Source: Acidobacteriota bacterium
GTDB lineage: Bacteria > Acidobacteriota > Thermoanaerobaculia > UBA5066
Direction of reading: 5' to 3'
Assembly: GCA_029781975.1 (NCBI GenBank)
Contig: JAKOVQ010000003.1
Coordinates: 252,034 to 316,033 of the forward strand
Length of the DNA: 64,000 nt
This document shows positions 1 to 64,000 of the stretch, piece after piece. The position numbers and the translations under genes are program-made. The number at the start of each line of letters is the position of its first letter. Positions within the stretch are counted from its first letter, which is position 1. The notes under the pieces are model-generated. The model was not told the DNA's origin and did no database searches. It saw only the letters and a list, made by a program, of their open reading frames with translations.

Positions 1-104
1 ACGAGCGCCACCTCCGCTCCCAGCGCCTTGCTCAGCTCGGCCGCCAGACCGGCGGCCCGGGGCTCGTAGTTTCAAACCACGCAGTAGGTGATCTCGACCT
101 TCAT
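1..104 (-). CDS. SelW/Rdx-family selenoprotein, N-terminal part (runs off left edge)
   Basis: Reading from the ATG at 104 the frame gives MKVEITYCVV, then TGA (74-72), then NYEPRAAGLAAELSKALG to the window edge. The bacterial Rdx family (SelW/SelT/SelH-like, thioredoxin-fold redox proteins of about 75-100 residues) starts this way with a CxxC or CxxU motif followed by NY.PRA. The TGA falls exactly on the second Cys/Sec position, so I read it as selenocysteine. A good Shine-Dalgarno site (TAGGAGG, 116-110) sits 5 nt before the ATG. A 7-bp hairpin directly after the TGA could be the SECIS element. About 35 codons are visible; the rest lies outside the window. The exact redox role of bacterial members is not established. 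Confidence 0.85.
39..57 (-). promoter_or_regulatory. Candidate bacterial SECIS hairpin
   Basis: On the minus strand, GGCCGCC (57-51) pairs perfectly with GGCGGCC (45-39) around the loop GGTCT. The loop begins 21 nt after the TGA codon and starts with GG. Both features agree with the loose bacterial SECIS rules: a stem-loop inside the coding sequence about 16-37 nt from the UGA to the apical loop, with G in the first two loop positions. The high local GC makes chance hairpins common, so the position is worth more than the stem itself. Confidence 0.6.
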
Positions 105-243
105 CGGGCCCTCCTACGCGATTCTACGGACGCCCCCCTTCGCGCGGACGGGACCGGCGCCGCAGGGCGCGCGCCCGCCGCCAGCAGGACGTGCCGGGCG
201 ACGTTCCGGCCCCGCGATCCGACCCGTGCTCCGGCGCGGCCGC

Positions 244-810
244 TCAGGTCTTCGGGAGCGTCACGCCCCGCTGCCCCTGATACTTGCCGCCGCGCTCGCG
301 GTACGAGACCTCGCAGGGGCCGTCCGCGCCGAGGAAGATCATCTGCGCCACCCCCTCGTTCGCGTAGACGCGGGCCGGAAGCGGCGTGGTGTTGGAGAAC
401 TCGAGCGTCACGTGCCCCTCCCACTCCGGCTCGAGCGGCGTGACGTTCACGATGATCCCGCAGCGGGCGTAGGTCGACTTGCCGAGGCAGACGACGAGGA
501 CGTCGCGCGGGATCCGGAAGTACTCGACGGTCCTGGCGAGCGCGAACGAGTTCGGCGGGATGATGCACTCGGGGCCGCTCACGTCCACGAAGCTCCGCGC
601 GTCGAACCTCTTCGGGTCGACGATCGTGCTGTTGATGTTCGTGAAGACCTTGAACTCCCCGGCGCACCTCACGTCGTAGCCGTAGCTCGACGTCCCGAAC
701 GACACGACGCCGTGCCCGTCGACGGTGCGGACGAGCCCCGGCTCGAACGGCTCGATCATCGCGTGCTCGAGCGCCCTCGACCGGATCCAGGTGTCGGGCT
801 TGACGCCCAT
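244..810 (-). CDS. dcd: dCTP deaminase
   Basis: 188 residues, the normal length for Dcd, which converts dCTP to dUTP plus ammonia for dTTP synthesis in the cytoplasm; some relatives also hydrolyse dUTP. The trimeric dUTPase-like core is clear: GKSTYARCG at 110-118, [18 protein letters not shown] around 125-142 with Glu137 (in TLEFSN) matching the catalytic Glu, and a C-terminal nucleotide-covering tail with GGKYQGQRG at 174-182. The ATG at 810 follows GGGAGGGG at a good distance. A TAGAAT hexamer (852-847) about 37 nt upstream may be its -10 box. I cannot tell mono- from bifunctional Dcd by eye. Confidence 0.93.
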
Positions 811-935
811 CGGCCCCTCCCTTCCGCGGTCCCCGCCGGACGGCGGATTCTAGGCGGAAGGCGCGGCGCGCCCCGCCGCCGGCGGGTCCGTCCGGGTCGA
901 CGGCGACCGGGAGGGCCCCGTCGACGCGCCGATCG

Positions 936-1475
936 TCAGGCAGCTCCCCCCGGGGGCGGAGGGCCGGATCGCCGCGGGCGGGGCTCGCGCGGCGCGCGGG
1001 CCCTGGCCTGCTCGGCCCCCGGGCGCTCCACGATCCGGCCGGGGACGGGGGACGAGAGGACGATCGAGGTGGCGGTCGTCCCGAACGGCGTCAGCCGGTC
1101 GATGACCGCCTCCAGATGCTCGACGGAGGCGACGGCGACCTTCATCGTGAAGGAGTCGCCGCCCGTCCCCCGGTGGCACTCGAGGACCTCGGGCATCGCT
1201 CGGACGGTCGCCGTAATCCGGGCGAGGACGTCGCCGACGGCGCCCATCCGGATGACGGCGAGGATCGGGTAGCCCACCTTCGCCAGGTCGACCTCGGCGC
1301 GGTAGCCCGAGATCACGCCGGCGGCCTCGAGGTTCCGGACCCGCTCCGCCACGGCGGGCTTGGAGAGCCCCACCCGGCGGCCGAGCTCGGCGAAGGAGAG
1401 CCGGGCGTCGAGCTGGAGCTCGCGGAGGATCCTCCAGCCCGTCCCGTCGAGGAGCTTCGAAGGTAGTAACGTCAT
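936..1475 (-). CDS. Lrp/AsnC-family transcriptional regulator
   Basis: 179 residues. An N-terminal winged helix-turn-helix ([36 protein letters not shown]) is followed by an RAM/AsnC ligand-binding ferredoxin-like domain ([32 protein letters not shown]). The last 30 or so residues are an Arg/Pro-rich tail. I chose the ATG at 1475 over an upstream TTG at 1505 because a CATAAT hexamer lies just 6 nt before it, fitting a leaderless transcript. The gene is divergent from the phenol-lyase fusion at 1586, and an inverted repeat lies between them. Control of that gene in response to an amino acid is therefore likely, but inferred. Confidence 0.88.
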
Positions 1476-1481
1476 TGTCTG

Positions 1482-1487
1482 ATTATG
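1482..1487 (-). promoter_or_regulatory. Candidate -10 box of the Lrp-family gene
   Basis: CATAAT on the minus strand lies 6 nt before the ATG at 1475, with no Shine-Dalgarno sequence between. No convincing -35 box is seen. Confidence 0.4.
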
Positions 1488-1494
1488 CCTGTCG

Positions 1495-1527
1495 ATCGTA
1501 AGCAAATTCCGTTGTTTTCCTTACGAT
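1495..1527. promoter_or_regulatory. Inverted repeat, candidate operator between divergent genes
   Basis: ATCGTAAG (1495-1502) and CTTACGAT (1520-1527) form a perfect 8-bp inverted repeat with a 17-bp AT-rich spacer. Centre-to-centre spacing is about 25 bp. The site is in one of the few AT-rich stretches of the window, directly between an Lrp-family gene and the phenol-lyase fusion. Lrp-type regulators bind such palindromes, so this is a plausible autoregulatory and target operator. Confidence 0.55.
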
Positions 1528-1585
1528 AGATATTCCAGCGTCCGCTCCGCTTCCCTAGCATTCCCCCGACAGAGGAGGACGAGAC

Positions 1586-4255
1586 GTGCCGGCCACCCCC
1601 CCCATCCACGAGCCCCACAAGATCAAGACCGTCCGCCCCATCGCCTTCCCGACGCTGGAGGAGCGCAAGCGAAACCTCCAGAAGGCGCACTTCAACGTCT
1701 TCAACCTGACGCCGACGCAGGTCACGTTCGACATGTGCTCGTTCGGGACCGGCGCCATGAGCCAGGAGCAGATCGCCGGCCAGCTCGTCGGGGACGAGGC
1801 GTACGCCGGGGCGCGCAACTTCGAGACCCTCTGCGAGGTGGTGACGCGGGTCCTGGGGCACACGTACGTCTGCCCGACCCACAACAGCCTCGGGGCCGTG
1901 AAGCTGATCGTCGCGACGCTGACGCCGAAGGGCTCGCTCGTCCCGAGCAACGCGCGCGGGCGGGTCGACCTCCACGAGCCGCGGGGGATCGAGATCGCCG
2001 ACGTGCGCGACCGGACGGAAGAGGTCTTCACCGGGAACGTCGACCTCGCGAAGCTCCAGGCGCTCGTCTCGGGGCGGAAGGCCGCGATGATCGGCCTGCA
2101 GGCCTTCGCCGACGGCCAGCATCCCTTCAGCCTCGAGAACCTCCGGGGCGTGAGGGCCCTGGCGGACCGGCACGGTCTCCGGCTCCTCCTCGACGTCTCC
2201 CGCGTCGTCGAGAACGCCTGGTACGTCCAGCGGCACGAGGCGGGGCACGCCGACCGGACGATCGCCGAGCTCGTGAAGCTGATCGCCAAGACGGCGCACG
2301 TGGTCCTCCTCGACGGTGCCCAGGACGCCAAGTGCAACACCGGCGGCCTCCTCGCCACCGACAACCCGGCCGACCACGAGAGGTTCATGAACGAGGTGGT
2401 CGTCTACGAGGGGCTCCACACCTACGGCGGGATGGCCGGGCGGACGATGGAGGTCCTGGCCCGCGGCCTGGCCGAGATGACCGACGAGGCCGAGGTCCAG
2501 TGGGTGATGCACCAGACCGAGCGCTTCACCGCGCGCCTCGGGGACGCCGGCGTCCCGCTGGAGCGGGGCTGCGACGGCGCCTACCTGAAGGCCGACGCCT
2601 TCCTCCCGCACGTTTCGACCTACCCCGAGCACGCCCTCGCGGCCGCCCTCTACCAGACGAGCGGCGTGAGGGCCTTCGTCCCGGGCCACGCGGGGCGCGA
2701 CCACCTCCTCCCCGTCCAGATCCCGCGCCTGGCGATGACGAGCTGGCAGCTCGACCAGGTGGCGGACGCCGTCATCGCCCTCTTCGCGCAGCGAGAGAGG
2801 ATCGCCCCGCTCGACGTCGAGGTCGACGGCGCCTGGAACGACCAGCTCCGGTTCCGCTCCGTCTTCGCCGACCTCGCGACGTACGAGTTCGACTGCTACC
2901 CCTTCGTCGTCCACACGGTCGAGCCGATCGCCCGGACGACCCGCGGGCAGCGCGAGAAGGCGATCCGCGAGGCGGGATGGAACACCTTCCTCCTCCGGTC
3001 GGCCGACGTGACGATCGACCTCCTGACCGATTCCGGGACGACCGCCATGTCGACCGACCAGTGGGCGGCCTACGACGGCGCGCGCGCCACCGCGGCGACG
3101 AGCGAGGCCTACCACGCCTTCGTCGACTCGATGAAGGAGATCTACGGCTACGAGCACATTCTCCCGACCCACCAGGGCCGGGCCGCCGAGCAGATCCAGA
3201 GCGAGGTGATGATCCGCCCGGGCCAGCTCGTGCCGGGGAACATGTACTTCACGACGACGAAGGCCCACCAGGAGATGGCGGGCGGGATCTTCGTCGACGT
3301 CATCGTCGACGAGGCGCACGACCCGGCGAGCACCTTCCCCTGGAAGGGGAACGTCGACCTCGGCAAGCTCGACGCGATCGTGAAGGAGCACGGCGCCAAT
3401 CAGGTCGCCTACATCTCCTTCGAGTTCTCGGTGAACATGGCCGGCGGCCAGCCCGTGAGCATGGACAACGTCCGCGACGTCTACGCCTACTGCCGGCCGA
3501 AGGGGATCCCGGTCCTCTTCGACGCGACGCGCGCCGTCGAGAACGCCTACTTCATCAAGAAGCGCGACCCGCGCTACCGGGCGACCCCCATCCGCGACAT
3601 CGTCCGGGAGATGATGGCCCACGGCGACGGCTGCACCGTCTCGGGCAAGAAGGACTTCCTGATCAACATCGGCGGGCTCCTCGCGTTCAAGGACAACGCC
3701 GAGTGGGCGCGGAAAGCCGAGGAGAAGCTCCGGATCTACGAGGGGGGCGTCCGCGACGGCGGCCTCCCCGCGGCCGATCTCGCCGCGATGGCCCAGGGCG
3801 TGAAGGAGATGCTCGACGACCGCTACATCCGGACGCGGGTGGAGCAGGCCGCCTGGCTCGCCGACCGCCTGACGGCGGCCGGCGTCCCGGTCGTCGCGCC
3901 CACCGGGAGCCACGCGGTCTTCATCGACGTCAAGCGCTTCCTCCCGCACGTCGACCAGGACGAGTACCCCGCCCAGCGCCTGGCGGCGGAGATCTACGTC
4001 GAGACGGGGGTCCGCGTGATGGAGCGCGGCAACGTCTCCAAGGGGCGCGACCACGAGGGGAGGAACTACCGTCCGGCCCTCGAGCTCGTCCGCCTCACCA
4101 TCCCGCGCCGCGTCTACTCGAACGAGCACATGCGCGCCGTCGCCGACGGCATCGCGCGGCTCTACCAGCGGCGGCACGAGATCAAGGGCTTGAAGTTCGT
4201 CTACGAGCCGCCGGCGCTCCGCTTCTTCCAGGGGAGGTTCGAGCCGATCGGCTGA
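1586..4255 (+). CDS. Tandem-fused tyrosine phenol-lyase / tryptophanase family protein (pseudo-dimer)
   Basis: 889 residues, about twice the usual 455-470 of tyrosine phenol-lyase (TPL) and tryptophanase. These are PLP enzymes that split Tyr (or Trp) into phenol (indole), pyruvate and ammonia. Residues about 1-435 and 445-889 are each a full-length copy of the fold. The C-half resembles TPL rather than tryptophanase: NMYFTTT, MERG with Arg814 (TPL Arg381), LRFF near the end, SGKKD with Schiff-base Lys689, THQGR with Gln530/Arg532. The N-half has Gln246 in place of that Lys and lost QGR (NSL, 100-102), but keeps GDEAY (Tyr73) and YGG (Tyr280). The C-half has lost both of those tyrosines (Ala503, Asp724). 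The GTG start at 1586 follows AGAGGAGG. The 3' end overlaps the convergent cyclophilin gene by 55 bp. No frameshift or stop interrupts either half. Confidence 0.9.
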   Translation: MPATPPIHEPHKIKTVRPIAFPTLEERKRNLQKAHFNVFNLTPTQVTFDMCSFGTGAMSQEQIAGQLVGDEAYAGARNFETLCEVVTRVLGHTYVCPTHNSLGAVKLIVATLTPKGSLVPSNARGRVDLHEPRGIEIADVRDRTEEVFTGNVDLAKLQALVSGRKAAMIGLQAFADGQHPFSLENLRGVRALADRHGLRLLLDVSRVVENAWYVQRHEAGHADRTIAELVKLIAKTAHVVLLDGAQDAKCNTGGLLATDNPADHERFMNEVVVYEGLHTYGGMAGRTMEVLARGLAEMTDEAEVQWVMHQTERFTARLGDAGVPLERGCDGAYLKADAFLPHVSTYPEHALAAALYQTSGVRAFVPGHAGRDHLLPVQIPRLAMTSWQLDQVADAVIALFAQRERIAPLDVEVDGAWNDQLRFRSVFADLATYEFDCYPFVVHTVEPIARTTRGQREKAIREAGWNTFLLRSADVTIDLLTDSGTTAMSTDQWAAYDGARATAATSEAYHAFVDSMKEIYGYEHILPTHQGRAAEQIQSEVMIRPGQLVPGNMYFTTTKAHQEMAGGIFVDVIVDEAHDPASTFPWKGNVDLGKLDAIVKEHGANQVAYISFEFSVNMAGGQPVSMDNVRDVYAYCRPKGIPVLFDATRAVENAYFIKKRDPRYRATPIRDIVREMMAHGDGCTVSGKKDFLINIGGLLAFKDNAEWARKAEEKLRIYEGGVRDGGLPAADLAAMAQGVKEMLDDRYIRTRVEQAAWLADRLTAAGVPVVAPTGSHAVFIDVKRFLPHVDQDEYPAQRLAAEIYVETGVRVMERGNVSKGRDHEGRNYRPALELVRLTIPRRVYSNEHMRAVADGIARLYQRRHEIKGLKFVYEPPALRFFQGRFEPIG

Positions 4256-4851
4256 GGCGCGAGGACGCTCGCGCGGAGGATCTCGACCGGCGGCTCGAGC
4301 GCCTGTCCCTTGGCGGGAGAGCGCCAGATCCGCCGGACGACGTCCATCCCCCGGACCACGCGACCGAAGGCGGCGAAGCCCTGGCCGTCCGGGTTGCGGG
4401 CGCCTCCGAAGTCGAGGGAGGGCTGGGGGCCGACGCAGATGAAGAAGTCGCTCGTCGCGGAGTCGGGGCTGTCGCGCGCCATCGAGACCGCGCCGTCGAC
4501 GTGGGAGAGGCCGGTGTCGCGGGTCCGCTCGAGGGGGATCGGCGGACGGTCGAGCTTCTCCCGGGCGGGAGGGACCCCGGCCTGGATCACGTCGATCTTC
4601 ACCTTCTTGTCGGGCTGGTTCTCCGGCGTCACCGTCCGGTGGAACAGTCCGCCGTCGTAGGCGCCGTCCTCCACGTAGCGAAGGAAGTTGCGCGCCGTCA
4701 CCGGCGCGTGCGCGACGTCGACGAGGATCTCGATCTCGCCTGCGGCGGTCTCGAGGAGCACGCGTGCGGCCGCGGGAGCCGGCCCCGGTGCGGCTTTGGC
4801 GGCGGTGGACGAGCGGAGGGCGAGGAGGAGGAGGAAGGCGATCGTCTGCAC
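4201..4851 (-). CDS. Secreted cyclophilin-type peptidyl-prolyl cis-trans isomerase
   Basis: 216 residues starting at GTG 4851, preceded by GGGGAGAG. A short hydrophobic N-terminus (IAFLLLLALRSSTAAKAA) looks like a signal peptide, so the protein probably acts in the periplasm. The cyclophilin domain follows from about residue 28: VLLETAAGEIEILVDVAHAPVTARNFLRY, GGLFHRTV, DGAVSMAR, DFFICVGPQPSLDF, GFAAFGRVVRGMDVVRRI. The FHR motif with catalytic Arg is present. The sequence between FHR and the AVSMAR strand is expanded with charged residues, as in Deltaproteobacteria- and Acidobacteria-type members. Its last 18 codons overlap the convergent phenol-lyase gene. Confidence 0.88.
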   Translation of the reverse strand: MQTIAFLLLLALRSSTAAKAAPGPAPAAARVLLETAAGEIEILVDVAHAPVTARNFLRYVEDGAYDGGLFHRTVTPENQPDKKVKIDVIQAGVPPAREKLDRPPIPLERTRDTGLSHVDGAVSMARDSPDSATSDFFICVGPQPSLDFGGARNPDGQGFAAFGRVVRGMDVVRRIWRSPAKGQALEPPVEILRASVLAPQPIGSNLPWKKRSAGGS

Positions 4852-5038
4852 GTTGAATGGATTCTCTCCCCGGTACCACTCTGCATCGCGTAGAGGAGAA
4901 AGGCGCTGTCGCTCCCGAACGGCGGGAACACCTCGGAGCGCCAGGCCCGTCCGAGGTTCGACCGTCCCGAGCCGACCGCGTTCCGGCGCGGCAACGTGAC
5001 CGCGCCCGCCAAAGATCTCCGCCGGCCGCCCTTCGCCT

Positions 5039-5383
5039 TCAGCGAGGGGTCGAGCGGTCCCGAAGGAGCTCGAGCTCGGCGATCTCCCCGAGGAGGTCGA
5101 GGTCGCCCCCGCCGGTGGTCAGCGTGAAGTTGAGCCCGCGCGCGAGGGTCTCCGCGCCCCACCGGAAGGGCAGCCCGGGCGGGGCGCCGCGCAGGTACGG
5201 CCGGAGGGGGGCGAGAGCGAGGGCGAGGCGTTCGAGGTTTCCCGGGGACCGCTCGTAGACGACGTCGACGTCCCAGGTGGCCCGTGCGGCGCCGTGAGCC
5301 GCGGCCGCGACGCCGCCGACGACGATGAAGCGCACGCCCCCTTCAGCGAGCGCCCGGAGCGTCGCCTCGAAGCGGTTGCTCAC
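5039..5383 (-). CDS. Small nucleotidyltransferase-fold protein, apparently C-terminally truncated
   Basis: 114 residues from GTG 5383. FIVVGGVAAAAHGAARATWDVDVVYERS carries the GG and DxD-like elements of minimal nucleotidyltransferases (AbiEii/DUF6036-like group), and GGGDLDLLGEIA is typical of the later strand. In relatives this last motif is followed by further helices (an ..LIRAK..AGRPKD.. segment). Here the frame ends after about 12 unrelated residues (ELELLRDRSTPR), so the C-terminus may have been lost by a small deletion or frameshift. It overlaps the upstream small gene by 41 bp. Such pairs resemble toxin-antitoxin modules, but no activity can be assigned. Confidence 0.6.
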   Translation of the reverse strand: MSNRFEATLRALAEGGVRFIVVGGVAAAAHGAARATWDVDVVYERSPGNLERLALALAPLRPYLRGAPPGLPFRWGAETLARGLNFTLTTGGGDLDLLGEIAELELLRDRSTPR

Positions 5384-5567
5384 GCCGTCCCTCCGCGCCG
5401 GCCCGCAGCTGCTCGAGCGTCTCGACGAACTCCTGCAGCTTCTTCACCCGTTCGGCGACCGTCAGCTTCAGGTTCTCGTCCAGGAGCGTCACGTCGACCC
5501 CCGCCTTGTACGCCTCGATCACCGGGGCGGGGGCGAGGGAGACGGCCACGCGCAGCGGGGAGCGCAC
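5343..5567 (-). CDS. Small alpha-helical partner of the nucleotidyltransferase
   Basis: 74 residues from GTG 5567; a later start near the conserved core is possible. The core VIEAYKAGVDVTLLDENLKLTVAERVKKLQEFVETLEQLRAG matches the small helical protein commonly found directly before this type of nucleotidyltransferase. The downstream gene begins inside it. It diverges from the IMPDH-family gene with 40 bp between the starts. Function unknown. Confidence 0.6.
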   Translation of the reverse strand: MRSPLRVAVSLAPAPVIEAYKAGVDVTLLDENLKLTVAERVKKLQEFVETLEQLRAGAEGRREQPLRGDAPGAR

Positions 5568-5607
5568 GGGAGGAGTCTAGTCCTCCGGCGGCCCTCCCCG
5601 TGGAACA

Positions 5608-7068
5608 ATGTCCCCGATGCGCGACCTCGAGCCGCTCTTCCTGGGACGGACCTTCGACGACTTCCTCTTCCGGCCGCAGCACAGCCCCGTCGCGACGCGG
5701 CGGGACGTGGACCTGGCGATGCCGCTGGTGCCGGGGGTCGACATCGGGATGCCGGTCGTCGGCGCGAACATGGACACCGTCGTCGGCGAGGAGATGGCCA
5801 AGACGCTCGCCCTCGAGGGGGCGTTCGGCTTCCTCCACCGGAGCTGCCCGATCGAGGTCCAGGCGGCACGGGTCCGCTACGTCAAGACGCGGCACTCGTA
5901 CGTCATCGAGAGTCCGCTCGTCCTGCCGCGGCGCGCCACGATCGCCGAGGTGCGGAGACTGATCGAGAAGCATCGCTCCAGCGGCATCCTGATCGAGGAG
6001 ACGCCCGGATCCGGGCTCCTGGCGGGGCTCCTGTCGCAGCGCGACCTGCCGTTCGGCGAGGAGAGCGGGGAGCGGCTCGTCGAGGAGCTGATGACGCCGG
6101 TCGCCCGGCTGGTGACCCGGCCCCCCTCCGTGAGCCTCGAGGAGGCGGAGCGGACGATGTGGGAGCACCGCGTGGAGAAGCTGCCGCTCGTCGACGAGGG
6201 GGGGCGGATCCGCGGTCTCGTGACGATGCGCGACCTGCGCCTCTTCAAGAGGAAGCCGTTCTCGGTGAAGGACGGCCGGGGGCGGCTCAGGGTCGGTGCG
6301 GCCATCGGCGCCGCGGGGGACTTCCTGGAGCGGGCGGAGGCGCTCGTCGCCGCCGAGGCGGACGTCGTCCTGATGGACGTGGCGCACGCCGACGCGGACG
6401 TCGTCTTCCGGGCCGTGCCGGCCTTCCGGAAGAGATTCCCGGACGTCCCGCTCGTCGTCGGCAACGTGGCGACCGCGGACGGCGCGCGGGGTCTGGCGGA
6501 CCTGGGCGTCTCCGCGGTGAAGGTGGGGGTGGGGCCGGGCCGCGGGTGCCGGACGCGGCTGGAGACCGGGGCCGGAATCCCGCAGCTGCAGGCGGTCCGC
6601 GAGGCCTGGCTCGCGGTCGGGGACCGCGTCCCGGTCATCGCGGACGGCGGGATCCGGAACGACAAGGACGTCTTCCTCGCCATCGCCTGCGGGGCTTCCA
6701 CCGTCATGCTCGGGTCGCTCCTCTCGGGGACCGACGAGTCCCCGGGGATCGTCGTCGAGGACCCGGCGACGCGGCAGAAGGTGAAGCTCTACCGGGGGAT
6801 GACCTCGCCCGAGGCGGTGGCCGACGGCGCGACCACGGACGGCCTCGCCGAGGCCCTCTCGACGCCGGCCGAGGGGCAGACGGTCCGGATGCCGTACGTC
6901 GGGAGCGTCGTCGACATCCTCGCCCGCCTCGCCGGCCACCTCCGGTCGGCCGTCAGCTACGCGGGGGAAGCGACGCTGGCCGGCGCGCACAGGAAGATCG
7001 CGGCCGACCCGGAGCGGTACCTCGTCCCCCTCTCCGCCGCCGCGCGGGAGGAGTCGTTCGACCGGTAG
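5608..7068 (+). CDS. IMP dehydrogenase/GMP reductase family protein with CBS pair (GuaB1-like)
   Basis: 486 residues: (beta/alpha)8 barrel with a CBS-pair insertion at about 95-215. The catalytic Cys loop is GVGPGRGCRTRLETGAG with Cys314, where true IMP dehydrogenases have SICTT. After KLYRGMTS the IMPDH flap with its Arg-Tyr dyad (usually RYFQ) is not recognisable. The segment ATTDGLAEALSTPAEGQTVRM and the ending SAVSYAGEATL recall the actinobacterial GuaB1 family. GuaB1 of mycobacteria is reported to be a CBS-containing GMP reductase, so this enzyme may work in GMP to IMP salvage rather than in GMP synthesis. ATG 5608 and ATG 5617 are both possible starts. It converges with hypE, 9 bp apart. 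Confidence 0.82.
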   Translation: MSPMRDLEPLFLGRTFDDFLFRPQHSPVATRRDVDLAMPLVPGVDIGMPVVGANMDTVVGEEMAKTLALEGAFGFLHRSCPIEVQAARVRYVKTRHSYVIESPLVLPRRATIAEVRRLIEKHRSSGILIEETPGSGLLAGLLSQRDLPFGEESGERLVEELMTPVARLVTRPPSVSLEEAERTMWEHRVEKLPLVDEGGRIRGLVTMRDLRLFKRKPFSVKDGRGRLRVGAAIGAAGDFLERAEALVAAEADVVLMDVAHADADVVFRAVPAFRKRFPDVPLVVGNVATADGARGLADLGVSAVKVGVGPGRGCRTRLETGAGIPQLQAVREAWLAVGDRVPVIADGGIRNDKDVFLAIACGASTVMLGSLLSGTDESPGIVVEDPATRQKVKLYRGMTSPEAVADGATTDGLAEALSTPAEGQTVRMPYVGSVVDILARLAGHLRSAVSYAGEATLAGAHRKIAADPERYLVPLSAAAREESFDR

Positions 7069-7077
7069 GTCGGGCGC

Positions 7078-8147
7078 TCAGCAGATCCGCGGCAGCGGGT
7101 CGCCCGTCAGCATGTCGACGACGCGCATCCCGCCGATCCGGCTCCTGAGGAAGACCCTGCCGGGGTGGTCGGGGACGACCGTCCCGATCCGCGCCGCCTC
7201 GCGCCCCAGCGGGTGGGCGCGGAGCGCGGCGAGGGCGGCCTCGGCCGCGTGCGGGGCGACGAAGGCGACGAGCTTCCCCTCGTTGGCGACGTAGAGCGGG
7301 TCGAGCCCCAGGATCTCGCAGGCGCCGCGAACCGCGTCGCCGACCGGGATGGCGGCCTCGTCCAGCTCGACGCCGGCGCCGGCCTTCTGCGCCAGCTCGT
7401 TGAGGACGCTGGCGACGCCGCCGCGGGTCGGGTCGCGCAGGACGTGGACCGCCTCGCCGGCGGACGCGAGGAGGTCCGCGACCATCCCGTTGAGGGGGGC
7501 CGTGTCGCTCGCGAGGTCCGTCTCGAACCTCAGCCCCTCGCGGAGCGAGAGGATGGCGATGCCGTGGTCGGCGATCCGCCCGGAGAGGAGGATTGCGTCG
7601 CCGGGGCGCGCGCGCGACGGCGAGATGGCGATCCCCTCCGGGACGATCCCGATCCCGGTGACGTTGACGAAGACGCCGTCCCCCTTGCCGCGGTCGACGA
7701 CCTTCGTGTCCCCGGTGACGATCGAGGTGCCCGCCCTCTCGGCCGCCGCCTGCATCGACCGGACGATCCGCTCGAGCTCCTCCATCGGGAGCCCCTCCTC
7801 CAGGACGAGGCCGGCGGTCAGCGCCAGGGGCTGCGCGCCGCACATCGCGAGGTCGTTCACGGTCCCGTGGACGGCCAGGCTCCCGATGTCGCCGCCGGGG
7901 AAGAAGCGCGGGTGGATGACGTAGGAGTCCGTGGAGATCGCGAGGCGCCCGGCCGGGACGGTCAGGACGGCGCCGTCGTGGAGCTCGGCGAGGGCGGGGT
8001 TGTCGAAGGCGGGGAGGAAGAGCCGCTCGATCAGCCGCTGGCTCATCCTGCCGCCGCCGCCGTGCGCGAGGAGGACCGTGTCGGAGCCCGCGGAGGCCGG
8101 CACGGGGCAGGAGAGGGCGGCGAGCCGCTCGCCCAGGTCGTCGGCCA

Positions 8148-8148
<1 letters not shown>
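7078..8148 (-). CDS. hypE: [NiFe] hydrogenase maturation protein HypE
   Basis: 356 residues, a PurM/ThiL-like AIR-synthase fold protein. With HypF it makes the protein-bound thiocyanate that becomes the CN ligand of the NiFe(CN)2CO centre. Visible marks are LLAHGGGGRMSQRLI at the N-terminus, ISTDSYVI, GTVNDLAMCGAQPLALT, GDTKVVDRG, LRDPTRGGVASVLNE and the hallmark C-terminal PRIC, whose terminal Cys356 is carbamoylated. The start overlaps the hypD stop (TGATG), so translation is coupled. No hydrogenase structural gene or hypA, hypB or hypF lies in the window. Confidence 0.95.
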
Positions 8149-9233
<1,085 letters not shown>

Positions 9234-9243
9234 CCGCCGGGCC

Positions 9244-9507
9244 TCAGCCCGCCCGGGGGGGCGGCGGCTCCAGCCCTTCGAGCTCGCCCATCTGCCGGAG
9301 GGCGTCGAAGACCTCGCGCGCGTGGTCCTCGTCGATCCTGCTGATCGCGAACCCCACGTGGACGAGGACGTAGTCGCCCACCTGCACCTCGGGGGTGTAG
9401 GCGAGGCAGACCTCCTTCGTGATGCCGCCGAAGCTGACGAGGCCCATCGTCATCCCCACCGGGTTCTCTTCCACGCGGACGACCTGTCCGGGCACGCCGA
9501 GGCACAT
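9244..9507 (-). CDS. hypC: [NiFe] hydrogenase maturation chaperone HypC
   Basis: 87 residues. It starts MCLGVPGQV; Cys2, exposed after Met removal, binds the iron centre and HypD, so the ATG at 9507 is the correct start, not the GTG 9 nt upstream. GGGGGTGG lies about 7 nt before the ATG. The remaining OB-fold matches the family ([36 protein letters not shown]). A Pro-rich tail (EPPPPRAG) ends the protein. First gene of a tight hypCDE unit. Confidence 0.95.
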
Positions 9508-9547
9508 CGGATCCACCCCCGGGCCGAGTATAGGTCCGGGGCCGGCG

Positions 9548-10207
9548 TCACCCGTGCGGCCGGAAGCCCTGCCTCACGGCCCACTGCCAGATCGGGTCCC
9601 AGACGTGGTAGAGGCAGGGGACCCCCTCGACCTCCTCCTCCTCGAGGCCTCCCGGGAAGCGGGTCGCCGTCAGCCGCTCGATGGCGCCGCGCGCCGCCTC
9701 GCGGACGATCAGCCACTCGCGGCGGTCCTCCTCGCTCGCCTCGTGGTACGGGTCGACCCCGAGCGGCAGGAGGCTCTCGACGTTCCGGGGGTTCCGCTCG
9801 GCGTCGAGGATCCGGACGGCCTGGAGGCGGTTCCGTCCCGAGGGGTCCGAGAGGAACTCGCGGACGGCGACCGAGAGGTCCCTCGGGTCGAAGTAGGCGT
9901 AGGCCATCAGGGCGTCGCAGCGGACGCCGGCGTCGGCGTCGAGGAGGAGGTCGCGGATCCGCCCCTCGAGCGGCCGGAAGGGGTCGAGGCGGGCCGGGCT
10001 CTCGTCCTGGAGGCCCGCGAAGACGAAGAGGGCGGCACGCCGCGTCTCGGCGTCCTCGTGGACCAGCGCCTCCGCGACGAGGCCGACGGTCTCGTCGTCG
10101 AGCGGCGCGCGGACGATGGAGTCGAAGTGGAGGACGTCCCCCTCCGAGGCGAACGGCGCGATCTTGGCGGTCAGCCGCTCGTAGACGTGGCGATTCGAAT
10201 CCGTCAT
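9548..10207 (-). CDS. HEAT-like repeat protein of unknown function
   Basis: 219 residues from the ATG at 10207, which overlaps the lipB stop as ATGA. Paired helices of HEAT type are seen through the middle (LVAEALVHEDAETRRAALFVFAGLQ, IRDLLLDADAGVRCDALMAYAYFDP, VREFLSDPSGRNRLQAVRILDAE). The C-terminus is acidic, then Trp-rich (HVWDPIWQWAVRQGF). No signal peptide or membrane segment. HEAT folds usually bind partner proteins; its partner is not evident. It is translationally coupled to lipB and about 40 bp before hypC. Confidence 0.7.
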   Translation of the reverse strand: MTDSNRHVYERLTAKIAPFASEGDVLHFDSIVRAPLDDETVGLVAEALVHEDAETRRAALFVFAGLQDESPARLDPFRPLEGRIRDLLLDADAGVRCDALMAYAYFDPRDLSVAVREFLSDPSGRNRLQAVRILDAERNPRNVESLLPLGVDPYHEASEEDRREWLIVREAARGAIERLTATRFPGGLEEEEVEGVPCLYHVWDPIWQWAVRQGFRPHG

Positions 10208-10923
10208 GTCGCACCTCCCGTCGTGGCGGTCCCGGCGAGGGCTTCGTCCCCCGCCGGCCCGGGCTCCCGGTCGAAGACGTCCGAGAAACAGGTCACGAAG
10301 GTCCGGGCGACGTCCGCGACCGAGGGCGGCGGGACGCCAGGCCGGAGCTTCTGGATCGAGGTGACGCCGCCGTCCCGGATCCCGCACGGGGTGAATAGCG
10401 AGAAGCGGGCCAGGTCGGTCGTGACGTTCAGGGCGACGCCGTGGGTCGTCACCCAGCTCGAGAGGTGGATCCCGATGGCGGCCAGCTTGTCGTTCCCGAC
10501 CCAGACGGACGACCAGCGCTCGGCGACGCTGCTCCGCCCGGCCTCGATGCCGTACGCCCGGACGGTGAGGATCAGGACCTCCTCGAGGTTCCTCACGTAG
10601 CGCCGCACGTCGGTCTCTCCGTGGGAGAGGTCGAGGACCGGGTAGGCGACGAGCTGGCCCGGACCGTGGAACGTCAGCTTGCCGCCGCGGTCGCTCGGGC
10701 GGACGGCCACCCCCAGCGTCGCGAGCTGCTCCGCCGGGAGGTGGAGGTCGCCGGTGCCCGCGTTCCGGCCGAGGGTGATGACGTCACGGTGCTCGAGGAG
10801 GAAGAGCGTTTCGCGCCCGCCCGCCCGGACCCGGTCGGCGGCCCGCCGCTGGAACTCCCAGACCTCGTCGTAGTCGCGGGGACCCGAGGGGAGGAGGGAG
10901 ACGACCTCGAACGGACGGCGCAT
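10204..10923 (-). CDS. lipB: Octanoyltransferase (lipoyl(octanoyl) transferase) LipB
   Basis: 239 residues. LipB moves octanoyl from acyl carrier protein to the lipoyl-domain lysine of 2-oxo acid dehydrogenases and GcvH; LipA then adds sulfur. Motifs: DVITLGRNA, RGGKLTFHGPGQLVAYPVLDL, KLAAIGIHLSSWVTTHGVALNV, and FTPCGIRDGGVTSI with the catalytic Cys. The C-terminus has about 25 low-complexity residues. A lipoylated E2 gene lies upstream on the same strand, a sensible partner. TAGAAT ends 5 nt before the ATG and there is no Shine-Dalgarno, so it likely has its own leaderless transcript. Confidence 0.95.
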   Translation of the reverse strand: MRRPFEVVSLLPSGPRDYDEVWEFQRRAADRVRAGGRETLFLLEHRDVITLGRNAGTGDLHLPAEQLATLGVAVRPSDRGGKLTFHGPGQLVAYPVLDLSHGETDVRRYVRNLEEVLILTVRAYGIEAGRSSVAERWSSVWVGNDKLAAIGIHLSSWVTTHGVALNVTTDLARFSLFTPCGIRDGGVTSIQKLRPGVPPPSVADVARTFVTCFSDVFDREPGPAGDEALAGTATTGGAT

Positions 10924-10928
10924 TCCCG

Positions 10929-10934
10929 ATTCTA
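10929..10934 (-). promoter_or_regulatory. Candidate -10 box of lipB
   Basis: TAGAAT on the minus strand is separated from the lipB ATG by only CGGGA. Transcription would start at or next to the A of the start codon. No clear -35 box. Confidence 0.45.
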
Positions 10935-10984
10935 TCCGGTTCCCGATCGGCGCGGCGGCGGTGGAGGCCCCTCCGGGGCGGGCA

Positions 10985-12553
10985 TCACCCCAGGAAGTAG
11001 CAGGCCGCGAGGAGTCGCGAGAGGCTCTTGTCGATCTGGTCGGGGAGCTGCCGGGCCGCCTCCTCGGGCGGGAGGGGCTTGCCGTCCACCTCGATCCGGA
11101 GGCGCCCCGACTCGACCTCGGGCGCGGCGGCGCGCAGGACGTCGCGCCTCGACGCGGTCCCGTCGAGCCGCGCGAGGACGAACCGGTCGACGGGGAGGAG
11201 GTCGATCGACTGGTGGAGGAGGTTCGTCACCAGCTCCTTGCGCGACGCCTGGTAGCGCGCGATCCGGGAGGCCGCCGGGCGCTCGGGGAGGTCGCGCGCG
11301 ATCCGGTCCTCGACGAGGTGGAGCGAGACGATCTGGGCGTTCAGGCTCATCAGGAGGAGGCGCGCCGTCACCTCCACCGGGGGGCCGTCGTCGCCGGCGC
11401 CGGGGAGGCCGCGGGAAATTGGCGCGAGGGCGTGCCGGATCTCCTCGAGGCCGAGCGTCCGGGGCCAGGCGTCGAAGAGCGCCCCGAGCATCGTCTTCAC
11501 GAACGGGTCGGGCGTGGAGAGCGAGAGGCCCGAGCCGCCCACGAAGACCCCTTCCTCGGTGGAGTCGAGGGCGAAGTCCGGCGAGGCGGGGCGGACCCGC
11601 GTCCGGAAGCGGACCGTCTTCAGAGCGGCGAGGGTGGGCCCGTCGCGGAACGTCGCGTCCGCCTTGACGAGGAGGCTCCGGCGGAAGCGGCAGTTCCGGA
11701 TGAAGTCGAGGTACTGCTCGCGCTCGATCCGGTCGAGGCCGTAGCCGTCGAGGGTCTTCCAGACCTCCGGGGGGAGGATCTCGTCGCGGCTCCCGAACCA
11801 CTCCTCGGCGAGGTACTGGAGGCCGTGGGCGGCCGCCTGCTCGACGAACTGGTGGAAGTAGACGGGCTGGTTGATCTCCTCGAGCGGGTCGTGGAGGAGG
11901 TACCAGTCCTGCGCGTCCCTCACGAAGTCGGCCTGGTCCTCGAGGAGGATCGACCAGACGTCCTTCCGCGGGGCGGCCGCCTCGGCGAGGAACGGCATCA
12001 GCTCCCTCACGCGCCGGAGCTTCTCCGCCGGGTCCGAGACCTTCCGGAGGTGGTACAGCATCATCTCCCGGAAGGGGAGCGTGAGGTGGGCGCCGGGGAA
12101 GGTGCTGTAGCTCACGAACGCGACGCCGTTCGGCGCGAGGTTCCGCGAGCAGACCTCGAGGATCTTCTGCTGGACGAACGGCGGGACCCAGCTGTAGAGC
12201 CCGTGGACGATGACGTAGTCGAAGGTGCCGAAGGAGTCGTCGAGGGTCGTGACGTCGCGGGCCAGGAGCTCGACGTTGCCGATGCCGAGCTCCTTCGCGA
12301 TCCCCTGCCCTTCCTCGATCTGCCGGGCCGAGAGGTCGACGCCGACGAACGTCGCCCGGGGGAGGAGCTCGGCCATCGGGATCAGGTTCGCGCCGCGGGC
12401 GCAGCCGAGCTCGAGGACGCGGGCCGTCTCGACGGGTGGGGGGTCGAGCCCCCGGAGGATCGCGGGCCCGGCGAGCCTTTCGGGGTGGGCGAAGGAGAAC
12501 GACCCGGTGAGGTAGGGGACCTCGTCGTAGGCCGTCGGCATCAGTTCCTTCAC
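10985..12553 (-). CDS. Class I SAM methyltransferase with methyltransferase-regulatory domain (PKMT-like)
   Basis: 522 residues from a GTG at 12553 preceded by GAGGAGGGAAC. The N-terminal Rossmann methyltransferase has ARVLELGCARGANLIPMA (SAM motif I), FVGVDLSARQIEEG and FDYVIVHGLYSWVP. It is followed by a middle domain like PF10119 (methyltransferase regulatory), for example WSILLEDQADFVRDAQDWYLLHDPLEEINQPVYFHQF, and a C-terminal helical part with RLDGTASRRDVL. The same architecture occurs in rickettsial protein-lysine methyltransferases acting on outer membrane proteins, but the target here is unknown. It is not tightly linked to lipB (about 60 bp) or E2 (about 80 bp). Confidence 0.8.
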   Translation of the reverse strand: MKELMPTAYDEVPYLTGSFSFAHPERLAGPAILRGLDPPPVETARVLELGCARGANLIPMAELLPRATFVGVDLSARQIEEGQGIAKELGIGNVELLARDVTTLDDSFGTFDYVIVHGLYSWVPPFVQQKILEVCSRNLAPNGVAFVSYSTFPGAHLTLPFREMMLYHLRKVSDPAEKLRRVRELMPFLAEAAAPRKDVWSILLEDQADFVRDAQDWYLLHDPLEEINQPVYFHQFVEQAAAHGLQYLAEEWFGSRDEILPPEVWKTLDGYGLDRIEREQYLDFIRNCRFRRSLLVKADATFRDGPTLAALKTVRFRTRVRPASPDFALDSTEEGVFVGGSGLSLSTPDPFVKTMLGALFDAWPRTLGLEEIRHALAPISRGLPGAGDDGPPVEVTARLLLMSLNAQIVSLHLVEDRIARDLPERPAASRIARYQASRKELVTNLLHQSIDLLPVDRFVLARLDGTASRRDVLRAAAPEVESGRLRIEVDGKPLPPEEAARQLPDQIDKSLSRLLAACYFLG

Positions 12554-12573
12554 GTTCCCTCCTCCTGCACGAG

Positions 12574-12600
12574 CGCCCGGGCCGCGGGGCGGCCCGGGCG
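12574..12600. terminator. Perfect 11-bp hairpin between E2 and methyltransferase genes
   Basis: CGCCCGGGCCG (12574-12584) pairs completely with CGGCCCGGGCG (12590-12600) around CGGGG. It lies just after the E2 stop in the direction of transcription. There is no U-tract, so it may be a Rho-independent-like pause or an mRNA 3'-end stabiliser rather than a classical terminator. Confidence 0.5.
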
Positions 12601-12632
12601 TCGGGTCACGGCACGGCGGCGTCGCCGCCCGG

Positions 12633-14117
12633 TCAGTCGAGCTCGGTCCAGCGGCCGTTCTCGAGGGTCGACTTGACGACGTTCATGAAGGCGTCGGCCT
12701 CGGCGCCGTCGATGATCCGGTGGTCGAAGGTGAGCGAGAGGTACCCCATCGTCTTGATGGCGACGGAGTCGGAGCCGTCCGGGAGCTCCACCACCTTGGC
12801 CCGCTTCTCGATGGTCCCGACGCCGAGGATGGCGACCTGCGGCTGGTTGATGATCGGGGTGCCGAAGAGCGAGCCGTAGACGCCGGGGTTGGTGATGGTG
12901 AAGGTCCCGCCCTGGACCTCGTCCGGGAGGAGCTTCTTCGACCGTGCGCGGCCGGCGAGGTCGTTGGCGGCCCGCGCGAGACCGACGAGGGAGAGGTCGT
13001 CGGCGTGCTTGATGACGGGGACGATGAGGCCCCAGTCGAGCGCCACGGCCATCCCGAGGTTGATGTCGCGGTGGTAGACCACGTCGTCGCCGACGATCGA
13101 GCAGTTGACGACGGGACGCGCCTTCAGCGCGGCGATCGTCGCGCGGAAGATGAACGGCAGGAACGACAGCTTCGTCCCGTACTGGGCGAAGAAGCGGTCC
13201 TTCGCCCGGTCGCGGATCCGGGCGACGTTCGTGTAGTCGACCTCGAAGACCGTCGAGACGTGGGCGGAGGTCCGCTTGGACTCGACCATCCGCTCGGCGA
13301 TCCGCTTGCGCATCGGAGACATCGGCTCGACCGCGACGTTCGCCCCGGCGGGGAACGCGATGACGGGCGCCGCGGGGGGCGCCAGCCGCGCCGCCTCGGC
13401 GGGGACGACGACCGGCGCAGGGGCGGGCGCCGGCGCGAGGGCGCCCGCGGCCGGGGCGGCCGAAGCGGCCGGAGCCGGGGCCGCGACGGAAGCCGCGGGC
13501 ACGGCGGGAGCGGCCGGCTTCTCGGCGAAGGCGAGGATGTCCGACTTCGTCACCCGGCCCGAGAGCCCCGTTCCGGGGACCTGCGAGAGGTCGATCCCCT
13601 TCTCGGCCGCGATGTTCCTCACGACGGGGGTCGAGCGGCGCTTGAGGAGGTCCTCGCGGCTCTCGCCGGGCTGGGGCGGAACGGAGGCCGGCAGGGTGGC
13701 GGCGGATGGGGGGGCGGCCGGAGCCGCCGCCGCAGGGGCCGGAGCGGGCGCAGCGGCGGGGGCGGCCGGGGCCGCCGCGGGCGGTGGTGCGGGCGCTAAG
13801 GCTGCCGCTGCCGCGGCAGGGGCGGGCGCAGCCGGGACCGCCGCGGGCGCGGGAGCCGCGCCGGCCCCGGTCGCCTCGCCGGCCTCGCCGATCTTCGCGA
13901 CGACGGTGTTGATCGGGACGGTCTGCCCCTCGCCGACGACGATTTCGAGGAGGACCCCGGCGGCGGGGGAGGGGATCTCGGCGTCGACCTTGTCGGTGGA
14001 GATCTCGAAGAGGGGCTCGTCGCGCTTGACGGTCTCGCCGACCTTCTTGATCCAGCGGGTCAGGGTCCCCTCGGCGATCGACTCGCCCATCTGCGGCATG
14101 ATGACGTTGGTCGGCAT
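12633..14117 (-). CDS. Dihydrolipoamide acyltransferase (E2) of a 2-oxo acid dehydrogenase complex
   Basis: 494 residues. The lipoyl domain is at 1-78, with the lipoylated Lys in FEISTDKVDAEIPS. A long flexible Ala/Pro linker precedes the peripheral-subunit-binding domain (TPVVRNIAAEKGIDLSQVPGTGLSGRVTKSDIL), then a second Ala/Pro linker. The catalytic acetyltransferase domain occupies about the last 230 residues, with RMVESKRTSAHVSTVFEVDYT and the active-site DHRIIDGAEADAF (HxxxDG). The 24-mer or 60-mer core transfers acyl groups to CoA. With E1alpha and E1beta upstream this forms a BCKDH- or PDH-like complex; no E3 gene is in the window. The substrate cannot be fixed from sequence. Confidence 0.93.
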   Translation of the reverse strand: MPTNVIMPQMGESIAEGTLTRWIKKVGETVKRDEPLFEISTDKVDAEIPSPAAGVLLEIVVGEGQTVPINTVVAKIGEAGEATGAGAAPAPAAVPAAPAPAAAAAALAPAPPPAAAPAAPAAAPAPAPAAAAPAAPPSAATLPASVPPQPGESREDLLKRRSTPVVRNIAAEKGIDLSQVPGTGLSGRVTKSDILAFAEKPAAPAVPAASVAAPAPAASAAPAAGALAPAPAPAPVVVPAEAARLAPPAAPVIAFPAGANVAVEPMSPMRKRIAERMVESKRTSAHVSTVFEVDYTNVARIRDRAKDRFFAQYGTKLSFLPFIFRATIAALKARPVVNCSIVGDDVVYHRDINLGMAVALDWGLIVPVIKHADDLSLVGLARAANDLAGRARSKKLLPDEVQGGTFTITNPGVYGSLFGTPIINQPQVAILGVGTIEKRAKVVELPDGSDSVAIKTMGYLSLTFDHRIIDGAEADAFMNVVKSTLENGRWTELD

Positions 14118-14147
14118 GGCGTTCTCTCCGGTTCTTCCCTGGTCGGG

Positions 14148-15146
14148 TCAGTAGGCCGCGAGTCTACGCGCGGCCGAAAGGACGGTCTTGACGTTGGGGA
14201 GGAAGGCCTCCTCCAGCGTGGGGGAGTAGGGGATCGAGGTGTCGGGGGCCGTGACGCGCAGGAGCGGCGCGTCGAGCCACTCGAAGGCCTTCTCGGCGAG
14301 CGTCGCCACCACCTCGGCGCCGATCCCGAGGGTCCGGGTGTCCTCGTGGAGGACGAGGGCCCGTGACGTCTTCGCGACCGACGCCAGGACGGTCTCCTCG
14401 TCGAGCGGGAGGAGCGTCCTCAGGTCGACGACCTCCGCCTCGATCCCCTCCGCGGCGAGGACCTCCGCCGCCTCGAGGGCGACGTGGAGCTGGGCGCCGT
14501 AGGTGACGATGGAGAGGTGCCTCCCCGGGCGGCGGACGACGGCCTTCCCGATCGGGACGGTGTAGTCGCCGGACGGGAGGACCTCCTTGACGCGCCGGTA
14601 GAGGAACTTGTGCTCGAGGAAGATCACCGGGTCGTCGTCGCGGATGGCCGCTTTCAGGAGCCCCTTGGCGTCGTGCGCGGTGGCGGGGGCGACGACCTTC
14701 AGCCCCGGCGTGTGGACGAAGTAGGCCTCGGGGCTCTGCGAGTGGAACGGGCCGCCGTGGACCCCGGCCCCCGACGGGCCCCTCACCACGAGCGGGACGC
14801 CGACGCCGGTCCTGTAGCGGTTCCGGGCGGCGAAGTTCGTCAGCATGTCGAAGGCGCGCGAGACGAAGTCGATGAACTGCATCTCGGCGACGGGTCGCAG
14901 GCCCCGGATCGCCGCCCCCACGGCCGCCCCGACGATCGCCTCCTCGACGACCGGCGTGTCGATCACCCGTCCCGGCCCGAAGCGGTCGAGGAGCCCGTCG
15001 GTCGCCTTGAACGCCCCGCCGTAGACGCCCACGTCCTCGCCGATGACGATCACCCGCTCGTCCCGCTCCATCTCCTCGAGGAGCGCCTCGCGGATCGCCT
15101 CGACGTAGAAGGTCTCCCCGGCCGCCGTCTTCGGGTGCGCCGTCAC
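14148..15146 (-). CDS. 2-oxo acid dehydrogenase E1 component, beta subunit
   Basis: 332 residues from a GTG at 15146 that overlaps the E1alpha stop (GTGA). Transketolase-like pyrimidine-binding domain: ETFYVEAIREALLEEMERDERVIVIGEDVG, PVVEEAIVGAAVGAAIRGLRPVAEMQF and RTGVGVPLVVRGPSGAGVHGGPFHSQSPE. C-terminal domain: DLRTLLPLDEETVLASVAKTSRALVLHED. It pairs with E1alpha to form the alpha2beta2 TPP enzyme that decarboxylates a 2-oxo acid and reductively acylates E2. The E2 gene follows 30 bp downstream. Confidence 0.93.
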   Translation of the reverse strand: MTAHPKTAAGETFYVEAIREALLEEMERDERVIVIGEDVGVYGGAFKATDGLLDRFGPGRVIDTPVVEEAIVGAAVGAAIRGLRPVAEMQFIDFVSRAFDMLTNFAARNRYRTGVGVPLVVRGPSGAGVHGGPFHSQSPEAYFVHTPGLKVVAPATAHDAKGLLKAAIRDDDPVIFLEHKFLYRRVKEVLPSGDYTVPIGKAVVRRPGRHLSIVTYGAQLHVALEAAEVLAAEGIEAEVVDLRTLLPLDEETVLASVAKTSRALVLHEDTRTLGIGAEVVATLAEKAFEWLDAPLLRVTAPDTSIPYSPTLEEAFLPNVKTVLSAARRLAAY

Positions 15147-16156
15147 GGCAGCCCCCCGACGAAGGTGGCCCGGCGGCGCGCGACGATCTCCTCCTCGTCC
15201 GCCCAGACCCCGCGGAAGTCGCGGTCGGGGGCCGGGAAGGGGGAGGCCTCGGCCGCGGCGACCGCCTCGTCGAGCTCGGCCTCCACCGCGGCGCGGACGG
15301 CCGCCCTCTCCTCCGCGGAGACGGCGCCGCTCGCGTCGAGCGCCGCCTCGAAGCGGGCGATCGGGTCGCGCCGGTGCCACTCGTCGAGCTCGGCGGCGTC
15401 GACGTAGTGCTGCGCGTCGTGCTCGGCGTGCCCCTTGAGGCGGTACGTCTTGCACTCGAGGAGGAAAGGGCCCTTCCCGGCGCGAGCGTGCTCGACGGCG
15501 CGGCGCGCCGCCTCGTGGACCGCGAGGACGTCGTTGCCGTCGACGATCGCCGACGCCACGCCGTAGCCGGGCGCCTTGTCGGCGAGGGTGAGGGCGCCGC
15601 ACTGCTTCTCGAACGGCGTCGAGTAGGCCCACCGGTTGAACTCGAGGACGACGACGAGGGGGAGCTTCTGGACCGCCGCGAAGTTGATCCCCTCGTGGAA
15701 GGCGCCGGTGGAGGTCCCCCCCTCGCCGAGGTAGGTCATCGCGACCGTCCGCTTCCCGAGGGCCCGGTCGGCCAGGACCATCCCGGCCATCACCGGGACG
15801 AGCGTCCCGAGCATCGAGATCGGCGCGTAGAGCCCCTTCCCGGGGATCGAGAAGTGGAGCGTCCCGTCCTTTCCGCCCGACGGCGCCCCGGAGCGCGCCA
15901 TGTGCTGGCAGAGGACCTGGAACGGCGTGACCCCCCTCACGAGCGTCGCCCCGACGTCGCGGATGAGGGGGGCGAGGAGGTCCCCCTCCTCCAGGGCGAA
16001 CGCGGTGCCGACCGCCGTCGCCTCCTGCCCGAGGCAGCGGTAGAGGCCGCCGACGATCTTCCCCTGGCGATAGAGGTTCACCATCCGCTCCTCGAGGAGG
16101 CGGGTCAGGACGAGGAAGCGGTAGAGCGCCTTCTGCTGCTCGGGAGTTGCGGCCAT
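15143..16156 (-). CDS. 2-oxo acid dehydrogenase E1 component, alpha subunit
   Basis: 337 residues. TPP-binding E1alpha fold: LYRCLGQEATAVGTAFALEEGDLLAPLIRDVGA, SGGKDGTLHFSIP, and the TPP/Mg motif GEGGTSTGAFHEGINFAAVQKLPLVVVLEFNRWAYSTP. The usual GDG...NN appears as GEG...FN; Asp to Glu at the metal site is seen in some acetoin and branched-chain relatives. First gene of the E1alpha-E1beta-E2 operon. A GATAAT hexamer lies about 30 nt upstream of the ATG on the minus strand and may be its -10 box. Confidence 0.92.
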   Translation of the reverse strand: MAATPEQQKALYRFLVLTRLLEERMVNLYRQGKIVGGLYRCLGQEATAVGTAFALEEGDLLAPLIRDVGATLVRGVTPFQVLCQHMARSGAPSGGKDGTLHFSIPGKGLYAPISMLGTLVPVMAGMVLADRALGKRTVAMTYLGEGGTSTGAFHEGINFAAVQKLPLVVVLEFNRWAYSTPFEKQCGALTLADKAPGYGVASAIVDGNDVLAVHEAARRAVEHARAGKGPFLLECKTYRLKGHAEHDAQHYVDAAELDEWHRRDPIARFEAALDASGAVSAEERAAVRAAVEAELDEAVAAAEASPFPAPDRDFRGVWADEEEIVARRRATFVGGLP

Positions 16157-16272
16157 GGGGTCGGGCGGACGCCCGTGGGGCGATTATCGGGAAGCGGGGA
16201 GAAGAGCGTCAAACCGCGGCGCAAGGAGCCCCGGGACTCTGGCTGACGTTGGGGTCACTTGTGGAGCTCGGG

Positions 16273-16420
16273 GGTCGCCGCATCGCCTCTCACCTGGAGC
16301 CAGCGAACGCCGAGGGACTGCGGCCGGGGAACGTCGCCGCGTTCACGTTCACCGAGAAGGCGGCCGGGAGCTCGAGGACCGCATCGTGTGCCGGTGCCGG
16401 GAGGAGCACGCCGATTCCGC
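16273..16420 (+). pseudogene. Remnant of a UvrD/Rep-type helicase (motif Ia region)
   Basis: In one frame the DNA reads RRIASHLEPANAEGLRPGNVAAFTFTEKAAG; after a frame change at about 16368 it continues ELEDRIVCRCREEHADS. Joined, this matches the motif Ia region of UvrD/PcrA/AddA helicases (..NI.AFTFTEKAA.ELK.RI). Walker A upstream and all later motifs are absent, and no start codon fits. It looks like a decayed fragment of roughly 50 codons left beside a toxin-antitoxin pair. Confidence 0.6.
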
Positions 16421-16426
16421 TAGACT
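16421..16426 (+). promoter_or_regulatory. Candidate -10 box of the pemI-like antitoxin gene
   Basis: TAGACT lies 9 nt before the ATG at 16436. The same hexamer occurs before the acyl-CoA mutase and rplY genes. No -35 box recognised. Confidence 0.35.
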
Positions 16427-16435
16427 GGGACGGAG

Positions 16436-16648
16436 ATGAGGACCGTTCACGCACAGGTCGATCCGCAGGGGAACCTGAGGCCGGACGAGCCGCTGAAGCT
16501 CCCTCCGGGCGCGCGCGTCGTCCTGACGATCGTCGCCGAGGCGGAAGCGGGAGAGGCAGCCCTTCTGAGCGAGGGAGCCCTTGCCGTCGACTGGGAGCGC
16601 CCCGAGGAAGAGGCGGCGTGGTCACACCTTCGCCCGGCGTCGTCGTAG
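16436..16648 (+). CDS. Antitoxin of a PemK/MazF-type toxin-antitoxin pair
   Basis: 70 residues. The N-terminal beta-rich part (VHAQVDPQGNLRPDEPLKLPPGARVVLTIV) is like small AbrB/DUF104-type antitoxins. The tail ALAVDWERPEEEAAWSHLRP is the short helical toxin-binding segment common in this group. The downstream toxin gene begins 31 bp before this gene ends. Antitoxins of this type usually repress their own promoter. Confidence 0.8.
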   Translation: MRTVHAQVDPQGNLRPDEPLKLPPGARVVLTIVAEAEAGEAALLSEGALAVDWERPEEEAAWSHLRPASS

Positions 16649-16962
16649 TCGTCCGCTTCCCCTTCTCCGATCTGTCGGCTGCCAAGTACCGTCCGGCCGT
16701 CGTCCTGGCTGCGGCCGGGGGACCCGAATGGATCCTCTGCCAGGTAACGAGCAATCCGTACGCCGATACCGATGCGGTGCCGCTGCACGGCGACTCGTTC
16801 GTGTCCGGGGGTCTCGACGGCACGGGCTACGCCCGCCCCGGGAAGGTGTTCACCGCCAGCGAGTCGATCGTCACGGCCCTCGCCGGGCGTCTGAAGCCCG
16901 CAGCGCACCGCGAGATCGTCGAGGCCGTCATCCGGCTCCTGGGGAGAGGCCTCCTGACGTGA
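16618..16962 (+). CDS. PemK/MazF-family mRNA interferase toxin
   Basis: 114 residues from GTG 16618 (GAGGAAGAGG just upstream), overlapping the antitoxin gene. Family marks: VVVVVRFPFSDLSAAKYRPAVVLA, WILCQVTSNPYAD, DSFVSGGLDGTGYARPGKVFTASESIV, and AHREIVEAVIRLLG at the end. PemK/MazF toxins cut mRNA at short specific sequences. The cassette sits in a spacer between the E1-E2 operon and the lysine operon next to a helicase remnant, consistent with horizontal acquisition. Confidence 0.85.
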   Translation: MVTPSPGVVVVVRFPFSDLSAAKYRPAVVLAAAGGPEWILCQVTSNPYADTDAVPLHGDSFVSGGLDGTGYARPGKVFTASESIVTALAGRLKPAAHREIVEAVIRLLGRGLLT

Positions 16963-17020
16963 GGGGGTTCCGAGCGGCGACGTTGCGCGCCCTCTCGCGC
17001 CGAGAACCGGCGACGCTCCC

Positions 17021-17049
17021 TTGACACGCCCCGGAGCCCCCCGTACAGT
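17021..17049 (+). promoter_or_regulatory. Sigma70-type promoter of the lysine operon
   Basis: TTGACA (17021-17026), a 17-bp spacer, then TACAGT (17044-17049). It is the best consensus promoter in the window. Start of transcription is expected near 17056, about 200 nt upstream of asd. Confidence 0.85.
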
Positions 17050-17055
17050 CCGCCG

Positions 17056-17213
17056 CCGATGACGACCCTCGCCTCCCGAAAGCGGATGATCACCGGGACC
17101 AAGCGCACGCCTCGCGGCGGGCCGGCGAGGGGTTCGCTCGACTGACCAGGACCAGTCGGGACAACCCGAGGAAGACGCTCAGGCCCGCCGCCACCGGCGG
17201 GCCTTTCGATTTC
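17056..17213 (+). promoter_or_regulatory. Structured leader of the lysine operon (candidate attenuator or riboswitch)
   Basis: The leader can fold CCTCGC (17110-17115) with GCGAGG (17125-17130), showing GGCGGGCCG in the loop. A small hairpin CGGG-ACAA-CCCG (17157-17168) and a strong terminator hairpin (17182-17203) follow. CGGCGGGCC at 17115-17123 is an exact copy of the terminator's 3' arm, so it could pair with the 5' arm as an antiterminator. A 28-codon reading frame MTTLASRKRMITGTKRTPRG.. (17059-17145) starts 3 nt after the predicted transcription start. It holds two Lys, five Thr and two Met codons. Translational attenuation and ligand binding are both possible; I do not recognise a known riboswitch class. 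Confidence 0.6.
17182..17213 (+). terminator. Intrinsic terminator in the leader upstream of asd
   Basis: GGCCCGCCG (17182-17190), loop CCAC, CGGCGGGCC (17195-17203): a perfect 9-bp stem followed by TTTCGATTTC. It lies between the operon promoter and asd, so read-through must be controlled or partial. Confidence 0.75.
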
Positions 17214-17256
17214 ATGGGCCCGCGGCGATGGCGGGCGGGACGAAGGAGACGACGAG

Positions 17257-18327
17257 ATGACCCAGGCGAGCGGAGCGAAGAAGGTCCCGGTGGCGGTCCT
17301 CGGGGCGACGGGGGCGGTGGGGCAGCGGATGGTCTCGCTCCTCTCGGGGCACCCGCTCCTTTCGCTCGCGGAGGTGGCCGCCTCGGAGCGGTCGCAGGGG
17401 AAGAGGTACGCCGATGCGACGCGGTGGATCCTCCCGGGCGACGTCCCGGAGGAGGCGCGCGGCCTCGTGGTGAAGGGGGTCGAGGACGAGCTGGCCTCGC
17501 CCGTCGTCCTCTCCGCCCTCGACGCGGCGGTGGCCGACACGGTGGAGCCGCTCCAGGCGGGGCGCGGCCGCCTCGTCGTCTCCAACACGAAGTCGTTCCG
17601 GATGAAGGCCGACGTCCCGCTCCTGATCCCGGAGGTGAACGCCGACCACCTGGCCCTCCTCGACAGGCAGTCCTGGCACGCCTCGGGGGGCGGGATCGTC
17701 ACGAACCCCAACTGCGTCGTCGTCGGCCTGGCCATGGCGCTGGCGCCCCTCCACCGCGCCTTCGGCGTGGAGGCCGTCTGCGTCACGACGATGCAGGCCC
17801 TCTCCGGCGCGGGCTACCCGGGCGTCCCCTCGCTCGATGCGCTCGGGAACGTCATCCCGTTCATCGAGGGCGAGGAGGAGAAGGTGGCGCAGGAGCCGGG
17901 GAAGATCCTCGGCACCCTGACGGCCGAAGGCGTCGAGCCGGCCCCCTTCCCGATCTCGGTCTCGGTCAACCGGGTGCCGGTGCGGGACGGGCACACCGAG
18001 TCGGTCTTCGTGAAGCTCGCAGGGAAGCCCTCCCTCGCCGACGTCCGCCATGCCCTCGAGTCGTTCTCCGGCGAGCCGCAGCGGCTCGGCCTCCCGTCGG
18101 CGCCGCCCCGCCCGATCGCCGTCCGCGACGAGCGCGACCGGCCGCAGCCGGCCCGCGACGTGGAGGCGGGGCACGGGATGGTCGTGACGGTGGGGCGGCT
18201 CCGACCGGACCCGGTCTACGACGTCCGGTTCACCCTCCTCGTCCACAACACGGTCCGCGGGGCGGCGGGGGCCGCGCTCCTCAACGCCGAGCTCCTCTCG
18301 GCGACGGGGCGGCTCCCGGGGAGATGA
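17257..18327 (+). CDS. asd: Aspartate-semialdehyde dehydrogenase (archaeal/fungal-type)
   Basis: 356 residues. It reduces aspartyl phosphate to aspartate semialdehyde with NADPH, the branch point to Lys/DAP, Thr and Met. Motifs: VAVLGATGAVGQRMVSLL (NADP site), VSNTKSFRM, NPNCVVVGL with catalytic Cys153, VCVTTMQALSGAGYPGV, and VHNTVRGAAG at the end. The sequence type and length match the archaeal/fungal subfamily rather than the E. coli form. GAAGGAG precedes the ATG. First gene of asd-lysC-dapB-dapA-dapD-lysA. Confidence 0.93.
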   Translation: MTQASGAKKVPVAVLGATGAVGQRMVSLLSGHPLLSLAEVAASERSQGKRYADATRWILPGDVPEEARGLVVKGVEDELASPVVLSALDAAVADTVEPLQAGRGRLVVSNTKSFRMKADVPLLIPEVNADHLALLDRQSWHASGGGIVTNPNCVVVGLAMALAPLHRAFGVEAVCVTTMQALSGAGYPGVPSLDALGNVIPFIEGEEEKVAQEPGKILGTLTAEGVEPAPFPISVSVNRVPVRDGHTESVFVKLAGKPSLADVRHALESFSGEPQRLGLPSAPPRPIAVRDERDRPQPARDVEAGHGMVVTVGRLRPDPVYDVRFTLLVHNTVRGAAGAALLNAELLSATGRLPGR

Positions 18328-18331
18328 CGCC

Positions 18332-19693
18332 GTGCTGGTGATGAAGTTCGGGGGGACGTCGGTCGGGAGCGGCGAGCGGATCGCAGGCGTCGCCGGCCTC
18401 GTCGCCTCGCGGCTCCCGGAGGAGCCGTTCGTCGTCGTCTCGGCGCTCGGCGGCGTGACCGACTCGCTCCTCGCCCTCTCGCGTGCCGCGAGGGACGGCG
18501 ACCGGACGGCGGCCGACGCCGCCCTCCGCTCCCTCGGCGAGAGGCACCGGGCGGCCGTGGACGAGCTGGGGCTCCCGGACGAGGCGGCCGGGGAGTGCCG
18601 GTCGCTGATCGGCCGGGAGCTGGCGCGGCTCGGCGACCTCTCCACCGGCGTCTCGCTCCTGGCGGAGCTCTCGCCCCGAACGTCGGACGCCATCGCGGCC
18701 GCGGGGGAGATCCTCTCCTGCCGGATCGTCGCGGCGGCGCTCGAGGCTCGCGGGGTCCCCACGGCTCCCGTCGACCCGCGCGAGTGGCTCGCCACCGACG
18801 CGACGTTCGGCTCGGCGGTCCCCGACGAGGCCGCCATCGCCGCGGCCGCGACGCGCCGGCTCCTGCCGGAGCGACGGGCCGGGCGGGTCGTCGTGACCGG
18901 GGGCTTCGTCGGCGCCGCACCCGACGGGTCGACGACCACGCTGGGGCGCGGCGGCTCCGACTTCTCGGCCGCGCTCCTCGGCGCGGGGCTCCAGGACGCC
19001 GGGGCCCAGGTCTCGGCGATCGAGATCTGGACCGACGTCGACGGGATCCTGACGGCCGACCCGCGCCTCGTCCCGTCGGCACGGCTCGTCCCCGAGGTGG
19101 GCTACGCCGAGGCGGCGGAGCTGGCCTTCTTCGGCGCGAAGGTCCTCCACCCCGCCACGATCCGGCCCGCCGTCACCCGGGGGATCCCGGTGCGGGTGAA
19201 GAACAGCTTCCGCCCCGACGCGCCCGGGACCACCGTCCGCGCGGAGGCGCCGGGGGACGGGGTGAGGGCGCTCGCGATGCGGGGAGGCGTGGCGGCGCTC
19301 TTCGTCGGGAGCCCGCGGATGCTCGGGGCGCACGGCTTCGCGGCGCGGGTCTTCGCGACGTTCGACCGGCTGAAGGTCCCGGTCGACGTCATCACCACGA
19401 GCGAGGTCTCCATCTCGATCACCGTCGACGAGCGGGCTCCGCTCGACCTCCTCGCCCGCGAGCTGTCGGAGTTCTCGGACGTCCAGGTCCTCCGGGGGCT
19501 CGCGGTCCTCTCGGTCGTGGGGCGCGAGATGCGGAAGACCCCCCGCGTGGCCGCGCGTATCTTCTCGGCGCTGGGCGACATCAACGTGGTCCTCATCTCG
19601 CAGGGGGCCAGCGAGACCAACCTCACCTTCGTCGTCGAGGCGAAGGACGCGCCGGAGGCCCTCCGGCGCCTGCACCGGGAGCTGTTCGGATGA
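18332..19693 (+). CDS. lysC: Aspartate kinase
   Basis: 453 residues, monofunctional class with C-terminal ACT pair. Kinase part: MKFGGTSVGSGERI, VVVSALGGVTDSLL, VVVTGGFVGAAPDGSTTTLGRGGSDFSAALLG, EIWTDVDGILTADPRL, VGYAEAAELAFFGAKVLHPATI. ACT part: VDVITTSEVSISITVD and INVVLISQGASETNLTFVV, the latter typical of lysine feedback sites. It begins at GTG 18332, 4 nt after asd; an ATG at 18341 is also possible. Feedback by lysine is likely from family knowledge. Confidence 0.94.
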   Translation: MLVMKFGGTSVGSGERIAGVAGLVASRLPEEPFVVVSALGGVTDSLLALSRAARDGDRTAADAALRSLGERHRAAVDELGLPDEAAGECRSLIGRELARLGDLSTGVSLLAELSPRTSDAIAAAGEILSCRIVAAALEARGVPTAPVDPREWLATDATFGSAVPDEAAIAAAATRRLLPERRAGRVVVTGGFVGAAPDGSTTTLGRGGSDFSAALLGAGLQDAGAQVSAIEIWTDVDGILTADPRLVPSARLVPEVGYAEAAELAFFGAKVLHPATIRPAVTRGIPVRVKNSFRPDAPGTTVRAEAPGDGVRALAMRGGVAALFVGSPRMLGAHGFAARVFATFDRLKVPVDVITTSEVSISITVDERAPLDLLARELSEFSDVQVLRGLAVLSVVGREMRKTPRVAARIFSALGDINVVLISQGASETNLTFVVEAKDAPEALRRLHRELFG

Positions 19694-20376
19694 AAGCGCT
19701 CGTCGTCGGCTACGGGAAGATGGGGCGGGAGGTCGAGGCGGTGCTCCTGAAGCGGGGCCACGGGGTCCGCGGGAGGCTGACCCGCAGGGACCGCGTGGAG
19801 GACGTCGACCCGACGGGGATCGACGTGGCGATCGAGTTCACCGAGCCGGAGGAGGCGTACGGCCTGGTGATCGGGCTCCTCGCGAAGAAGGTGCCGGTCG
19901 TCTCGGGGACGACGGGCTGGGACGTCGTGAAGGCGATCCGGGCGGCCGACGCGCTCCAGGTGCCGTTCCTCCACGCGCCGAACTTCTCGATCGGCGTCGC
20001 GGCGATGAGGCGGGCGGCGACGGTCCTCGGGGGCGTCCTCGCCCGGTTCCGCGAGTTCGAGCCGGCGCTCGTCGAGCGTCACCACTCCGCCAAGAAGGAC
20101 GCCCCGTCCGGGACGGCGAAGGCGCTGGCCGCGGCGGTCGAGGTGGGGCGCCACGGGATGCCCCCGGTCCCGATCGTCTCCCTCCGCCACGGGGGGCAGC
20201 CGGGCGAGCACCTCCTCGTCTTCGAGGGGCCGGACGAGGCGGTCGAGCTCGTCCACCGCGCCCGCTCGCGCGGGATCTTCGCCGCCGGGGCCGTCCAGGC
20301 CGCCGAGTGGCTCGTCACCTCCGGCGCCACGGGCTCCGTCACGTTCGACGACTTCTTCGACAGGAGGGTCCGATGA
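19690..20376 (+). CDS. dapB: 4-hydroxy-tetrahydrodipicolinate reductase
   Basis: 228 residues, short compared with about 270 in E. coli but close to the compact DapB type of several phyla. VGYGKMGREVEAVL (NAD(P) site), VSGTTGW, APNFSIGVAAM, and the active-site ERHHSAKKDAPSGTA with catalytic His and Lys are present. The ATG overlaps the lysC stop, and its own stop overlaps dapA (ATGA twice), so the three genes are translationally coupled. Confidence 0.94.
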   Translation: MKALVVGYGKMGREVEAVLLKRGHGVRGRLTRRDRVEDVDPTGIDVAIEFTEPEEAYGLVIGLLAKKVPVVSGTTGWDVVKAIRAADALQVPFLHAPNFSIGVAAMRRAATVLGGVLARFREFEPALVERHHSAKKDAPSGTAKALAAAVEVGRHGMPPVPIVSLRHGGQPGEHLLVFEGPDEAVELVHRARSRGIFAAGAVQAAEWLVTSGATGSVTFDDFFDRRVR

Positions 20377-21314
20377 AGAGCGAGACCGCGCGCCTCCCGC
20401 TGACGGGCGTCTTCACGGCGCTCGTCACCCCGTTCACGGAGAAGGGAGCCCTCGACGAGGCTGCCCTCCGCAAGCTCGTGAGGAGGCAGGTCGCCGGCGG
20501 CGTCGCCGGGATCGTCCCCTGCGGGACCACCGGCGAGGCGGTGACGCTCGACGCCGACGAGCACGAGCGGGTGGTCGCGGTCACCTGCGAGGAGGCCCGG
20601 TCCTCGCGCCGGGCCGTCCGGGTGATCGCCGGGTGCGGCTCGAACGACACCCGCCGGTCGGCCAGGCTCGCCGAGCGGTGCCGGAAGGCGGGCGCGGACG
20701 CGCTCCTCGCCGTCACCCCCTACTACAACAAGCCGACGCCGCGCGGCCTCGTCGAGCACTTCAAGGCGATCGCGGACGCGGGTGAGCTGCCGGTGGTCCT
20801 CTACAACGTCCCGGGCCGGACGGGGCTGAACATGCTCCCGGAGACGGTCCTCCACCTCGCGGAGGACCCCCGCTTCTGCGCCGTGAAGGAGGCCTCGGGA
20901 AGCCTCGACCAGGCGTGCGAGATCCTCCGCGCCCGGCCCGAGGGGTTCGCGGTCCTGTCGGGCGAGGACTCGCTGGCCCTGCCGATCATCGCCTGCGGCG
21001 GCGACGGGGTCATCGCCGTCGTCTCCAACGAGGCGCCGGCCCAGCTGGTGGAGCTCGTGAACGCCGCGCTCGCGGGGGAGCGCGAGGAGGCGGCCGCCCT
21101 CCAGGCGCGTCTCTTCCCGCTGATGCGGGCGAACTTCCGCGAGTCGAACCCGATCCCGGTGAAGTTCGCGCTCCACCGCCTCGGCCTCTGCGGCGAGACG
21201 CTCCGGCTCCCGCTCGTCCCCCTCTCGCGCTCGCAGCACAAGGCGGTGGAGGAGGCGCTCCAGGCGGCCGGGCTCCTCGCCGAGGACGGGACCCCCGTGG
21301 AGGGGGCCCTGTGA
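20373..21314 (+). CDS. dapA: 4-hydroxy-tetrahydrodipicolinate synthase
   Basis: 313 residues. Schiff-base aldolase of the NAL superfamily condensing pyruvate and aspartate semialdehyde. GVFTALVTPFTEKGALDE, VPCGTTGEAVTL (pyruvate site), VTPYYNKPTPRG with catalytic Tyr, LYNVPGRTG, and AVKEASGSLDQ with the Schiff-base Lys. The tail has IPVKFALHRLGLC, typical of true DapA. The stop is inside the GTGA that starts dapD. Confidence 0.95.
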   Translation: MKSETARLPLTGVFTALVTPFTEKGALDEAALRKLVRRQVAGGVAGIVPCGTTGEAVTLDADEHERVVAVTCEEARSSRRAVRVIAGCGSNDTRRSARLAERCRKAGADALLAVTPYYNKPTPRGLVEHFKAIADAGELPVVLYNVPGRTGLNMLPETVLHLAEDPRFCAVKEASGSLDQACEILRARPEGFAVLSGEDSLALPIIACGGDGVIAVVSNEAPAQLVELVNAALAGEREEAAALQARLFPLMRANFRESNPIPVKFALHRLGLCGETLRLPLVPLSRSQHKAVEEALQAAGLLAEDGTPVEGAL

Positions 21315-22132
21315 GCGGGGCGGGCGGAGCGGGCGCCGCGGCCGGGCCGTCCGGCTGGGACCGCGCCCGGGTCGAGGCGCTCCTCGACGCCCTCGAGCGG
21401 GGCGAGAGGCGGGCCGCCGTCCCGCGCCCCGACGGGAGCTGGGCCGCCGACGCGGAGGTGAAGGAGGGGATCCTCGCCGCGTTCCGGCTCGGCGTCGACA
21501 CGGACCTCCCCGCTCCCCCCTTCGCCTACCGCGACCGCGACACCCTCCCGCCGCGCGGGGCGCTCCCGGAGGGGGTCCGGGTCGTCCCGGGCGGGACGTC
21601 GATCCGCCGGGGGGCGCACGTGGCGAAGGGAGTCGTCGTGATGCCCCCCGCCTACGTCAACGTCGGCGCCTTCGTCGACGAGGGGACGATGGTCGACAGC
21701 CACGCCCTCGTCGGCTCGTGCGCGCAGGTCGGCAAGCGGGTCCACCTCTCGGCCGCGGCGCAGGTCGGCGGCGTCCTCGAGCCCGTCGGCGCGGTCCCGG
21801 TCGTCGTCGAGGACGACGCGTTCGTCGGCGGGGGCGTCGGGATCTACGAGGGGGTCCGCGTCGGCCGGCGGGCGGTCCTGGCGGCCGGGGTGATCCTGAC
21901 CGGGTCGAGCGTCCTCTACGACGTCGTGAACGAGAGGGAGATCCGGGGTGAGCCCGGGCGCCCTCCCGTCGTCCCGGACGGGGCGGTGGTCGTCCCGGGG
22001 ACGCGCCCGGCCCCGGGCGCCTGGGCGCGCGGCCTGGGGCTCGCCGTGGCCGCGGCGGTCATCTTGAAGTACCGCGACCCGAGGACCGACGCGAAGACCG
22101 CGCTGGAGGCGGCCCTGCGCCGGGACGGATGA
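21311..22132 (+). CDS. dapD: 2,3,4,5-tetrahydropyridine-2,6-dicarboxylate N-succinyltransferase
   Basis: 273 residues from a GTG at 21311 overlapping the dapA stop. The N-terminal helical domain is followed by a left-handed beta helix of hexapeptide repeats (VVVMPPAYVNVGAFVDEGTMVDSHALVGSCAQVGKRVHLSAAAQVGGVLEP) and a C-terminal strand region. It succinylates tetrahydrodipicolinate, committing this organism to the succinylase branch. DapC (aminotransferase) and DapE (desuccinylase) are not in the window. Confidence 0.93.
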   Translation: MSGAGGAGAAAGPSGWDRARVEALLDALERGERRAAVPRPDGSWAADAEVKEGILAAFRLGVDTDLPAPPFAYRDRDTLPPRGALPEGVRVVPGGTSIRRGAHVAKGVVVMPPAYVNVGAFVDEGTMVDSHALVGSCAQVGKRVHLSAAAQVGGVLEPVGAVPVVVEDDAFVGGGVGIYEGVRVGRRAVLAAGVILTGSSVLYDVVNEREIRGEPGRPPVVPDGAVVVPGTRPAPGAWARGLGLAVAAAVILKYRDPRTDAKTALEAALRRDG

Positions 22133-23376
22133 GCCTCCCCGACGAGCTCCTGGCAGCCGTCGCGGGCCGGTTCGGGACTCCCGTCTACGTCTACGACGTC
22201 GACGCGGTGGAGCGGCGGGTGGAGGAGCTCCGCGCGGCGCTCGGCCCGCGCTTCACCCTCGCCTACGCGGTCAAGGCGAACCCGTCGCTCGGCCTCCTCG
22301 CCGTCCTCGCGCGGATGGGCCTCCACGCGGACGTGGCGTCCCGCGGCGAGCTCGCGGCCGCGCGCGCCGCCGGCTTCCCGGCCTCGCGGCTCCTGGCGAC
22401 CGGGCCGTCGAAGAGCGACGCCGACCTCGCGGCCCTCGTCCGCGGGAGGGTCGGGCAGCTCCACGCCGAGGGGCCGGAGGAGCTCGACCGGCTGGAGGAG
22501 CTGGGGGCGAGGCTGGGAAGGCGGATCGCGATCGGCCTCCGCCTCAACCCGCCGTGGGGGATCGCCGAGAAGCGGACGATCATCGGCGGCCCCGGCGCCA
22601 AGAAGTTCGGCTTCGACCTCCCGTCGGCGCGGAAGGCTCTCGCGGAGCGCAAACGCTGGCCGCACCTCCACGTCTGCGGCTTCCAGGTCTTCAACGCCTC
22701 GAACGTCCTCGACGCCGCGCTCCTCGTCGAGAACGTCGGCCACGTCCTCGACCTCGCGCTCTCGCTCGGGCGGCGGTTCGACGTCCCGCTCTCGAGCGTC
22801 GACTTCGGCGGCGGCCTCGGCGTCCCCTACGCGGACGGGGAGCGGCCGCTCGACCTTCGCCTCCTCCGCGACGGGCTCGCCCGCGTGGCGGCGCGAGCCG
22901 CGCGGGAGCCCCTCCTCGCCCGGACGCGGCTCGTCTTCGAGCCCGGGCGGTTCCTCGTGGCCGAGGCGGGGGAGTACGTCGTGCGGGTCGTCGGGACGAA
23001 GCGGAGCCGCGGGGTGACCTACGTCCTCGTCGACGGGGGCGTCCACCACCTGGTGAGGCCGGCGCTCATCGGGACGCCGCACCGCGTCCGGGCGGTCGGC
23101 GCGCCGCCGGGGGGCCGGCGGACGACGGTGGTGGTGGCCGGGCCGCTCTGCACGAGCCTCGACCTCCTCCACCCGGGGACGCGGCTCGTCCTCCCGTCGC
23201 GGGGAGACTTCCTCGCGGTCGAGAACGCCGGGGCCTACGGCTACACCGAGTCGATGCCGCTCTTCCTCTCGCACGAGTGGCCGGCCGAGGTGGGGGTGAG
23301 GGAGGGGCGGATCGCCCTCCTCCGACGGCCGCCCCGCGTGGCCGAGCTCCTGGCGGCGCAGAAGACCCCCTTCTGA
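22129..23376 (+). CDS. lysA: Diaminopimelate decarboxylase-type PLP enzyme
   Basis: 415 residues, fold-III PLP decarboxylase. GTPVYVYDVDAVERRV, AYAVKANPSLGLL with the PLP Lys, VDFGGGLGVPY, VFEPGRFLVAEAG and YTESMPLF are family motifs. The usual substrate motif CESGD at the dimer interface reads CTSLD here (GPLCTSLDLLHPG), which recalls exosortase-associated or BtrK-like relatives. Position as last gene of a coupled asd-lysC-dapB-dapA-dapD operon (ATGA overlap with dapD) argues for meso-diaminopimelate decarboxylation to lysine, but the specificity is less certain than the fold. Confidence 0.85.
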   Translation: MSLPDELLAAVAGRFGTPVYVYDVDAVERRVEELRAALGPRFTLAYAVKANPSLGLLAVLARMGLHADVASRGELAAARAAGFPASRLLATGPSKSDADLAALVRGRVGQLHAEGPEELDRLEELGARLGRRIAIGLRLNPPWGIAEKRTIIGGPGAKKFGFDLPSARKALAERKRWPHLHVCGFQVFNASNVLDAALLVENVGHVLDLALSLGRRFDVPLSSVDFGGGLGVPYADGERPLDLRLLRDGLARVAARAAREPLLARTRLVFEPGRFLVAEAGEYVVRVVGTKRSRGVTYVLVDGGVHHLVRPALIGTPHRVRAVGAPPGGRRTTVVVAGPLCTSLDLLHPGTRLVLPSRGDFLAVENAGAYGYTESMPLFLSHEWPAEVGVREGRIALLRRPPRVAELLAAQKTPF

Positions 23377-23468
23377 GCGGCGGCTCCCTTGCGGGAGAAT
23401 GTCCGGTCGCGGGTACCGGCCCGCACCCCCGTCGATCGCCCGCCCGCGCGCGGGCAGAGGAGGACCCG

Positions 23469-24218
23469 ATGACCTCGTCCCCGAAGCTGACCCTCGGCAC
23501 CGCGCTCCTCGTGGCCTTCACCTCGGCGCCTGCACCTGGCGCCGACCTGAGCTCGCTCCAGAAGGCGTACTTCGCAGGGACGAAGCCGGGGAGCTGGGCT
23601 CGCTACGAGCAGACGACGACGGACTCCAGGGGGAAGGTCCAGAAGTCGGTCATGACCTTCTCCCGCCTCGCGAACGAGGGGGACCGGACCTGGCTCGAGA
23701 TCCGGACGGAGCCGAAGGAGGGGTCGAAGGCGAAGCCGACGACGATGAAGTACCTGATGAACCTCGACTTCAAGGTGGAGAAGGACGCCCTCGACTACGT
23801 GAAGCACATCGACCGGCTGATCGTCCAGGAGGACGGCAAGGAGGCGATGGAGTACCCCCCCGACATGCTCCAGACCCTCCTCGGGGCGTTCGCCGCGAGC
23901 GTCGACTACGGCGCGGACGTGACCCCCCTCGGCGGCGGGAGCGAGGGCGGGACCTCCTGCGACCGCTACAGGATGAACGGGAGCTTCGACGTGAAGATGG
24001 CCTTCATCCGGATGAAGGGGACGACCGAGTCCGACATCTGCCTCTCGGAGAAGGTCCCGTTCGGCCGCGTCGCCGAGACGACGGTGACGAAGGACGAGAA
24101 GGGAAAGCAGACGATGCGGAGCGAGATGAAGCTCCTCGAGACCGGCACCGGCGCCACCTCGAGGATCACGGGCCCCGTGAAGAAGGTCGAGATGCCGAAG
24201 ATGCCCTGGGGGAGCTGA
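23469..24218 (+). CDS. Secreted protein of unknown function
   Basis: 249 residues. The N-terminus LTLGTALLVAFTSAPAPGA is a signal peptide with likely cleavage near residue 25. The mature part begins DLSSLQKAYFAGTKPGSWARYEQ and is rich in Lys, Asp and Glu with beta-strand character. It has two cysteines (TSCDRYRM, SDICLSEKVPFG) that could form a disulfide. GSWARYEQ..and MKYLMNLDFKVEKD suggest a small beta-barrel or lipocalin-like periplasmic fold, but I recognise no named family. It starts 93 bp after lysA with a GAGGAGGACCCG ribosome site. Confidence 0.6.
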   Translation: MTSSPKLTLGTALLVAFTSAPAPGADLSSLQKAYFAGTKPGSWARYEQTTTDSRGKVQKSVMTFSRLANEGDRTWLEIRTEPKEGSKAKPTTMKYLMNLDFKVEKDALDYVKHIDRLIVQEDGKEAMEYPPDMLQTLLGAFAASVDYGADVTPLGGGSEGGTSCDRYRMNGSFDVKMAFIRMKGTTESDICLSEKVPFGRVAETTVTKDEKGKQTMRSEMKLLETGTGATSRITGPVKKVEMPKMPWGS

Positions 24219-24241
24219 GGCGCCGGAAGGCGGCCCCGCGG

Positions 24242-24247
24242 TAGACT
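24242..24247 (+). promoter_or_regulatory. Candidate -10 box of the acyl-CoA mutase gene
   Basis: TAGACT, about 65 nt before the ATG, identical to the hexamers before the antitoxin and rplY genes. No clear -35 box. Confidence 0.3.
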
Positions 24248-24311
24248 TCGTCTCATCTCGCGCCTCCGGGCGCCTCGAGCCGCCCCGGGAGGGGATGGAC
24301 CAGGAGACCCC

Positions 24312-26021
24312 ATGACCACGAAGCTCGTCGACACCCCCGCCCAGCCTCTCACCCCCGAAGAGGAGCGCATGGCCCGGGCCAAGGACGCCTGGCGGAAGAA
24401 GGTGGCGGAGGCGTTCGCGAAGAAGCCGGCGTGGAAGGGCGACTTCACGACGATCTCCTCGGCGGAGGTCAACCCCCTGGCGACGCCGGACGACCTCGCC
24501 GGCTTCGACTTCGACCGCGACCTCGGGTGGCCGGGCGAGTTCCCGTACACGCGCGGCGTCCAGCCCACGATGTACCGCGGCAGGCCCTGGACGATCCGCC
24601 AGTTCGCCGGCTTCGGCAGCGCGCGCGACACGAACGAGAGGTTCAAGTACCTCCTCGCCCACGGGCAGACGGGGCTCTCGACGGCGTTCCACCTCCCGAC
24701 GCTCTACGGCTACGACTCGGACCACGAGATGGCCTCCGGCGAGGTGGGGAAGTGCGGCGTCGCCGTCGACACGCTGCGCGACTTCGAGGTCCTCTTCGAC
24801 GGGATCGACCTCGGCGCCGTGACGACGTCGATGACGATCAACTCCACGGCCCCGATCGCGCTCGCGATGTACCTGGCCGTCGCCGAGAAGCAGGGGACCC
24901 CCTGGACGAAGGTGGGGGGGACGCTTCAGAACGACATCCTGAAGGAGTACATCGCCCAGAAGGAGTACATCTTCCCGCCGCGCCCCTCGATGCGGCTGGT
25001 GACCGACCAGTTCGCCTTCTGCGCCAGGCACGTCCCGCGGTGGAACACCGTCTCCATCTCGGGCTACCACATCCGCGAGGCGGGAGCCACCGCGCTCCAG
25101 GAGCTGGCGTTCACGCTGCGCGACGGGATGGAGTACGTGAAGTACGGCGTCGACGCGGGCCTCGACGTCGACGTCTTCGCGCCGCGCCTCTCCTTCTTCT
25201 TCAACGCGCACAACGACTTCTTCGAGGAGATCGCGAAGTACCGCGCGGCGCGGCGGATCTGGGCGAAGGTGATGCGGGAGCGGTACGGCGCGAAGAGCCC
25301 CGAGAGCTGGAAGCTCCGGTTCCACACGCAGACGGCCGGGGTCAGCCTGACGGCGCAGCAGCCGTTCAACAACGTGGCCCGAGTGGCCGTGCAGGCGTTG
25401 GCCGCCGTCCTCGGCGGGACCCAGTCGCTCCACACGAACGCCCTCGACGAGACGCTCGCCCTCCCGACCGAGTTCGCCGCGAAGATCGCGGTGAGGACGC
25501 AGCAGATCCTCCTCCACGAGACCGGCGTGGCCAACACCACGGACCCGCTCGGCGGCTCCTGGTTCGTCGAGGAGCTGACGAACCGGATGGAGGCGGGGGC
25601 CTTCGACTACTTCCGGAAGATCGACGCCTACGGCGGGATGGTCGAGGCGATCGAGGCCGGCTTCCCGCAGAGGGAGATCATGGACGCGGCCTACCGATTC
25701 CAGCGGGCCCTCGACGCGAAGGAGAAGCTGATGGTGGGGGTGAACGCCTTCACCGACGAGGTCCCGGAGGACCGGGTCGCGACGCTGGAGATCGGCGAAG
25801 AGACGGCCGCCGAGCAGGTGACGCAGCTCCACGAGGTGAAGCGGACGCGGGACGGGAAAGCCGTCCTGAGGACGCTTCACGATCTGAGGGAGGCCTGCCG
25901 GAGCGGCGCGAACGTCATGCCCCCTCTCGTGGAGGCGGTGAAGGCGTACGCGACGGTGGGGGAGATCTCCGACGTGATGCGCGAGGTCTTCGCGACGTAC
26001 GAGGAGCCCGCGGTCTTTTAG
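24312..26021 (+). CDS. B12-dependent acyl-CoA mutase large subunit, isobutyryl-CoA mutase type
   Basis: 569 residues, the substrate-binding TIM-barrel subunit without the B12-binding domain. That domain must come from a separate small subunit not in the window. Conserved parts: [82 protein letters not shown] and [18 protein letters not shown]. At the two positions that separate substrates, methylmalonyl-CoA mutase has Tyr and Arg, while isobutyryl-CoA mutase has Phe and Gln. This protein has Phe98 (IRQFAGF) and Gln216 (YIAQKEY), so it is isobutyryl-type by these marks. The start has AGGAG upstream. Confidence 0.85.
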
Positions 26022-26025
26022 TGTT

Positions 26026-26110
26026 CCTGGGGGTTTTGTCGATCCCCCCAGGCCCCCCACGAGGAGACCGGAGCGGGCCGCAGAGCGACGTCTCGGCCGG
26101 GAGTGGGGTT
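26026..26110. repeat. Intergenic hairpin repeat, copy A
   Basis: Begins 5 nt after the mutase stop. CCTGGGGG and CCCCCAGG form a hairpin around TTTTGTCGATC, then a shared segment with GGAGAC, GAGCGGGCCGCAGAGCGACG and TCTCGG. It matches copy B over about 80 bp with few differences. The hairpin directly after a stop codon may also end transcription. Confidence 0.75.
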
Positions 26111-26132
26111 TCTCGATCCCGGCGGCAATGAT

Positions 26133-26213
26133 CCTGGGGGTTTCTCGATCCCCCCAGACCCCCCACGGGGAGACGAGAGCGGGCCGCAGAGCGACGTCTC
26201 GGGTGGGAGTGGG
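26133..26213. repeat. Intergenic hairpin repeat, copy B
   Basis: CCTGGGGGTTTCTCGATC followed by CCCCCAG, then the same downstream block as copy A (GAGCGGGCCGCAGAGCGACG, TCTCGG, GGGAGTGGG). A partial unit (GGGGTTTCTCGATCCC) lies between A and B. The whole stretch 26,022-26,370 has no gene and consists largely of this repeat and its decayed pieces. Confidence 0.75.
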
Positions 26214-26370
26214 CCCCAGACCCCCCGACCCGGAGAAGGGCGTCGGGCTGGCGAGGGAGTTCCGGGACCCGAGGAGCCGGGCGGCCGGGTGCCGTATCCT
26301 CGGCGAAGCCGGCGTGGGTCGCCGGACCCGTGACAGATCCCGCCGCGACACGGCCGGCGTAATTCTTGCG

Positions 26371-28392
26371 ATGGTGAGACCTTTGATGCCGATTCGGCCC
26401 CCCCTGCCCGACCTTCGCCGGACCGCCCGCCGCCTGGGGCGGCTCTCGGCCTGCACGTCCCTGGGCCTCCTCCTCGTCTGCGGGGACGCGCGAGGGGACG
26501 GGGGCGACATCAGGCCCAGCGCCCTCACCCCGGCCCAGACCGCCCAGCGCGACGCGATCGAGCACTACATGAGGGCCCGGTTCTTCGCGGCGGACGGCGA
26601 GTTCGAGTCGTCGCTCAAGGAGTTCCGGGCCGCGGTCGACCTGGAGCCGGCAGACGGGAACCTGCGGCGGGAGTACGCCGAGGCGCTGCGCGACTTCGGC
26701 GTCCTCCCGGAGGCGGAGCAGCAGGCCCGCAAGGCGGTCGAGCTCCTCCCGTCGAGCCCCTGGAGCCACCGGATCCTGGGGCAGATCCTGATGGCGAAGG
26801 CGCGCGACAAGGCCGGCCTCGAGGCGGCGGTCGTGGAGCTGAAGAAGGCCAACGAGTCCCAGCCCGGCGACCCGGTGACGGCCTCCGCGCTCGGACAGGC
26901 CCTCCTCCGCCTCGAGCGGCCCGAGGAGGCCGCCGCGGTCCTGGGGCGCGTGGCGGACCGGGGACGTGGCCTCTCGATCCCCCTCCTCTACGGCGAGGCG
27001 CTCGAGCGGAGCGACAAGCCGGACCAGGCCGAGGACGCCTACCAGCGCGTCCTCGTGGCCGATCCGGGCAACGTGCCGGCGACGATGGGGCTCCTTCGCG
27101 TCTACCAGACGTCGCGGAGGTTCGACAAGGCGATCCCCCTCCTGAAGGGCCTGCTGGAGAGGCAGCCCGACAACCTCGCGCTGAAGACGCAGTACGGCCT
27201 GGCGCTCCTGCGCGGCCGGCAGCTCGCCGAGGCCGGGAAGGTCTTCGAGGAGGTCCTCAAGGCCGACCCGGGGAACCGCGACGCGCTCCGGCACTACTCG
27301 ACGTACCTCTCGGAGAACCTCGAGACCGACAAGGCCGAGGAGGTCCTGAAGAAGCTGCAGGGGCTCGAGCCGGACGACCCCGACGTCGCGTTCCGGCGGG
27401 CGGTCAACTTCATCGAGGCGCGGCGGCTCGACGAGGCGGAGACGGTCCTGAAGGACCTGAAGAGCAGCCTCCTCGCCCGGAAGGCGCCCGCGCGCGGGGT
27501 CGCCTCCGTCGACGGCCAGCTCGCCTACGTGGCTCTCCTGCGGAAGGACTACGCCCAGGTTCGGGCCCTCGCGACGCCGATCCTTCTCGACGAGGACGGG
27601 GACGTGAACGAGCAGGCGCTCAACCTCCTCCTGCAGGCCGCGCGGGACTCGAAGGAGCCCGCCGAGGGGCTCGAGGTGGCGCGGCGGGCGCTGGCTAAGG
27701 ACCCCAAGTCGATCCCCTTCCGTTCGTCGGTCGCCGAGTTCCTCCTCCGCTCGTCGAAGGAGCCGGAGAAGAAGGACGGCGAGGCCATGCTCGCCGCTCT
27801 CCAGGCCGAGAGCCGCGAAGGGGCCCTCGCCGCGGCGGACGCCTGGCAGCGGCTGGAACGGTACGACAAGGCCGCGGAGTACGCCCAGAAGGCGCTGACG
27901 ACGTACCCGGACGATCCGGACCTCCTCTTCCGGCTCGGGGCGTCGCTCGAGAGGGTGAAGAAGATCCCCGAGGCGGTGGCTGCCTTCGAGAAGCTGCTGA
28001 AGGTGAAGCCGGACCACGCGGCGGGGCTCAACTACCTCGGCTACATGTGGGCCGACCGGAACGAGAACCTCGACCGGGCCCTCGAGCTGATCCAGAAGGC
28101 CGTCGACCTCGACCCGTCCAACGCCGCCTACCTCGACTCGCTCGGCTGGGTCTACTTCCGCCGGGGCGACCTCGAGAAGGCCGAGAAGTACCTGAAGATC
28201 GCCGGCGCCCTGGAGCCGACCGACGCCTCGCTGGCCGAGCACCTCGGCGACCTCTACGAGAAGAAGGGGGAGCCCGAGAAGGCCCGCGAGCACTGGCGCC
28301 GCGCCCTGGCCCTCGGCCCCGAGGACGGAGGGGCGAGCCTGAAGGAGAAGCTCGCCAGGAGCGAGGCGGCGGCCGGCGTCCAGAAGCCGTGA
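26371..28392 (+). CDS. Large tetratricopeptide-repeat protein
   Basis: 673 residues from ATG 26371; ATG 26386 is an alternative. The N-terminus has an export-like segment (LSACTSLGLLLVCGDARG) that might be a lipoprotein signal although the residue before Cys is unusual. More than a dozen TPR units fill the rest, for example PSSPWSHRILGQILMAKA, PDNLALKTQYGLALLRGRQ, PDDPDLLFRLGASLERVKK and PSNAAYLDSLGWVYFRRGD. Such TPR proteins commonly precede the LolB-like and ispE genes in related genomes and are thought to act as periplasmic scaffolds. The stop overlaps the next gene (GTGA). Confidence 0.85.
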   Translation: MVRPLMPIRPPLPDLRRTARRLGRLSACTSLGLLLVCGDARGDGGDIRPSALTPAQTAQRDAIEHYMRARFFAADGEFESSLKEFRAAVDLEPADGNLRREYAEALRDFGVLPEAEQQARKAVELLPSSPWSHRILGQILMAKARDKAGLEAAVVELKKANESQPGDPVTASALGQALLRLERPEEAAAVLGRVADRGRGLSIPLLYGEALERSDKPDQAEDAYQRVLVADPGNVPATMGLLRVYQTSRRFDKAIPLLKGLLERQPDNLALKTQYGLALLRGRQLAEAGKVFEEVLKADPGNRDALRHYSTYLSENLETDKAEEVLKKLQGLEPDDPDVAFRRAVNFIEARRLDEAETVLKDLKSSLLARKAPARGVASVDGQLAYVALLRKDYAQVRALATPILLDEDGDVNEQALNLLLQAARDSKEPAEGLEVARRALAKDPKSIPFRSSVAEFLLRSSKEPEKKDGEAMLAALQAESREGALAAADAWQRLERYDKAAEYAQKALTTYPDDPDLLFRLGASLERVKKIPEAVAAFEKLLKVKPDHAAGLNYLGYMWADRNENLDRALELIQKAVDLDPSNAAYLDSLGWVYFRRGDLEKAEKYLKIAGALEPTDASLAEHLGDLYEKKGEPEKAREHWRRALALGPEDGGASLKEKLARSEAAAGVQKP

Positions 28393-29048
28393 CGCGCGCG
28401 GTGCGCAGGGCCGCCGTCGCGGGCAAACTCGGTCTTCTCGGCCTGCTCGTGGTTCTCGCGGGCTGCGCGTCCGTGCCGCCCGCGCCGCCGTCCGTGGACC
28501 TCGCGACGGCCTGGAGCCGCGCGCGGGCCGAGGCGTGGGCCCCCCGCCGGTTCAAGGCGCTCTTCAGGGGCGAGGTGGTCCCCCGCGTCGGCGTGGCGGT
28601 CCGCGGCTACCTGTCGGTCTGGTGGGACGGGGAGACCCTCGTCTGGAGGGCGTCGGCGCCCCTCGGCGGAGCCGGGAAGGGAGGCGTCCTCTGGCGCGAC
28701 GCCGACGAGGCCTCCGGGCTCTTCCCCGGCCCGCTCTCGGCGCGCGACGCCCTCGCCGCGATCCTCGGGGTGGCGGACGTGGCAGCCGCCCCGGGCGCGT
28801 CGCCGGCCTGGTCGAACGGAGCCTTCAGGCTCCCGCTCGCGGACGGCCTCCGGCACGGGCTCCTCGACGGCGCGGGCCAGGTCGTCGGGCTCGACCTCCC
28901 GGGCGGCGTGACCGTCCGCTTCGAGCCGGGAGAGGGCGTCCCGCGGAAGATCACGGCGCGGGGCCCCGAGGGGGGCGCGGTCCTCACGCTCGAGAGCTTC
29001 GGCGCGTGGCCCGCGGGCGAGCGGATCCCGGGGACGGGGGGAGCGTGA
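28389..29048 (+). CDS. LolB-like outer-membrane lipoprotein (putative)
   Basis: 219 residues from a GTG overlapping the TPR gene stop. The signal peptide ends in the lipobox LVVLAGC, so the mature protein is a lipoprotein. The domain after residue 35 (FKALFRGEVVPRVGVAVRGYLSVWWDGETLVWRASAPLGG) and later strands (VVGLDLPGGVTVRFEPGEG) resemble the half-barrel of LolB or DUF4292 proteins, which insert lipoproteins into the outer membrane. The position just before ispE matches lolB-ispE-prs in many proteobacteria. Homology is weak by eye. Confidence 0.65.
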   Translation: MTRAVRRAAVAGKLGLLGLLVVLAGCASVPPAPPSVDLATAWSRARAEAWAPRRFKALFRGEVVPRVGVAVRGYLSVWWDGETLVWRASAPLGGAGKGGVLWRDADEASGLFPGPLSARDALAAILGVADVAAAPGASPAWSNGAFRLPLADGLRHGLLDGAGQVVGLDLPGGVTVRFEPGEGVPRKITARGPEGGAVLTLESFGAWPAGERIPGTGGA

Positions 29049-29941
29049 GCCTCGCGGTCGAGGCGTTCGCGAAGGTGAACCTCTCGCTCGTGGTCCTCGG
29101 GCGACGGGACGACGGCTTCCACGAGCTCGACACGCTCTTCCAGACGATCGACCTGTCGGACCGGCTCGTCCTCTCCGAAGCGGAGGGGCTGACCCTCGAG
29201 GTCGACGACCCGGCCGTCCCGGCGGACGGCAGGAACCTGGTCCTTCGCGCGGCGGAGGCGCTGCGCGAGGAGGCCCGCATCTCGCGGGGCGCGGCGATCA
29301 CCCTCCGGAAGGGGATTCCCGCCGGGGGCGGGCTCGGGGGCGGGAGCTCCGACGCGGCGGCTGCGCTCGTCGGCCTCCGCGCGCTCTGGGGCCTCGACGT
29401 CGGGCTCGCGACGCTCGAGCGGATCGGGACGGCGCTCGGCTCGGACGTCCCCTTCTTCCTGCACGGGGGGACCGCGCGCGGGACCGGCCGGGGGGAGCGG
29501 ATCGAGCCGCTCCCCGACGCCCCTTCACGCGGCGTCGTCCTCCTCCTCCCGCCGTTCGGAGTCTCGACCGCCGAAGTCTTCGGCCGCCTGGGGGCTCCTC
29601 GATTGACAGCCTCCGGGGCGGTCTCTAACCTCTCGAATCCCGGGCCGGAGAGGTTTCCGGACCGGAACGACCTGGAACCCGCCGCCGAGGCTCAGGCGCC
29701 CGAGCTGAGGCGGCTCCGGATGCTCCTCCAGGACGCCGGGGCACTCCGGGCCCGGCTCTCCGGGAGCGGCTCGACGGTGTTCGGGCTCTTCCCCGACGTC
29801 GAGACCGCTCGGGCCGCCGCGGACCGGATCATGTCCGCGGGTCCCGGGGCGCGGGTCCGGGTCGCGGCGACCCTGGGACGGGACGAGTTCCGGGCCCGCA
29901 CCGCACCCCGCGGCGCGGAACCGGGGGAGGGACGGTCGTGA
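29045..29941 (+). CDS. ispE: 4-diphosphocytidyl-2-C-methyl-D-erythritol kinase
   Basis: 298 residues from a GTG overlapping the previous stop. GHMP kinase: AFAKVNLSLVVLGRRDDGFHELDTLFQ, the phosphate loop IPAGGGLGGGSSDAAAAL, GSDVPFFLHGGTARGTGRGE, and RLSGSGSTVFGLF near the C-terminus. It phosphorylates CDP-ME in the MEP isoprenoid pathway. Gene order lolB-like, ispE, tRNA-Gln, prs is conserved across many Gram-negatives. Confidence 0.95.
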   Translation: MSLAVEAFAKVNLSLVVLGRRDDGFHELDTLFQTIDLSDRLVLSEAEGLTLEVDDPAVPADGRNLVLRAAEALREEARISRGAAITLRKGIPAGGGLGGGSSDAAAALVGLRALWGLDVGLATLERIGTALGSDVPFFLHGGTARGTGRGERIEPLPDAPSRGVVLLLPPFGVSTAEVFGRLGAPRLTASGAVSNLSNPGPERFPDRNDLEPAAEAQAPELRRLRMLLQDAGALRARLSGSGSTVFGLFPDVETARAAADRIMSAGPGARVRVAATLGRDEFRARTAPRGAEPGEGRS

Positions 29942-29960
29942 CGGAATCGGAGCCGCTCGT

Positions 29961-30035
29961 TGGGGAGTCGACAAGTGGTAAGTCAGCGGTCTTTGGAACC
30001 GCCATTCGGAGGTTCGAATCCTCCCTCCCCAGCCA
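29961..30035 (+). tRNA. tRNA-Gln (anticodon TTG)
   Basis: 75 nt with CCA encoded. Acceptor arms TGGGGAG (29961-29967) and CTCCCCA (30025-30031) pair fully; G is the discriminator and CCA follows at 30033-30035. The anticodon stem GCGGT/ACCGC encloses CTTTGGA, with anticodon TTG for Gln CAA. The T-arm is GGAGG-TTCGAAT-CCTCC. It sits between ispE and prs, the same place as tRNA-Gln in many proteobacteria. Confidence 0.96.
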
Positions 30036-30061
30036 CCTGACGACCGGGACGGGCGCGTAGC

Positions 30062-31021
30062 GTGCTCGCCGAGAGCATCCCCTACGGCGAGCTCAAGGTC
30101 TTCGGGGGGCGCGCGCATCCCGCGCTGACCGCCGAGATCTGCCGGACCCTCGGGCAGGAGGCCGGCCGGGTCACCCTCTACAACTTCTCCGACGGCGAGA
30201 ACTACTGCCAGATCGAGGAGAACGTCCGGGGCGCGGACGTCTTCATCGTCCAGCCGACGGGGCCGCCGACCAACAACAACCTGATGGAGCTCCTCATCAT
30301 GCTCGACGCCTTCAAGCGCTCGTCGGCGTCGCGCATCACGGCGGTGCTTCCCTATTACGGCTACGCCCGGCAGGACCGCAAGGACAAGCCCCGCGTCCCG
30401 ATCACCGCCAAGCTGGCGGCCGACCTCCTCGAGACGGCCGGAGCCCACCGCGTCCTGGCAGTGGACCTCCACGCCCCCCAGATCCAGGGCTATTTCGACA
30501 TCCCGGTCGACCACCTCTTCGCCGCTCCGGTCCTCCTCGACGCGATCCGGGACTCGCGCCTCGACCCGCTCACCGTCGTGTCGCCGGACGCGGGCGGCGT
30601 GGAGCGCGCCCGCGCGTTCGCCAAGAGGCTCGGGGTGGGGCTCGCCATCGTGGACAAGCGGCGGAAGGGGAAGAACGAGGTGGAGGTCCTCCACGTCATC
30701 GGCGACGTGAAGGGCCTGAACGTCATCATCGTCGACGACATCATCGACACCGCCGGGACGCTCCTGAACACCGTGGCCGCCCTGAAGGCTGCCGGGGCGC
30801 AGCGGGTCTTCGCCGGCTGCGTCCACGGCGTCCTCTCCGGGCCGGCGATCGACCGGCTGAAGGGGAGCGTGATCGAGAAGATCTTCTGCGCCAACACCTT
30901 GCCGATGGAGGAGAAGCTGGCCCGCTGCCCCATCCTCCATCCGCTCTCGATCGGCCCCCTCCTGGCGGAGGCGATCCACCGGATCCACGAGGGGACGTCG
31001 GTCTCCTCCCTCTTCGTCTAG
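30062..31021 (+). CDS. prs: Ribose-phosphate pyrophosphokinase
   Basis: 319 residues from GTG 30062. It makes PRPP from ribose 5-phosphate and ATP. FSDGENYCQIEENVRGADVFIVQPT, LPYYGYARQDRKDKPRVPI (flexible loop), VDLHAPQIQGYFDIPVDHL, VVSPDAGGVERARAFAKRL and the PRPP loop VIIVDDIIDTAGTLLNT are all present. Length and motifs are those of the classical class I enzyme. It is followed by a hairpin repeat copy and then rplY. Confidence 0.96.
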   Translation: MLAESIPYGELKVFGGRAHPALTAEICRTLGQEAGRVTLYNFSDGENYCQIEENVRGADVFIVQPTGPPTNNNLMELLIMLDAFKRSSASRITAVLPYYGYARQDRKDKPRVPITAKLAADLLETAGAHRVLAVDLHAPQIQGYFDIPVDHLFAAPVLLDAIRDSRLDPLTVVSPDAGGVERARAFAKRLGVGLAIVDKRRKGKNEVEVLHVIGDVKGLNVIIVDDIIDTAGTLLNTVAALKAAGAQRVFAGCVHGVLSGPAIDRLKGSVIEKIFCANTLPMEEKLARCPILHPLSIGPLLAEAIHRIHEGTSVSSLFV

Positions 31022-31030
31022 GGCAGCCGG

Positions 31031-31080
31031 TTCCCGGGGGTTTCTCGATCCCCCCGGACCCCCCGGGGGAGGGGAGACGC
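31031..31080. repeat. Intergenic hairpin repeat, copy C
   Basis: CCCGGGGGTTTCTCGATC then CCCCCCGG and ACCCCCC, GGGGAGACG. It shares the hairpin and GGGGAGACG block with copies A and B, 5 kb away, but is shorter. It starts about 10 nt after the prs stop and may double as a terminator. Confidence 0.7.
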
Positions 31081-31097
31081 GGCGTCCGGGCGGGTTC

Positions 31098-31106
31098 TGG
31101 TAGACT
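31098..31106 (+). promoter_or_regulatory. Candidate extended -10 promoter of rplY
   Basis: TGGTAGACT fits an extended -10 (TGn plus TAGACT) about 75 nt before the rplY start, just after repeat copy C. Confidence 0.4.
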
Positions 31107-31180
31107 CCGCGGTCTTCGCGTTCGGACCGGACGCCCGGGGACGCAGTCCCGGACCGCCCGCCCGAGGAAAGGAACCGTCC

Positions 31181-31909
31181 ATGCTCCAGGAGAACGTCGT
31201 CGTCGAGGTCGAGAGGCGTCACGAGACCGGCAAGAACGCCTCCAACCGCCTCCGCGCCAGGGACATGATCCCCGCGGTCATCTACGGCGGGGGGCGCGAG
31301 ATGGAGGCCCTCTCGCTCGCCGTCCCGCGCAAGGCCCTCCTCGGCCTCTTCCGCAAGGGACTCCACCAGAACGCGGTCTTCCTCCTCTCCCTCAAGGGGA
31401 CGGACCAGAAGCGCCACGTGATGGTCCGCGACGTCAACATCCACCCCGTCAGCCGGGAGATGCTCCACGTCGACTTCGTCCGCGTGCTGCTCGACCGGAA
31501 GCTGAAGGTGAAGGTTCCCGTCGAGATCACCGGCACCGCCATCGGCGTGAAGATGGGCGGGATGCTGGGCGTCGTCTCGCACGAGCTCCACGTCGAGTGC
31601 CTCCCGACCGACATCCCCGCCGCGATCCCCGTCGACGTCACGAACCTCGACGCCGGGCAGACGATCCGCGTCGCCGACCTGACGGTCGACCCGAAGCTCC
31701 GGCTCCTGGATCGGCCGGAGGCCGTCGTCGCCCACATCGTGACCCACCGGGCCGAGGAGGCCGTTCCGGGCGCCGAGGCCGCGGCCGCCCCCGCGACGGC
31801 CGAGCCCGAGGTCGCCAAGAAGGGGAAGAAGGAAGAGGAAGGGGCCGCCAAGGCAGCCCCTGCGAAGGCCGCCGCCCCCGCGAAGGCCGAGAAGAAGGAG
31901 AAGAAGTAG
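31181..31909 (+). CDS. rplY: Large-subunit ribosomal protein bL25 (CTC/TL5 type)
   Basis: 242 residues: long CTC/TL5-type L25, which binds 5S rRNA. The N-terminal domain has VVVEVERRHETGKNASNRLRARDMIPAVIYGGG, DVNIHPVSREMLHVDFVRV. The C-terminal beta domain (VPVEITGTAIGVKMGGMLGVVSHELHVECLPTDIPAAIPVDVTNLDAGQTI) is typical. The end is a flexible Ala/Lys/Glu-rich tail of about 50 residues. rplY-pth is a widespread pair. Confidence 0.95.
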   Translation: MLQENVVVEVERRHETGKNASNRLRARDMIPAVIYGGGREMEALSLAVPRKALLGLFRKGLHQNAVFLLSLKGTDQKRHVMVRDVNIHPVSREMLHVDFVRVLLDRKLKVKVPVEITGTAIGVKMGGMLGVVSHELHVECLPTDIPAAIPVDVTNLDAGQTIRVADLTVDPKLRLLDRPEAVVAHIVTHRAEEAVPGAEAAAAPATAEPEVAKKGKKEEEGAAKAAPAKAAAPAKAEKKEKK

Positions 31910-31911
31910 GG

Positions 31912-32511
31912 TTGACCGGGCTCGTCGTGGTCGTCGGACTCGGGAACCCGGGGGACCGCTACGCGGGGACGCGCCACAACGTCGGCTTCGACGTGGTGGA
32001 CACGCTGGCCCGTCGCGCGGGCGCCCGGGTGGACCGGCTGGACTGCCGCGCGCTGACCGCGCGCGTCCGTCTCGGCGCGACGCCCGCCGTCCTGGCCAAG
32101 CCGCAGACGTACATGAACGTCTCGGGCGAGTCGGTCAAGGGCCTTGTGACCAAGCTGGAGCTCCCGCTCTCGAGCCTCCTCGTCGTCTCCGACGACGCGG
32201 CGCTCCCGGTGGGGAGGCTCCGCCTGCGCGGGTCGGGCTCGTCGGGGGGGCAGAAGGGGCTCCAGAGCGTCATCGACTGCCTGAGGACCGACGCCTTCGC
32301 CCGCCTGAGGATCGGCGTCGCGGGGGAGCACCTCGCCCCGGAGACGGACCTCGCCGACTACGTCCTCTCCCGCTTCTCCCGCGCGGAGCGCCCGGCCGTC
32401 GACGCGACCGTGGAGAACGCCTGCGACGCCGTCGAGACCTGGGCCGCCGACGGGATCGACGTCGCCATGAACCGCTTCAACCGCTCGCCGGAGACCGCTC
32501 CGGCCAGCTGA
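31912..32511 (+). CDS. pth: Peptidyl-tRNA hydrolase
   Basis: 199 residues from a TTG at 31912, two bases after the rplY stop, with AAGGAG inside the end of rplY. Pth frees peptides from dropped peptidyl-tRNA. VVVGLGNPGDRYAGTRHNVGFDVVD with the catalytic His, LAKPQTYMNVSGESV, LLVVSDDAALPVGRLRLRGSGSSGGQKGLQSV and FARLRIGVAGE are all in place. A GTG at 31924 is a less likely start because it would cut into the first strand. Confidence 0.93.
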   Translation: MTGLVVVVGLGNPGDRYAGTRHNVGFDVVDTLARRAGARVDRLDCRALTARVRLGATPAVLAKPQTYMNVSGESVKGLVTKLELPLSSLLVVSDDAALPVGRLRLRGSGSSGGQKGLQSVIDCLRTDAFARLRIGVAGEHLAPETDLADYVLSRFSRAERPAVDATVENACDAVETWAADGIDVAMNRFNRSPETAPAS

Positions 32512-32588
32512 ACGTCAACCTTGGCTCGGCCCGAAGGCCGCGCCTCGCGGGCCCCACGGGGTCCCGCGATCCGTAAGGAGGACCCAAC

Positions 32589-33080
32589 GTGAACCTGAAC
32601 AGGCTGTACGACCTGGTCTTCCTGGTCGTCCCGGACAAGGACGAGCAGGCGACCGCGGCGGTCGTCGAGGAGTTCCGCAAGCTGCTCCTCGACATGGGCG
32701 CCGTCATCGAGAAGGACGAGACGATGGGCCGCCGTCGCCTCGCCTACCAGATCAAGAAGCGGTCCGAGGCGACCTACCACAACTTCCTCTTCCGGGCGGA
32801 GGCCAAGGCGGTCGCCGAGCTCCAGCGGAAGATGAAGCTCTCGGAGGACATCCTCCGCTTCCTCACCGTCCGCGTCGACGAGGAGATGCGCCACGGCCAG
32901 AAGGTGGCCCGGCGGACCAAGGTGAGGACGCCGCGTCCGGTCGGGATGCCCGCCCAGGCCGCGCCCGCCCCGGTCCCCGCCGTCGAGGCGCCCGCCCCCG
33001 CTCCGGCCGAGGCCCCCGTGGCCGAGGCCCCCGCCGTCGAGGCCCCTGCCGCCGAGCCGGCGGCCGAGGCCGGCCAGTGA
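32589..33080 (+). CDS. rpsF: Small-subunit ribosomal protein bS6
   Basis: 163 residues from a GTG following TAAGGAGGACCC. S6 fold: [57 protein letters not shown] and [17 protein letters not shown]. The last 50 or so residues are an Ala/Pro/Glu tail, longer than usual but common in high-GC genomes. S6 binds S18, encoded just downstream. Confidence 0.95.
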
Positions 33081-33114
33081 CGGCCGGCCCGCGAGTCACG
33101 AGAGGAGACGCGCG

Positions 33115-33372
33115 ATGAGCAACGGTCAGCCCGCAAGGCGCCCCGCCAAGAAGAAGTTCTTCGTCCGCCGCAAGAGGGTCTGCAAGTTCACGGTCGAGAA
33201 GATCGGCTACATCGACTTCAAGGACGTGAAGCTCCTGCAGAGCTTCGTCCCGGAGCGCGCCAAGATCATCCCGCGCCGGATCAGCGGCACCTCCGCGTTC
33301 TACCAGCGCAAGCTGGCCGTGGCCATCAAGAGGGCGCGCTATCTCGCCCTTCTTCCCAACGTCGCCGACTGA
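33115..33372 (+). CDS. rpsR: Small-subunit ribosomal protein bS18
   Basis: 85 residues. [68 protein letters not shown] is a full S18. A single Cys is kept from the zinc-type motif. GAGAGGAG precedes the ATG. No ssb gene lies between rpsF and rpsR. Confidence 0.96.
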
Positions 33373-33400
33373 CGCCGCGGCTCCGCCGGGAGCGTCCCCC

Positions 33401-34411
33401 GTGCCGCCGTGGCCCCTGCGCCGCGGCGGCGCGGTGTGGCTCGCTCCGGTCGTGTCGGGGCTCGGGGCGGCGGTCTCGCTGCTCCTCCCCCCCGCGGCGC
33501 CGCTCTTCCTGCCGGGAGCGGCGGCCCGCGTGGCGCGTGCGGCCTTCCGGTCGCGGAGGATCGTCTGGGCGTTCCCGCTGGCGGCCGCGGTCGTCCCCTG
33601 CGCGAGCCTCTTCGGCCTCATCGGCGGGGGGGCGGGCGCGCTCCTCTCCCCGCTCGTGGCGCTCGTCTTCGTCTCGCTCCCCGCCCTCGCCCTCGTGGCG
33701 GGCGCCCGGGACGGCCGGCGCCGCGACGAGCTGGCGCTCCTCGTCGGCGCGGTGACGGCGATCGGCCTCCTCTCCGTCCTCCTCGGCTTCTCGATCTCGG
33801 GGACCGACCCCGGAGCGGCCCTGGCGGCCCGGGTCGACCGGCTGCTCCCCGAGCTGATCGCGGCCTACCGCAAGAGCGGGTGGTCCGAGTCGACGATCGA
33901 GGCGGCCACCTCGGCCCTGGGGGTCTTCCACCGGGTCCTGGCCCGACACCTCGTCGGGATCGTCCTGTCGGCGGCCGCGCTGTACGGGGCCCTCGTGGTC
34001 TACCCGTTCGGCCGGCTCTCCGGCCTCGCCGAGCGGGACGTCGCGCCCGGGGGGTTCGCGTCGTTCCGGACGCCGATCGCCGTGACCGCCGCGTTCGTCC
34101 CGGCAGGGGCGGTGGCCGCGCTCGGCTCGGGGGTGGCCGCCCGGGTGGCCGTGGACGTCCTGGCCGTGCTGGCGGTCTTGTTTTTCCTGCGGGGGCTCGC
34201 GATAATCCGCGCGCTTCTCGACAGGGGCCGTGCCGGCCTCCTGATTCGAGTCCCCGTCTACGTTCTCGCCCTGCAGATGCCGATTCCGCTCCTCGTGGCC
34301 TTCGGCGGTCTCCTCGACGAGTTCTTCGACTTCCGCCGGAGATTCGGCGGGTCGGCCGGGGCGGGTGACGCGGACCGCGGGGTCGAGGGGGATAAGGGAG
34401 ATCGACGATGA
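33401..34411 (+). CDS. Polytopic membrane protein of the DUF2232/YybS type
   Basis: 336 residues from GTG 33401. About eight hydrophobic helices run through it (VWLAPVVSGLGAAVSLLLPP, IVWAFPLAAAVVPCASLFGLIGGG, ALLVGAVTAIGLLSVLLGF, VLSAAALYGALVVYPFG, LAVLAVLFFLRGLAII, VPVYVLALQMPIPLLVAFGGLLDEFFDFRRRF). The place between rpsR and rplI and the final helix match DUF2232 proteins (B. subtilis YybS neighbourhood). Molecular function unknown. The stop overlaps the rplI start (ATGA). Confidence 0.8.
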   Translation: MPPWPLRRGGAVWLAPVVSGLGAAVSLLLPPAAPLFLPGAAARVARAAFRSRRIVWAFPLAAAVVPCASLFGLIGGGAGALLSPLVALVFVSLPALALVAGARDGRRRDELALLVGAVTAIGLLSVLLGFSISGTDPGAALAARVDRLLPELIAAYRKSGWSESTIEAATSALGVFHRVLARHLVGIVLSAAALYGALVVYPFGRLSGLAERDVAPGGFASFRTPIAVTAAFVPAGAVAALGSGVAARVAVDVLAVLAVLFFLRGLAIIRALLDRGRAGLLIRVPVYVLALQMPIPLLVAFGGLLDEFFDFRRRFGGSAGAGDADRGVEGDKGDRR

Positions 34412-34860
34412 GCGATACGAAAGTGATCCTGACCGAAGAGGTGCGCGGCCTCGGCAACAGGGGCGAGGTCGTCTCCGTCTCGGCCGGCTACGCCCGGAAC
34501 TTCCTTCTGCCGAAGGAGATGGCCCTCCCGGCCACGGCCGGGAACATGAAGCGGCTCGAGCAGCAGAAGAAGCGCTACGACGCCCGGATGGCCAAGGAGA
34601 AGGAGCAGGCGGCCCAGGTGGCCGGCTCCATGGAAGGGGTCGTCCTCGTCCTGAAGAAGAAGGCGGGCGAGCACGACGCGCTCTACGGCTCCGTCACCGC
34701 CGCCGAGCTCGCGGAGGCCCTCGCGGAGAAGGGGATCACCGTGGACAAGCGGCGGATCGAGCTCGAGGAGCCGATCAAGCGCCTCGGGACGCACACGGTG
34801 CACGTCAAGATCCACCGCGAGGTCGTCGCGACCGTCACGGTCGAGGTCCAGGCCCAGTAA
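34408..34860 (+). CDS. rplI: Large-subunit ribosomal protein bL9
   Basis: 150 residues. N-domain KVILTEEVRGLGNRGEVVSVSAGYARNFLLPKEMALPAT, central helix with Lys/Glu, and C-domain LYGSVTAAELAEALAEKGITVDKRRIELEEPIKRLGTHTVHVKIHREV. Normal length. Last gene of the ribosomal run; a strong hairpin follows. Confidence 0.97.
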   Translation: MSDTKVILTEEVRGLGNRGEVVSVSAGYARNFLLPKEMALPATAGNMKRLEQQKKRYDARMAKEKEQAAQVAGSMEGVVLVLKKKAGEHDALYGSVTAAELAEALAEKGITVDKRRIELEEPIKRLGTHTVHVKIHREVVATVTVEVQAQ

Positions 34861-34917
34861 CCGCCCCCCCGGACGGCCGGGTGGCCTCCGGCGGTCGGCA
34901 CCACGAATTTCTCCGGG

Positions 34918-34944
34918 AAGCGCCCCGCCTCGCGCGGGGCGCTT
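34918..34944. terminator. Bidirectional hairpin terminator between rplI and the PBP gene
   Basis: AAGCGCCCCGC (34918-34928) pairs completely with GCGGGGCGCTT (34934-34944) around CTCGC. It lies between two convergent genes. U-tracts are short on both strands (CTT end; GAGAAATT on the minus side). Confidence 0.65.
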
Positions 34945-34963
34945 GCGTAAGGGACGCCTCTCG

Positions 34964-37393
34964 CTAGCCCGGCGGTCCCCCCTCGGGGGACTGGCGGAGG
35001 AGGCGGGCCGGGTCGGGCCCCCCGCGGGTCGAAGGGGCGTCGGTCAGCTGGTACGAGCTTCCGACGGGCTCCCCGCGCTTCGGGGAGTAGAGCTGCTTCT
35101 GGAGGTAGGCGGGGAGCGTCGAGACGGCGTGCGGGCGGTCGCCGCAGAGCTCGGTCGGCTGGGTGCCGTTCGCGAAGGCGCCGAGGACCACCCGGGTGCA
35201 GCTGGGGGTCGCGCGGTAGCCGGTCAGGAGGTCGAACGGGACGAAGACCACCCCCTGCGGCACGTCGAAGTCGTCCGTCTTCCTGACGAGCCCGGCGTCG
35301 GCCATCGACTTGACGATCCGGAGCCAGATGGGGAGGGCCGTCTCGGCGCCGGTCGACTTGGGCCCGAGGGACTTCTTCGTGTCGTGGCCGACCCAGACGC
35401 CGATCGTGTACCGCGGGGTCATCCCGACGAACCAGGCGTCCGAGAACTCGTTCGTCGTCCCGGTCTTCCCGGCGAGCGGCAGCCCGAGCGCGGCCGCCTT
35501 CGCGGCCGTGCCGCGCTCGGTGACCCCCCGCAGCATCGAGAGGACGACGTACGAGGTGACGGGCGTCGCCGCCTCCTTCGGCTCGGGGAGGTTCTCCTCG
35601 AGGACGACGCCGTCGGCGTCGCGGACGCGCTCGACCATCCGCGGGGCGTAGAGGATCCCCTGGTTGGCGAAGACGGAGTAGGCCGTCGTCATCTCGAGCG
35701 GCGTGATCTCGAACGAGCCGAGCGCGAGCGACGGGTAGGCGAGGAGCTTGCTGGTGATCCCGAGGCGCCGCGCCACCTCGATCACCTTCCGCGTCCCGAC
35801 GAGGAGGTCGACCCTCACGGCCGGGACGTTGATCGACTGCTCGAGGGCGTTCTGGAAGGTGACGATGCCGTTGTAGCGCCTGTAGTAGTTCTGGGGCTGG
35901 TAGGGGGGCTGGCGCGGGTCGATGACGATGGAGATGGGGGAGTCGAGGACGGTGTCGGCCGGGGTGTACCCCGCCTCGACCGCCGTCATGTAGACGAAGG
36001 GCTTGAACGCCGAGCCCACCTGCCGGAGCGCCTGAACGGCGCGGTCGAACTTCGAGCGGCTGAAGTCGTAGCCGCCCACGAGGGCGCGGACCGCCCCCGT
36101 CCCGTTCTCGAGGACGACGACCGCCCCCTCGATCTGCGGAGCCTGGGAGACGATCGTCTCCTCCTTCCCGTCGTCCGACCTGAGCCGCTCGACGAGGACC
36201 AGGTCGCCCCGCTTGACCACGTTCGCCGGCGAGGAGGCGCGGGTCCACCGGAAGGCGCTGGCGGGGAGGAGGGAGGTCCCCGTCCCGGTCTTCACCTCGG
36301 CACCGTTCTTCCCCGCGGAGAGGACGACCGCGACCCGGGTGTTCCTCTCGTCCTCGTTCCCGCCCCGGTCGGTCCACGACGGGTCCCGGTACCGGTCGGG
36401 GTCGATCCCTTCGGCGACGAGGTTCCGGGGCTTGCGGAAGCCGAACCGCCGCTCCTGGCGGCGGAGGCCCCAGCGAAGCGCCTCCTCGGACCACCTCTCG
36501 ATCCGCGGGTCGAGCGTCGTGTCGACGCGGAGCCCCTTCCGGTAGAGGCCCTTGTCGCCGTAGGCCCGCTCGAGGTACTGGCGGACCTCCTCGCAGAAGT
36601 AGGGGCCCACCGTCGACTCGCGGGTGGAGCGCGACAGCTCGATCGGCGTCGCCGCCGCCGCGGCGCGCTCCGCGGCGGAGAGGTACCCCTCTTCCTGCAT
36701 CCGCTTCAGGACGAAGTCGCGCCGCGCCTTCGCGGCGGCCGGGTTCCGGACGGGGGAGTACGCCTCGGGCCGCTGGATGAGCCCGGCGAGGAGCGCGGCC
36801 TCGGGAAGGGTGAGCTCGTTCGCCGGGTGGCCGAAGTACCAGGTCGACGCGGCCTCCACCCCGAAGTTTCCGTGGCCGAAGTAGATCTGGTTGAGGTAGA
36901 GCGTCAGGATCTGGTCCTTCGAGAAGCGCCGCTCGATCTCGACCGTAAGGAAGATCTCGTTGAGCTTGCGGGCGAACGACTTCTCCGGCGTCAGGAAGAC
37001 CGACCGCGCCAGCTGCTGGGTGATGGTCGACGCCCCCTGCGCGAGGCGCCGGGTGGCGAGGTCGCGGAGCGCCGCGCCGGCGATCCGGATGATGTCGATC
37101 CCCCCGTGCTCGTAGAAGCGGGCGTCCTCGGCCGCGAGGAGGGCCTTGACCATCACGTCCGGGATCTGCTTGCGGGAGACGAGGAAGCGCCGCTCGATGG
37201 CGAAGCGGGCGACGACCGAGCCGTCGCTCCCGCGGACCTCGGTGACGATGTCCGGCCGGTAGGTCGCGAGCTCGGAGACCTTCGGGACCCGGATCAGCTC
37301 CGACGCGGCGTAGCCCGCCCCCACCCCGAGACCCGCCGCGACGACCACGGGGAGAAGGAGGACGAGGAGGGCGGCGAGCCGGCGGCCGATCAA
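34964..37393 (-). CDS. mrcA: Class A penicillin-binding protein (PBP1A type)
   Basis: 809 residues. One N-terminal membrane helix (LAALLVLLLPVVVAAGLGVGAGYAA). Glycosyltransferase (GT51) motifs: ALLAAEDARFYEHGGID, RLAQGASTITQQLARSVFL, RKLNEIFLTVEIERRFSKDQILTLYLNQIYFGHGNFGVEAA and AALLAGL. An OB-like insertion follows, then the transpeptidase: GSAFKPF (SxxK), SIN (SxN) and KTGTT (KTG). It polymerises and cross-links peptidoglycan in the periplasm. The start is a TTG at 37393 with GAGAAT 7 nt upstream and no Shine-Dalgarno, which fits a leaderless message. Confidence 0.93.
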   Translation of the reverse strand: MIGRRLAALLVLLLPVVVAAGLGVGAGYAASELIRVPKVSELATYRPDIVTEVRGSDGSVVARFAIERRFLVSRKQIPDVMVKALLAAEDARFYEHGGIDIIRIAGAALRDLATRRLAQGASTITQQLARSVFLTPEKSFARKLNEIFLTVEIERRFSKDQILTLYLNQIYFGHGNFGVEAASTWYFGHPANELTLPEAALLAGLIQRPEAYSPVRNPAAAKARRDFVLKRMQEEGYLSAAERAAAAATPIELSRSTRESTVGPYFCEEVRQYLERAYGDKGLYRKGLRVDTTLDPRIERWSEEALRWGLRRQERRFGFRKPRNLVAEGIDPDRYRDPSWTDRGGNEDERNTRVAVVLSAGKNGAEVKTGTGTSLLPASAFRWTRASSPANVVKRGDLVLVERLRSDDGKEETIVSQAPQIEGAVVVLENGTGAVRALVGGYDFSRSKFDRAVQALRQVGSAFKPFVYMTAVEAGYTPADTVLDSPISIVIDPRQPPYQPQNYYRRYNGIVTFQNALEQSINVPAVRVDLLVGTRKVIEVARRLGITSKLLAYPSLALGSFEITPLEMTTAYSVFANQGILYAPRMVERVRDADGVVLEENLPEPKEAATPVTSYVVLSMLRGVTERGTAAKAAALGLPLAGKTGTTNEFSDAWFVGMTPRYTIGVWVGHDTKKSLGPKSTGAETALPIWLRIVKSMADAGLVRKTDDFDVPQGVVFVPFDLLTGYRATPSCTRVVLGAFANGTQPTELCGDRPHAVSTLPAYLQKQLYSPKRGEPVGSSYQLTDAPSTRGGPDPARLLRQSPEGGPPG

Positions 37394-37400
37394 CCGGGGT

Positions 37401-37406
37401 ATTCTC
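37401..37406 (-). promoter_or_regulatory. Candidate -10 box of the PBP gene
   Basis: GAGAAT on the minus strand, 7 nt (ACCCCGG) before the TTG start. The surrounding 15-mer ATTCTCGCACGCGGG (plus strand) also occurs upstream of ygfZ. Confidence 0.4.
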
Positions 37407-37453
37407 GCACGCGGGTCCCGGCGCCCCGAGGGGCCACGGGGCCGCTCGAGCGG

Positions 37454-37897
37454 ATGAACGAGACCGAACCGCCGCCCCCGCCGCCCGGGACGCCGCTGCC
37501 TCCCGACGCCGTCCTCCCGCCGTCGTCCGCCCCGGACCGGGCGACCGAGGGGCGCGGCTGCCTGAAGTGGGGGCTCGTCGGCTGCGTCGGCCTCTCGGTG
37601 GTCCTGATCGCCGGGCTCCTCCTCTTCGCCCGGAAGGCTCCCCAGCTGATCGAGCGGCTCCTCTCGGCGGCCTCCGAGCAGGTGATCTCCTCCGCGGCGC
37701 CCGACGTCACGCCGCAGGAGAAGGCGGACTACAGCCAGGCGTTCTGGAGCTTCAGCGAGGCGGCGAAGGCCGGACGGGTGAAGCCGGAGGCGATCCGGGA
37801 CCTCCAGCTGAGGACGGCCGAGGCGCTCCGGGACGGGACGGTCTCCCGCGATGAGCTCAAGGGGCTCGTCGAGGTCCTCAAGGCGGGGACTCCCTAG
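37454..37897 (+). CDS. Small single-pass membrane protein of unknown function
   Basis: 147 residues. A Pro-rich cytoplasmic N-terminus ([18 protein letters not shown]) is followed by one membrane helix ([23 protein letters not shown]). A helical C-terminal part follows ([52 protein letters not shown]). Similar proteins occur next to uvrB or PBP genes in related genomes, but I know no function. It ends 8 bp before uvrB. Confidence 0.65.
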
Positions 37898-37905
37898 CGC
37901 GCGCC

Positions 37906-39909
37906 ATGGCCGACCGTCCCGGGGGATTCCAGCTCGTCGCCCCGTTCGAGCCGCAGGGGGACCAGCCGCAGGCGATCGAGCAGCTCCTGGCGGGCTTCGG
38001 CGAGGGGCGCGAGCACCAGGTCCTCCTGGGCGTCACCGGCTCCGGCAAGACGTTCACGATGGCGAAGGTGATCGAGGCGCTCGACCGCCCGGCCCTCGTC
38101 CTGTCGCACAACAAGACGCTCGCGGCCCAGCTCTACCAGGAGTTCAAGCAGTTCTTCCCGCGGAACCGCGTCGAGTACTTCGTCTCCTACTACGACTACT
38201 ACCAGCCCGAGGCGTACGTCCCCCAGAGCGACACCTACATCGAGAAGGAAACCCAGATCAACGAGGAGATCGACAAGCTCCGGATCGCCGCGACGGCGGC
38301 GCTCTTCGAGCGTCGCGACGTCCTGATCGTCGCCTCGGTCTCGTGCATTTACGGCCTCGGGAGCCCCGAGTCGTTCGGCAAGATGGCCGTCGAGTTCCGG
38401 ACGGGGGCCCGCTTCGGCCTGACCTGGTACCTCAAGCGCCTCGTCGAGGCGCAGTACGAGCGGTCGAACCTCGACGTCGACCGCGGGACGTTCCGGCTGC
38501 GCGGGGACGTCCTCGAGATCCACCCCTCGTACGAGGACACGGGCTTCAGGGTGGAGTTCTTCGGCGACGAGATCGAGAGGATCTCGAGGATCGACCTCCT
38601 GACGGGGAAGGTGCTCGAGACGCTCCCCGGCTTCGACCTCTACCCCAAGTCGCACTACGTCACGCCGGAGGAGGTCCGAAAGAGGGCGCTCGGCTCGATC
38701 GAGGCGGAGCTCGTGGAGCGGCTGGAGGAGCTCAACAGGCAGAAGAAGCTCCTCGAGGCCCAGCGCCTCGAGCAGCGGACCCGCTTCGACCTCGAGATGA
38801 TGCGCGAGATCGGCTACTGCGCCGGAATCGAGAACTACTCGCGCCACCTCTCGGGCCGGAAGGCGGGCGAGCCCCCGCCGACGCTCCTCGACTACTTCCC
38901 GGCGGACTACCTGACGATCATCGACGAGAGCCACCAGACGATCCCGCAGCTGCGCGCGATGTACCACGGCGACCGGTCGCGCAAGGAGACGCTCGTCGAG
39001 TACGGCTTCCGCCTCCCCTCGGCCCTCGACAACCGGCCCCTGAGGTTCGAGGAGTGGCTCGAGCGGGCCCACCAGCGGCTCTACGTCTCGGCGACCCCCG
39101 CGGCGTACGAGCTCGAGGTCTCGGGCGGGGAGGTGGTCGAGCAGGTGATCCGCCCGACCGGGCTCCTCGACCCCCCGATCGAGGTGCGGCCGGTCAAGGG
39201 GCAGGTGGACGACCTCCTCTCGCGCGTCCGCGAGCGGGCCGCGCGGGGCGAGCGGACGCTCGTGACGACCCTGACGAAGCGGATGGCCGAGGACCTGACG
39301 AACTACTTCCTCGAGCTCGGCGTCCGCGCACGCTACCTCCACTCCGACGTCGAGACGCTCGAGCGGGTCCAGATCCTCGGGGACCTCCGGCGCGGCGTCT
39401 TCGACTGCCTGGTCGGGATCAACCTCCTCCGGGAGGGGCTCGACCTCCCCGAGGTCTCCCTCGTGGCCGTCCTGGACGCGGACAAGGAGGGCTTCCTCCG
39501 CTCGGAGACGTCGCTCATCCAGACCGCGGGGCGCGCGGCGCGCAACCTCAACGGCGTCGTCGTCTTCTACGCCGACACGGTGACCGACTCGATGCGCCGC
39601 GCCCTCGACGAGACCGAGCGCCGCCGCCGGATCCAGGGCGCGTTCAACGAGGAGCACGGGATCGTCCCGGAGACGATCGTCAAGTCGCTCGACTCGCCCC
39701 TCCTCAGGATGGCGAACCTCGACTACGGCGACGGGGTGCCCGCCCTCGCGGCGGCCCGCGAGGCCGCCCGCGACGACCGCTCGATCGAGGAGGAGATCGC
39801 CGCCCTCTCGAAGAGGATGAAGGAGGCGGCGCGCGAGCTGGAGTTCGAGACGGCGGCGCAGCTGCGCGACCGGATCCGCGAGCTCCGGGGGATGCAGGTC
39901 TTCCGCTGA
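37906..39909 (+). CDS. uvrB: UvrABC excinuclease subunit B
   Basis: 667 residues, complete. [20 protein letters not shown] (Walker A), [38 protein letters not shown] with the beta-hairpin residues, [90 protein letters not shown], and the C-terminal UVR motif [30 protein letters not shown]. It verifies DNA damage and loads UvrC in nucleotide excision repair. Confidence 0.97.
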
Positions 39910-39985
39910 GGCAGGCGGGGCGCCCGTGCCGGGACCGGCCGGGCCCCTCCCGTGGAGGAAGTGGACCCCCCACCGGCGGCGCCGG

Positions 39986-39994
39986 TGCTACGCT
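39986..39994 (+). promoter_or_regulatory. Candidate extended -10 promoter of the DUF6599 gene
   Basis: TGCTACGCT (TGn plus TACGCT) ends 8 nt before the ATG at 40003, with no Shine-Dalgarno between. Likely leaderless start for the redox cluster. Confidence 0.4.
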
Positions 39995-40002
39995 GGCTCG
40001 CT

Positions 40003-41244
40003 ATGGGTGCGGCGCCCCGCGGTAGCGCCCCCGGCGGCCCGAGCGCGGCCGAGCGCCGCGTCCTCAACCCGCGCCCCTTTCGCGTCGTCCGGAAGGAGCC
40101 CTCGACGGCCGAGGCACGGGCGGGCGCGCTGGTCCTCGCCGGCCTCGCCGCCGTCGCGGGATGGGTGGCCTGGCGCGGCGGGCATCCCGATCCGTCGCTC
40201 CTCGCCGATCCCGCCCTCCAGGGGGCGAAGCCGGTCGCGGTCGTCGTCGACCGCGGCCCCGTCGCGGCCCCGGACGTCCCCGGTCGGGGCGCCGACCGCG
40301 GCGGGCTCACGGCGGGGCTCGCGGCGCCCGGTTTCACGGAGGGCGCGGTCGCTCGGTACGACGCGGAGAACCTCTACGAGAAGATCGACGGGAGGGCCGA
40401 GTTCTTCCTCTCGCGCGGATTCCGGTCGCTGACGTCCGTCTCGCTGGACGGCCCCGGGGGGACGGCCGTCGACGTGGAGCTCTACGACCTCGGCTCCCCC
40501 CAGAACGCCCTCGGGGCATTCGCGGCCGAGAGAGCCCCCGGCGTGAAGGCGGCGAGCGGGGGCGGGACGTCGTGGTACGCCGTCCGCAACGCCCTCTTCG
40601 TCGCCCGGGGGTCGAGCTACGTGAGGGCGATCGGCTCGGACGAGTCGCCCGCGGTCCTCGGCCAGCTCGAGGCGCTCCGCGGGGCGTTCGAGCGGGAGAT
40701 CGCCGCCGCCCCGAGGACGTGGACGGAAGCGCTCTTCGCGGAGGCCCTCGGCCTCGGCCCCGACCGGCTCGAGTACGCGGCGGAGAACGCCTTCTCCTTC
40801 GGCTTCGCCCGGAACGTGACGTCGGCGAGGCTCGCCGACGGCGAGACGGAGCTCTTCGTCGCGCCTTCGGAGGACCCGGCCCGGGCGAAGGCGCTCGCCG
40901 CCCGGTTCACGGAGGGCTTCCTCAGCTACGGCGAGAAGGCCCAGGTGGCGGGCGTCGCGTGGGTGAGGGACCGGTACCTCGGGAGCCTCTCGCGCGCCGT
41001 TGCGGCGGGGAGCTTCGTCGTCGGCGTCCGGGGAGCCCCAGACGCCGCCGCGGCGGCGTCTGCCGCGTCGGCCCTGGGGAAGCTGGAGAAGGCCGTCCTC
41101 GCGCTGCCGCCGGAGGTCGCGCGCAAAGCGACGGAGTCCCCGGCCGGAGGCGTGAAGGCCGGAAGTGCCAGAGACGGCGGAGACGGCGGAGACGGCGGAG
41201 AAGGCGGAGATCCCGGAGATCCCGGAGATGGCGGAGATGGATGA
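40003..41244 (+). CDS. DUF6599-family protein
   Basis: 413 residues. One N-terminal membrane anchor ([18 protein letters not shown]). The exported part carries family-like motifs: [83 protein letters not shown], then a second repeat-like domain ([28 protein letters not shown]). The last 25 residues are Gly-Asp repeats encoded by a 9-nt minisatellite. First gene of a four-gene cluster with DUF362, polyferredoxin and aldo-keto reductase genes. Molecular role unknown. Confidence 0.75.
41171..41242 (+). repeat. Eight-unit 9-nt minisatellite across a gene overlap
   Basis: Eight tandem 9-mers of the pattern GAGAYSSCG (three GAGACGGCG, then GAGAAGGCG, two GAGATCCCG, GAGATGGCG, GAGATGGAT). In the upstream gene frame they encode Gly-Asp/Glu-Gly runs; in the downstream frame they encode Glu-Thr-Ala/Glu-Ile-Pro. 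The candidate start codons of the DUF362 gene (41228, 41237) and the stop of DUF6599 (41242) lie inside it. Confidence 0.85.
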
Positions 41245-42243
41245 GGACCGCAGGCGCCTTCTGAAGGGGCTCGGCGCGGTGGCGGGCCTCTCGCTCGGGG
41301 CCGGGTACGCCGCGCTCGCCCCGCCGGGCTGGCCGGGCTCGCTCCGCGACCCCGACGGCGAGCGCGGGAAACCCCGGCCGAGGGCGCTCCGGCTTCCGGA
41401 GGGGGGCTTCGCCGTCGAGCCGTCGGGCGTTCTGCCGCTCCTCGGCGTCGCGCGCGGCTCGAGGGTCGACGCGATGCTGCGGGCCGCGGTCGACGCGATC
41501 GGCGGGATCCGCCGGTTCGTGTCGGCGGGGGACGTCGTCCTCGTGAAGCCCAATGTCGCCTTCGAGCGGTCGGCGCCGCTCGGGGCCACGACGAGCCCCG
41601 AGGTGGTCGCGGCGCTGGTGAGGCTCTGCCGCGAGGCGGGGGCGTCGGAGGTGCGCGTCGCCGACAACCCGATCGAGTCGCCCGCCGCGTGCTTCGAGAG
41701 GAGCGGCGTGAGGAAGGCCGCCGTCGACGCCGGGGCGCGCGTCTATCTCCCGACGGCGGCCGACTTCCGGCTCCTCGAGACGCCGGGGGCGACCCACATC
41801 GCCCGCTGGCCCTTCTTCTGGCGCCCGTTCGCCGGCGTGACGAAGGTGATCGGGGTGGCGCCGGTGAAGGACCACAACCTCTGCCGCGCCTCGATGACGA
41901 CGAAGAACTGGTACGGCCTCCTCGGCGGCCGGCGGAACCAGCTCCACCAGGACATCCACGGCATCGTCGCCGACCTGGCGCTGATGCTCCGCCCGACCTT
42001 CGTGGTCCTCGACGGGACTCGCGTCCTCTGGCGGAGCGGGCCGACGGGAGGGAGCCTGGCGGACGTCCGCGAGGGCCGGACGCTCGTCGCCTCGACCGAC
42101 TCCCTGGCGGCGGACGCCTTCGGGTGGGACGACCTCCTCGGGCGCGCGGGAGAGCCCCTCCCGGCCTACTTCGCGAAGGCCGCCTCCCGCGGCCTCGGGA
42201 CGCCCGACTGGCGGTCGGCGAACGCGAGGGAGGTGCAGGTCGG

Positions 42244-42247
<4 letters not shown>
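41237..42247 (+). CDS. DUF362-domain protein with twin-arginine-like signal
   Basis: 336 residues from ATG 41237; 41228 or 41165 are possible longer starts. [24 protein letters not shown] is a Tat-like signal, which suggests export with a folded cofactor. The DUF362 core shows [85 protein letters not shown] and [16 protein letters not shown]362 proteins are found with ferredoxin domains in many anaerobes; activity is not established. It overlaps both neighbours (DUF6599 and the polyferredoxin gene), so the cluster is translationally coupled. Confidence 0.85.
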
Positions 42248-43929
<1,682 letters not shown>

Positions 43930-43957
43930 GGGCCGGGACGCGGGGAGGGAGGACGGA

Positions 43958-45190
43958 ATGGCGACGAACGAAGGCGACGGCATCACCCGGCGGGACGTCC
44001 TGGGGCTCGGCCTGGGCCTCGGCGCGGGCCTCGGCGGCGCGGCGGCGGGTGCGGCAGGCGCCGCGGTCCTCGGCGGCCTCGGCCTCCCGGCGCGCTCTTC
44101 CGAGGCCGGGGAGTCGCCGCTGCCGCAGGTCCCGCGGCGGACGCTCGGGAGGACGGGGAAGACGGTGCCGATCCTCCTCCTCGGCGGCATGGGCCTCGAC
44201 AAGCGGTTCGACCCGAAGATCGCCGAGGCCGTCCGGTTCGGCGTGAACTACGTCGACGCCGCCGACTGCTACCTCGGCGGGAGCTCCGAGGCCGGGCTCG
44301 CTGCCTACTTCGAGAGGGCGAAGGACCGCGACCGGGTCTGGGTGACGACGAAGAGCGACAGGCACGACCCGAAGGGGTTCGAGCAGACGGTCTTCCGGAG
44401 CCTCGAGAACCTCCGGTCGGACTACGTCGACATGTACTACCTCCACGCCCTCGACGACCCCGACCGCCTGGACGACGACCTCGCGGTCACCGTCCTGAGG
44501 CTGAAGAAGGCGGGCCGGATCCGCCACTTCGGCTTCTCCTGCCACGGCGGGAACGTCCCCGAGCTCCTCCGCAAGGCCGCGCGGACGCGGTGGGTCGAGT
44601 CCGTGATGTTCCGCTACAGCTTCCGGAGCCGCGGGAACGCGGTGCTGAACGCCGCCATCGACGCCGCGCACGAGGCGGGCGTCGGGCTCATCGCCATGAA
44701 GACGCAGGGGGCGGAGGCGGGCCTGCGCGACGCGTGGAAGAGGTTCGAGAAGACCGGGAAGTGGAACAAGCACCAGGCGGTCCTGAAGGCCGTCTGGGAG
44801 GACGAGCGGATCTCCGGCGCCGTCTCGCAGATGGACACCTTCGACAAGCTCCGCGAGAACATCGCCGCGGCCCTCGACCGGACCCCCCTCACCTCGGCGG
44901 AGAGGGACGCCCTCGACCGCTACGCGCGAGCGACGCGGCCCTTCGCCTGCGACGGGTGCGACCAGCTCTGCTCGGCTGCGGCCGGCGCGGACGCGCGGAT
45001 CGGCGACACCCTGCGCGCGCTCATGTACCACGACGCGTACGGCGAGACGGGCCGGGCGCGGGAGCTCTTAGCGACGCTCCCGGCCGCGCGGGGCCTGTCG
45101 TCCGTCGACCTCTCCGCGGCGAGCCGCGCCTGCCCGCACGGCGTCGACGTGGCGGGGCTCATGAAGCGGGCCGGCGAGGTCCTCGCCTGA
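43958..45190 (+). CDS. Exported aldo-keto reductase with C-terminal Fe-S motif
   Basis: 410 residues. Tat-type signal ([32 protein letters not shown]), then an AKR barrel: [37 protein letters not shown] with Asp and Tyr, [11 protein letters not shown] with Lys, YYLHALDD with His, and [17 protein letters not shown]. The C-terminus has [13 protein letters not shown] and later [15 protein letters not shown], the CxxCxxxC...CP arrangement of an Fe-S site in this AKR group. Probably a periplasmic oxidoreductase fed by the polyferredoxin; substrate unknown. It overlaps the convergent EamA gene by 32 bp. Confidence 0.87.
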
Positions 45191-46088
45191 CGGTCGCGAG
45201 CGCGACCCCCGCGAAGATGAGGGCCGCGGCGCCGAGGAGCCGCGGGGTGACCCGCTCGCCCAGGACGAGGGCCGCGAGGGCCGTCGCGAAGACGGGCTGG
45301 ACGTAGACGAAGAGCGCCGTCGTCGACGCGCTGGTCCGGGCGAGGGCCCACGCATTGAGGGCGTAGGCGCCGACGGTGGCGAACGCGACGACCCCCGCGA
45401 TCGCGAGCCAGCCCGTCCCGGTCACCGCGGCCGGGCGGAAGCGCCCGAGGTCGCCCGAGGCGACGAGGAGGATCGGGAGCGCGCCGTAGCGGAACGCCTG
45501 CGCGACGAACGAGAGCGCCGACCGGCGGGCGAGCACCTCGCGGGAGGCGACGAGGAAGACCGAGTAGAACGCCGCGTTCGCCGCGAGGAGGAGGTCGCCG
45601 AGGAGGCTCCCGGAAGCCCCGGCGACCTCCCCGGGGTCGAGGAGGAAGACGATCCCGCCGAGGGCGACGGGGATCCCGGCCGCGCGCAGGAGCGTGGGTC
45701 TCTCCCGGCCGGAGAGGGTGGCGACGACGAGGGTGAAGATCGGGATCGTCGCCGTGAGGAGCGTCGCGTGGATGGCGCTCGTCAGCGACAGGCCGACGAT
45801 GAAGAGGACCTGGTTGGCGACGATCCCGCAGAAGGAGAGGACCGCGACCTTGCCTCTCTCGCGGAGCGTCTGCTCGGGCGCGGGGCCGGAGAGGGCGCGC
45901 GCGAGGAGGCTCAGGAGGAGGGCGCCGAGGACGGCGCGGAACGAGGCGAGGACGAACGGCGTCACCTCGCGCAGGGCGACCTTCCCCATGACGGGGAAGG
46001 CCCCGAAGAAGACCTGGACGAGGAGGAGGGCCCCGTAGGGCGCGAGTCCCGGCTCGGCAGGCCTGCGCGCGGGCGCGTCAGCCGGCAA
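45159..46088 (-). CDS. EamA/DMT-family transporter
   Basis: 309 residues. Two EamA repeats with ten hydrophobic helices: [77 protein letters not shown] in the first, and [68 protein letters not shown] in the second. Probable metabolite or drug exporter of the inner membrane; substrate unknown. The only fitting start is a TTG at 46088 within the last codons of ygfZ, so the two genes form an operon. Confidence 0.85.
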
Positions 46089-47082
46089 GCGGGAACGACG
46101 TGACGGTCGCCGGGAGCGCGCCGCCGACCCCGTCGACGACGAGGCCGGTCCCCGGCGCCACCCACTCGCGCTTGACGTACCCGAGGGCCACGGTGGCGCG
46201 CCGGTGCGGGAGCGCGGCGACGCTGGTGACCGCTCCGACGGCCGCCTCGCCCGCCCGGATCGGGGCCCCGGGGGCGACCGCGGCCTCGAGGGGGAGGAGG
46301 AGGCCGACGAGGTGGCGGTTCACGTGGCCGTAGGTCCGGATCCGCGCGACCGTCTCCTGGCCGACGTAGCACCCCTTGGTGTAGGAGACCGCCGTCGCGG
46401 TCAGCCCGGCCTCGTCGGGGAGGACCGTCTCGTCGAGCTCCGCGCCCCAGCGCGGGATCCCCGCCTCGATCCGCCCGGCCTCTAGGGCCTCCGGCTCCGC
46501 CGGCTCGGCGCCCGCCGACAGGAGCGCGGCCATCAGCGCCCCCGCGCTCGCGCGCGGCCCCCGGACGTCCCAGCCGGGCCGTCCGGCGCGGGTCAGGCAG
46601 ACCACGAGGACGGGGGTGGCGGCCAGGGTGCAGCTCCGGCTCGCGTAGGGGAGGTCCGGGAGCGGCGACAGCCCGGCGGCCTCGAGGACCTCCTGCGCCC
46701 GGGGCCCTTCGACGTGGAGGACGGCGCGGGCGTCGGTCCTGTCCTCCAGCGCGACCTCGCTGAAGACGACGTACCCCTCGAGGATCCTGGTGAGCTCGCC
46801 GGCCAGGCCCGGCTCGCAGTCGAGGATCAGCTCGTCCTCGGTCCTCAGGACGGCCATGTCGGCCCGCATCTTCCCCTTCGGGGTCAGGAGGGCCGCGCGG
46901 CATCCCGCGCCGGGAGCGAGCGCCTTGACGTCGTTCGTGAGGAGCCCCTGGAGGAGCGCCACCCGGTCCCGGCCCAGGAGGACGACCTCGCCGCGACCCG
47001 TGAGGTCGACGGCCGCGGCGCCGGCCCGCAGGGCCGGCTCCCCTCCCCGCGCGGCCGTCGCCGCCCCGGTTCCCGGCGTCAT
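46078..47082 (-). CDS. ygfZ: YgfZ/GcvT-like folate-binding Fe-S assembly protein
   Basis: 334 residues. The hallmark KGCYVGQE motif (YTKGCYVGQETVARIRTYGHVNR) is present. The GcvT-like fold shows ALLQGLLTNDVKALAPGAGCRAALLTPKGKMRADMAVLR, DARAVLHVEGPRAQEVLEAAGL and ALGYVKREWVAPG. YgfZ proteins use tetrahydrofolate to help repair or build certain Fe-S enzymes such as MiaB. The ATG at 47082 has GAGAAT only 7 nt upstream and no Shine-Dalgarno. Confidence 0.9.
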   Translation of the reverse strand: MTPGTGAATAARGGEPALRAGAAAVDLTGRGEVVLLGRDRVALLQGLLTNDVKALAPGAGCRAALLTPKGKMRADMAVLRTEDELILDCEPGLAGELTRILEGYVVFSEVALEDRTDARAVLHVEGPRAQEVLEAAGLSPLPDLPYASRSCTLAATPVLVVCLTRAGRPGWDVRGPRASAGALMAALLSAGAEPAEPEALEAGRIEAGIPRWGAELDETVLPDEAGLTATAVSYTKGCYVGQETVARIRTYGHVNRHLVGLLLPLEAAVAPGAPIRAGEAAVGAVTSVAALPHRRATVALGYVKREWVAPGTGLVVDGVGGALPATVTSFPLAG

Positions 47083-47089
47083 CGGCGCG

Positions 47090-47095
47090 ATTCTC
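47090..47095 (-). promoter_or_regulatory. Candidate -10 box of ygfZ
   Basis: GAGAAT on the minus strand, 7 nt (CGCGCCG) before the ATG at 47082. It lies in the 27-bp space to the divergent NYN gene, which itself has GATAAA directly before its ATG. Confidence 0.4.
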
Positions 47096-47109
47096 GCACG
47101 CGGGATAAA

Positions 47110-48075
47110 ATGAGACGCTTGAACCAGAACCAGAGCCCGACCCCCGACCGTCCCCCCAAGCCCGCCGAACGCCGCCGCCGCCGAGGCGGCCGGGGCGCCG
47201 GAGCGGCCTCCGCGCCCGAGCCGCCCCCCGCGCCCGCGGCGCTCGAGCCGGCCCCGTACCTCCCCGTCAGCTTCGTCGAGAGCGTCGTCGCCTCCTCGCC
47301 GGCCCCCGCGGCCAGCCAGGAGGAGCAGAAGCTCGCCCTCTTCATCGACATCGACAACGTGGTCATCGGCCTGAGGGACACGGGCCACGCCAAGTTCGAC
47401 GTCAAGCTCCTGATCTCCCGGCTCCTCGAGAAGGGGAAGATCGTCGTCAAGCGCGCCTACGCGGACTGGAACCGCTACGCGGAGTACAAGCGGTCGTTCC
47501 ACGAGTCGGCCTTCGAGCTGGTGGAGATCCCCCAGCACCGGATCACCGGCAAGAACTCGGCCGACATCCGGATGGTGGTGGACGCGATGGACCTCGCCTC
47601 CAACAAGGAGCACATCGGCGTCTTCGTGATCGGCTCGGGGGACTCCGACTTCTCGCCCCTCGTCTCCAAGCTGAAGGAGAACGACAAGAAGGTCCTCGGC
47701 TTCGGAGTCAAGGGCTCGACGTCGGAGCTCCTGATCGAGAACTGCGACGAGTTCATCTACTACGAGGACCTCGTCCGCGAGAAGGTCCGGGTGCCGGTCT
47801 TCTCCGGCCTCCCCGAGAAGACCGTCGAGTGCTTCTCCTTCCTGATGGAGTCGATCCTCGCGCTGAAGCGCGAGAACAAGGAGGTCCTCTGGGGCTCGAT
47901 GGTCAAGCAGACCATGCAGCGGAAGAACCCGAGCTTCAGCGAGTCCTACTACGGGTTCCGGGCCTTCTCCGAGCTCCTCGAGGCCGCCGAGAAGCAGAAG
48001 CTGATCACGCTCAAGCGGGACGCCAAGAGCGGCTCGTACATCGTGACCGGGTTCGGTCCCGGCACGGGCGCCTGA
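47110..48075 (+). CDS. NYN-domain (PIN-like) protein with OST-HTH/LOTUS domain
   Basis: 321 residues. An Arg/Pro-rich disordered start (to about residue 75) precedes the NYN domain: LALFIDIDNVVIGLRDTG, IVVKRAYADWNRYAEYKRSFHE, NSADIRMVVDAMDLASNK and GVFVIGSGDSDFSPLVSKLKENDKKVLGFGVKGSTSELLIENCDEFIYYEDL. The acidic residues of a metal-dependent ribonuclease are in place. The C-terminal SGLPEKTVECFSFLMESILALKRENKEVLWGSMVKQTMQRKNPSFSESYYGFRAF is an OST-HTH/LOTUS-like RNA-binding domain. Likely RNA processing; target unknown. Confidence 0.87.
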   Translation: MRRLNQNQSPTPDRPPKPAERRRRRGGRGAGAASAPEPPPAPAALEPAPYLPVSFVESVVASSPAPAASQEEQKLALFIDIDNVVIGLRDTGHAKFDVKLLISRLLEKGKIVVKRAYADWNRYAEYKRSFHESAFELVEIPQHRITGKNSADIRMVVDAMDLASNKEHIGVFVIGSGDSDFSPLVSKLKENDKKVLGFGVKGSTSELLIENCDEFIYYEDLVREKVRVPVFSGLPEKTVECFSFLMESILALKRENKEVLWGSMVKQTMQRKNPSFSESYYGFRAFSELLEAAEKQKLITLKRDAKSGSYIVTGFGPGTGA

Positions 48076-48079
48076 CCGG

Positions 48080-48661
48080 GTGGCCCCGGCGCGCGGCGGC
48101 CCCGTCCCCCCCTGGCCGCTGAGCGGACGGGAGACGCTCGCCGACTACCGCGTCTTTCGCGTCCGGCGCGACCGGGCGGTCTCCCCGGTGACCGGCGACG
48201 CGCACGACTTCTTCGTCCTGGAGGGCGCCGACTGGGTCAACGTCGTCGCGCTGACCGGGGACGGCGGGATGCTCTTCGTCCGCCAGTACCGCCACGGGAC
48301 GGGCTCCGAGACGCTCGAGATCCCCGGCGGGTGCGTCGACCCGGGAGACGCGTCGCCGCTCGTCGCCGCCCGGCGGGAGCTGCGCGAGGAGACGGGCTAC
48401 GTCTCCGACGACTGGAGCCCCCTCGGAGACGTCCACCCGAACCCGGCCATCCTCTCGAACCGGTGCTTCACGTTCCTCGCCCGGGGGGCCGTCCGCGCGG
48501 GCGAGCCGGCGCCGGACGGCAACGAGGACCTGAGGGTCGACGTGATCCCACGCGCCGAGGTGGACGGGCTCGTCCGGTCGGGGCGGATCACCCACGCCCT
48601 CGTCCTGGCGGCGCTCCACCTCTTCGCGCTCTCGGCCTCGGGCTCGCGCTCGGGGGAATAG
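48080..48661 (+). CDS. NUDIX hydrolase, ADP-sugar pyrophosphatase-like
   Basis: 193 residues from GTG 48080, 4 nt after the NYN gene. VNVVALTGDGGMLFVRQYRHGTGSETLEIPGGCVDPGD precedes the Nudix box, whose core is AARRELREETGYVSDDW. The Gln-Tyr-Arg (RQYRHG) and EIPGG features are those of ADP-ribose pyrophosphatase-type Nudix enzymes. NPAILSNRCFTFLARG matches the loop seen in that group. Probably hydrolyses ADP-ribose or related nucleoside diphosphates. Confidence 0.87.
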   Translation: MAPARGGPVPPWPLSGRETLADYRVFRVRRDRAVSPVTGDAHDFFVLEGADWVNVVALTGDGGMLFVRQYRHGTGSETLEIPGGCVDPGDASPLVAARRELREETGYVSDDWSPLGDVHPNPAILSNRCFTFLARGAVRAGEPAPDGNEDLRVDVIPRAEVDGLVRSGRITHALVLAALHLFALSASGSRSGE

Positions 48662-48725
48662 CCGCGGCGGCGGGGCCGTTTCCCTAGCGGGCGGCGCCGC
48701 GCCCCGGCGCCCGGAAGGAGCCTTC

Positions 48726-49280
48726 ATGTCCAGCCAGCACGCGACCGCCGCGGCGCCCCGCTCGACCGTCGAGGACTTTCTCCGCCATACCGCCGACGAG
48801 AACCCGTCGCTCGCGCGCGGCCTCTCCGTCCTCGACGAGCAGGGCCGGCGGGAGCTCGGGGGGGTGCTCGGCCGCCTCGAGCCGCGGTCGGGCGGCCCCC
48901 TCCCGGCGCGCGAGAGGCTCCTCTGCCGCCGCATCCTCCTGAGGGTCCGCAAGCCGTCCGCGGCGTCGTTCTCGCTCCTGAACCGCGCCCTCGACTACCT
49001 CGACCTCGACGCCGACGGGAGGCTCGACGAGCCGGAGCTCGAGCTCGGCGTTCGGGTCCTCGAGCTCTTCGCGCGGGCCGACTCGCCGAACGACACCCTC
49101 TCCGAGAAGGAGCTGCGGATGCTCTACGCCTGCCTGAGGCACCTCGATGCGGACCACGACGGCCGCCTCACGGGAGAGGAGCTCCGGCGCCTGGGAGAGG
49201 CCGTGCGGGACCCGGACGCGTTCCTCGCCGCCCAGCGGGCCACGAACCCGCGCCTGCGGGAGGTCCTCGAGGGGTCCTGA
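48726..49280 (+). CDS. EF-hand domain protein
   Basis: 184 residues. Two calcium-binding loops are clear: DLDADGRLDEPELE (about 97-110) and DADHDGRLTGEELR (about 140-153), with Asp at 1, 3 and 5 and Glu at 12. A conserved helical N-terminus (VEDFLRHTADENPSLARGLSVLDE) precedes them. No signal peptide is seen. GGAAGGAG precedes the ATG. Function beyond probable Ca2+ binding unknown. Confidence 0.75.
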   Translation: MSSQHATAAAPRSTVEDFLRHTADENPSLARGLSVLDEQGRRELGGVLGRLEPRSGGPLPARERLLCRRILLRVRKPSAASFSLLNRALDYLDLDADGRLDEPELELGVRVLELFARADSPNDTLSEKELRMLYACLRHLDADHDGRLTGEELRRLGEAVRDPDAFLAAQRATNPRLREVLEGS

Positions 49281-49284
49281 GGGC

Positions 49285-50217
49285 TCAGGCCCCCGGCGCG
49301 CGGCCGCCGCGACGGCCGTCGTCCCCGTCGGCCTTCCGGACCGCCTTCGCCCGGTACATCTCGCCGTCGGCGGCGCGGAGGGCCTCGTCGAGCCCCTCCG
49401 CGCCGAGCGCAGCCAGGCCGATGCTGCAGCCCGTCGCCGTGCCGGTCTGCCCGAGCGCGCGCGACAGCGAGTCCGCGAGCGCCGCCACGAGGGCGCGCGC
49501 CGCCGGCAGGTCGGTCCCCGGCAGGAGGACGGCGAACTCGTCGCCGCCGAGCCGGGCGACCGTGTCGGTCTCGCGCAGGCTCGCGACGAGGGTCCCGGCG
49601 ACCGAGCGGAGGACGGCGTCGCCCGCGTCGTGGCCGAAGCGGTCGTTCACCCGCTTGAAGTCGTCGACGTCGACGTAGGCCACGGTCGTCGGCTGGCCCG
49701 TCCGGCGCGCGCGCGCCAGCTCCCCGTCCGCCGCCTCGTAGAGAGCGCGGCGGTTGAGGACCCCGGTCAGGGGATCGCGCCGCGCCTCCGAGCGCGCGCG
49801 GTCCCGCGACGTCCGGAGGAGCGAGACGAGGAGGGCGATCACGCCGAAGAAGGCGACCTTCACCACCAGCCCCCAGAAGGCGAGCCTCAGCGGGAACGGC
49901 GCGGAGCGCTGAAGGTCGTCCGAGAGGAGCCAGGAGAGGCCGTCGGGGATGGCGAGGGCGAACCCGGCGCCGCGGCCCACCCGCCACGCCACGAGGAAGA
50001 CCGGGACGATGTGGAAGGCGGCGAGCGAGATCTCCGGGGGCGTCAGCCAGTCGAGGACCGCGATGGTCAGGGAGAGGGCGACGGCGGTCGCCACCACGAG
50101 GCCGGCGGGCTGGCGGTCGAGGGCGTCGATCAGCGCGTCGACCCGCGGGTGGCGCGAGGCGATGGAGGCGTGCCCGGGGCGCGGCGTCTCCCGCTCCCGG
50201 GTCGCGGGAGCGTTCAG
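49285..50217 (-). CDS. Membrane-anchored diguanylate cyclase (GGDEF)
   Basis: 310 residues if it begins at a CTG (50217) that overlaps the stop of the glycosyltransferase gene; an in-frame GTG at 50097 is the next option, so the start is uncertain. Three or four N-terminal membrane helices (GLVVATAVALSLTIAVLDWL, ISLAAFHIVPVFLVAWRVG, FGVIALLVSLL). The GGDEF domain has RDPLTGVLNRRALYEAADGEL, VDVDDFKRVNDRFGHDAGDAVLRSVAG, the active motif RLGGDEFAVLLPG, and an RETD inhibitory site five residues before GGDEF. It should make cyclic di-GMP with product inhibition. The signal sensed is unknown. Confidence 0.82.
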   Translation of the reverse strand: MNAPATRERETPRPGHASIASRHPRVDALIDALDRQPAGLVVATAVALSLTIAVLDWLTPPEISLAAFHIVPVFLVAWRVGRGAGFALAIPDGLSWLLSDDLQRSAPFPLRLAFWGLVVKVAFFGVIALLVSLLRTSRDRARSEARRDPLTGVLNRRALYEAADGELARARRTGQPTTVAYVDVDDFKRVNDRFGHDAGDAVLRSVAGTLVASLRETDTVARLGGDEFAVLLPGTDLPAARALVAALADSLSRALGQTGTATGCSIGLAALGAEGLDEALRAADGEMYRAKAVRKADGDDGRRGGRAPGA

Positions 50218-52079
50218 GGGCCCCCCACGCGCGGCGCGCCGGCGCCGGAGGGGCCCGGCGGGGGAGTCCCGGGGGGCCGCTCGATCCGCCAGATCCCGAT
50301 CGACCCGCCGATCTCTCCGACCCGGACGCCGCGCGTCAGGAGCGCGTGCCTCAGCCGGCCGAGGCGCTCGGCCTCCGGGCGGGCCCCCTTCGACTCGAGG
50401 AACTCCGGTCCCGTCGCGAGCGGCTGCTCGCCGATCGCCAGGAGCGCGCCGGGGCGGTCCTCGTCGCCGGGGAGGACGGGCCGGAGCGCCGGCCCGTGCC
50501 GCGCCGGGAAGTCTCCCCCGAAGACGACCGACGGGAGGCCGCGGGGCTCCCAGGCGGGCGCGGCGCGGGCGAGGCGGAGGAGGTCCTGGCCCCAGTCGAG
50601 GTTGCTGTCGACGAAGATCCGACGCCCCCCCGCCAGGCCGCCGGCCGCGGCGTTGAAGAACGACATCTCGTACGGGTGGACCGCGACGAGCTCGACCGCC
50701 GTCACGACGGCGGCGCCGCACGCGGCCCACCGGAGGAGCCGCGGCCCGTCCCGGCCCCGCCGCGGGCCCGGCGGACGCGGGTCGGCGCCGGCGGGCGCCG
50801 CGGCCCACGAAGCCGAAGCCGCAGCCGCCGAGGCGACGAGAGCCCCGAGCGGGAAGAAGAGGAGCGCGTGTCGTACCCCGATGTTGTAGGTCGTCCGGGC
50901 GGAGGCGAGGAGGAAGAGGAGGAGCGACGCGCCGGCGGCCGCGGCCACGCGCCGTCCGCAGGGCGCGGCCGCGCCGAGGACGACGGCCAGGAGGAGGCCG
51001 AGCGGCGCCTTCGTCGCCAGAGCGACGGGGAAGTAGAAGGGGGAGCCTTCGCGCGAGACGCGGCCGAGGAAGTAGTTCACGCCGGCGCCGACCTCGCTCT
51101 GGAGGGCGATGGAGAGGGTCCCGGTCAGCAGGTTACCGGCGGGCGGGAGGGCGTCGCCCGCGGCGACGGCGAGCCGCGCGGCCGGAGCGGACCGCCCCAT
51201 CTGCTCGAGCCTCCGGACGGCGAGCTCGCGCCGGTCGGCGGCGCTCTGGTTCCGCTCGGCGACGGCGAAGCCGGCCAGGGTGACGGCCAGGGCCAGGGCG
51301 GCCGAGGCGGCGAGGCGCGCGAGGAGCCGGGGCAGCTCCGCGCGGCGGGGCGTCTCGCGCGCGGCGAGGAAGGGGAGGGTGACGAGGACGAGGAGCGGCG
51401 CGCTGTACTTCGAGAGGAAGGCGAGGCCCCAGAGGCACCCGAGACCGAGCCAGGCGCGCCTCGCCTCGGGCCTCGCGAGCCGCTCGAGCGGCCCGAGCGA
51501 GAGGAGGACGAGGAGGGTCACCGCGAGGTCGGTGTGGACGACTCCCGCGCTCGCGCTCAGGTTCGGGTCGAAGGCCGCGAGAGCCAGGGCGAGGAGCCCC
51601 GCCTCCGCTCCGAAGTGCCGCCGCGCGGCGGCCCGGACGGCGACGAGGAGCGCCCCGAGGAGGAGGACGAACGGAAGGCGGGCGCGCCAGAGGATCGTCT
51701 CCGACGGCGTCCGGTTGCCGTAGAGGAACCGGACGAGCCGGGCGGGATCCGGCGCCGTCCGGAGCGGGTCGGCCGCCGGGTCGAGCGGGAGGCCCGTCAG
51801 CGCCAGGCCGGCGAGCGCCTTCGCGAGCGGAGGGTGCTCCGGGTTCCACCTCCCCGTCCCCTGGCGGACGATCTCGACCGCGCTCGCGATGTGGACGGGC
51901 TCGTCCGAGGTCGCGGCGTCCCCGGCGACGTGGTGGAGGCAGAGGGCGAGCGACGCCGCCACGAGGGCCGCCGCGAGGAAGGGCTCGACCCGGCCGAACC
52001 CGAGCGGGGTGGCCGGGGAGGACGAGGGGCGGCGCGTGGCGCCCTCCCCGTCCTCGACGTGCCCTTCCTCGTCGCCCAC
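50214..52079 (-). CDS. ArnT/PMT-type integral membrane glycosyltransferase (GT-C fold)
   Basis: 621 residues from a GTG at 52079. First periplasmic loop DAATSDEPVHIASAVEIVRQGTGRWNPEHPPLAKALAGLAL carries the acidic pair typical of GT39/GT83 enzymes. About ten membrane helices follow. The C-terminal periplasmic part has HPYEMSFFNAAAGG and RIFVDSNLDWGQDLLRLARA, common in bacterial glycosyltransferases of this family (often annotated as phospholipid carrier-dependent). It probably transfers a sugar from a polyprenyl phosphate donor. TAGCAT lies 6 nt before the GTG. Confidence 0.8.
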   Translation of the reverse strand: MGDEEGHVEDGEGATRRPSSSPATPLGFGRVEPFLAAALVAASLALCLHHVAGDAATSDEPVHIASAVEIVRQGTGRWNPEHPPLAKALAGLALTGLPLDPAADPLRTAPDPARLVRFLYGNRTPSETILWRARLPFVLLLGALLVAVRAAARRHFGAEAGLLALALAAFDPNLSASAGVVHTDLAVTLLVLLSLGPLERLARPEARRAWLGLGCLWGLAFLSKYSAPLLVLVTLPFLAARETPRRAELPRLLARLAASAALALAVTLAGFAVAERNQSAADRRELAVRRLEQMGRSAPAARLAVAAGDALPPAGNLLTGTLSIALQSEVGAGVNYFLGRVSREGSPFYFPVALATKAPLGLLLAVVLGAAAPCGRRVAAAAGASLLLFLLASARTTYNIGVRHALLFFPLGALVASAAAASASWAAAPAGADPRPPGPRRGRDGPRLLRWAACGAAVVTAVELVAVHPYEMSFFNAAAGGLAGGRRIFVDSNLDWGQDLLRLARAAPAWEPRGLPSVVFGGDFPARHGPALRPVLPGDEDRPGALLAIGEQPLATGPEFLESKGARPEAERLGRLRHALLTRGVRVGEIGGSIGIWRIERPPGTPPPGPSGAGAPRVGGP

Positions 52080-52102
52080 CCTGCCATGCTAACTTGCCGT
52101 CG
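52080..52102. promoter_or_regulatory. 23-bp divergent start-to-start region with overlapping -10 boxes
   Basis: Only 23 bp separate the GTG of the glycosyltransferase (minus) and the ATG of the hydrolase (plus). Plus strand: TGCTAACTT (TGn plus TAACTT, 52087-52095) ends 7 nt before the ATG. Minus strand: TAGCAT (52091-52086) ends 6 nt before the GTG. No room exists for a Shine-Dalgarno on the plus side and none is seen. Confidence 0.5.
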
Positions 52103-52795
52103 ATGACCAGGGTGTCCGCGGTCCGGATGCTGGCGCTCTCGGTTCCCGGCCCCGTCGGGACGCTCGAGGCGCTCCTGAGGACTCCCCCCGTCGCCACGGG
52201 CGCCGCGGTCTTCGCGCACCCGCACCCCCTCTTCGGCGGGACGATGCACACGAAGGTCGTCCACCAGGCGGCGCGCCTCCTCTCCGACCGGTTCGGCCTG
52301 ACCACCCTCCGGTTCAACTTCCGCGGCGTCGGGGCCTCTTCCGGCGTCCACGACGACGGGCGAGGGGAGGTCGACGACCTCCTGGCAGCCGCCCGCTTCG
52401 TCAGGGGACGGCACCCGTCGGGGCCCCTCGTCGCGGGGGGCTTCTCCTTCGGGTCGCTCTGCGCCCTCGGGGCCGCCCGGACGCTGAAGCCCGACTTCCT
52501 CCTCCTGGCCGGCGTCCCCCTCGACCGGTGGTCGGAGGCCGACGCCCGCGCGCTCCGCGGCTCGCGCGTGGCCTGGGTGCAGGGGGAGCGGGACGAGTTC
52601 GGGGCCGCGGAACGCGCGGCGGAGGCGGCGGGGCGCCTCGGCTTCCGGTTTCGCGCCGTCGCCGGCGCCGACCACTTCTTCACCGGGCGCCTCGAGGCCT
52701 TCGAGGCTGCCGCCACGGCCCTCCTCGTCGAGGCGGGGCTCCCCGCGCCGGAGCCGAACGGGGACGACGGACCGGACGGCGAGGACGTGACTTGA
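52103..52795 (+). CDS. Alpha/beta hydrolase (YqiA/dienelactone-hydrolase-like)
   Basis: 230 residues. TGAAVFAHPHPLFGGTMHTKVVHQAARLL and TTLRFNFRGVGASSGVHDDGRGEVDDL give the oxyanion region; GGFSFGSLCALG is the nucleophile elbow (GxSxG); GERDEFG carries the Asp and AGADHFFTG the His. The HPHPxxGG motif marks the widespread 'alpha/beta hydrolase, carboxylesterase-like' group of unknown substrate. Cytoplasmic. The next gene starts 11 bp downstream. Confidence 0.85.
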   Translation: MTRVSAVRMLALSVPGPVGTLEALLRTPPVATGAAVFAHPHPLFGGTMHTKVVHQAARLLSDRFGLTTLRFNFRGVGASSGVHDDGRGEVDDLLAAARFVRGRHPSGPLVAGGFSFGSLCALGAARTLKPDFLLLAGVPLDRWSEADARALRGSRVAWVQGERDEFGAAERAAEAAGRLGFRFRAVAGADHFFTGRLEAFEAAATALLVEAGLPAPEPNGDDGPDGEDVT

Positions 52796-52806
52796 CGGGA
52801 GGGACG

Positions 52807-53358
52807 ATGCTCGACGAGAAGGACCGGGCGGAGCTCCTGGCGCGGGCGCGGGCCGCCGGGGCGCGCGCCCTGGGGATCGGAGCGCCGCTCCCGCCCGGCA
52901 CGCCGGCGGGGCGGCTCGCGGAGCCGGGAGCGGCCTTCGTGACCTGGCGCAAGGACGGCCGCCTTCGCGGCTGCATCGGAAGCGTCGAGGCGTGGCGCCC
53001 CCTCGCGGAGGACGTCGAGAAGAACGCCGTCGCGGCGCTCCTCCGGGACCCCCGGTTCGCCCCGGCCACGGCGAAGGACCTGCCGCGCCTGAAGGTGGAG
53101 GTCTCGGTCCTCGGTCCCCTGGAGCTCGTGCGCGACGCGGCGGAGATCGAGATCGGGGTCCACGGCGTCGTGGCGGAGAAGGGGAGCCGGCGCGGCCTCC
53201 TCCTGCCGCAGGTGGCGCCCGAGTGGGGCTGGGACGCCCCGCAGCTGCTGGAGCAGGTCTGCCTGAAGGCGGGCCTCCCCGGCGACGCCTGGCGGAGCGG
53301 GAGCCCTCCCGCGACGATCTACCGCTTCGCCGCCGAGGTCTTCGGAGAGGAAGCGTAG
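52807..53358 (+). CDS. amrA: AMMECR1-family protein (AmmeMemoRadiSam system protein A)
   Basis: 183 residues. The hallmark RLRGCIGSVEAWRPLAEDVEKNAVAALLRDPRFAP and LKVEVSVLGPLELV, GRRGLLLPQVAPEWGWD-like end (RRGLLLPQVAPEWGWDAPQLLEQVCLKAGL) are all present. Partners in the three-part system (Memo-like AmrB and radical-SAM AmrS) are not next to it here. GGAGGGACG precedes the ATG. Biochemical role not established. Confidence 0.9.
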   Translation: MLDEKDRAELLARARAAGARALGIGAPLPPGTPAGRLAEPGAAFVTWRKDGRLRGCIGSVEAWRPLAEDVEKNAVAALLRDPRFAPATAKDLPRLKVEVSVLGPLELVRDAAEIEIGVHGVVAEKGSRRGLLLPQVAPEWGWDAPQLLEQVCLKAGLPGDAWRSGSPPATIYRFAAEVFGEEA

Positions 53359-53389
53359 GGCGGCGCGGGGACCCGGCCGGCCGGGGTGG

Positions 53390-54169
53390 TCACGCGCCGG
53401 AAGCGGCCGGCTTCGGGCCGAGCGCGTAGAGGAGGATCCCCGCGGCCACCGCCGCGTTGAGGGACTCCACCCGGCCTCCGAGCGGCACCGTGATCCTCGC
53501 GTCGAGGGCCGGGGCCATCTCCGCCGAGACGCCCCGTCCCTCCGATCCGACGACGAGGAGGACCGGGCGTCGCAGCGGGGCGCCCGCCGGCGGGACGCCC
53601 CCGTGGGCCTCGGCGCCGGCGATCGTCGCCCCTCGTCTGCGGGCCCACGCGACGGCGACGGCCGGGGCGATCCGCGTCGCGACGGCGAGCCTCAGAGCGC
53701 TCCCGGCCGAGGCCCGCATCGAGCGGGCCGAGTAGGGCGAGGCGCAGCCGGGCGACAGGAGCGCGCCCGCGGCCCCGAACGCCTCCGCCGAGCGGAGGAT
53801 CGCCCCGACGTTGACCGGGTCCTGGATGCCGTCGAGGTAGAGGGCGAGGCCGTCCGGCGGGAGCGGGACGTCGTCGGCCGCAAGCTGCGGAAGGGGCGAG
53901 AGGGCGACGAGGCCGCGCGGAGAGGCGAGGCTCGAGAGCTTCTCGACGACGCGGCGCGAGGCCTCGTGGACGGCGGCGCCCGAGCGCGCGGCGCGGGAGA
54001 GGAGCCCGCGGTCCGCGCCCGGCTCGGCGAAGAGCGCGACGGGCCTCACGCCGGCGTCGAGCGCCTCCGCGAGCATCCGCTCCCCCTCGAGGACGACGCG
54101 CTCCCCGTGCTCGATCGACCGGACGGCGTCGAGGACGAGGGGGTTCCGGGGGGAGTCGATCCGGTCCAC
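53390..54169 (-). CDS. SpoU/TrmH-family RNA 2'-O-methyltransferase
   Basis: 259 residues. N-terminal substrate-binding L30e-like domain (RNPLVLDAVRSIEHGERVVLEGERMLAEALDAG), then the SPOUT knot with motif 1 LDGIQDPVNVGAILRSAEAFGA, motif 2 LLVVGSEGRGVS and motif 3 ITVPLGGRVESLNAAVAAGILLY. It methylates a ribose 2'-OH in rRNA or tRNA; the exact site is unknown. GTG start at 54169 with GATAAT 6 nt before it and no Shine-Dalgarno. Confidence 0.9.
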   Translation of the reverse strand: MDRIDSPRNPLVLDAVRSIEHGERVVLEGERMLAEALDAGVRPVALFAEPGADRGLLSRAARSGAAVHEASRRVVEKLSSLASPRGLVALSPLPQLAADDVPLPPDGLALYLDGIQDPVNVGAILRSAEAFGAAGALLSPGCASPYSARSMRASAGSALRLAVATRIAPAVAVAWARRRGATIAGAEAHGGVPPAGAPLRRPVLLVVGSEGRGVSAEMAPALDARITVPLGGRVESLNAAVAAGILLYALGPKPAASGA

Positions 54170-54175
54170 GGGAGG

Positions 54176-54181
54176 ATTATC
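54176..54181 (-). promoter_or_regulatory. Candidate -10 box of the SpoU methyltransferase gene
   Basis: GATAAT on the minus strand (5 of 6 to TATAAT), 6 nt (CCTCCC) before the GTG start. The closest to consensus of the leaderless-type sites in the window. Confidence 0.5.
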
Positions 54182-54229
54182 GGCGGCCGCGTCCGGACGG
54201 CGTTCCCCACCGGGACCGGACGGCCCGGA

Positions 54230-55930
54230 TTACTCCAACGACGGGTCGCGCCAGACGGGCTTTCCCTCGAAGAGGGTCAGGAGGACCCGCGTCCGGAGGA
54301 TCTCCTCCGGCGGCCCGGCGAGGACGTCGCGCGAGAGGACGACGAGGTCGGCGCGCTTGCCCACGCCGATGGAGCCGCGCTCCGTCTCCCCGAACCCGGC
54401 CCATGCCGCGTCGATCGTGTAGTGGCGAAGCGCGCTCTCCACGGTCACCGCGAGCTGCGGCAGCCAGCCTCCCGCGGGCGTCCCCTCGCGGGTCTTGCGC
54501 GCCACCGCGCAGTAGAGGCCCCGGAAGACGTCGGGGGTCACCACCGGCCAGTCGCTGCCGAAGGCGAGCCGGCCTCCGCTCCGCTCGAGGAGCCGCCAGG
54601 CGAAGCCGCGGCCGGCGCGCTCCGCGCCGACGTTGCGCGCCCAGACCGCCTCGTTGTTCTGGTCGGGGTTGGCGTGGAGCGGCTGCATGGAGGCCACCGC
54701 CCCCAGGGCCGCGAAGCGCGGGACGTCCGCCGGGTCGATCGTCTCCACGTGCTCCACCCGGTCGCGGCGGTCGCGCGGCCCGTTCCGCTTCGCCGCCCCC
54801 TCGAAGGCGTCGAGGGCCATCCGGACCCCGCGGTCGCCGATGGCGTGGAGCCACACCTGCAGGCCCGCCCGGTCCGCGTCCGCCACCGCGCGGTCGAGCG
54901 CGGCCGTTGCCCAGCGCGGCTTGCCGCGGCCGAGCGCGGGGTCGTCCGAGTAGGGCGCCAGCATCGCCGCGGTGTGCGACTCGATCACCCCGTCGACGTA
55001 GCCCTTCACCCCCCCGAAGACGATGGGGCCGTCCGCGTACCGCTCGCGCAGGCGGACCGCCTCCGCGATGCCCGAGGCCGGGTCGTCCGGCGAGACGTCG
55101 ACGGTCAGCCGGACGTGCACGGTGAGCTTCCCCTCCGCCCGCGCCCGCTCGAGGAGGGGGAGGAACCGCGCCACCTCCCCGGGAGTCCAGCCCGCGTCCT
55201 GCACCGCCGTGATCCCCGTCCGGTTGAGGAGGGCCAGGGCCTCGAGGAGCAGGGCGTAGTGTCTCTGCGCGGTGGGCTCGGGGACCAGCTCCTCGACGAG
55301 GCTCCCCGCCGCCTCCTTCAGCGCCCCGGTCGGCTCGCCGGTCCTCGGGTCCCGGACGATGGTCCCGTTCTCGGGGTCCTTCGTCTCCTTCGTGATGCCG
55401 GCCAGCGCCAGGGCCCTGCTGTTCGCCCATCCGGTGTGGCCGTCGTAGCAGTCCATGTAGGCCGGCCGGTCGGGGACGGCCGCGTCGAGCTGCTCGCGGG
55501 TGGGGAGGCCGCCGGGGAACGACCCGTACACCCAGCCCCGCCCCACGACCCACGGGCTGTCCGGGCTGGCCGCGGCGAAGCGGCGAATCCGCTCCTGCAA
55601 GCCGGCCAGCGTGGTCTCCTCGGTGAGGTCCACGCGCTCGAGGTTGCGCGCGCCGCTCATGAGGTGCATGTGCGCGTCCTCGAAGCCGGGCGTCACGAGC
55701 CGGCCCCGCAACGCCATCACCTTCGTCCTCGGCCCCTTCAGCCGCTCCGCCTCCGCGTCGCGCCCCACGAGGACGACGCGCCCGTCGCGCACGGCCACCG
55801 CCTCCGCCCGGGGCCGGGACGGGTCGGCGGTCCAGACCCGCCCGCCGGTCAGGAGCAGGTCCGCAGGGGGCTCGGGCGCGGGCGCGGCGAGCGGGAGCAG
55901 GAGCAGGATGGCGAGAAGGGCCGATCGCAT
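54230..55930 (-). CDS. Exported YtcJ-like metal-dependent amidohydrolase
   Basis: 566 residues from ATG 55930, with GGAGGTCCTG upstream. Signal peptide RSALLAILLLLPLAAPAPE, then LLLTGGRVWTADPSRPRAEAVAVRDGRVVLVG, the metal site VTPGFEDAHMHLM, DCYDGHTGWANSRAL, VQDAGWTPGEV, FGGVKGYVDGVIESHTAAML, WLHAIGDRGVRMALDAFE and LAFGSDWPVVTPDVFRGLY. This is the PF07969 (YtcJ/LAF3) pattern. Substrate unknown; these enzymes hydrolyse varied amides and cyclic compounds. Confidence 0.88.
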   Translation of the reverse strand: MRSALLAILLLLPLAAPAPEPPADLLLTGGRVWTADPSRPRAEAVAVRDGRVVLVGRDAEAERLKGPRTKVMALRGRLVTPGFEDAHMHLMSGARNLERVDLTEETTLAGLQERIRRFAAASPDSPWVVGRGWVYGSFPGGLPTREQLDAAVPDRPAYMDCYDGHTGWANSRALALAGITKETKDPENGTIVRDPRTGEPTGALKEAAGSLVEELVPEPTAQRHYALLLEALALLNRTGITAVQDAGWTPGEVARFLPLLERARAEGKLTVHVRLTVDVSPDDPASGIAEAVRLRERYADGPIVFGGVKGYVDGVIESHTAAMLAPYSDDPALGRGKPRWATAALDRAVADADRAGLQVWLHAIGDRGVRMALDAFEGAAKRNGPRDRRDRVEHVETIDPADVPRFAALGAVASMQPLHANPDQNNEAVWARNVGAERAGRGFAWRLLERSGGRLAFGSDWPVVTPDVFRGLYCAVARKTREGTPAGGWLPQLAVTVESALRHYTIDAAWAGFGETERGSIGVGKRADLVVLSRDVLAGPPEEILRTRVLLTLFEGKPVWRDPSLE

Positions 55931-56020
55931 CAGGACCTCCGGCCGGCATTCTGCGCGAATCGCCGCCGCCGCGAGAGGGGTTCCACGACGCGAGGAGGCC
56001 GGAGCCGGGACGCCCGCGGC

Positions 56021-56026
56021 TATAGT
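56021..56026 (+). promoter_or_regulatory. Candidate -10 box of kup
   Basis: TATAGT, 29 nt before the kup GTG, with GGGTGGAGGT in between as ribosome site. No -35 box seen. Confidence 0.4.
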
Positions 56027-56055
56027 GACCGCCAACGCCCGGGTGGAGGTCCTTC

Positions 56056-57942
56056 GTGCCGCACGACGAGAAGCCGGTGTTCACGAGAGCGTTCCTGACG
56101 ACGGCCCTCGCCGCTCTCGGCGTGGTCTACGGCGACATCGGGACGAGCCCGCTCTACGCGCTCCAGGAGAGCTTCCTCGGCCCGCACGCGGTCCCGGCCA
56201 CGCGGGAGAACGTCCTCGGCGTCCTGTCGCTCTTCGTCTGGTCCCTCGTCCTCGTCATCTGCGTGAAGTACCTCACGGTCGTGATGCGCGCGGACAACCA
56301 CGGCGAGGGGGGGATCCTCGCGCTCATGGCGCTGACCGGCACCGAGCCGGCGCACGGGAGGAAGCTCCTCCCGCTGGCGGCCGTCCTCGGGATCGCCGGG
56401 GCGGCTCTCCTCTACGGCGACGGCGTGATCACCCCGTCGATCTCCGTCCTGAGCGCCGTGGAAGGGCTGAAGGTCGCCACGCCCGTCTTCGAGCCGTACG
56501 TCGTCCCGATCACGGTCGCGATCCTCGCCGGCCTCTTCCTCGTGCAGCCGTTCGGCTCCGGCCGCGTCGGGGTGGCGTTCGGGCCGCTCCTCCTCGTCTG
56601 GTTCGCGACCCTGGCCGCCCTCGGCGTCCACGGCATCGCGGCGAACCCGGGCGTCCTCGCGGCCGTGAGCCCCCACCACGCCGTCTCTTTCTTCCTCGCG
56701 CACGGGTGGCACGGGTTCGGCGTCCTCGGCGCGGTGATCCTCTGCGTCACGGGAGGGGAGGCCCTCTACGCGGACATGGGCCACTTCGGCATCCGGCCGA
56801 TCCGGCTCATGTGGTACGCGCTCGTCCTGCCGGCGCTCGTCCTCTGCTACCTCGGGCAGGGCGCCGTCCTCCTCGGTGACCCGGCGAAGGTCCCGCAGCT
56901 CTTCTTCAACACGGCCCCGGCCTGGGCCCGGCTCCCGCTCGTCGTCCTCGCCACCCTCGCCACGGTCGTCGCCTCGCAGGCGCTGATCACGGCGGTCTTC
57001 TCCCTGACGCACCAGGCCGTGCAGCTCGGCTACTGCCCCCGGATGAGGGTCCGCCACACGTCGGCGGAGGAGATCGGGCAGATCTACCTGCCGGCGGTCA
57101 ACTGGGCGCTGATGGCCGGCTGCGTCCTGGTCGTCCTGGAGTTCCGCTCGTCCTCCCGCCTCGCGGCGGCCTACGGGCTCGCGGTGGCGGCGACGATGTT
57201 CATCACGACGCTCCTCTTCGCCTACGTGGCCCGGAAGAGGTGGCGGTGGAGCCTGCCGCTCGTCCTGGCCGGCGCCGGGCTCTTCCTGGCCATCGACCTC
57301 GCGTTCCTGGGGGGCAACCTCCTCAAGGTGAAGGACGGCGGGTGGCTCCCGCTCCTCGTGGGAGGCGGCGTCTACGTCGCGTTCTCGTCCTGGAAGCGGG
57401 GGAAGCTCCTCGCGGCCGAGGCCGCCGGGAACGACGTCGTCCCGCTCGACGTGGTGGCCCGCGAGCTGGTGGAGCGGAAGGTCCCGCGGGTTCCGGGCAC
57501 GGCGGTCTTCCTCGCCAAGCACCCCGACGGCGCGCCCGCGACCCTCGTCAACCACGTCAAGTTCAACCAGGCGCTCCACTCCCGCGTGGTCCTCCTGACG
57601 ATCCGGACGGAGCCGGTGCCGCGGGTCCCGCCGGCGGAACGGCTGACCCTCGCCCGGGGCGAGCACGGGTTCGCCCGGGCGATCGGACGCTACGGCTTCC
57701 TCGAGTACCCGGACGTCGAGGAGCTCCTGCGGATCGCCCGGGGGATGGGGGCCGAGGTCGACCTGTCGCGGATGACGTTCTACATCGGCCGGGAACGGAC
57801 GATCGCGACCGACAAGCCCGGGATGGCGCTCTGGCGCGAGAAGCTCTTCGGCTTCATGCAGAAGCTCGAGAACCCGGCCTCGGACTCCTTCGGTCTCCCG
57901 TCGGAGCGGGTCGTCGAGCTCGGTGTCCAGCTGAGGATCTGA
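56056..57942 (+). CDS. kup: KUP-family potassium uptake transporter
   Basis: 628 residues from GTG 56056. The K+ filter-like start LGVVYGDIGTSPLYALQESFLGPH, LVLVICVKYLTVVMRADNHGEGGILALMAL, LLYGDGVITPSISVLSAVEGLKV and ALYADMGHFGIRPIRLMWYALVLPAL are family hallmarks. Twelve membrane helices, then a cytoplasmic domain (FLAKHPDGAPATLVNHVKFNQALHSRVVLLTI and FYIGRERTIATDKPGMALWREKLFGFMQ). H+-coupled K+ uptake across the inner membrane is inferred from the family. Confidence 0.95.
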   Translation: MPHDEKPVFTRAFLTTALAALGVVYGDIGTSPLYALQESFLGPHAVPATRENVLGVLSLFVWSLVLVICVKYLTVVMRADNHGEGGILALMALTGTEPAHGRKLLPLAAVLGIAGAALLYGDGVITPSISVLSAVEGLKVATPVFEPYVVPITVAILAGLFLVQPFGSGRVGVAFGPLLLVWFATLAALGVHGIAANPGVLAAVSPHHAVSFFLAHGWHGFGVLGAVILCVTGGEALYADMGHFGIRPIRLMWYALVLPALVLCYLGQGAVLLGDPAKVPQLFFNTAPAWARLPLVVLATLATVVASQALITAVFSLTHQAVQLGYCPRMRVRHTSAEEIGQIYLPAVNWALMAGCVLVVLEFRSSSRLAAAYGLAVAATMFITTLLFAYVARKRWRWSLPLVLAGAGLFLAIDLAFLGGNLLKVKDGGWLPLLVGGGVYVAFSSWKRGKLLAAEAAGNDVVPLDVVARELVERKVPRVPGTAVFLAKHPDGAPATLVNHVKFNQALHSRVVLLTIRTEPVPRVPPAERLTLARGEHGFARAIGRYGFLEYPDVEELLRIARGMGAEVDLSRMTFYIGRERTIATDKPGMALWREKLFGFMQKLENPASDSFGLPSERVVELGVQLRI

Positions 57943-58058
57943 GAGATCCGTGCGCCCCGCGCGCGACGAGCTCGAGGAGGTCATCGTTCCTGCCGCGCGA
58001 TCGGGCCAGCAGGTCCCGCCGCGCCGGCGAGCGACCCGCGGTGCGGGAGCCGGGCCGC

Positions 58059-58532
58059 CTACTTCTTGCCTCCCTTGCCCCCTTCGCCCCCCTCGCCCCC
58101 GAAATCCACGTCGTCCGCCAGCTCGTTCGGGTTGGCGTCCGGGTCCCTCGGGAAGTGGAGCGCGAGGACGCGTCCCGCCTCGGCGATGCCGTGCACGAGC
58201 CCGCCGGTGAAGTCGCCCTTGCGGAAACGGTCGGAGACGGCGGCCGTCACGTCGTCCCAGAAGAGCTGCCCCACCTTCCGGTGAATCCCTTCGTCGCCGA
58301 GGACGACGAACTTCCGCCGGGACGGGACGAGGAAGAAGAGGACCCCGTTGCGGTGGGCGGTGGCGGTCATGCCGAGCCGGTCGAAGGCCTTCTCGGCGGT
58401 CTTCCGGAGGTCGCCCCAGAAGAAGGTCGAGACCGAGACCCGGATCTCGCCCGTCGTCTGGCGCTCGGCCTCCTCGATGGCGGCCTTCACCGCGTCCACG
58501 TCGATCAGCCGCCGGAGTCGCCCTCTCAGCAT
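58059..58532 (-). CDS. TPM-domain protein (cytoplasmic, C-terminal of the pair)
   Basis: 157 residues. TPM fold (TLP18.3/Psb32/MOLO-1): DVDAVKAAIEEAERQTTGEIRVSVSTFFWGD, FDRLGMTATAHRNGVLFFLVPSRRKFVVLGDEGIHRKVGQLFWDDVTAAVSDRFRKGDFTGGLVHGIAEAG. The tail is Gly/Asp/Lys-rich. No signal peptide. It follows the larger TPM protein gene by 25 bp, and the LemA gene lies just upstream, a commonly co-occurring trio of uncertain role in envelope or protein quality control. Confidence 0.85.
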   Translation of the reverse strand: MLRGRLRRLIDVDAVKAAIEEAERQTTGEIRVSVSTFFWGDLRKTAEKAFDRLGMTATAHRNGVLFFLVPSRRKFVVLGDEGIHRKVGQLFWDDVTAAVSDRFRKGDFTGGLVHGIAEAGRVLALHFPRDPDANPNELADDVDFGGEGGEGGKGGKK

Positions 58533-58557
58533 CGTGGCCTCGCCGTCCTCACCATCC

Positions 58558-59295
58558 TCACCATCCTCCGGTCGCCCCGCCGCCGCCGGACCGTCCCCCG
58601 CCGCCCGAGAATCCGCCGCCGCCCCCTCCTCCTCCTCCGCGCCCCCCGGAGAGGATGGTGAAGAGGATAGAGAGCGCGAGGCTCGGATTCGTCGCGAGGA
58701 GAACGAGGAACCCGACGGCGAGGAGCCCGAAGAGGACGAGCTGGAGCGGGCTGGCGGGGGGCGCCGCCCGCGCGGGTCCGCCCGGAGAGGGAGCTGTCCC
58801 GCCTCCGGTCGCGACGTCCGGGCGGATCGCGGCGAGGAGCGCGCCGATCCCGGCGTCGAACGCCCCGTCCGCGTCGCCGGCCTGGAGGCGCGGGGCGATC
58901 ACCTCGCGGATCACCCGGGAGGCGATGGCGTCCGGGACCCTGTCCTCCAGCCCGTAGCCGACCTCGATCCGGATCTTCCTGTCCTTCGCGAGGACGAAGA
59001 CGACGAGCCCGTTGTCGAGGCCCTTCCGGCCGACCTTCCACGACGCGAACGTCCGGACGGCCCAGTCCTCGATCGGCGTCTCCCCCGTGGTGTCGCCGAT
59101 CCAGAGGAGCACCTGGTCGCCGGTCGTCCGCTCGAAGGACTGAAGCCGCGCGTCGAGGCGCGCGACCTCGGCGGCCGAGAGGAGGCCCGCCTCGTCCGTC
59201 GCCCACCGCGTGGGCGGCGCCGGGAGCGGCGCCTCCGCCGCGAAGGCGGCCAGGGACGCCACGAGCAGGAGGGGCCAGGCGAGGTGTCGTTTCAT
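58558..59295 (-). CDS. YgcG-like TPM-domain membrane protein
   Basis: 245 residues. Signal peptide (LAWPLLLVASLAAFAAEA), then the TPM domain: DEAGLLSAAEVARLDARLQSFERTTGDQVLLWIGDTTGETPIEDWAVRTFASWKVGRKGLDNGLVVFVLAKDRKIRIEVGYGLEDRVPDAIASRVI. A membrane helix follows (LVLFGLLAVGFLVLLATN), and the end is a Gly-rich run (GGGGGGGGGFSGGGGRSGGGG) ending in Trp. This layout is standard for YgcG-type proteins, so the Gly run is real. Operon with lemA and the small TPM gene. Confidence 0.88.
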   Translation of the reverse strand: MKRHLAWPLLLVASLAAFAAEAPLPAPPTRWATDEAGLLSAAEVARLDARLQSFERTTGDQVLLWIGDTTGETPIEDWAVRTFASWKVGRKGLDNGLVVFVLAKDRKIRIEVGYGLEDRVPDAIASRVIREVIAPRLQAGDADGAFDAGIGALLAAIRPDVATGGGTAPSPGGPARAAPPASPLQLVLFGLLAVGFLVLLATNPSLALSILFTILSGGRGGGGGGGGGFSGGGGRSGGGGATGGW

Positions 59296-59349
59296 CGTGT
59301 CGCGCGAGACGGTCTCCGGGCGTGGCCCGCTCGCCGGCGTCGCCGCGCT

Positions 59350-59952
59350 CTAGAACGTCACCTTCGGCGCCGTCTCGGCCCCCGGCTGCGCCTTGAAGTA
59401 GGCCTTCTCGTTGAACCGGCTCCCGAAGAACCCGGCGATCAGCACCGTGGGGAAGCTCATCCGCTTGGTGTTGAAGGCCTGGGCCGTCTCGTTGAAGCGC
59501 ATCCGCTCCACGGCGATCCGGTTCTCGGTCCCCTCGAGCTGGGCCTGCAGGTCCCGGAAGTTCTGCGTGGCCTTCAGGTCGGGGTACTTCTCGACGACGA
59601 CCATGAGGCGCGACAGGGCGGACGACAGCCCGTCCTGCGCCTGCTGGAACCTGGCGAACGCCTGCGGGTCGTTGGCGATCCCGGTCGCGTTGACCTGTCC
59701 CACCTTGGCGCGGGCCTCGGCGACCGCGGTGAAGGTGTCCTTCTCGAAGGCGGCGGCGCCCTTGACGGTCTCCACGAGGTTCGGCACGAGGTCGGCCCGC
59801 CTCTGGTAGACGTTCTCCACCTGGCCCCATTGGGCCTGCACCGCCTGGTCGAGCCTCACGAGGCCGTTGTAGGCCCCGACGCCGAAGACCGCGGCGGCGA
59901 GCACCGCCACGAGGCCGAGGCCCAGGCAGCCCAATCCGATCGTCTTGCCCAT
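59350..59952 (-). CDS. lemA: LemA-family membrane protein
   Basis: 200 residues from the ATG at 59952, chosen over a GTG at 59958 because GGAGGAGGA sits 6 nt before it. One N-terminal helix (IGLGCLGLGLVAVLAAAVFGVGAYNGLV), then the helical LemA domain: QAVQAQWGQVENVYQRRADLVPNLVETVKGAAAFEKDTFTAVAEARAKV, LSSALSRLMVVVEKYPDLKATQNFRDLQAQLEGTENRIAVERMRFNETAQAFNTKRMSFP. Function unknown. TATACT (60027-60022, minus strand) about 70 nt upstream is a good -10 candidate. Confidence 0.92.
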   Translation of the reverse strand: MGKTIGLGCLGLGLVAVLAAAVFGVGAYNGLVRLDQAVQAQWGQVENVYQRRADLVPNLVETVKGAAAFEKDTFTAVAEARAKVGQVNATGIANDPQAFARFQQAQDGLSSALSRLMVVVEKYPDLKATQNFRDLQAQLEGTENRIAVERMRFNETAQAFNTKRMSFPTVLIAGFFGSRFNEKAYFKAQPGAETAPKVTF

Positions 59953-60021
59953 CTGCACTCCTCCTCCGTGTCGGTTACCCGAGCTACGCCGGACACGGCC
60001 GGCCGTCCGGAATCCGGGGAA

Positions 60022-60027
60022 AGTATA
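60022..60027 (-). promoter_or_regulatory. Candidate -10 box of the lemA-TPM operon
   Basis: TATACT on the minus strand, about 70 nt before the lemA ATG, in the only AT-rich patch of the 150-bp spacer to pckA. Confidence 0.45.
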
Positions 60028-60105
60028 GACATCGAGCGCGCCTCGCCCCCCGGGCGCGGCGGACCCGGCCGTGCGACACGCGAGCCGCGACGAGCGGCCG
60101 GCCCG

Positions 60106-61746
60106 TCAGAGCCTCGGGCCGGCGGCGATCACCTCGGGCGCGCACCCCTCCTCGAACCTCTTGAAGTTCTCGACGAAGCGCGCGGCGAGCTGCCTGTACC
60201 GGTTGGTGTAGAGCGCCTTGTCGGGCCAGGAGCTCGACGGGTCCATGACCGAGTCGGGGACGCCGGGGCAGGTGGTCGGCACCTCGAAGCCGAAGACCGG
60301 GTCCTTCCGGTACGCGACCGCGTGGAGCGAGCCGTCGAGCGCCGCGTCGAGAAGGGCGCGGGTGTAGCGGATGGAGATCCGCTTCCCGACGTTGTAGGGG
60401 CCGCCGACCCAGCCGGTGTTCAGGAGCCAGCAGCTGACGCCGTAGCGCTCGATCTTCTTCTTGAGGAGGTCCGCGTAGAAGGCGGGGTGGTGGACCATGA
60501 ACGGCCCGCCGAAGCAGGGGGAGAAGGTCAGCTCGGGCTCCTTCCCCAGGCCGACCTCGGTGCCGGCGACCTTCGAGGTGTAGCCGGAGATGAACTGGTA
60601 GAGCGCCTGGTCGGGGGTGAGCCGCGCGATCGGCGGGAGGACCCCCTGAGCGTCGCAGGTGAGGAAGATGATGTTCTTCGGGTGGCCGGCGCGCTTGTCG
60701 GGGACGGCGTTCGCGATGAACTCGAGGGGGTAGGAGCCGCGGGTGTTCTCGGTGATCCGCTCGTCGTCGAGGTCGATCTTCCTCGTCACCGGGTCGAAGA
60801 CGACGTTCTCGAGGATCGTCCCGAACCGGTGCGTCGTCGCGAAGATCTCCGGCTCGGCCTGGGCCGAGAGCTGGATGACCTTCGCGTAGCAGCCCCCCTC
60901 GATGTTGAAGACGCCCTCGTCGCTCCAGCCGTGCTCGTCGTCGCCGATGAGGCTCCGCTTCGGGTCGGCGGAGAGCGTCGTCTTCCCGGTGCCGGAGAGG
61001 CCGAAGAAGAGGGCGGGGTCGCCCCCCGTGCCGACGTTCGCCGAGGCGTGCATCGAGAGGACGCCCTGGAGCGGGAGGAGGTAGTTGAGGACGGTGAAGA
61101 CCGACTTCTTGATCTCGCCCGCGTACTCGGTGTTCCCGATGAGGCAGAGCTGCTGCGCGAAGCTCAGCGCGATGAACGTCCCGGCGTTCGTCCCGTCGAT
61201 CGGCGGGAAGCCCTGGAAGCCGGGCGCCACGAGGACGGTGAAGTCGGGGACGTGGCGGCGGTACTCCTCGAGCGACTGCGGCAGGATGAACATGTTCCTG
61301 ACGAAGAGGCTCTGCCACGCGTGCTCGGTGACGATCCGGACCGGGACCCGGTAGGCCGGGTCCGCGCCGGCGTAGACGTCCTGGACGAAGACGTCGCGGT
61401 CCTGGAAGTAGCCCTGGAGCCGGTTGAAGAGGTCGTTGAACTTCTCGGGGCTGTAGGGGCGGTTGTAGGGGCCCCACCAGACGTGCCCCTCGCTGGAGGA
61501 TTCCTTCACGACGGCCTTGTCGGACGCGGCGCGGCCGGTGTGCTTGCCGGTGTGCGCCACGACGGGGCCGCCCGCGACGATGCGCGCCTCGCGGCGGAAG
61601 GCGATCTCCTCGTAGAGCGCCTCGCCGGGGAGGTTCCAGTAGGCCATCCTCACGTTCGACAGGCCATGGTTGGCGAGGCCGTAGTCGGCCTTCCGCGCCG
61701 AGGCCTCTCCCTCGGCCGGGGTCCTGATGTCGAGGATGTTCTTCAC
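60106..61746 (-). CDS. pckA: Phosphoenolpyruvate carboxykinase (ATP)
   Basis: 546 residues from a GTG overlapping the aminotransferase stop (GTGA). It converts oxaloacetate and ATP to PEP, CO2 and ADP. VVAHTGKHTGRAASDK, WWGPYNRPYSPEKF, GTNAGTFIALSFAQQLCLIGNTEYAGEIKK, the P-loop FFGLSGTGKTTLSADP and metal site LIGDDEHGWSDEGVFNIEGGCYAKVI are those of the ATP-type enzyme. ENTRGSYPLEFI and CFGGPFMVHHP follow. Gluconeogenic or, with CO2, possibly reverse use; the coupled aminotransferase would supply oxaloacetate from aspartate. Confidence 0.96.
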   Translation of the reverse strand: MKNILDIRTPAEGEASARKADYGLANHGLSNVRMAYWNLPGEALYEEIAFRREARIVAGGPVVAHTGKHTGRAASDKAVVKESSSEGHVWWGPYNRPYSPEKFNDLFNRLQGYFQDRDVFVQDVYAGADPAYRVPVRIVTEHAWQSLFVRNMFILPQSLEEYRRHVPDFTVLVAPGFQGFPPIDGTNAGTFIALSFAQQLCLIGNTEYAGEIKKSVFTVLNYLLPLQGVLSMHASANVGTGGDPALFFGLSGTGKTTLSADPKRSLIGDDEHGWSDEGVFNIEGGCYAKVIQLSAQAEPEIFATTHRFGTILENVVFDPVTRKIDLDDERITENTRGSYPLEFIANAVPDKRAGHPKNIIFLTCDAQGVLPPIARLTPDQALYQFISGYTSKVAGTEVGLGKEPELTFSPCFGGPFMVHHPAFYADLLKKKIERYGVSCWLLNTGWVGGPYNVGKRISIRYTRALLDAALDGSLHAVAYRKDPVFGFEVPTTCPGVPDSVMDPSSSWPDKALYTNRYRQLAARFVENFKRFEEGCAPEVIAAGPRL

Positions 61747-62960
61747 AGCCAGTCCCTCACGAGCTTCTTGTCGCCCACGTAGATCTCGTTCGGGGCGGAC
61801 GGGTCGAGCGCCCACTTGATCCGCGAGATCCCCTCCTGGATCTCCTTGATCGAGCCGGCGTAGGAGAGGCGGAGGTAGCCTTCCATCCCGAACTCGCGGC
61901 CCGGGACGGCGACGACGAGCGCCTTCTTCAGGAGGAAGTCCGACAGCTCGACGGACTTCTGCGAGTAGGCGCGGAAGTCGGGGAGGCAGTAGTAGGTGCC
62001 GTCCGGCTTGACCGTCTTCACCCCGCTGAAGGAGGCGAGCTCCTGGAGCATGACGTTGCGGTTGTTCTCCAGCGTCAGCCTCAGGCTCTCGACGGCGCTC
62101 TGGAGGCCCGACATCGCCCCCTCGGCCGCCGCCTGGAGGAGGACGGAGACGGTCGTCGTGATCTGCCCCTGGACGTTCGTCATGATCTGGACGAGCGGCC
62201 GCGGCGCGATCGCCCAGCCGATCCGGAAGCCGGTCATGCCGTAGAGCTTCGAGACGCCGTTGACCGCGATGACCTTCGACGTCTCGGTGTCCTTCGTCGT
62301 GTACTTGAAGCAGCTCGGGGACTTCTTCCCGTCGAAGACGAGCTTGTGGTAGATGTCGTCCATGACGAGCCAGATCCCCTTGCGCTCGCAGAAGTCGACG
62401 AGCGCGGCGACGAGGCTCTCGGGGTAGAGGACGCCCGAGGGGTTGTTGGGGCTGTTGCAGATGATGACGCGCGTCGCCGACCCGACCGCCTTCTCGATGT
62501 CCTCCATCCGGGGGACGAAGCGGCCGTCCTCGGCCTTCACGATGACCGGGACGCCGTAGCACATCCGCACCATCTCGGGGTAGCTGACCCAGTACGGGGC
62601 GAGGATGACGACCTCGTCCTGCGGGTTCAGGACCGAGTAGAGGATGTTGAAGACCGACTGCTTCGCTCCGGCCGAGACGATGACGTTCTCGGGGGCGACG
62701 ACGCGGTCGTAGTTCTCCTCGGTGTACCGGATGATCTGCTTCTTCAGGCCGGGGGTGCCGTCGGCCGGCGTGTACTTCACGTCGCCCGAGCTCAGCCGGG
62801 CCGCCGCGGCGAGGATCGCGGCGATCGGGGCCTTGTTCTTGGGCTCGCCGGCGCCGAGGTGGACGACGGCCTCGCCCTTCTCGCGGAGGAGCCGCGCCTG
62901 CTCGGTGAGCCGGAGCGTGGGCGACTCCGCGATCGATTTCGCGAGCTGACTGACGCTCAT
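61743..62960 (-). CDS. aspC: Class I aminotransferase, aspartate-aminotransferase type (Ib)
   Basis: 405 residues. Fold-I PLP enzyme: VVHLGAGEPKNKAPIAAI, GDVKYTPADGTPGLKKQI, VIVSAGAKQSVFNILYSVLNPQDEVVILAPYWVSYPEMV, NSPNNPSGVLYP, VMDDIYHKLVFDG, VNGVSKLYGMTGFRIGWAIAP with the PLP Lys, and MEGYLRLSYAGSIKEIQEGISRI. The pattern is that of subgroup Ib aspartate aminotransferases of thermophiles and Gram-positives, though other amino donors are possible. ATG at 62960 follows GGGAGG. TACAAT (63035-63030) may be the -10 box. Co-transcribed with pckA. Confidence 0.88.
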   Translation of the reverse strand: MSVSQLAKSIAESPTLRLTEQARLLREKGEAVVHLGAGEPKNKAPIAAILAAAARLSSGDVKYTPADGTPGLKKQIIRYTEENYDRVVAPENVIVSAGAKQSVFNILYSVLNPQDEVVILAPYWVSYPEMVRMCYGVPVIVKAEDGRFVPRMEDIEKAVGSATRVIICNSPNNPSGVLYPESLVAALVDFCERKGIWLVMDDIYHKLVFDGKKSPSCFKYTTKDTETSKVIAVNGVSKLYGMTGFRIGWAIAPRPLVQIMTNVQGQITTTVSVLLQAAAEGAMSGLQSAVESLRLTLENNRNVMLQELASFSGVKTVKPDGTYYCLPDFRAYSQKSVELSDFLLKKALVVAVPGREFGMEGYLRLSYAGSIKEIQEGISRIKWALDPSAPNEIYVGDKKLVRDWL

Positions 62961-63029
62961 GTTCTGAGGAACCTCCCTCTCCCCGGGAGCCGGTCCGTCC
63001 GGGCTCCGCGGCCCCGAGGGCGAAAGGGG

Positions 63030-63035
63030 ATTGTA
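63030..63035 (-). promoter_or_regulatory. Candidate -10 box of the aspC-pckA operon
   Basis: TACAAT on the minus strand (5 of 6 to TATAAT), about 70 nt before the aspC ATG. No good -35 hexamer at 17 bp. Confidence 0.45.
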
Positions 63036-63078
63036 CCGGCGAACCCCGCCGGGGGACGAGCCGGGAAAGCGGTCCCGC

Positions 63079-64000
63079 TCAGGCCTCCCGGGACGGCCCT
63101 CCCGCCCCGTCGAGCGGGGCGGCCGCCCCGGCCGGCCCATCCGCGGGCGTGACAGGCGCGGGCGTCGCAGGCGCGGGCGTCGCGGCCGGGGAAGCCGACG
63201 CGAACGCGGGGTGGGGCAGGGCCCAGGCCGCCTTCGGACGCCGCCCCTCCTCCCAGGAGAGGAACGAGCCCCAGAAGCCGACCCGCGTCGCCGCGAGGAG
63301 GACGAACCCCAGCTGGCGCAGGACCACGAGCCCCAGGACCCCGCCGTTCGTCGAGGGGTCGAGTCCGACCCCGAGGTTCGTGAAGAGCGCCTGCACGAGG
63401 AGCCCGGCCGCGAGCCAGAAGAGGACGATCCCGGCGGCGGACGCGCGGTGGCCGCGCAGCCGCTGGCGCGAGACGCGGAAGGCGCCTCGGGCGCTCGGGG
63501 CGTCGTCGCGGGCGAGGGCGATCCGGGCCAGGGCGAAGCGGGCCGAGGCGTTCAGGAAGACCACGGTGCCGGCCACGACGGCCCACCAGAACGCCGCGGT
63601 GGCGAGCGGGCCGTTCGGGGGGGCGTCGCGCCCCGCCAGCTTCGAGAGGAGGAGCGCCGGGACGGCGGCGAGGAGGCCCGTCCAGAGGACGAGCCCCACG
63701 ACGTAGCGGAGGAACCCCCAGAGCGCCGGGCGGAAGAGCGAAGCCCCGTCGGCGACGAGCCTGCGGAGCACCGGGCGCCGGACGCCGGCCCTGAGGACCC
63801 GGATCGTCCCCATCGAGAGGAAGAGGTCGACCGCGAGCGAGACGAGGACCGCGAAAGCGAGGGCCGCGCCGAACGAGGCCAGCTCGGGTCCCTTGACGGC
63901 GATCCCGCTGAGGAAGGCCCACGAGTCCCAGCCCCTGAGGACGGTCTCGCGGAACGGGCTCTGGTCGAGGGCGGAGGAGACGGTCCGGAGCGGGAGCCAG
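63079..64000 (-). CDS. Polytopic membrane protein of unknown function, N-terminus beyond right edge
   Basis: The frame stays open from the stop at 63079 to the window edge, about 307 codons; an internal ATG at 63813 is not the likely start because the coding pattern continues upstream (WLPLRTVSSALDQSPFRETV, then a membrane helix LASFGAALAFAVLVSLAVDLFLSMG). Five or six hydrophobic helices are visible (FLRYVVGLVLWTGLLAAVPALLL, AFWWAVVAGTVVFLNASARFALARIAL, AAGIVLFWLAAGLLVQALF, LGLVVLRQLGFVLLAATRVGFWGSFL). The C-terminus is an Ala/Pro-rich tail with a fivefold ATPAP/VTPA pattern. I recognise no named family. Confidence 0.7.
   Translation of the reverse strand, partial: WLPLRTVSSALDQSPFRETVLRGWDSWAFLSGIAVKGPELASFGAALAFAVLVSLAVDLFLSMGTIRVLRAGVRRPVLRRLVADGASLFRPALWGFLRYVVGLVLWTGLLAAVPALLLSKLAGRDAPPNGPLATAAFWWAVVAGTVVFLNASARFALARIALARDDAPSARGAFRVSRQRLRGHRASAAGIVLFWLAAGLLVQALFTNLGVGLDPSTNGGVLGLVVLRQLGFVLLAATRVGFWGSFLSWEEGRRPKAAWALPHPAFASASPAATPAPATPAPVTPADGPAGAAAPLDGAGGPSREA

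Follow-up and report, generated by a model that had tools for sequence, protein, structure and literature searches.

An in-frame TGA, almost certainly decoded as selenocysteine, in a bacterial SelW/Rdx gene of an acidobacterial genome

The window analysed here, a 64,000-nt stretch (G000:C27:252034-316033) from a 5.37-Mb assembly of 54 contigs and 96% completeness, opens at its left edge with the 5′ portion of a minus-strand selW/Rdx gene, comprising its first 34 codons, counted from the ATG, plus two bases of codon 35. From the ATG at 104-102, the codons spell MKVEITYCVV-TGA-NYEPRAAGL, and the TGA (74-72) occupies the second redox position, as claimed in an earlier sequence-only reading of this stretch, which had also proposed a Shine-Dalgarno site for the ATG; this site is the AGGAGG at 115-110, with a spacing of 5 nt. 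In the flanking contig, the open frame continues for 124 bases to the left of the window and reaches a TGA stop after 75 codons. This extension, suggested as a check on the gene, revealed an uninterrupted frame ending with a normal Rdx C-terminus, and neither an early stop nor a frameshift was encountered in it. The predicted 75-residue product, MKVEITYCVVUNYEPRAAGLAAELSKALGAEVALVKGSGGVFEVRAAGKLVFSKAATGRFPEPGEVTRLLGGPSA, carries its redox motif, C8-V-V-U11, near the N-terminus. Among the related loci examined, dcd and a downstream gene for a predicted secreted protein adjoin selW only in its own genome, and a conserved gene neighbourhood was rejected as a clue to function because these neighbours are not kept. 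The hydrogenase maturation genes hypD and hypE (window 7078-9233, minus strand) and hypB (L004:1195-1869, left of the window) lie on either side of selW, within ~12 kb of one another.

Table 1 Features of the selW locus (window positions unless a contig or locus is given)
Feature	Position	Strand	Length or basis
Whole selW gene	G000:C27:251910-252137 = L004:3911-4138	minus	75 aa
selW, 5′ part	1..104	minus	sequence read; Pfam Rdx and NF041051 matches
In-frame TGA at codon 11 (second CxxU redox residue, predicted selenocysteine)	72..74	minus	conserved in 89/90 loci
Shine-Dalgarno AGGAGG	110..115	minus	read directly, 5 nt before ATG
SECIS-like 7-bp hairpin (GGUCU loop, 50-46)	39..57	minus	comparative pairing, Cys controls, fdhF loop
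dCTP deaminase-like gene (dcd), upstream neighbour of selW	244..810	minus	not part of system

With the TGA read as Cys, profile searches matched the product to Pfam Rdx (PF10262) over residues 2-69, spanning the TGA, with an E value of 1.9e-20, and to the NCBIfam SelT/SelW/SelH family NF041051 with 96 bits against a cut-off of 88. By sequence, the closest matches among solved structures are Rdx proteins, for example 3dex, 2fa8 and 2p0g; Selenoprotein W (2npb) matches far more weakly. The original assignment to the SelW/Rdx-type selenoproteins is borne out by an Rdx domain at full length across the TGA and by conservation of the TGA in relatives, and the gene at the window edge is almost certainly a complete bacterial SelW/Rdx gene whose in-frame TGA is read as selenocysteine. 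With the bacterial SelW-like selenoproteins (PF10262; NF041051/TIGR02174) it shares length, an N-terminal CxxU, the Rdx domain, a TGA for Sec and a SECIS directly downstream; nothing notable differs, the host here being an uncultured acidobacterium. By contrast, CTQC-type Rdx proteins (the Cys form, e.g. PDB 3dex, SAV_2001, and 2ojl) have the same domain but carry Cys in place of Sec and an RWLLRAAW-like stretch after the motif rather than NYEPRAAG, and their acidobacterial examples lack the SECIS-like loop found in the window selW.

Among 119 related genomes, selW is present in 105, with a single TGA per match except in a few truncated or divergent matches. In 90 loci read from these 105 genomes, [YH]-C-x-x-TGA was found in 89, the exception (L116 in G007, a 77% complete genome) consisting of the downstream part only, in which no CxxU segment could be recognised. 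In a single scan of named genomes, 79 of the 80 best loci had a TGA and the remaining one a TGT; these loci come from Acidobacteriota, Gemmatimonadota, Desulfobacterota, Planctomycetota, KSB1 and other phyla. Of 297 Acidobacteriota genomes sampled, 94 gave a family match, mostly with TGA, and the six full-length stop-free matches all belong to the separate CTQC subfamily with a TGC codon. No full-length Cys version of selW was found among the 119 relatives, and selA is retained in most of those without a selW match (e.g. G002, G003, G008, G010, G014, G015, G017 and G018). Because selA persists without selW and a full-length Cys counterpart did not turn up, selW seems to have been lost rather than converted. 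We tentatively suggest, with somewhat less than even confidence, that SelW occurs in this acidobacterial class, as far as sampled, solely with Sec and disappears altogether instead of converting to Cys, in which case its role in these organisms may depend on selenium and be incompatible with Cys.

The organism had been predicted to possess selA, selB, selC and selD, and all four were located in its own genome. Profile searches placed selB on contig C24 (330 bits in all, cut-off 242), selA on C25 (E 3e-127) and a TGA-free selD on C2 (E 1.6e-118), while tRNA-Sec on C32 scored 65.9 bits against a gathering score of 47 and was called by ARAGORN as tRNA-SeC with the anticodon TCA. A second selD (G000:C15:537242-538171, L023:1501-2430, minus strand) contains an in-frame TGA in its active-site segment, SACAGUASK, as in a Sec-containing SelD, giving this genome two selD copies, one without the TGA on C2 and one with it on C15.

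Exactly 14 nt separate the selW TGA from a perfect 7-bp stem, GGCCGCC/GGCGGCC, with the loop GGTCT; the hairpin occupies nt 15-33 after the TGA and the GGUCU loop nt 22-26. This is the 7-bp GG-loop hairpin that had been noticed from the sequence, and its stem and loop were recovered at window 57-39. The spacing of 21 nt between UGA and apical loop falls inside the 16-37 nt range given for bacteria (PMC10778597), and the apical loop is small and contains a G. An Rfam search of the selW gene region returned no family match. The E. coli fdhF SECIS resembles the window element in placing a hairpin directly behind the UGA and in its GGUCU loop sequence (AGGTCT at nt 18-23 behind the TGA in NC_000913). 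Counted from the UGA, GGUCU begins at nt 22 in the window selW, one codon farther than in fdhF, where it begins at nt 19, and the window stem has no bulge, unlike the fdhF SECIS. In the fdhF loop, a G and the U that follows it are key contacts of SelB. A scan of the window also returned two other combinations of a TGA with an [N]GU-loop hairpin, which were rejected as low-complexity R/S-rich frames resembling shadow frames.

The hairpin might arise merely as a by-product of conserving the peptide RAAGLAAEL in GC-rich genomes, with the real SECIS elsewhere. In the window gene alone pairing is indeed favoured, because the peptide RAAGLAA sits in a GC-rich gene: the single-sequence fold is no more stable than shuffles (z = -0.08), and 7.7% of synonymous shuffles of the gene also reach 7 pairs. 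A comparison of 80 distinct sequences, however, gives a mean of 6.31 retained pairs out of 7, above every one of 2000 synonymous shuffles (4.88 ± 0.10, maximum 5.2), and the loop dinucleotide is GU in 86% compared with 9% in the shuffles; as this null pools codon usage over selW genes and ignores kinship, what counts as evidence is how large the excess is rather than any probability. At the loop site, 40 of 48 glycines are encoded by GGT, although these genes otherwise mostly use GGC for glycine; sequences with serine at this site use AGT, which retains the GU. In addition, two-sided changes from C-G to G-C were observed at pairs 18-30 and 21-27. Seven Cys homologues, which also bear the RAA motif, served as a control and showed 3-5 pairs and no GU at the loop position; the comparison with Cys homologues suggested at the outset thus found the hairpin pairs and loop GU kept in Sec genes, with fewer pairs and no loop GU in the Cys homologues. 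Taking these observations together, we consider the by-product explanation very unlikely; the putative SECIS hairpin is conserved beyond coding constraint across the 80 sequences, while being insignificant on the window gene alone. In a Myxococcales genome, a Cys copy and a Sec copy of SelW are adjacent (L197/L198, G383:C546:11315-11754), and in this tandem pair the Sec copy has 7 pairs and an AGTCT loop whereas the Cys copy has 4 pairs and AGCGT there.

The TGA itself could be a true stop, or a sequencing or assembly error for TGC or TGT in a Cys gene, leaving an ordinary CxxC Rdx protein or a pseudogene, given that it is one base away from either Cys codon and that the assembly is in 54 contigs. 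Yet the same TGA recurs in the relatives' loci and in the named loci from many phyla, the residues past it are conserved as Rdx, and the 119 relatives yielded no full-length Cys version. A misread Cys codon, one of the objections named at the outset, is excluded because independent genomes carry TGA at the same codon, and we give this explanation as a whole a negligible probability. Reading of the UGA as some other amino acid, through a reassigned code or tRNA suppression and without SelB and a SECIS, is compatible with the selW frame, which is open under any code with UGA as sense, but we regard it as exceedingly improbable: selW itself terminates at a TGA, and therefore UGA is not generally sense, the genome encodes tRNA-Sec with a TCA anticodon together with SelA, SelB and SelD, and Sec genes retain the hairpin loop whereas Cys genes do not.

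We are highly confident that selW encodes a bacterial SelW-like (Rdx, thioredoxin-like) selenoprotein, with the UGA at codon 11 predicted to be recoded as Sec via SelB and the hairpin. In this mechanism, SelA and selenophosphate supplied by SelD would make Sec-tRNA-Sec. SelB would bind this tRNA and also the hairpin, with its GGUCU loop at nt 22-26 after the UGA, and bring the tRNA to the ribosome at codon 11 instead of termination. The 75-residue product, with its C-x-x-U motif, then most likely acts as a small thiol/selenol oxidoreductase through a selenenylsulfide. Sec is most likely inserted at residue 11, judging from the gene, frame, family, conservation of TGA and hairpin, and machinery, and the product most likely has a redox role, to which its family and CxxU motif point.

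SelW-like CxxU selenoproteins are widespread in bacteria and their Cys homologues are few (PMC1794560, PMC2398784, PMC1088965), with very few or none in Sec-containing organisms (PMC1794560). They form the most abundant selenoprotein family in the Sargasso Sea set (PMC1088965) and also in the Global Ocean Sampling set, with 427 Sec and 56 Cys forms (PMC2398784). The window selW is a sound but ordinary new example within this long-described bacterial family, pointing to selenoprotein production in the acidobacterial lineage and adding no new principle. Ordinary gene callers would cut it at codon 11 or miss it, comparable to Epsilonproteobacteria, in whose annotation SelW genes were overlooked (PMC4607533).

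Several selW-like frames outside the main set differ in motif or hairpin. A divergent Rdx-like protein (L210:256-501 in G012, and L211 in G305; MRVTIRRCGYUISGMHAARVAASL...) has C-[GA]-Y-U-ISG in place of CxxU-NYEP and likewise a TGA; a GCCGCC-CGGGT-GGCGGC hairpin stands where selW has its own, and the protein possibly represents a second SelW-like selenoprotein subfamily. Two other loci, L207 (G227; CVTUINLLLGAVRL) and L209 (G355; CFFURDIRARAGRL), hold weak Rdx-like frames in which a TGA supplies the U of C..U, and a GGUCU-type hairpin is absent at the corresponding position. In Pseudohongiella and other Gammaproteobacteria (L175, L180, L184 and L187), selW has the TGA and a differing hairpin sequence (AGCAGACCGTGTGTCTAAT), in which the loop is CGTGT and the stem is shorter, as in a diverged SECIS. 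Elsewhere in the window, an 889-aa frame at 1586-4255 contains two stretches matching beta-eliminating lyase of the tryptophanase/tyrosine phenol-lyase type, apparently a tandem duplication within one protein.

Follow-up and report, generated by a model that had tools for sequence, protein, structure and literature searches.

Tyrosine phenol-lyase (TPL; EC 4.1.99.2; TIGR02618; PDB 1TPL and 1C7G) is known as a homotetramer of ~456-residue chains in which every site is alike and holds the full residue set, with Glu69 of the neighbouring subunit completing the potassium site. The same superfamily includes tryptophanase (TnaA), also homomeric, whose Tyr74 and Tyr307 (E. coli numbering) we take to be the counterparts of TPL Tyr71 and Tyr291. 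In the catalytic dimer of E. coli tryptophanase, the neighbouring subunit contributes Tyr74 and Tyr307, which bond to the pyridoxal phosphate (PLP) phosphate group, and the Y74F variant has negligible activity (PMC2770544). In TPL, Tyr71 protonates the phenol as it leaves, while Arg381 and Thr124 bind the substrate hydroxyl (PMC9262865), and the effect of replacing Tyr71 differs by substrate (PMC3870968). Tandem fold-type I halves that make one active site within one chain occur in the glycine decarboxylase P-protein (GLDC/GcvP; split form GcvPA/GcvPB), whose dead N-half has Gln where the PLP lysine would be (PMC7259800).

A double-length gene of the tyrosine phenol-lyase family

The window, by which we mean the whole 64,000-nucleotide stretch of Acidobacteriota DNA analyzed here, contains an open reading frame at 1586-4255 on the forward strand that begins with GTG and encodes an 889-residue protein. 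Pfam identifies two Beta_elim_lyase stretches in the product and no other domain, and the NCBIfam TPL model TIGR02618, with an equivalog cut-off of 720.7 bits, scores the whole chain at 884 bits as the sum of two stretches. The C-half alone (aa 435-889; 2888..4252, forward strand) scores 623 bits and the N-half alone (aa 1-432; 1586..2881, forward strand) scores 266 bits. In phmmer comparisons with TPL sequences from the Protein Data Bank, the best stretch of the whole chain covers aa 435-886 (E 1.4e-157) and the N-half alone matches with E 4e-60; identity of the C-half to 1C7G is ~52%. The N-half modelled alone with AlphaFold (pLDDT 88, pTM 0.86) matches TPL end to end (Z 47, rmsd 2.0 Å over 423 residues), and the C-half part of the whole-chain model matches TPL with Z 48.7. 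The chain thus holds two complete TPL folds, each half matching the family separately, as the preliminary description of this gene had proposed. Downstream lies a convergent gene for a cyclophilin-type peptidyl-prolyl isomerase (4201-4851, reverse strand), and the 3′ ends of the two genes overlap by 55 bases (4201-4255).

Active-site residues are divided between the halves

Residues were read off an alignment of both halves with the 1C7G sequence, and every residue that the preliminary description had named was confirmed. The C-half has Lys689 (3650..3652; TPL Lys257), the predicted Schiff-base lysine, together with Q530-G531-R532 (3173..3181; TPL 98-100) predicted to bind the PLP phosphate, Asn617, the tyrosine-specificity residue Arg814 (4025..4027; TPL Arg381), Arg836 and the LRFF motif, and carries Ala503 (3092..3094) at the Tyr71 position and Asp724 (3755..3757) at the Tyr291 position. 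In the N-half, Gln246 (2321..2323) stands in for Lys257 at what is predicted to be a dead site, N100-S101-L102 replaces QGR, Asn185 is gone and Pro376 occupies the position of Arg404. The same half retains Tyr73 (TPL Tyr71), within the GDEAYAG loop at aa 69-75 (1790..1810), and Tyr280 (2423..2425; TPL Tyr291), all of these features lying on the forward strand. A third residue, overlooked in the preliminary description, has the same fate as Tyr71: Glu71 of the GDEAYAG loop (TPL Glu69) is retained in the N-half and mostly replaced in the C-half.

A scan of GTDB genomes yielded 35 loci, comprising 31 fused genes and four single-domain genes (L031, L032, L033 and L035) at 53-56% identity, and searches of relatives, of the bacterium's own phylum and of a second phylum added further loci, among them the three deep fused branches. 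Both halves are readable in 42 fused chains, counting one pair of identical sequence (L019 and L063); most are 62-85% identical, with deep branches at 48-52% (L069, 52%; L070, 51%; L072, 48%). Their hosts are Acidobacteriota, Planctomycetota, Myxococcota, Gemmatimonadota, Pseudomonadota (Thermomonas, Dokdonella) and one Bacteroidota bin, from soil, groundwater and reactor habitats. At locus L070 (34-4164) the open frame runs to 1377 codons, and its first ~480 residues resemble non-coding read-through before a likely start at MQAEPYKIKEV.

The full complementary pattern is present in 42 of 42 fused chains, the three deep branches included. In TPL numbering, every C-half has Lys257 (44/44), Q98-G99-R100 (44/44), Glu103, Phe123, Thr124, Asn185, Asp214, Arg217, Ser254, Lys256 and Asn262, and Met379, Arg381 (43/43), Arg404 and Phe448 occur in every C-half whose contig extends that far. 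No C-half has Tyr71, the 44 sequences carrying P (26), A (11), S (3), I (3) or C (1), or Tyr291, which is replaced by D (41), N (2) or S (1); position 69 is A, P or S in 41 of 44, and the three acidic cases (one E, two D) all belong to the deepest branches. Glu69, Tyr71, Leu288 and Tyr291 are present in every N-half, the GDEAYAG motif being intact throughout (G67, D68, E69, Y71 and G73 in 43/43; Tyr291 in 43/43). N-half losses are as uniform, with Lys257 changed to Gln (42) or His (1), Ser254 always Asp, Arg404 never Arg, Arg100 retained as Arg in a single chain and N-x-L at the QGR position in most sequences. A residue table shows both sets together in TPL and in all 19 single-domain relatives compared.

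Homologues that retain or lose these residues at random, the outcome named beforehand as contrary to a shared site, were looked for among these chains, and 42 of 42 were complementary, which argues against randomness and indicates neither chance nor local decay. The same conservation bears on whether the gene is a functionless product of decay or of faulty assembly. One relative fits that account, in that N- and C-half matches fall in separate reading frames at a contig start (L029, 1-2489, the same gene in L071), through either sequencing error or a real break; with the frame open in ~40 assemblies, an invariant pattern and both halves strongly conserved, we regard this account as so improbable that it can be neglected. 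Mean pairwise identity is 65% for the N-half and 74% for the C-half (correlation 0.85), and the N-half is, judged by these sequences, under constraint.

How far the complementarity extends was examined in a blind comparison of 126 positions invariant among 14 single-domain enzymes, of which 100 are retained in the C-half and 56 in the N-half. Among the positions lost from the C-half are the run 65-77 and Tyr291/Gly296; most of the 65-77 run is intact in the N-half. Over all 126 positions the complementarity does not reach significance (positions lost from both halves, 5 versus 8.3 expected; Fisher p 0.13), and our claim therefore concerns the active-site residues. There, the C-halves have lost three of three trans and none of 23 cis residues in the 1C7G alignment, a split expected once in 2600 if losses were random among them, with cis and trans labels that were not blind and came from the literature and general knowledge. 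The proposal that residues were lost only where they had become redundant accordingly holds at the active site but is not significant across the invariant positions as a whole.

A predicted composite active site within one chain

We conclude that the fused protein is very probably a covalent pseudo-heterodimeric TPL with one composite active site and one vacated site per chain, a reading supported by the complementarity in all 42 chains and by the trans tyrosines published for tryptophanase (PMC2770544), the family member for which trans action of the two residues is stated. One polypeptide would form what is usually the catalytic dimer of TPL. The C-half would carry PLP on Lys689 and supply the cis side of a single TPL active site, all checked cis residues being present. 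The N-half, with its own PLP site and Schiff-base lysine lost, would lend the missing trans residues across the catalytic interface: Tyr73 to protonate the departing phenol, Tyr280 to contact the PLP phosphate and Glu71 at the cation site, with the GDEAYAG loop predicted to reach the C-half PLP. The three-dimensional placement of these residues, their N-half/C-half pairing, the identity of the substrate and the inactivity of the second site are predicted from sequence. The chemistry is most likely that of ordinary TPL, converting L-tyrosine to phenol, pyruvate and ammonia; counted in favor is the retention of Thr124, Met379, Arg381 and Phe448 in every C-half reaching them. Counted against the pseudo-heterodimer reading as a whole are the score of the C-half alone below the TIGR02618 cut-off, the p of 0.13 for whole-position complementarity and low-pLDDT active-site loops.

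The whole chain was modelled with AlphaFold2 and the family alignment (pLDDT 82, pTM 0.80), and this pTM, well above expectation for one free half, suggests that the two halves have a definite position relative to each other. Confidence in the model is lowest at the active-site loops, where pLDDT is <50 for residues 72-74 and in parts of 448-486 and 815-825. A placement of the helix before GDEAYAG against the C-half was considered and dropped as too thin, its basis being two tryptophanase rows of the whole-chain comparison that aligned from model residue 66 or 68.

In a rival scheme, catalytic pairs would form between C-halves, which would process other beta-substituted amino acids, such as cysteine S-conjugates, without the two tyrosines, with the N-half as a mere scaffold. 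The substrate-dependent effect of Tyr71 replacement in TPL (PMC3870968) makes tyrosine-less beta-elimination of good leaving groups possible. Such pairing, however, leaves unexplained why GDEAYAG and Tyr291 are invariant in 43 of 43 otherwise fast-diverged N-halves and why the C-half holds invariant tyrosine-specific Arg381, Thr124 and Met379, and we judge it very improbable.

A different question concerns the vacated site of the pseudo-heterodimer, where many N-half positions within or near the former PLP pocket have become fixed as other residues (S254D, K256A, K257Q, Q98N, R100L, P339E, H343D and R404P). The N-half still has Asp214 and, except in the deepest branches, Arg217. In the C-half, the position that should lie opposite this pocket is fixed as Asp724 in 41 of 44 sequences. 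These features would suit a site that became a regulatory pocket, binding an amino acid or other ligand and tuning the working site, but the fixed residues may merely fill the hole left by PLP, and Arg217, Pro404 and Asp724 are not retained in all of the deepest branches; we therefore consider a regulatory role unlikely. The specific proposal that a conserved pocket facing Asp724 detects an amino acid and thereby gates the sole catalytic site appears distinctly unlikely; if true, a symmetric dimer would have given rise to an enzyme and its sensor within one chain. Besides Asp724, fixed or nearly fixed C-half replacements are K11 to His443, R127 to Lys559 and E229 to Asp661 (2912-2914, 3260-3262 and 3566-3568), which possibly face the vacated site.

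Relation to known enzymes and origin of the fusion

Both halves share the fold and length of TPL; the C-half has all cis residues (among them Lys257 and the phosphate and carboxylate ligands R100, N185 and R404) and, wherever reached, the specificity residues Arg381, Thr124, Met379 and Phe448, and N-halves have Tyr71, Tyr291 and Glu69, with partner-subunit geometry assigned by homology. Unlike known TPL, the fusion has 889 residues in two unlike halves, one without Lys257, R100, N185 and R404. Since it thus departs from a homomeric enzyme with identical sites, we class it as a TPL-derived pseudo-heterodimer and not as an ordinary TPL. Tryptophanase shares the superfamily and the trans-tyrosine arrangement (PMC2770544), but is homomeric and has tryptophan-specific Asp, Val, Ile and His at TPL positions 124, 379, 381 and 448, which the C-half lacks. 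The glycine decarboxylase P-protein offers the same architecture of tandem fold-type I halves with one active site, but belongs to another family with another reaction, and the fused lyase has Beta_elim_lyase and no GDC-P domain in Pfam; the likeness is one of analogy, not kinship. In serine palmitoyltransferase, the fold-type I pair LCB1/LCB2, a lysine-less partner completes the site of the other, but the two are separate subunits of a different family. A search of the open-access literature, which leaves out most subscription journals, found no paper describing a TPL or tryptophanase of fused or double-length form. The preliminary description knew of no described enzyme of this kind; for tyrosine and tryptophan lyases this agrees with that literature, but the architecture has its precedent in the P-protein.

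The fused family is a naturally occurring test case for active sites built by two subunits: after joining, the PLP side was lost in one copy and the partner side in the other, and this division of labor has held across several phyla. The outcome repeats that of the glycine decarboxylase P-protein in another fold-type I family, down to Gln for Lys. A TPL with two independently changeable sides of its site would suit engineering for tyrosine and L-DOPA synthesis, and the deep branches L069, L070 and L072 could reveal the order of losses.

In trees of the halves and single-domain enzymes, all N-halves group in a single clade and all C-halves in a second (SH-aLRT 100 for either clade). Both clades branch in the same order at their base, with L070 and L072 separating first and L069 next, and together these results indicate a single fusion whose halves have since been passed on together. 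After a very long stem, the N clade evolves only moderately faster than the C clade, and the history of the N-half is, as far as these branches tell, one of release from one constraint and then a new one. Of the earlier proposal of duplication and fusion, the fusion is borne out, as a single event, by the matching clades; the pairing of the halves as sisters is not recovered in the tree, where branches are long. The halves may stem from duplication in place or from the joining of two different TPL genes, and we keep both as candidate origins.

Genome context

An Lrp/AsnC-type regulator gene (936..1505, reverse strand; Pfam HTH_AsnC-type 9.2e-16, AsnC_trans_reg 1.8e-13) is divergent from the lyase gene, ~80 bp away, and such a neighbor occurs at nine loci from Acidobacteriota and Pseudomonadota. 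This is fitting for an amino-acid catabolic gene transmitted together with its regulator, which may control the enzyme in part of the fused family. In the neighborhood comparison the Lrp/AsnC gene alone recurs widely, with no pathway neighbors.

The host genome has one fused copy and, elsewhere, one ordinary single-domain relative (L002) that is tryptophanase-like, with D, V, I and H at TPL positions 124, 379, 381 and 448, where the C-half has T, M, R and F. All 12 whole genomes checked pair the fused gene with one single-domain relative at 39-45% identity. Mutual exclusion of fused and single-domain TPL was considered and rejected: the two never co-occur (12 fused and 22 single among 396 genomes), but ~0.7 joint cases are expected by chance. 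At locus L023 (3258-4517), an endonuclease/exonuclease/phosphatase domain is joined to sigma-70 region 4 in one open reading frame, and since a relative in L025 has no sigma part, this is probably a contig-end chimera. In two proteobacterial bins, the single-domain TPL gene (L031, 1485-2663; L035, 1377-2537) is directly followed by an FAD-binding monooxygenase-like gene (Pfam FAD_binding_3), whose product could have phenol as its substrate or serve in making ubiquinone. The genome that contains the window also carries two aromatic ammonia-lyase genes of the HAL/PAL family (L059 and L060).
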